Below are positions 1 to 15,221 of a stretch of 15,221 bases of DNA, piece by piece. Position numbers and translations under genes: made by a program. The stretch is from Desulfuromonas sp. SDB (GTDB lineage Bacteria > SDB-A): the NCBI GenBank assembly GCA_001412365.1, contig LKUE01000044.1, forward strand, positions 1-15,221, read 5' to 3'. The stretch's first letter is position 1; each line of letters begins with the position of its first letter. A model generated the notes under the pieces. It was not told where the DNA came from. It searched no databases and saw only the letters and a program-made list of their open reading frames with translations.

Positions 1-1
1 C

Positions 2-1429
2 TTAACTACCATGATTGCAGCAGCAGTGGTCAGTTTAAGAGGGCTTCCTCTGATGGCTAAAGAGGGAACCGCCATGTTCTTTTACCTGATTTTTTCAGCA
101 GTCATATTTTTGATACCCGCTTCCTTGGTTTCTGCAGAATTAGGGAGCGCATTCAGTAAGAAGGGGGGAGGGGTATATACCTGGGTTAAGGAAGCATTCG
201 GATCGAGATGGGGATTTACCGCGATATGGCTTCAATGGATCCAGAATGTAATTTGGTATCCTACTGTTTTGGGTTTTGTCGCTGCCTGTTTGGCTTATGT
301 GTTTCTAAAGCCATCTCTTTCCGCCAATGGTTATTTCACCGGAGCAGTGATTTTAATTATCTACTGGATGTCAACTTTAATTGCCCTGGGCGGATCTCAC
401 CTTGCTGGAACGGTTACTAAATACGGATTTCTGCTGGGAACCATACTTCCCGGTGCTTTTATCATCGTTCTGGGTTTAATCTGGTTGGACCAGGGAAATC
501 CACTTCAGTTTTTACAGGTCTCCTCATCTTCTCCTCTTGCTGATGGGACTCTGGTCAAATCCCATCTTCGCTATTTTCCCCATCTGAGTAATTTAGGAAA
601 TGTAGCATTTCTGGCGGGTATAATATTACTTTTTGCGGGAGTGGAAGTTCAAGCAGTTCATGCCAATGATATGAAGAATCCATCCCGGCAGTTCCCCTTA
701 AGTATGTTTTTAGCTGCAATTATTATTTTCCTTGTGTTCACTTTGGGTTCCTTTGCTATTGCCGCAGTGGTCCCCCTGGACAAAATAAGCTTAACCGCCG
801 GATTAATGCAGGCTTTCCAGCATATGCTGTTAAAGTACAAAATATCCTTTTTACTTCCGATAGTGGGACTGTTTTTAGCGTTTGGTTCAATTGGTCAGGT
901 CATGTCCTGGATTGACGGTCCCAGCCGGGGATTGCTGCACACTGCTAAACAAGGAGAATTGCCTCCGTTTCTGTCAAAAGTAAACAAAAAAGGGATGCAG
1001 ATTAATATTTTAATAATCCAGGCAGTAATTGTCAGTATTTTAGCATTACTGTATTTTGTGATGAAAGATGTCAGTGTAGCCTTTTTCCTGTTGTCAGCAA
1101 TGACAGTTAGTCTTTACTTGGTGATGTACATTCTGCTGTTTGCAGCAGGGATAAAGCTGCGGATTACCAAGCCAGATCTGCCCCGGGAATACAAGATCCC
1201 TGGGGGAATGTTGGGAATGGGCATAGTGGCTGGAATTGGCCTGCTGGGGGTTTGTTTTGCCCTGTTGGTAAGTTTTTTTCCTCCGTCTAATTTGCCGGTG
1301 GGAAATCCAATCCTTTATGTGGGGTTAGTTAGTCTAGGTTTAATGATCTTTGTGGGATTGCCTTTACTGATCAATTCATTTAAAAAGCCAGGATGGAAAA
1401 GATCCACCCCGGTTGATGAACCGTTGTAA
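2..1429 (+). CDS. gadC: Glutamate/GABA antiporter GadC (5' end outside the window)
   Basis: APC-superfamily antiporter of the inner membrane, expected to exchange external glutamate for internal GABA in the glutamate-dependent acid-resistance system. The frame is open from the window's left edge, and the first visible residues ([16 protein letters not shown]) align with the interior of helix 1 of known GadC proteins, so the ATG at 11 is probably internal and about 15-20 residues are missing. Many hydrophobic segments are visible. Counted from that ATG, family signatures include VSAELG near the start, [20 protein letters not shown] in the middle and [10 protein letters not shown] after it; the last two match E. 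coli GadC closely from memory. The protein stops about a dozen residues after its last helix (ending STPVDEPL), so the long C-terminal plug of E. coli GadC is absent. The decarboxylase gene begins 16 nt downstream, which supports glutamate as the substrate. Confidence 0.88.
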
Positions 1430-1445
1430 AAAAAGGAAGAGCAAA

Positions 1446-2852
1446 ATGAGTTTTATCCATAGCCGAAATAGAATCAGGGGTAAGCTGATTGACGATATTT
1501 ACGCTCCCAATGATCTTAACCTGAAAGTTCCTAAATATAAATTTCCCGAATCCGAACACGAACCACGGCACGTCTATCAAATTGTCCATGATGAGTTGAT
1601 GTTGGACGGCAACGCCCGTCAAAATTTAGCCACTTTCTGTCAAACTTGGGTAGATCCGGAAATACATCAATTGATGAATGAATGCATTGACAAAAATATG
1701 ATTGATAAAGATGAATATCCCCAGACTGCGGAATTGGAATCCCGCTGTGTGCACATGCTGGCAGATTTGTGGAATTCTCCTGAAAAAACCGACACTTTAG
1801 GATGTTCTACCACTGGATCCAGCGAAGCGGCAATGCTGGGGGGAATTGCGTTGAAGTGGAAATGGCGTGCCAAGATGAAAGAACTGAATAAACCGCCGGA
1901 TAAACCTAATTTGATCTGCGGACCGGTTCAGATCTGCTGGCATAAATTTGCCCGGTATTGGGATGTGGAGTTAAGGGAAATTCCTATGGAAAAAGATCGG
2001 TTGATTATGGATCCGGAGGAAGTAATCAAGCGCTGTGATCAAAATACCATCGGTGTAGTTCCCACCCTGGGGGTGACCTATACCTGCCAGTACGAACCAG
2101 TACAGGAAATATGCTTGGCTTTGGATCAATTGAAAGCCAAAAAAGGATTGGATATTCCCGTTCATGTTGATGCAGCCAGCGGCGGTTTTCTTGCTCCTTT
2201 CTGTGATCCAGGCATGGAATGGGATTTCAGACTGGATAGAGTAAAGTCAATCAATGCCTCCGGACATAAATTTGGTTTATCTCCTTTGGGAGTGGGATGG
2301 ATAATTTGGAGGGATAAACAGGAACTGCCGGAAGATCTGATATTCTGGGTAAATTATCTGGGAGGTAATATGCCCACCTTTGCCCTGAATTTTTCCAGAC
2401 CGGGAGGACAAATCATTGCCCAATACTATAATTTTCTGAGATTGGGCAAGGAAGGCTACCGGAAAATTCACCAAGCCTGCTACCACACTGCCCAATATTT
2501 AGGGGATAAGTTATCTCAGATCGGTCCATTTACAGTAATTTATAATGGACGGGGAGGTATCCCCGGTTTGCTTTGGACATTGAAGGATCCGAAGAATTCT
2601 AATTTTAGTTTATATGATCTTTCTGAAAAATTACGCAGCCGGGGGTGGCAGGTCCCCGCTTATTCAATGCCTGCCCACCGGGAAGATCTAGTAGTAATGC
2701 GTGCATTGATCCGGCATGGAGTGAGTCGGGATTTAGCTGATCTTCTTCTTTCCGATATAACCCGAAGCCTTGAATATTTTAAACAGAATCCGGTTCAGTC
2801 TCCTTTACAGGAAAAAGATGCGGCATGTTTTAATCATGCCCCTAAAGTATAA
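1446..2852 (+). CDS. gadB: Glutamate decarboxylase, GadB type
   Basis: PLP-dependent cytosolic enzyme converting L-glutamate to GABA and CO2 while consuming a proton; with GadC it forms the acid-resistance cycle. It has 468 residues from the ATG at 1446, close to the 466 of E. coli GadB. An in-frame ATG at 1413 lies inside the end of gadC; 1446 is preferred because AAGGAAG (1433-1439) sits at correct spacing and the N-terminus then matches family length. Visible motifs are [15 protein letters not shown] near the N-terminus, [39 protein letters not shown] with the PLP-ring aspartate, and SASGHK-type sequence NASGHKFG with the Schiff-base lysine at residue 275 (E. coli K276). A histidine at 464, five residues from the end, may match the C-terminal histidine (H465) that closes the active site of E. 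coli GadB at neutral pH. It is very likely cotranscribed with gadC. Confidence 0.96.
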
Positions 2853-2888
2853 ATTACCTGTCATTTCCTAAAATTAGGGAGGTGAAAA

Positions 2889-3458
2889 ATGTATATGGAA
2901 AAAATATTGCCGGGATTAGTTCTTATCATTATCTTTCTTATTCTGCCTCAATTTGTTTTTGCAGATTCGCTGTCCACAGGAACTTATTATATCCCGGAAC
3001 CGGATCTGGTTTCTGCCACCGAATGGTTTGCCTTTCAGTTCGGGCTGGGAACTTATTTAGGAACCGTGCAGATGGATTTTATCACCATCCGCAGACCAGC
3101 TTTTTATTGGGAACTGATGCATTGGCGCACCACTGCATTCTGGACAGTCGGGCACATGGAATTCGGAACTCTGGGAGGAGCGGTGATTCATTTAAATAAA
3201 AAATCGGAGATCAGAACCGGATTGGGTCTGGTGTACAGCCTTTATATTGACGGTCATCAGGACTGGCATGGTTTCGGAGTAACTCCCCAGATAAGTTATC
3301 TTTTCAACCGGAGAAACCGGTTCGTCTGGGAGACTACTTTTGCCCTGCATATTCCGGTGTCCGGAGAAAAAGGTACTGATCCCGGATATGAACATCTTGG
3401 GGATGATCCTATGGAAAAACCGCTCATCTTCACCTGCTGTTTCGGCTTCCGGATATGA
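2889..3458 (+). CDS. Small secreted, possibly beta-barrel protein after gadB
   Basis: This 189-residue protein is not a family I recognise. It has a clear signal peptide: a short start with K5, a hydrophobic core at about residues 6-22 and a likely cleavage site after V23-F24-A25. The mature part is rich in aromatic and glycine residues in alternating patterns (TEWFAFQFGLGTYLG, GLGLVYSLYIDGH, GVTPQISYLF) and ends CCFGFRI, which looks like a small outer-membrane beta-barrel finishing on a strand. The ATG at 2889 follows a strong GGGAGG site at 2877-2882. The gene lies 36 nt after gadB with no clear terminator between, so it may be the third gene of the gad operon; a link to acid stress is inference from position only. 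A GTG-started frame at 2882 overlaps it but has no family signature and is taken as a shadow. Confidence 0.75.
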   Translation: MYMEKILPGLVLIIIFLILPQFVFADSLSTGTYYIPEPDLVSATEWFAFQFGLGTYLGTVQMDFITIRRPAFYWELMHWRTTAFWTVGHMEFGTLGGAVIHLNKKSEIRTGLGLVYSLYIDGHQDWHGFGVTPQISYLFNRRNRFVWETTFALHIPVSGEKGTDPGYEHLGDDPMEKPLIFTCCFGFRI

Positions 3459-3847
3459 TTCTCAAATGGTTTTATCCTATCTTGTAAATCTGAAATCTGA
3501 TAAAAGGATTTTACTATATAAATACTTTTATCACCCAAATGTTCTTATCCCTTAAATCCATAAATTTCTTTATCTGTTTTCTATTCCCCTGTAACATTGG
3601 AGGTATGCAGGTATTCTTGATTATTTGTGCTTGAAAATCAATTATTTATATATTAGAAAATGTTACAAAGTAGAAGTTCATTGAAATTCTTAAAACAAAA
3701 AAACACAATTTTGTAGAGTATGACCAGAGTTTCGGAGAAATCTCGAGGGCCCAATTAATAATTTAGGTAACCGTCCACAGTTGTTTTCATTGATAATTTT
3801 CTCTTAGTCATTGTAAAATCATTTCAAACTTGGATAAAGGAGGAGAA
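3459..3847. other. AT-rich intergenic region, no gene seen
   Basis: About 390 bases with no plausible coding frame. It holds a 9-bp inverted repeat (TGTAACATT at 3590-3598, AATGTTACA at 3659-3667), a short GC-rich patch at 3742-3752 and a candidate promoter at 3790-3819 for the next gene. No tRNA, known riboswitch core or strong intrinsic terminator was recognised. Confidence 0.6.
3790..3819 (+). promoter_or_regulatory. Candidate sigma-70 promoter of the SnoaL-like gene
   Basis: TTGATA at 3790-3795 (5 of 6 to consensus) and TAAAAT at 3814-3819 (5 of 6) are separated by 18 bp. Transcription would start near 3826, giving a leader of about 22 nt containing the ribosome site. In AT-rich DNA such matches arise by chance, so this is moderate evidence. 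Confidence 0.4.
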
Positions 3848-4264
3848 ATGTCACCAGATGATCAAAAGAAGCTAGTCCAGGTGTATATCAAAAAAGTATG
3901 GAATAAAGCGGATATGGATATATTTGAGCAGATAACCTCCGAAGATTATACTTATCATCTAGGAGGGCAGCCTCCCCGCAGCAAGATAGAAATGAGACAT
4001 TTCGTTGACGGGGTTCACCAGGCATTCCCCGACTGGAAGGTGGAAATTCAGGATATTATTACCGAAAAGGATATGGTTACGGTTAGATGGGCAGGAGAAG
4101 TTACCCATCAGGGGGCATTCCACGGTATTGCCCCTACCGGCAGGAAGATTGCTGTTTCCGGTATCAATCTGTATAAAATAGAGAACGACAGAATTACCTG
4201 TGAATGGGAGCAGATGGACTCTCTGGGGATGATAAAACAGATGGGGGTTATCCAGAACTCCTGA
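3848..4264 (+). CDS. SnoaL-like ester cyclase family protein (NTF2 fold)
   Basis: A 138-residue protein of the SnoaL-like polyketide-cyclase/ester-cyclase family, small cytosolic alpha+beta cone proteins used as enzymes or binding domains. Visible signatures are the N-terminal helix YIKKVWNKADMDIFEQI, AFPDWKVEIQDI, VTVRWAGEVTHQGAFHGIAPTGRKI and the C-terminal CEWEQMDSLGMIKQMGV, in the usual family order. ATG 3848 is chosen over the upstream in-frame TTG at 3830 because a perfect AAGGAGG (3837-3843) precedes it and lies inside the longer reading. The gene stands alone between two noncoding stretches, and no polyketide genes are nearby, so the true substrate is unknown; many family members are stand-alone proteins of unassigned function. 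A 7-bp inverted repeat (4261-4283) begins at its stop codon. Confidence 0.88.
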   Translation: MSPDDQKKLVQVYIKKVWNKADMDIFEQITSEDYTYHLGGQPPRSKIEMRHFVDGVHQAFPDWKVEIQDIITEKDMVTVRWAGEVTHQGAFHGIAPTGRKIAVSGINLYKIENDRITCEWEQMDSLGMIKQMGVIQNS

Positions 4265-4283
4265 AAATGTTCTCTGTTTTCAG
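4261..4283 (+). terminator. Weak hairpin at the end of the SnoaL-like gene
   Basis: CTGAAAA (4261-4267) and TTTTCAG (4277-4283) are complementary with a 9-nt loop, overlapping the stop codon at 4262-4264. No T-tract follows directly, so an intrinsic terminator is doubtful. The rest of the gap to 4532 is AT-rich and holds only a candidate promoter. Confidence 0.2.
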
Positions 4284-4466
4284 TTCAACTGTAAGTTTTC
4301 ATATCAATCTGACTTGGTCATACTTCATCAGCCCTGGGCAAAAATTATTTTGGTTAAAATATGAAGATAGCAATATCGGTATTTTATTATCTGGATTTTT
4401 ATTCCGGCAAAATAAATTTTAAATTTAGTCCTAGAATAAAAATATTTTTTTTAAAAGCACCGCAAC

Positions 4467-4495
4467 TTGTCATTTAGGATTGCTTGTTTTATGAT
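4467..4495 (+). promoter_or_regulatory. Sigma-70-like promoter of the lipoprotein gene
   Basis: TTGTCA (4467-4472) and TATGAT (4490-4495) each match consensus in 5 of 6 positions and are separated by exactly 17 bp. The predicted start near 4502 gives a leader of about 31 nt that includes the ribosome site AAAAGGAG before ATG 4533. Confidence 0.55.
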
Positions 4496-4532
4496 TTAAA
4501 ATGATTGTCAACAAACAAAAGGAGTACCTTCA

Positions 4533-5153
4533 ATGAAAAAGTATATGATTTTATCAGTAGTGGTTTCATTATTTTTATTTTCTTATGGTTGCAGTTCAAT
4601 TAGAAATGTTGTCAATACTTTTGAAAATATCAAGAGGCTTCAATTCAAACTTGATAGTGTTGATAATTTCAGACTCTGTGGAATAAATTTAAGTTCTAAG
4701 TCCAGTATTTCTGATTTTACAATTACTGAAGCTGCAACCCTGACTTCATCTTTTGCCAACAGTCAATTGCCTGCCAGTCTTGTGCTTAATGTCGAAGCCC
4801 GTAATCCAAATGATGGTACCGGAGGATCGTCGCAGACCTCTGCAACCCTGACCAGTTTTGAATGGGACCTTTACATTGACGATATTAAAACGGTTAATGG
4901 GAATATAGCAAATCCTATAACCATACCGGGAACCGGGAGTTCAACCGTAATTCCTCTATCCATTTCAGTTGACATCTTTCAGTTTTTCTCCAGTCAATCC
5001 TATGATAGGTTAATAAATCTAGCTCTTGCCCTTGGAGGTTACAACAGCAGTCCCACCAGATTAAAACTTGTAGCAAAACCTAGAATTTCCACTATGTTTG
5101 GAGACTTGTACATGGGTTCGGTAACTATAACTGATAGAGAATTCAGTAATTAA
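4533..5153 (+). CDS. Putative LEA14-like (LEA type 2) lipoprotein
   Basis: A 206-residue exported protein. A short KK start, a hydrophobic run (residues 5-16) and the sequence FSYGC make C20 the likely lipidated cysteine; the tyrosine at -2 departs from the classic lipobox, as is common outside Proteobacteria. The mature part has the pattern of LEA14-like (WHy/LEA type 2) immunoglobulin-like domains: VDNFRLCGINLSSKSSISDF, then SLVLNVEARNPND, where 'V..RNPN' is the family hallmark, followed by FEWDLYIDDIKTVNG and IPGTGSSTVIPLSISVDI. Bacterial members are mostly periplasmic or outer-membrane lipoproteins of unknown role, named after plant desiccation proteins. GGAG at 4521-4524 supports the ATG at 4533. 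It is transcribed alone from the candidate promoter at 4467-4495. The family assignment rests on motif recognition, not a search. Confidence 0.75.
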   Translation: MKKYMILSVVVSLFLFSYGCSSIRNVVNTFENIKRLQFKLDSVDNFRLCGINLSSKSSISDFTITEAATLTSSFANSQLPASLVLNVEARNPNDGTGGSSQTSATLTSFEWDLYIDDIKTVNGNIANPITIPGTGSSTVIPLSISVDIFQFFSSQSYDRLINLALALGGYNSSPTRLKLVAKPRISTMFGDLYMGSVTITDREFSN

Positions 5154-5171
5154 TGAGGTCGGTGGCACTAT

Positions 5172-5213
5172 ACTCAAAATTAATTTTTGAGTTAAGAATT
5201 TCTATGAAATTCT
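5172..5213. repeat. Two adjacent inverted repeats after the lipoprotein gene
   Basis: ACTCAAAA (5172-5179) pairs perfectly with TTTTGAGT (5185-5192) across a 5-nt loop. Two bases later AGAATTTC (5195-5202) pairs perfectly with GAAATTCT (5206-5213) across TAT. A run of T follows only after about 10 nt. They could form a tandem hairpin terminator for the gene ending at 5153, or be protein-binding sites. Confidence 0.5.
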
Positions 5214-5399
5214 ATTTGTGACATTTTTTACTATGCCGTTAGTATATTCACATAAAATTAATCAAAGATTGTAACTTAACCTGGGGCAAAGCAGGTGAAA
5301 GAATTTCTCCTAAAGTTTTAACCACAAAATAGAAGGATAAAAAACTACCGGTATAGGAATTATTACTGAAATTGAAATTATCATATAAATCTGATATAT

Positions 5400-5627
5400 T
5401 TATGCTTCATCAGCTCTGAACACTAATTTTCTGTTTTCATTCTTATTTAGCTGGAGAAGTTTGTTTTTGATTTTTTCATTCAAATCCAGATATCTCTCCA
5501 TATAATTGCAATTAAAACATACATAAGTTAATCCCCTGACCCAGATTGCTCCCGGGATTTTCCCTACTGTTTCCTCATAAAAGTAAATATCAGCGGAACT
5601 GCATTTGGGGCATTTTCCTGATTTCAT
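5400..5627 (-). CDS. Small zinc-ribbon protein
   Basis: The only gene confidently read on the - strand. It encodes 75 residues with a single zinc ribbon: C6-x2-C9 (CPKC) and C37-x2-C40 (CFNC) separated by a beta-rich stretch (IYFYEETVGKIPGAIWVRGLTYV), then a charged, helical, Lys/Asn-rich tail. The ATG at 5627 (reading leftward) has an AGAGGA ribosome site at usual spacing. Such single-ribbon proteins are usually cytosolic binding or adaptor proteins, and no enzymatic role can be assigned. It is divergent from another zinc-ribbon gene at 5764 with about 136 bp between, including two symmetric DNA elements, so the two may share control. Confidence 0.8.
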   Translation of the reverse strand: MKSGKCPKCSSADIYFYEETVGKIPGAIWVRGLTYVCFNCNYMERYLDLNEKIKNKLLQLNKNENRKLVFRADEA

Positions 5628-5658
5628 GTTATCCTCTTCTTTTTCTGATTAAAAAATT

Positions 5659-5674
5659 TTACTTAATTAAGTAA
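5659..5674. promoter_or_regulatory. Perfect 16-bp palindrome between the divergent zinc-ribbon genes
   Basis: TTACTTAATTAAGTAA is its own reverse complement. It lies 32 bp upstream of the - strand gene's start and about 90 bp upstream of the + strand gene, in very AT-rich DNA. Its size and symmetry fit an operator for a dimeric regulator, but no regulator gene is adjacent. Confidence 0.45.
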
Positions 5675-5716
5675 TATAAACTATATGATAAAAAATTATA
5701 TTAAATATTCATTTTA

Positions 5717-5737
5717 AAGATAAACTAGGTTTATCTT
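5717..5737. promoter_or_regulatory. 9-bp perfect inverted repeat before the double zinc-ribbon gene
   Basis: AAGATAAAC (5717-5725) and GTTTATCTT (5729-5737) are exact reverse complements around TAG. The element ends 10 nt before the AAAGGAG ribosome site (5748-5754) of the gene at 5764, so it is either an operator over the promoter or a hairpin in the leader. Confidence 0.45.
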
Positions 5738-5763
5738 AATATTAATTAAAGGAGTTTTTAACT

Positions 5764-6912
5764 TTGCGGGTAAAAAAATACAGTCTGCATAAGATATTGA
5801 AGTATTCCATTTCAGGAAAATGTGAATCATGCGGAAATTCCTACAGTTTTTCCAAAGATGTAAATGTGGGGATGACCAGGCAGACCAGACCGGACAGGTA
5901 TATTAATCCTTCAGATTTGGTAGAAGGATCTCTGGCTATAACCAAGCGAACTTTCTGGGATATATTAAAGAATGTTTTTTCTGAACCGCATAGATTTGGT
6001 GTGGACAAACCATGCCCTTCCTGTGGTCATATACAGTCCTGGATAAGATTAAATCCGGTTGTCGGAAGTAAAAAATTTATCGGCTTGCTGTGGGGATTAT
6101 GGTTGATTGTTTTGATAATTTTTCTTTGCAGGGGTTATTGGCTTTTCTACCTTCTGATATCAGTTCCTCTTATAATTATTGTAGCTATCATTTTAAGAAA
6201 TATGAATTTAGACCGTATTTTTAAAGTCTTTTCTAATTTTTCTTCAAAACCAGTTATCACCCCTACCGCCCCGAATTTGGTAATAATCTCACCCAGCCCT
6301 GATCCTGTTTCCACTCAGGATTATCCGCCGGAAATACCTTTTACCTTAGATCATACCGTTCAAGCTTCTCTGTTTAAATGTGAAAAAAGCGGAGTTCCTA
6401 AGATATATGTCAAGTACCTGGGAACTATGATAATGACTACATCCAGTTATAAATTGTCCAATTCTGAACGGGAAAGCATATTAAAGACAATAGGATACTT
6501 TGAGATAATTAAGAATGCTTCGGTTAGACATAAATTAAAATTGACTGAAGATATTTTATTTGCAGTTTCTATGAGAATAAATAAGTACAATTGGAAAAAT
6601 ATTGCCCGGTTAGTTGAAGATTATCAGTTGAGGTTTGTACAACCTGAAAAGATTATGAAGCTTCTCATCCCTGCGGACAGGGGCGGTATTGGCGATGAAG
6701 AACTTGAAGACAGAAAATTTACTGAGAGTTATTTTAAAGTTGACCGGAGAAAAAAAGAAATTGTTATCTGCCCGGAATGTAAAAAACAGATGTTGATTCC
6801 GGTGGAACCTTTGCCTCCCAGTTTCACCTGTCCTCATTGCAGAGTTACCAAAAGATGCTCCTGGCATCAATTCCCGCCTAATTCGCCAGCCCGGCATATT
6901 AGATTGGAATAA
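5764..6912 (+). CDS. Membrane protein with zinc ribbons at both ends
   Basis: A 382-residue protein of no family I can name. Order: an N-terminal ribbon split by a long insert (C20-x2-C23 and C84-x2-C87), two predicted membrane helices (about 105-122 and 126-144), a proline-rich linker (about 160-185), a charged, mostly soluble middle domain (about 190-330) and a C-terminal ribbon (C336-x2-C339, C356-x2-C359). With two close helices, both ribbons probably face the cytosol. The TTG start at 5764 is supported by AAAGGAG at 5748-5754, and the residues after it lead straight into the first ribbon; no ATG lies between. It is divergent from a small zinc-ribbon gene. Possible roles are a metal- or nucleic-acid-responsive membrane adaptor, which is inference from domain layout only. 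Confidence 0.8.
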   Translation: MRVKKYSLHKILKYSISGKCESCGNSYSFSKDVNVGMTRQTRPDRYINPSDLVEGSLAITKRTFWDILKNVFSEPHRFGVDKPCPSCGHIQSWIRLNPVVGSKKFIGLLWGLWLIVLIIFLCRGYWLFYLLISVPLIIIVAIILRNMNLDRIFKVFSNFSSKPVITPTAPNLVIISPSPDPVSTQDYPPEIPFTLDHTVQASLFKCEKSGVPKIYVKYLGTMIMTTSSYKLSNSERESILKTIGYFEIIKNASVRHKLKLTEDILFAVSMRINKYNWKNIARLVEDYQLRFVQPEKIMKLLIPADRGGIGDEELEDRKFTESYFKVDRRKKEIVICPECKKQMLIPVEPLPPSFTCPHCRVTKRCSWHQFPPNSPARHIRLE

Positions 6913-7285
6913 GGAATTATTAGAACCCTTAATGGCAGATTCATATGTAAAAGCAAAAAAGATTTATTGAATCAAGTGTTACCAAAATTACAAACTCTCT
7001 TATTTTTGATTTACTCTGAAATATATTTTATGTCCCTTATCTGCTGTTTTCAGGAAAGTTTAAGAATAAATGTCCTATCAAACTTTTTTAGATCATGTAA
7101 ATAATTTTCAGAATCCTGCTATCCTTTTAACCTATTTTCTGAGTAATAAATCCTATTCTCTGACTTAATCGGAGCATCCCGTTGATCATGCCAAATTTCA
7201 ATGGGATTTAGCAACCATTCTGCTTAATTTCATATACTAACTCCGTTTTATTTGCTATGTTTTATAAAACCAAGAAGGGGTCACT
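6913..7285. other. Intergenic region, no gene seen
   Basis: About 370 bases without a credible coding frame. It contains a weak hairpin followed by a T-run (7055-7089), a 9-bp RNA stem candidate (7176-7207) and a 12-bp palindrome GTTTTATAAAAC (7259-7270) just before the next gene's ribosome site. TATACT at 7233-7238 resembles a -10 box but has no good -35 partner. Confidence 0.55.
7055..7089 (+). terminator. Weak intrinsic terminator candidate
   Basis: AAAGTTT (7055-7061) pairs with AAACTTT (7080-7086), and T continues to 7089. The stem is only 7 bp and AT-rich with an 18-nt loop, so stability would be poor. It lies about 140 bp after the gene ending at 6912. Confidence 0.2.
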
Positions 7286-8182
7286 ATGAGTATCAAACAA
7301 CGCCGGTACAAAATGCTTGCTGATTTTGACAAGGTAAGTGATCTGCTGAGGAATAATTTCACTAAATACCAGAAAAGCGGCAATATAACCCAACCCCGCT
7401 GGGAATACGCCCATGTTCATCCTGCATTTAACTGTCAACTAACCCACCGATTTGGAATATGGGAGAGAAATGGTGAGGTAGTTGGTGTAGCCAGTTATGA
7501 GATGGATCTGGGGGAGTGCTTTATGAACACCAAGTTCGGCTACGAATATCTGAAACCGGAGATGGTCGAATATGGGGAAAGGGAGTTATTTAAATTAATA
7601 AAAACTGATCAGGGGGAAAAGAAAAATTTAATAGTCTGGGTATTTGATTATGAACAACAGGTCATTGAAACCCTGATTAAAAGGGGATATGAAAAAAAGC
7701 ATTCCGAACCGGTCAAGATCTACAAATATGAAAAGGGTTTTCCCAGACGCAAGTTGCCCCCGGGCTTTTCCCTGATCTCCCTGGAAGATGAAAATGATAT
7801 TCGTAAAATAAACAATGTTCTGTGGAAGGGATTCGACCATGGTGACCAACCCGATGATGATTTGGACTGCCGGCTTCAGATGCAGAGTGCCCCTAATTTC
7901 AGGAAAGATCTGACCATAATAGCTAAAGCTCCCAACGGGGAGTACGCCTGTTTCTGCGGAATGTGGCGGGATGGGGTAAATGATTATGCCTACATTGAAC
8001 CTCTGGCTACTGATCCCAAGTATAGAGGTCTGGGATTGGCAGCGGCGGCAATTACCCAAGCGATGAAAAGAACCCGGAAAGAAGGTGCTACCTACTGCTT
8101 TGGAGGGGGAGGTGAATTCTACAGCAGAATTGGTTTTGAAACTATCCACCATTATCAACTTTGGCTTAAGGAATGGAAGTGA
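7286..8182 (+). CDS. GNAT-family N-acetyltransferase (two-lobe type)
   Basis: A 298-residue cytosolic protein. Its C-terminal half carries the acetyl-CoA-binding core of GNAT enzymes: YIEPLATDPKYRGLGLAAAAI, with the R-x-x-G-x-A loop at R247-G248-L249-G250-L251-A252, followed by GGGGEFYSRIGFE, the usual 'Y..GF' end of the fold. The N-terminal half (GIWERNGEVVGVASYE, NLIVWVFDYEQQVIETLIKRGYEKK) has the form of a second, degenerate GNAT lobe, so this is a tandem-fold member, consistent with its double length. The start has AGAAGGGG upstream at suitable spacing. It is the first of three consecutive GNAT genes that share little sequence with each other. The acceptor substrate is not predictable; antibiotic, polyamine or peptide acetylation are all possible. 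Confidence 0.9.
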   Translation: MSIKQRRYKMLADFDKVSDLLRNNFTKYQKSGNITQPRWEYAHVHPAFNCQLTHRFGIWERNGEVVGVASYEMDLGECFMNTKFGYEYLKPEMVEYGERELFKLIKTDQGEKKNLIVWVFDYEQQVIETLIKRGYEKKHSEPVKIYKYEKGFPRRKLPPGFSLISLEDENDIRKINNVLWKGFDHGDQPDDDLDCRLQMQSAPNFRKDLTIIAKAPNGEYACFCGMWRDGVNDYAYIEPLATDPKYRGLGLAAAAITQAMKRTRKEGATYCFGGGGEFYSRIGFETIHHYQLWLKEWK

Positions 8183-8227
8183 ATTCTAATTTTTATTTTG
8201 GTTATTGAAGTAGGAAAAACATAAATA

Positions 8228-8854
8228 ATGACCTTACATACTGAAAATCTGTATAAATTGCAAAAGAAGGACATTCCTAAGGCAGGTTCTGTCCTAGCCG
8301 ATGCTTTTCAGTACGATCCGGTTTGGGAAAAAGTATTGAAACATGCTAATTTCAATCAGAAGTGTATGTTTTTTCAAAGTGCAGTCAGATATTGCCTGCA
8401 GTACGGTGAAGTTTATGCAAGCTCTGAACTAATGGAAGGTGTCGCTTCCTGGATTTCTGGTCATCTTGCAGACATGACAATTTGGAGGTCAATCCGCAGC
8501 GGTTCTTTTTTCTATCTATTGAAAATGGGAATGAAGATGAATGGTATGATGATGAAGATGAAAACTATTTTCGAACCATTGGAAAAGGCGAGGAAATTAA
8601 ATATGAAAGACAGAAATTATATTTACCTGTTGATAATTGGGGTGAGTTCTGAATATCAAGGCCAAGGACATGGAAGTAAAATACTATGCACTCTTATTGA
8701 ACAAAGCGAAAAAGCCGGATTGCCGATTTATTTGGAAACTGCAACCAGTAAGAATATTAAAATGTATGAAAAATTTAATTTCAGGACACTTAACCGGATA
8801 GATCATCCCATCATTAATGTTCCCCAATGGGCTATGATACGTGAACCAATTTGA
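8228..8854 (+). CDS. GNAT-family N-acetyltransferase with Met-rich insert
   Basis: A 208-residue GNAT enzyme. The acetyl-CoA loop is Q144-G-Q-G-H-G149 (SSEYQGQGHGSKIL), followed by LPIYLETATSKNIKMYEKFNF, which matches the pattern of a common stand-alone GNAT subgroup. The N-terminus (DIPKAGSVLADAFQYDPVWEKVL) fits the same group. Residues 100-111 hold seven methionines (KMGMKMNGMMMKMK region), encoded by an ATG/AAG-rich low-complexity stretch at about 8525-8560, where this subgroup usually has a variable helical insert. The start lies 45 nt after the previous gene with AGGAAA upstream; a polycistronic message with its neighbours is likely. The substrate is unknown. Confidence 0.88.
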   Translation: MTLHTENLYKLQKKDIPKAGSVLADAFQYDPVWEKVLKHANFNQKCMFFQSAVRYCLQYGEVYASSELMEGVASWISGHLADMTIWRSIRSGSFFYLLKMGMKMNGMMMKMKTIFEPLEKARKLNMKDRNYIYLLIIGVSSEYQGQGHGSKILCTLIEQSEKAGLPIYLETATSKNIKMYEKFNFRTLNRIDHPIINVPQWAMIREPI

Positions 8855-8893
8855 TAATATTTATAAATTAATGGCTGTTATAATAGGAAAGAG

Positions 8894-9400
8894 ATGGCAT
8901 TGGTGATTAGAAATATCCGGGAAGATGACTGTCAAATCATTTCTGATTGCTTTAAGCAGCAGGGATGGAATAAACCGGTATCTCAGTACCGGAAATATTA
9001 TTCAGAACATATGTCTGGGAAAAGAACTGTATTAGTGGCATTTACCAATGACGATTTTGCCGGTTATCTGACCATTGTGTGGTCTTCTGATTATCCCTGG
9101 TTTAAACAGAATGATATACCGGAGATAATGGATCTAAATGTATTGAAAAAGTACTGGAGAAGGGGGATTGCCACCAGGTTAATGGATAAAGCGGAACAGT
9201 TGATTGCCCAGAAAAGTAACCAGGCAGGTATTGGAGTGGGCTTGACCGGTGATTACGGACCAGCACAGATACTTTATCTAAAAAGAGGATATATCCCTGA
9301 CGGAAAGGGGATCAGTCAAAATGAAAAGTATTTGAACCGGGGAGATAAAGTTACAGTGGATGATGATCTTATACTATGTTTGACCAAGAATTTAGTCTAA
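8894..9400 (+). CDS. GNAT-family N-acetyltransferase (single domain)
   Basis: A 168-residue single-domain GNAT. It starts with the typical first strand and helix (LVIRNIREDDCQIISDCF), has DLNVLKKYWRRGIATRLMDKAE with the acetyl-CoA loop R89-R90-G91-I92-A93-T94, and ends with GDYGPAQILYLKRGYIPDG, the usual terminal strand pair. It begins 39 nt after the preceding GNAT. A perfect extended -10 element (TGTTATAAT, 8876-8884) lies directly before its AGGAAAGAG ribosome site, but a start from it would leave almost no leader, so readthrough from upstream is more likely. The substrate is unknown; the close family includes many small-molecule acetyltransferases. Confidence 0.9.
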   Translation: MALVIRNIREDDCQIISDCFKQQGWNKPVSQYRKYYSEHMSGKRTVLVAFTNDDFAGYLTIVWSSDYPWFKQNDIPEIMDLNVLKKYWRRGIATRLMDKAEQLIAQKSNQAGIGVGLTGDYGPAQILYLKRGYIPDGKGISQNEKYLNRGDKVTVDDDLILCLTKNLV

Positions 9401-9489
9401 ACTCTCTCTGGTTTTATAACTTATTCTATTGCGGAATCATGAAGATTGAATTTTAAAGAAGCACACGTTTATAAAAAAAGGAAATTTAA

Positions 9490-10146
9490 TTGTTTAAACC
9501 TTATAAGTCACTCCCCCCGCTAGTTCTGCCTGAAGAATTAGAAAACAGAAGAGAAGAATTCCTCAGATATTTACATTCAGCCAGAGAAAATATCAGAAAT
9601 TTTGCATCCGGTTACTGCTGGGATAATCTGGCAGAGGAGGAATTCTTCGACCAGGTGATGATTTTCGATGATAAGAAAAAATACAATACTGCCCTGCTGA
9701 AACTGGTTGAAGCTGATTGTAATCTGGAACTGCCGGATACATACTGCGCTGCCCTGGAGAAAAGAATCTTGATGGCGGTTACCCCTGAATATTATGCCCG
9801 GGTGTATCCGGAGGGAATTGAGGAAAGATCCTATGAAAAATTATTCACCCATGAAATTGCCCACCGACTGCACATCCGGATTTTAAATGGAGATGAAGAA
9901 GCAATGGGACCAATCTGGTTTTTCGAAGGATTTGCCATCTTTGCCGCTGATCAGTTTTCCCAGTCCAAGTTAATTCTCAGCAAAGATGAAATGACTGATT
10001 TGATGAGGGATCCCCAACGGGGAAGTTATGTGAAATACAATTATATTTTCCGGTATTTTGTGTCTAAAATACCCTTACCTGATTTGGTGTTCAAGGCAAA
10101 ACAGGATAATTTCTCTGAAGATCTTATCTGGTTGTTGGAAAATTAG
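9490..10146 (+). CDS. HExxH zinc-metalloprotease-like protein
   Basis: A 218-residue protein without signal peptide or membrane helix. It carries H121-E122-I123-A124-H125 and, 20 residues after H125, E146 within WFFEGFA, the arrangement of gluzincin-type (peptidase MA-like) zinc proteases: two histidines and a distal glutamate bind zinc and E122 is the catalytic base. The rest is helical and charged. No specific family name can be given. The TTG start at 9490 is supported by AAAGGAAA at about 9478-9485; the resulting N-terminus (MFKPYKSLPPLVLPEELENR) is plausible. The next gene starts 16 nt downstream, and the two may work together. Cytosolic location means it could act on a dedicated internal substrate, but that is inference. 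Confidence 0.78.
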   Translation: MFKPYKSLPPLVLPEELENRREEFLRYLHSARENIRNFASGYCWDNLAEEEFFDQVMIFDDKKKYNTALLKLVEADCNLELPDTYCAALEKRILMAVTPEYYARVYPEGIEERSYEKLFTHEIAHRLHIRILNGDEEAMGPIWFFEGFAIFAADQFSQSKLILSKDEMTDLMRDPQRGSYVKYNYIFRYFVSKIPLPDLVFKAKQDNFSEDLIWLLEN

Positions 10147-10162
10147 TTATACAATATGCTAA

Positions 10163-10837
10163 ATGAAACAATTAAAGGAAGATAAATTTATCAGTTTCAA
10201 CAATCCTGATGATTTTATTAGGATAAAACTGGATAACCTTGATTTTTCTTTAACCCGGAAAAATATAATGATCTATATAATTATATTTTTTGGGATTTGC
10301 CTGTTTATCTTACCTTCCGGGATAGCATTTGAAAAGATAGCTTCAAAAATAATAGAAGACCCCCCCGGCTTCCGGATAATTTTAACCATCCTTTCCATTC
10401 TCTTTTTTAATACGGTTGCCTACGGTCTTATTTTTCGAGGACGATCTTTGCCTAAAATCAGTCAATTTAAAAATCACTACATAACGATTGTGTTTGCCAG
10501 CTTGATGCTCAGTTTTATGTTTTTATTTATATTCCCTTTTACTGAAATATCCTCTTCTTTTCTGATTTGGTTATTGACCTGGTTAATTATTCTAACTTGT
10601 TTAACTATTATCAATTACAGTGCACTACTCATAATCTTCATTCATCAAATTGGTCAGTACTTTTATTTTGCTTCATCAGAAATCCCCCTATTAAATGATA
10701 TGGGGAAATTCATCAGCGGATTAATGATAATGGGTATACTGTTTGTTCTTGGTTTTTTGATTTATAGAAATTTTAGAGATAAGAATATTAAGCATATACA
10801 TAAATCAAATTTTTCTGCTAAGGATCGGTCTGGTTAA
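10163..10837 (+). CDS. Small multi-pass membrane protein, unknown
   Basis: A 224-residue protein of no recognised family, with about five hydrophobic segments: roughly 34-54, 71-91, 106-126, 131-162 (long, possibly two) and 181-201. The first 33 residues are charged and polar, and the C-terminal tail (about 22 residues) is strongly basic, suggesting a cytosolic C-terminus. No Shine-Dalgarno sequence is evident before ATG 10163; the gene starts 16 nt after the stop of the metalloprotease-like gene, so translational coupling is likely. No catalytic motif can be seen, and the hydrophobic segments hold few charged residues. The pairing with an HExxH protein hints at a processing or signalling module, which is unproven. 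Confidence 0.7.
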   Translation: MKQLKEDKFISFNNPDDFIRIKLDNLDFSLTRKNIMIYIIIFFGICLFILPSGIAFEKIASKIIEDPPGFRIILTILSILFFNTVAYGLIFRGRSLPKISQFKNHYITIVFASLMLSFMFLFIFPFTEISSSFLIWLLTWLIILTCLTIINYSALLIIFIHQIGQYFYFASSEIPLLNDMGKFISGLMIMGILFVLGFLIYRNFRDKNIKHIHKSNFSAKDRSG

Positions 10838-10893
10838 ATAGGAAAATAATAATTATATGTTAAAACCATACAAAATTTATCTAGGTAACCTAC

Positions 10894-11535
10894 TTGAGCA
10901 GGATGATTAAGACAATTATTACCTTTATCCGGCACGGAGAGACCGAATGGAACAGATCCGGCAAACAGCAAGGGCATCAAAATAGTAATTTGACCTCTCG
11001 GGGAATCAGACAGGCGGAGATGATCGGAAAGTTTTTGGACACCAAATCCTATGATCTGATTTATTCCAGCGATCTGAAAAGGGCACTGCACACTGCCCAG
11101 TTGATTAATGAACAGCTGAATATTCTCCTGATTAAAAATAAAAATTTAAGGGAAAGAAAGCTGGGGATTATGGAAGGATTGACCCGGGATGAGTTCAAAA
11201 CCCAGTATCCTCATGAATTTAAGCTATTTACATCCGATATTGATTATATAATTCCCCAGGGCGAAAGCAGCCGGCAGTTCTACCAAAGGACCGTTAGCGC
11301 AGTTGACGAAATTGCAGATGCCCACCCGGGTAAAAAGATTTTGGTGGTCACTCATGGAGGTAATCTTTCCTGTATCTTCCGGAAGGTTTTTGACATACCT
11401 TTGGATAAAAAGAGAAACTTTTCCTTGCTTAATACCAGTTTAAACACTTTTGAAATAAATAACCGTCAGTGGAAACTGATCTCCTGGGGCAATGCAATCC
11501 ATCTGGAAAATAATGATCCTGTGGATGATTTTTAA
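10894..11535 (+). CDS. Histidine phosphatase family protein (phosphoglycerate-mutase-like)
   Basis: A 213-residue cytosolic enzyme of the histidine phosphatase superfamily, branch 1. The catalytic RHG motif is R13-H14-G15 (FIRHGETEWN), with H14 the residue phosphorylated during catalysis; SSDLKRALHTAQ, LRERKLGIMEGLTRDEF (acid/base glutamate region) and VVTHGGNLSC with the second active-site histidine all follow in family order. Members include cofactor-dependent phosphoglycerate mutases and broad phosphatases such as CobC-type and PhoE-type; this length and the LGIMEG motif suit a phosphatase rather than glycolytic mutase. The start is uncertain: TTG at 10894 gives 213 residues with weak AGGT upstream, and ATG at 10903 gives 210. 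The substrate is not determined by context. Confidence 0.92.
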   Translation: MSRMIKTIITFIRHGETEWNRSGKQQGHQNSNLTSRGIRQAEMIGKFLDTKSYDLIYSSDLKRALHTAQLINEQLNILLIKNKNLRERKLGIMEGLTRDEFKTQYPHEFKLFTSDIDYIIPQGESSRQFYQRTVSAVDEIADAHPGKKILVVTHGGNLSCIFRKVFDIPLDKKRNFSLLNTSLNTFEINNRQWKLISWGNAIHLENNDPVDDF

Positions 11536-11610
11536 TACATTAGATGAATACATTATCCGGTTTTGCTGGTTTTAAAGAAGAAATATAGGAATAAAGGACT
11601 TGATTTGTAA

Positions 11611-12090
11611 ATGAATATCATATTGTGGGTCGGCACTACCGGGTTACTAGTTATTTCACTGATTAAAAATAAGAAAAAAACATTTGCTGCCCTTAAAATT
11701 GCAACTAAAAAGTTTATTGCCATACTTTTCTTGTTCTTACTGGTTTTAGCTGGATTTGCTCTGATCGTAACCTTTATTTCGCCTGAGTTACTTCAGAGAT
11801 ATATCGGAGTGGAATCGGGAATAAAAGGTATAGCCTTATCCCTGGGATTGGGAAGTATTTCAGTTATGCCCGGATTTGCTGCCTTCCCTTTGTGCGCTGC
11901 TCTTAGGGGGCAGGGAATCCCTTATTACATTATTGCCGCCTTCAGTTTGGCGTTGATGAATGTGGGAATTGTAACCTTTCCCATTGAGAAAAAATTTCTA
12001 GGATTTACAGTAGCCCTGATAAGAAACCTGATTGCTCTGGTAGTTTGTGTCATTGGAGTTATCGTGGTGAAGATTGTATTCGGAGAGTAA
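11611..12090 (+). CDS. Half-size permease subunit A (COG0701-like)
   Basis: A 159-residue membrane protein with about five hydrophobic segments (roughly 1-18, 35-57, 70-97, 103-125, 133-156). The ending of segment 3 (MPGFAAFPLCAALRGQG, residues 86-102) and the spacing match a group of half-length proteins usually annotated as 'permease' and related to COG0701/UPF0718, whose full-length members (for example ArsP) export small toxic compounds or metals. It is followed after 1 nt by a second half-size protein of the same style, so the two probably form one heteromeric transporter. A GGA-containing stretch (AAAGGA, about 11592-11597) precedes the ATG at rather long spacing. Assignment is from memory of the family, and substrate is unknown. 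Confidence 0.72.
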   Translation: MNIILWVGTTGLLVISLIKNKKKTFAALKIATKKFIAILFLFLLVLAGFALIVTFISPELLQRYIGVESGIKGIALSLGLGSISVMPGFAAFPLCAALRGQGIPYYIIAAFSLALMNVGIVTFPIEKKFLGFTVALIRNLIALVVCVIGVIVVKIVFGE

Positions 12091-12091
12091 A

Positions 12092-12634
12092 TTGAAAAAA
12101 GATAGAGTCATAAATCTGATATTAATCGCCTTATTTCTGGGCTTTATAGGATTTTCCTACTTAATTGATTATGAAGGGGGAGTAAAAACTGCCCGGGCTT
12201 TTCTGGACGTTTTAATTGAAATGTTAAAAATATTGCCCTGTGCGTTTATCCTTATCGGATTATTTGAAGTTTGGATAAAGAAAGAGACGGTAATCAAACA
12301 CCTGGGGGAAGATTGCGGAATGAAAGGATATTTATGGGTCTTATTGCTGGCGGGATTTACGGTGGGAGGATTGTATGTTGCCTTGCCCCTTGCGGATACG
12401 TTAAATAAAAAGGGTGCGTCATTGAAGATCATCTTTTCCTATCTTGGCTTTGTGGGAGTGTTTCGCATTCCCATGACAATTTTCGAGATAAGTTTTTTGG
12501 GTTTGCCTTTTACCGCAGTAAGACTAATTACTACCATTCCCTTATTTTTGCTGATCGGGATATTATTGGGGATGTTCCTAAAAAAGAGAAATTACAAATT
12601 AAAGGAAATTTCAGTGGAAAACAAACCGGGATAA
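12092..12634 (+). CDS. Half-size permease subunit B (COG0701-like)
   Basis: A 180-residue membrane protein, partner of the preceding gene. TTG at 12092 is chosen because GGAG (12082-12085) lies 6 nt before it, overlapping the end of the upstream gene; the longer reading from TTG at 12074 would place its start inside that gene without a ribosome site. Hydrophobic segments lie at about 7-24, 45-62, 82-101, 112-132 and 146-163. The sequence LYVALPLADTLNKKGA (94-109) corresponds to the conserved 'P..G..P....L..KGA' region of COG0701 permeases, and FRIPMTIFEISFLG follows, a second family-type motif. The basic tail (KKRNYKLK) is probably cytosolic. Genes and proteins almost touch, so coupled translation and a stoichiometric pair are likely; the transported compound is unknown. 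Confidence 0.75.
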   Translation: MKKDRVINLILIALFLGFIGFSYLIDYEGGVKTARAFLDVLIEMLKILPCAFILIGLFEVWIKKETVIKHLGEDCGMKGYLWVLLLAGFTVGGLYVALPLADTLNKKGASLKIIFSYLGFVGVFRIPMTIFEISFLGLPFTAVRLITTIPLFLLIGILLGMFLKKRNYKLKEISVENKPG

Positions 12635-12926
12635 GCAAGCTGTCTATATCCCTGGAAGTAAATTAAATACATTTTCTGATATCCTGTGATTGCATTGTAT
12701 AAATTTTTAATATGCGCCTATTTTTCTTGATAAATGTCAAATTGCGCTTAAAATTCATAATAAATTGGAAAGAGTTTTTATTTTATTCTGGAAATATTCA
12801 GTTAAAATGAAGATAATAAACTAATTATTGCTCATATAATCAATTTCAAAATTCGAAATAAGAGATATTATTTTTAAGTATCTTTAACCATCAAATCAAA
12901 TTTAGTAAAATTAGGAATAGTTATAA
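12635..12926. other. AT-rich intergenic region, no gene seen
   Basis: About 290 bases without a coding frame of note. TATAAT occurs at 12835-12840 on the + strand, but the sequence 16-18 bp upstream is a poor -35 box. No strong terminator follows the permease pair. Confidence 0.5.
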
Positions 12927-13484
12927 ATGCCTAAACCATTACTGATAATAATCTACGGCCCTCCCTGTACCGGGAAGACCACCATTGCCGGGAAAATTTC
13001 CCAGAAATTTAATCTACCCTTTATCAACAAGGATCAGATCAAGGAAATTTTATTTGATACCCTGGGAACCGAAGATCGTCAGTGGTCTAAAAAATTAGGT
13101 TATTCCAGCATAATGATATTGTTCAATCTTATCGAATCATTAATTTCAAAAAATGTATCCCTGATTGTGGAAGATGTTTTTAAGCACCAAGCTGACCGGC
13201 AAAGATTCCAAGAGTTAAAGAAAAAATACAACTACTTTCCGGTGGAGATAAGGTGTAAAACCGAAGGAGAGGTTCTTGTTCGTCGGTTTAAACAGCGTTC
13301 CCTGTCAGGCAAACGGCATCCCGGCCATGTAGATCATTCTAATTATGAAGAATTCAGGGAGAACTTGCTGATAGGAAAAAATGATTTCTTAAATTTAGGA
13401 GGATTAATCCTGGATATTGATACCACTGATTTTGATAAGATAGATTATGATTCAATATTTAATTCTATAAAATCGGTTTTCTAA
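12927..13484 (+). CDS. P-loop kinase, AAA_33/zeta-toxin-like
   Basis: A 185-residue cytosolic ATP-binding protein. The Walker A loop is G11-P-P-C-T-G-K17-T-T (GPPCTGKTT), followed by the nucleotide-kinase-type core: INKDQIKEILFDTLG (substrate loop), SLIVEDVFKH (Walker B-like strand) and an arginine-rich lid, RRFKQRSLSGKRHPGHVD, a pattern seen in AAA_33 and gluconate-kinase-like small-molecule kinases. Family members phosphorylate small metabolites, antibiotics or UDP-sugars (zeta toxins); the sequence does not say which. It starts at ATG 12927 after AGGAA with normal spacing. The AadA-like gene follows 79 nt later without an obvious ribosome site of its own, so both may sit on one message. 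Confidence 0.85.
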   Translation: MPKPLLIIIYGPPCTGKTTIAGKISQKFNLPFINKDQIKEILFDTLGTEDRQWSKKLGYSSIMILFNLIESLISKNVSLIVEDVFKHQADRQRFQELKKKYNYFPVEIRCKTEGEVLVRRFKQRSLSGKRHPGHVDHSNYEEFRENLLIGKNDFLNLGGLILDIDTTDFDKIDYDSIFNSIKSVF

Positions 13485-13563
13485 ACTAATTTCTTTTGGT
13501 AATAACCACTGATATTGTAGGATAATAACTTGTTATAGTTATTCAGATTAGCTTGGTTAATAG

Positions 13564-14373
13564 ATGAAAACAAAAATTCCAAATTCTCCTTATCCTGAAC
13601 TACCTGGGGTATTGGACCATTTAACCCAAGGAGTTAAAGAAATCCTCGGTGATAATCTGGTGGGATCACTGGCTACCGGGGGATTTGATCTGGACAGCGA
13701 TGTTGATTTTCTAACTGTTATTCTTCATGATTTAACTGACAATGATGTCCAAAATCTCCAGGAAATGCACCGCAACATCCACGACCAGAACTGCTATCCG
13801 GCTAAACATCTGGAAGGTTCCTATATTCCCAAAGATTTCCTGGCTAATGAGAAGACGATGATAAATGAAAAGATCTGGTATCTGGACAACGGCAGCCGGA
13901 CTCTGGAGCTTTCCAATCATGACAACCGCTGGCATGTCCACTGGGTGCTGAGGGAGAGGGGTATCCGCCTGTGGGGGCCTGACTCTAAGACGTTGTGCAG
14001 ACCCATTCCCAAATCAATACTGGATAAAGATGTAATAAGAGTAATGAATCAGGTGACCGATGGTTTTAGAGAGGAGTTAAGTCAACCTCTGGGTTTCTAC
14101 AATTCCCGGTTCGGGCAGTCCTTTGTCATCCTCACCATGTGCCGGATACTGCAGACTTTAGCTTCCGGTACCATTGAGTCAAAACTAGCCGGAGTGAACT
14201 GGGCTAAAAAAAATTTGGATGATAAATGGATTGAACTGATTGACCAAGCCTGGCAGGAACGGGAGGGAGTCCGGTTCTGCATTAAGATAAAACAACGGGC
14301 TGAACAGTCCCTCCTGGAGAAGACCTATAAATTCATTGAATATGCCCAACAATGTAGTAGATTAGAGAATTAA
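13564..14373 (+). CDS. AadA-like aminoglycoside adenylyltransferase-domain protein
   Basis: A 269-residue nucleotidyltransferase, close to the 262 or so residues of AadA. The polymerase-beta-type active site is G34-S35 with D46 and D48 (GSLATGGFDLDSDVDF), the two metal-binding aspartates. The C-terminal part matches the all-helical AadA C-terminal domain (PF13427): SFVILTMCRILQTLASGTIESKLAGVNWAKKNL, with the CR and GxxxSK signatures, and then WIELIDQAW. Family members adenylylate aminoglycosides such as streptomycin or spectinomycin; distant ones have no proved resistance role, and this one is divergent enough that the drug should not be assumed. No clear Shine-Dalgarno precedes ATG 13564. 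A 7-bp inverted repeat (AATAACT at 13524-13530, AGTTATT at 13537-13543) lies shortly upstream. Confidence 0.85.
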   Translation: MKTKIPNSPYPELPGVLDHLTQGVKEILGDNLVGSLATGGFDLDSDVDFLTVILHDLTDNDVQNLQEMHRNIHDQNCYPAKHLEGSYIPKDFLANEKTMINEKIWYLDNGSRTLELSNHDNRWHVHWVLRERGIRLWGPDSKTLCRPIPKSILDKDVIRVMNQVTDGFREELSQPLGFYNSRFGQSFVILTMCRILQTLASGTIESKLAGVNWAKKNLDDKWIELIDQAWQEREGVRFCIKIKQRAEQSLLEKTYKFIEYAQQCSRLEN

Positions 14374-14453
14374 TTAACAAGAATAACCTTTTGAATAACT
14401 TATCCTAAACAAATTAAATATTCCTATTATTCGAACAAACAATTTATATTAAT

Positions 14454-14507
14454 AATGTCAAGTATTTTGCGCAAAATACTTGACATTTATTTTTTTCTTC
14501 TTATAAT
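14454..14507 (+). promoter_or_regulatory. Consensus promoter with 34-bp palindromic operator
   Basis: A perfect 34-bp palindrome spans 14454-14487, centred on GCGC at 14469-14472, with arms of 17 bp and no mismatch. Its right arm contains TTGACA (14480-14485), the exact -35 consensus; TATAAT, the exact -10 consensus, follows at 14502-14507 with a 16-bp spacer. Transcription would begin near 14514, just ahead of the AAGGAGG ribosome site (14517-14523). A repressor bound to the palindrome would block RNA polymerase. The same hairpin followed by the T-rich 14488-14501 could also terminate transcription of the gene ending at 14373. Confidence 0.82.
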
Positions 14508-14533
14508 TATTAATAGAAGGAGGTTAAAAAACA

Positions 14534-15221
14534 ATGAAAGTAGTAGAAAAAATTGAAAGAAAAATTAATAAGATTAATGAAAATACTCCTTTTAAATATC
14601 AGCAGTTAGAACTTGACCGATCTGAATATTATGCTGCTGCTAAAGCCATTGAAAGATTGATAAAAAAAGGTTTGGTTAAGAGAGTATCAAATGGAATCTT
14701 CTATAAACCTAAAAAATCTATTTTTGGTGAATTGAAACCAGGAGAACATGAATTATTGGAGCAGTATCTTTTTCAAGATGGAAAGCGTATTGCCTATGTA
14801 ACTGGAATTTCATTGTATAACCGTCTGATGATGACCACTCAGGTACCTAGCATTCTCAAAGTAGCTAGCAAAGTAAAAAGAATTACAGTTAAAATTGGTG
14901 TAACCCAGATAAAGCCAGTTAAAAGTTATGTGGATGTAACTGATGAAAACTATTATTTACTTGAGATTTTAGATGCAATAAAAGATTTTAAAAATATACC
15001 TGATTTAGATGTAAAACTTGTAATAACTAGATTACTGGATATTATTAATGGGTTTTCTAAAAAGGATATTTCAAGAATGATTAAGTATTCTTTACAATAT
15101 CCTCCAAGAGTAAGAGCATTACTGGGGGCACTACTGGAATCCTCGGGAAAAGAATATAATATTGAGATCTTAAAAATCAATTTAAATCCTCTGACTAAAT
15201 TCAAATTAGGTATTAAAAAAA
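14534..15221 (+). CDS. DUF6088/AbiEi-like antitoxin (3' end outside the window)
   Basis: The frame runs from ATG 14534 to the window edge, with 229 residues visible and no stop. A perfect AAGGAGG (14517-14523) lies 10 nt before the start. The N-terminal part is a winged-helix-like domain (KYQQLELDRSEYYAAAKAIERLIKKGLVKRVSNGIFYKP), with the 'L.KKGL.KRV..G.FY.P' wing typical of DUF6088 and AbiEi antitoxins. The middle has AYVTGISLYNRL and ITVKIGVTQIKPV, and the end has PPRVRALLGALLES, the usual closing motif of DUF6088 proteins, so little of the gene should be missing. Such proteins neutralise an AbiEii-type nucleotidyltransferase toxin encoded immediately downstream and repress their own promoter. 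Family recognition is from memory; the partner is outside the window. Confidence 0.85.
   Translation, partial: MKVVEKIERKINKINENTPFKYQQLELDRSEYYAAAKAIERLIKKGLVKRVSNGIFYKPKKSIFGELKPGEHELLEQYLFQDGKRIAYVTGISLYNRLMMTTQVPSILKVASKVKRITVKIGVTQIKPVKSYVDVTDENYYLLEILDAIKDFKNIPDLDVKLVITRLLDIINGFSKKDISRMIKYSLQYPPRVRALLGALLESSGKEYNIEILKINLNPLTKFKLGIKK

Follow-up and report, generated by a model that had tools for sequence, protein, structure and literature searches.

AbiEi antitoxins of the type IV AbiE systems neutralise the AbiEii toxins without binding them. Members of this family also act on DNA: AbiEi of Streptococcus agalactiae represses its own promoter via the inverted repeats TGTTGCTTTTA-N27-TAAAAGCAACA, with the -35 box inside IR1 (PMC3985639), and acts on these repeats as two monomers (PMC7319586). 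The streptococcal operator spans 49 bp (11 bp-N27-11 bp) and has been described as a pair of 23-bp repeats with 3 bp in between; comparable repeats at further abiE loci are noted in the same 2014 publication (PMC3985639). Autorepression has also been reported for Rv2827c, whose operator consists of four 23-bp repeats arranged in two pairs with 13-bp gaps (PMC7319586), while AbiEi of the element ICESsuHN105 from Streptococcus suis binds palindromes in the promoter and represses the operon, and additionally binds oriT and the SezAT promoter (PMC11062541).

Here we analyze a stretch of 15,221 nucleotides from Desulfuromonas sp. SDB (contig LKUE01000044.1, hereafter "the window"), at the end of which a perfect palindrome overlaps the promoter of a gene encoding an AbiEi-like protein (Table 1). 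The original prediction for this locus took it as known that AbiEi proteins autoregulate through inverted repeats, in agreement with the work on S. agalactiae (PMC3985639) and Rv2827c (PMC7319586). From comparisons of sequences we conclude that the palindrome is very probably the operator at which an antitoxin of the AbiEi type shuts off the antitoxin-toxin operon that encodes it.

Table 1. Features of the putative abiE promoter region in the window
Feature	Position	Strand	Basis
Perfect 34-bp palindrome, putative AbiEi operator	14454..14487	.	sequence; conservation in relatives
Conserved 30-bp operator core TGTCAAG-N16-CTTGACA	14456..14485	.	identical 30-mer at 4 AbiEi loci; geometry in relatives
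Left half-site TGTCAAG	14456..14462	+	position frequencies
Right half-site CTTGACA, with the -35 box inside	14479..14485	+	sequence, position frequencies
-35 hexamer TTGACA	14480..14485	+	promoter match
-10 hexamer TATAAT	14502..14507	+	promoter match; start 17 bp past operator core
Ribosome binding site AAGGAGG	14517..14523	+	sequence
DUF6088/AbiEi antitoxin gene, 229 codons seen, truncated by contig end	14534..15221	+	profiles, fold
Helix 3 codons (residues 29-44), presumed DNA-recognition helix	14618..14665	+	AlphaFold2 model

The palindrome and the promoter

The arms of the palindrome, AATGTCAAGTATTTTGC (14454-14470) and GCAAAATACTTGACATT (14471-14487), are 100% complementary and abut without a loop. 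No other perfect palindrome in the window is as long (34 bp), whereas the maximum in 200 dinucleotide shuffles of the window was 20 bp; no second copy is present in 13800-15221. The TTGACA and TATAAT hexamers are separated by a spacer of 16 bp and form the sole 12/12 promoter match within 13500-15221, with TATAAT occupying the position where the relatives from Bacteroidota carry a -7 box, TAnnTTTG. The original prediction was therefore exact with respect to the mismatch-free palindrome over the -35 box and to the two consensus hexamers with their spacing, and its view that such an arrangement is unlikely to arise by chance agrees with the shuffles. Its notion of a single full-length palindrome is accurate for the window copy and has to be narrowed otherwise, since it is the 30-bp core that is conserved. 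Perfect complementarity throughout was found in 19 of 142 operators, so that the perfect centre TTGCGCAA, which makes the window copy 34 bp long, is largely optional.

The locus thus possesses inverted repeats in the promoter, as do the AbiEi operators described above, but instead of 23-bp repeats with a span of ~49 bp or more (the streptococcal and mycobacterial arrangement) it carries one palindrome of 30-34 bp. This spacing, unlike that of the AbiEi operators studied so far, is a point against the operator function. We infer that two AbiEi monomers, each with its N-terminal winged helix, would sit on the two TGTCAAG half-sites, whose separation of 23 bp corresponds to about two helical turns and so places both almost on one side of the double helix. 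Since the right half-site holds the -35 hexamer, the bound protein would exclude sigma and close the promoter, and a drop in the antitoxin level would expose a strong promoter. The tight self-repression and the rapid induction upon loss of antitoxin put forward in the original prediction likewise have the status of predictions.

The antitoxin and its neighbors

The gene that follows the palindrome had been read as encoding a DUF6088/AbiEi-like antitoxin, and profile and structure comparisons support this assignment. The product of the open reading frame (ORF) belongs to DUF6088 (PF19570; 39.1 bits, cut-off 25) and matches the PADLOC AbiEi profile with an E-value of 5e-47 over residues 1-205 of 229. 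The AlphaFold2 model, based on a 36-row alignment (mean pLDDT 89.9), comprises helices 3-12, 22-25 and 29-44 and a wing (49-57), followed by a C-terminal domain, and it is this combination of an N-terminal winged helix with a C-terminal domain that characterizes the AbiEi fold, which the window protein is thus predicted to adopt. Over its full length the model matched two PDB entries best, in each case with both domains spanned: 6Y8Q, the AbiEi of S. agalactiae, with Z 8.8 for 178 residues, and 1ZEL, Rv2827c, for which VIA-align gave Z 9.7 and rmsd 5.4 for 219 residues. These AbiEi structures were retrieved by the fold search and not by a profile search of PDB sequences.

The 3' end of the ORF is open and the expected toxin gene is out of sight because the contig (C44, 15221 bases) ends there. 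In the relatives the attachment to a toxin operon is evident, as an AbiEii-like ORF follows in 124 of the 135 having enough downstream sequence, and the toxin of the window copy would lie correspondingly off the contig. The SDB genome encodes AbiEii elsewhere, on contigs C270, C40 and C224 (loci L252, L253 and L254); none of these three genes looks like the partner of the window antitoxin because each is preceded by another antitoxin-like gene or its end, and they were rejected as candidates. That no partner gene is visible, either on the contig or among these three, counts against the operator function. Contig C224 contains also two further small gene pairs resembling toxin-antitoxin modules. 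On the other side of the palindrome, the ORF 13564-14373 resembles aminoglycoside nucleotidyltransferases (AadA_C, PF13427), but its scores fall far short of those that NCBIfam demands for the named resistance enzymes.

Conservation of the palindrome

Relatives were gathered by protein or family profile from genomes of Bacteroidia, Cytophagales and Flavobacteriales, together with plasmid and phage matches. Counting the window, there were 66 close relatives, and 61 of them carry a 30-bp palindrome of 7+16+7 geometry within 150 bp upstream, in some cases with one decayed arm. Independent scoring detected perfect 9-bp arms in 20 of 27 close relatives (1% in shuffles) and in 25 of 48 more distant, canonical DUF6088 genes (3% in shuffles); the palindromes of the latter mostly carry another half-site (TGTCGCAAAT or a variant of it), span 29 bp and adjoin the start codon. 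Changes of the half-site are paired across the arms (TGTCCAG/CTGGACA, TGTCCAT/ATGGACA, TGTTGTG/CACAACA, TGTAACG/CGTTACA). The plasmid relatives (29-46% identity) exhibit TGTCAAG/CTTGACA with the 30-bp outer span just 5' of most DUF6088 genes, and six plasmid records have AbiEii annotated downstream.

The reciprocal scan used DNA only and was blind to protein, with the core TGTCAAG-N16-CTTGACA, partly specified inside, as the query against one genome per species (257 Gb). It reported at least 119 loci, compared to ~0.2 expected by base count for the 20-base pattern in 257 Gb. AbiEi ORFs beside the palindromes were called with an HMM built from ten relatives, and one was located directly downstream (within 300 nt) at 96 of the 119 loci listed. 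The AbiEi-adjoining palindromes among the matches listed come from Bacteroidota, Planctomycetota, Acidobacteria, Cyanobacteria, Desulfobacterota, Chlamydiae and Alphaproteobacteria. Four AbiEi loci (L145, L183, L238 and L247) reproduce the 30-mer of the window letter for letter, and three of them (L183, L238 and L247, all Bacteroidota) encode the proteins nearest to that of the window among the matches listed (64-66% identity), which suggests that the abiE cassette as a whole, operator included, has likely moved horizontally. The search thus finds the palindrome strongly conserved 5' of DUF6088 genes in other genomes, the check proposed in the original prediction, which a lack of such conservation would have refuted, and as the conservation holds whether one starts from the DNA or from the protein, the connection between the palindrome and the DUF6088/AbiEi protein goes beyond the analogy on which it had been based.

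The remaining 23 of the 119 palindromes listed have no adjoining AbiEi gene, which is another point against the operator function. Some of them lie at the edge of a locus or contig, as in L170, where the sequence runs into the start of an AbiEi gene, or are remnants (L188), while several look like true orphans and a few adjoin SLFN_AlbA_2 genes. In the viral contigs, a loose variable-gap pattern matched mostly chance or unrelated sites, none adjoining an AbiEi ORF, and an alignment-based search gave no match; the window protein retrieved no relative from the genome contig collection. With respect to copy number, the core occurs just once in 34 of 38 genomes, and the window genome has one exact site plus a site with one mismatch and no inner symmetry, fewer than in the reversed-pattern control. 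One site per genome points to self-regulation rather than to a regulon.

Half-site classes

The palindromes of the TGTCAAG class (A) have the -7 box TAnnTTTG 16-19 bp past the core in 42 of 48 exact matches, so that the right half-site corresponds to the -33/-35 region. Class B (TGTCCAG) lacks TTGACA, and its -7 box is found 7-8 bp past the core (27 of 28), about 9 bp closer than in class A. With its sigma-70 type TATAAT 17 bp past the core, the window agrees with the TGTCAAG class. The classes differ also in the protein: at residue 40 of helix 3, Asn is encoded by every one of the 32 TGTCCAG operons, and either Glu or Ser by 99 of 102 TGTCAAG operons; residues 32 and 36, which share this side of the helix, differ as well. 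The two classes split only once or twice on a tree made without the winged helix, with two A/B changes and one to two independent pairs, hence descent alone could explain the match between residues and half-sites, and many columns outside helix 3 score equally high in covariation with the half-site class.

A recognition code in helix 3 is accordingly put forward as a hypothesis only: Glu/Ser 40 would read TGTCAAG, Asn 40 TGTCCAG, Tyr TGTAACG and Gly TGTTGTG. It forms part of a broader scenario, which we regard as rather unlikely, where DUF6088/AbiEi proteins would be mutually orthogonal self-repressors, with helix 3 (residues 32, 36 and 40) picking the half-site and with some sites controlling also defence genes nearby, e.g. 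SLFN_AlbA_2. If neighboring defence genes do share the sites, loss of the antitoxin would turn on more than its own toxin.

Several loci (L162:394-469, L157:4986-5226, L158:5608-5706 and L141:5887-6018) combine palindromes of the TGTCAAG and TGTCCAG types at a distance of 16-181 bp, and in L162 and L157 both types are 5' of a TGTCCAG-class AbiEi gene; it is possible that such mixed pairs represent double control or the relic of an older abiE operon. L184:6682-6756 contains a tandem pair of TGTCAAG-type palindromes, 15 bp apart, 5' of one AbiEi gene. Palindromes without their own AbiEi gene were found 130-220 bp 5' of SLFN_AlbA_2 (Schlafen-like) genes (L174:3543-3572 and 5465-5494; L227:3873-3902), and another operator-like one, also without its own AbiEi gene, near a broken SLFN_AlbA_2 gene in L141. 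A second palindrome type, TGTCAAGTCTTTT...AAAAGACTTGACA, mostly 30-40 bp long, occurs in viral sequences (L066:13567-13604, L119:1041-1078, L126:2643-2680) and in L160:319-348, with no accompanying AbiEi gene.

Alternative explanations

The palindrome could act in RNA, either as an intrinsic terminator of the upstream AadA-like gene, which ends at 14373, or as a 5'-UTR structure. Folded as RNA it reaches -15.8 kcal/mol (z -5.6), it is followed by a T-rich stretch, and it is the sole terminator-like match of the region. However, the palindrome precedes the -10 box and hence falls outside the operon transcript, which argues for a role at the level of DNA rather than as a hairpin in RNA, and the stem holds just 3 G-C pairs. 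In the relatives the centre is often non-complementary (pairs 14-17 and 15-16 in 43-60% of operators), the T tract after the palindrome is not conserved whereas the 30-bp spacing and the distance to the promoter are, and the upstream genes vary among loci. On the grounds of its position and of the centre complementarity, which is not kept, we rejected the hairpin and give it very little credence.

Orphan sites, and the class A or B palindromes that precede SLFN_AlbA_2 genes in L174 and L227 or lie near the broken one in L141, would be expected if the operator belonged to another regulator, e.g. an XRE-type protein or an SLFN_AlbA_2 protein with a C-terminal HTH, and AbiEi were merely one of its targets. 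This is highly improbable as well, considering that AbiEi is the one constant neighbor across several phyla, that most genomes have a single site, and that the half-site class tracks the AbiEi subfamily (Asn 40 in 32/32, Glu/Ser 40 in 99/102). The persistence of orphan palindromes at loci without abiE, together with the frequent location of abiE on plasmids, is also compatible with a scar that recombination or insertion of a mobile abiE cassette left behind and that has no regulatory role, but the palindrome is present in one copy, on the promoter side only and at a fixed distance from the -7 box, and a scar does not explain the shift of class B by about 9 bp toward that box; we find this explanation hardly credible. 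The preferred interpretation remains an operator that AbiEi itself would bind.

Comparison with known AbiE systems

DUF6088, a large and unstudied antitoxin family, gains a defined putative operator that is recognizable from DNA alone in several phyla. In the open-access literature searched we found no paper on a DUF6088 operator, and the compact 30-bp form appears not to have been described before; AbiEi operators, as predicted here, would exist in this form besides the 49-bp streptococcal one. The operator is also fused to the promoter in two manners, as the TTGACA-bearing half-site doubles as the -35 box and the TGTCCAG operator is instead placed about 9 bp nearer to the -7 box. With half-site classes that occur naturally, both the DNA recognition by AbiEi and the cross-talk of neighboring AbiE systems become directly testable.

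The AbiE system of S. agalactiae shares with the window locus the N-terminal winged-helix antitoxin, half-sites that end with TGT...ACA and have T/A runs inside, the overlap of one half-site with the -35 box, and a toxin gene downstream (seen in the relatives of the window, whose own would be off the contig). It differs in that the window palindrome spans 30 bp rather than 49, with half-site centres 23 bp and not about 42 bp apart, and in the half-site itself (TGTCAAG versus TGTTGCT). Rv2827c-Rv2826c from M. tuberculosis (1ZEL) resembles the window locus in the two-domain fold, predicted for the window antitoxin, and in the inverted repeats at the promoter, through which autorepression has been shown for Rv2827c, but has four 23-bp repeats in contrast to the single 30-bp palindrome. 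The AbiE system of ICESsuHN105 likewise has a promoter palindrome, with binding and repression demonstrated in S. suis and predicted for the window; while its AbiEi has the extra targets oriT and SezAT, the window genome has one exact site only. In our best reading the window operator would represent a compact variant of the known AbiE autoregulation, with the antitoxin predicted to bind it.
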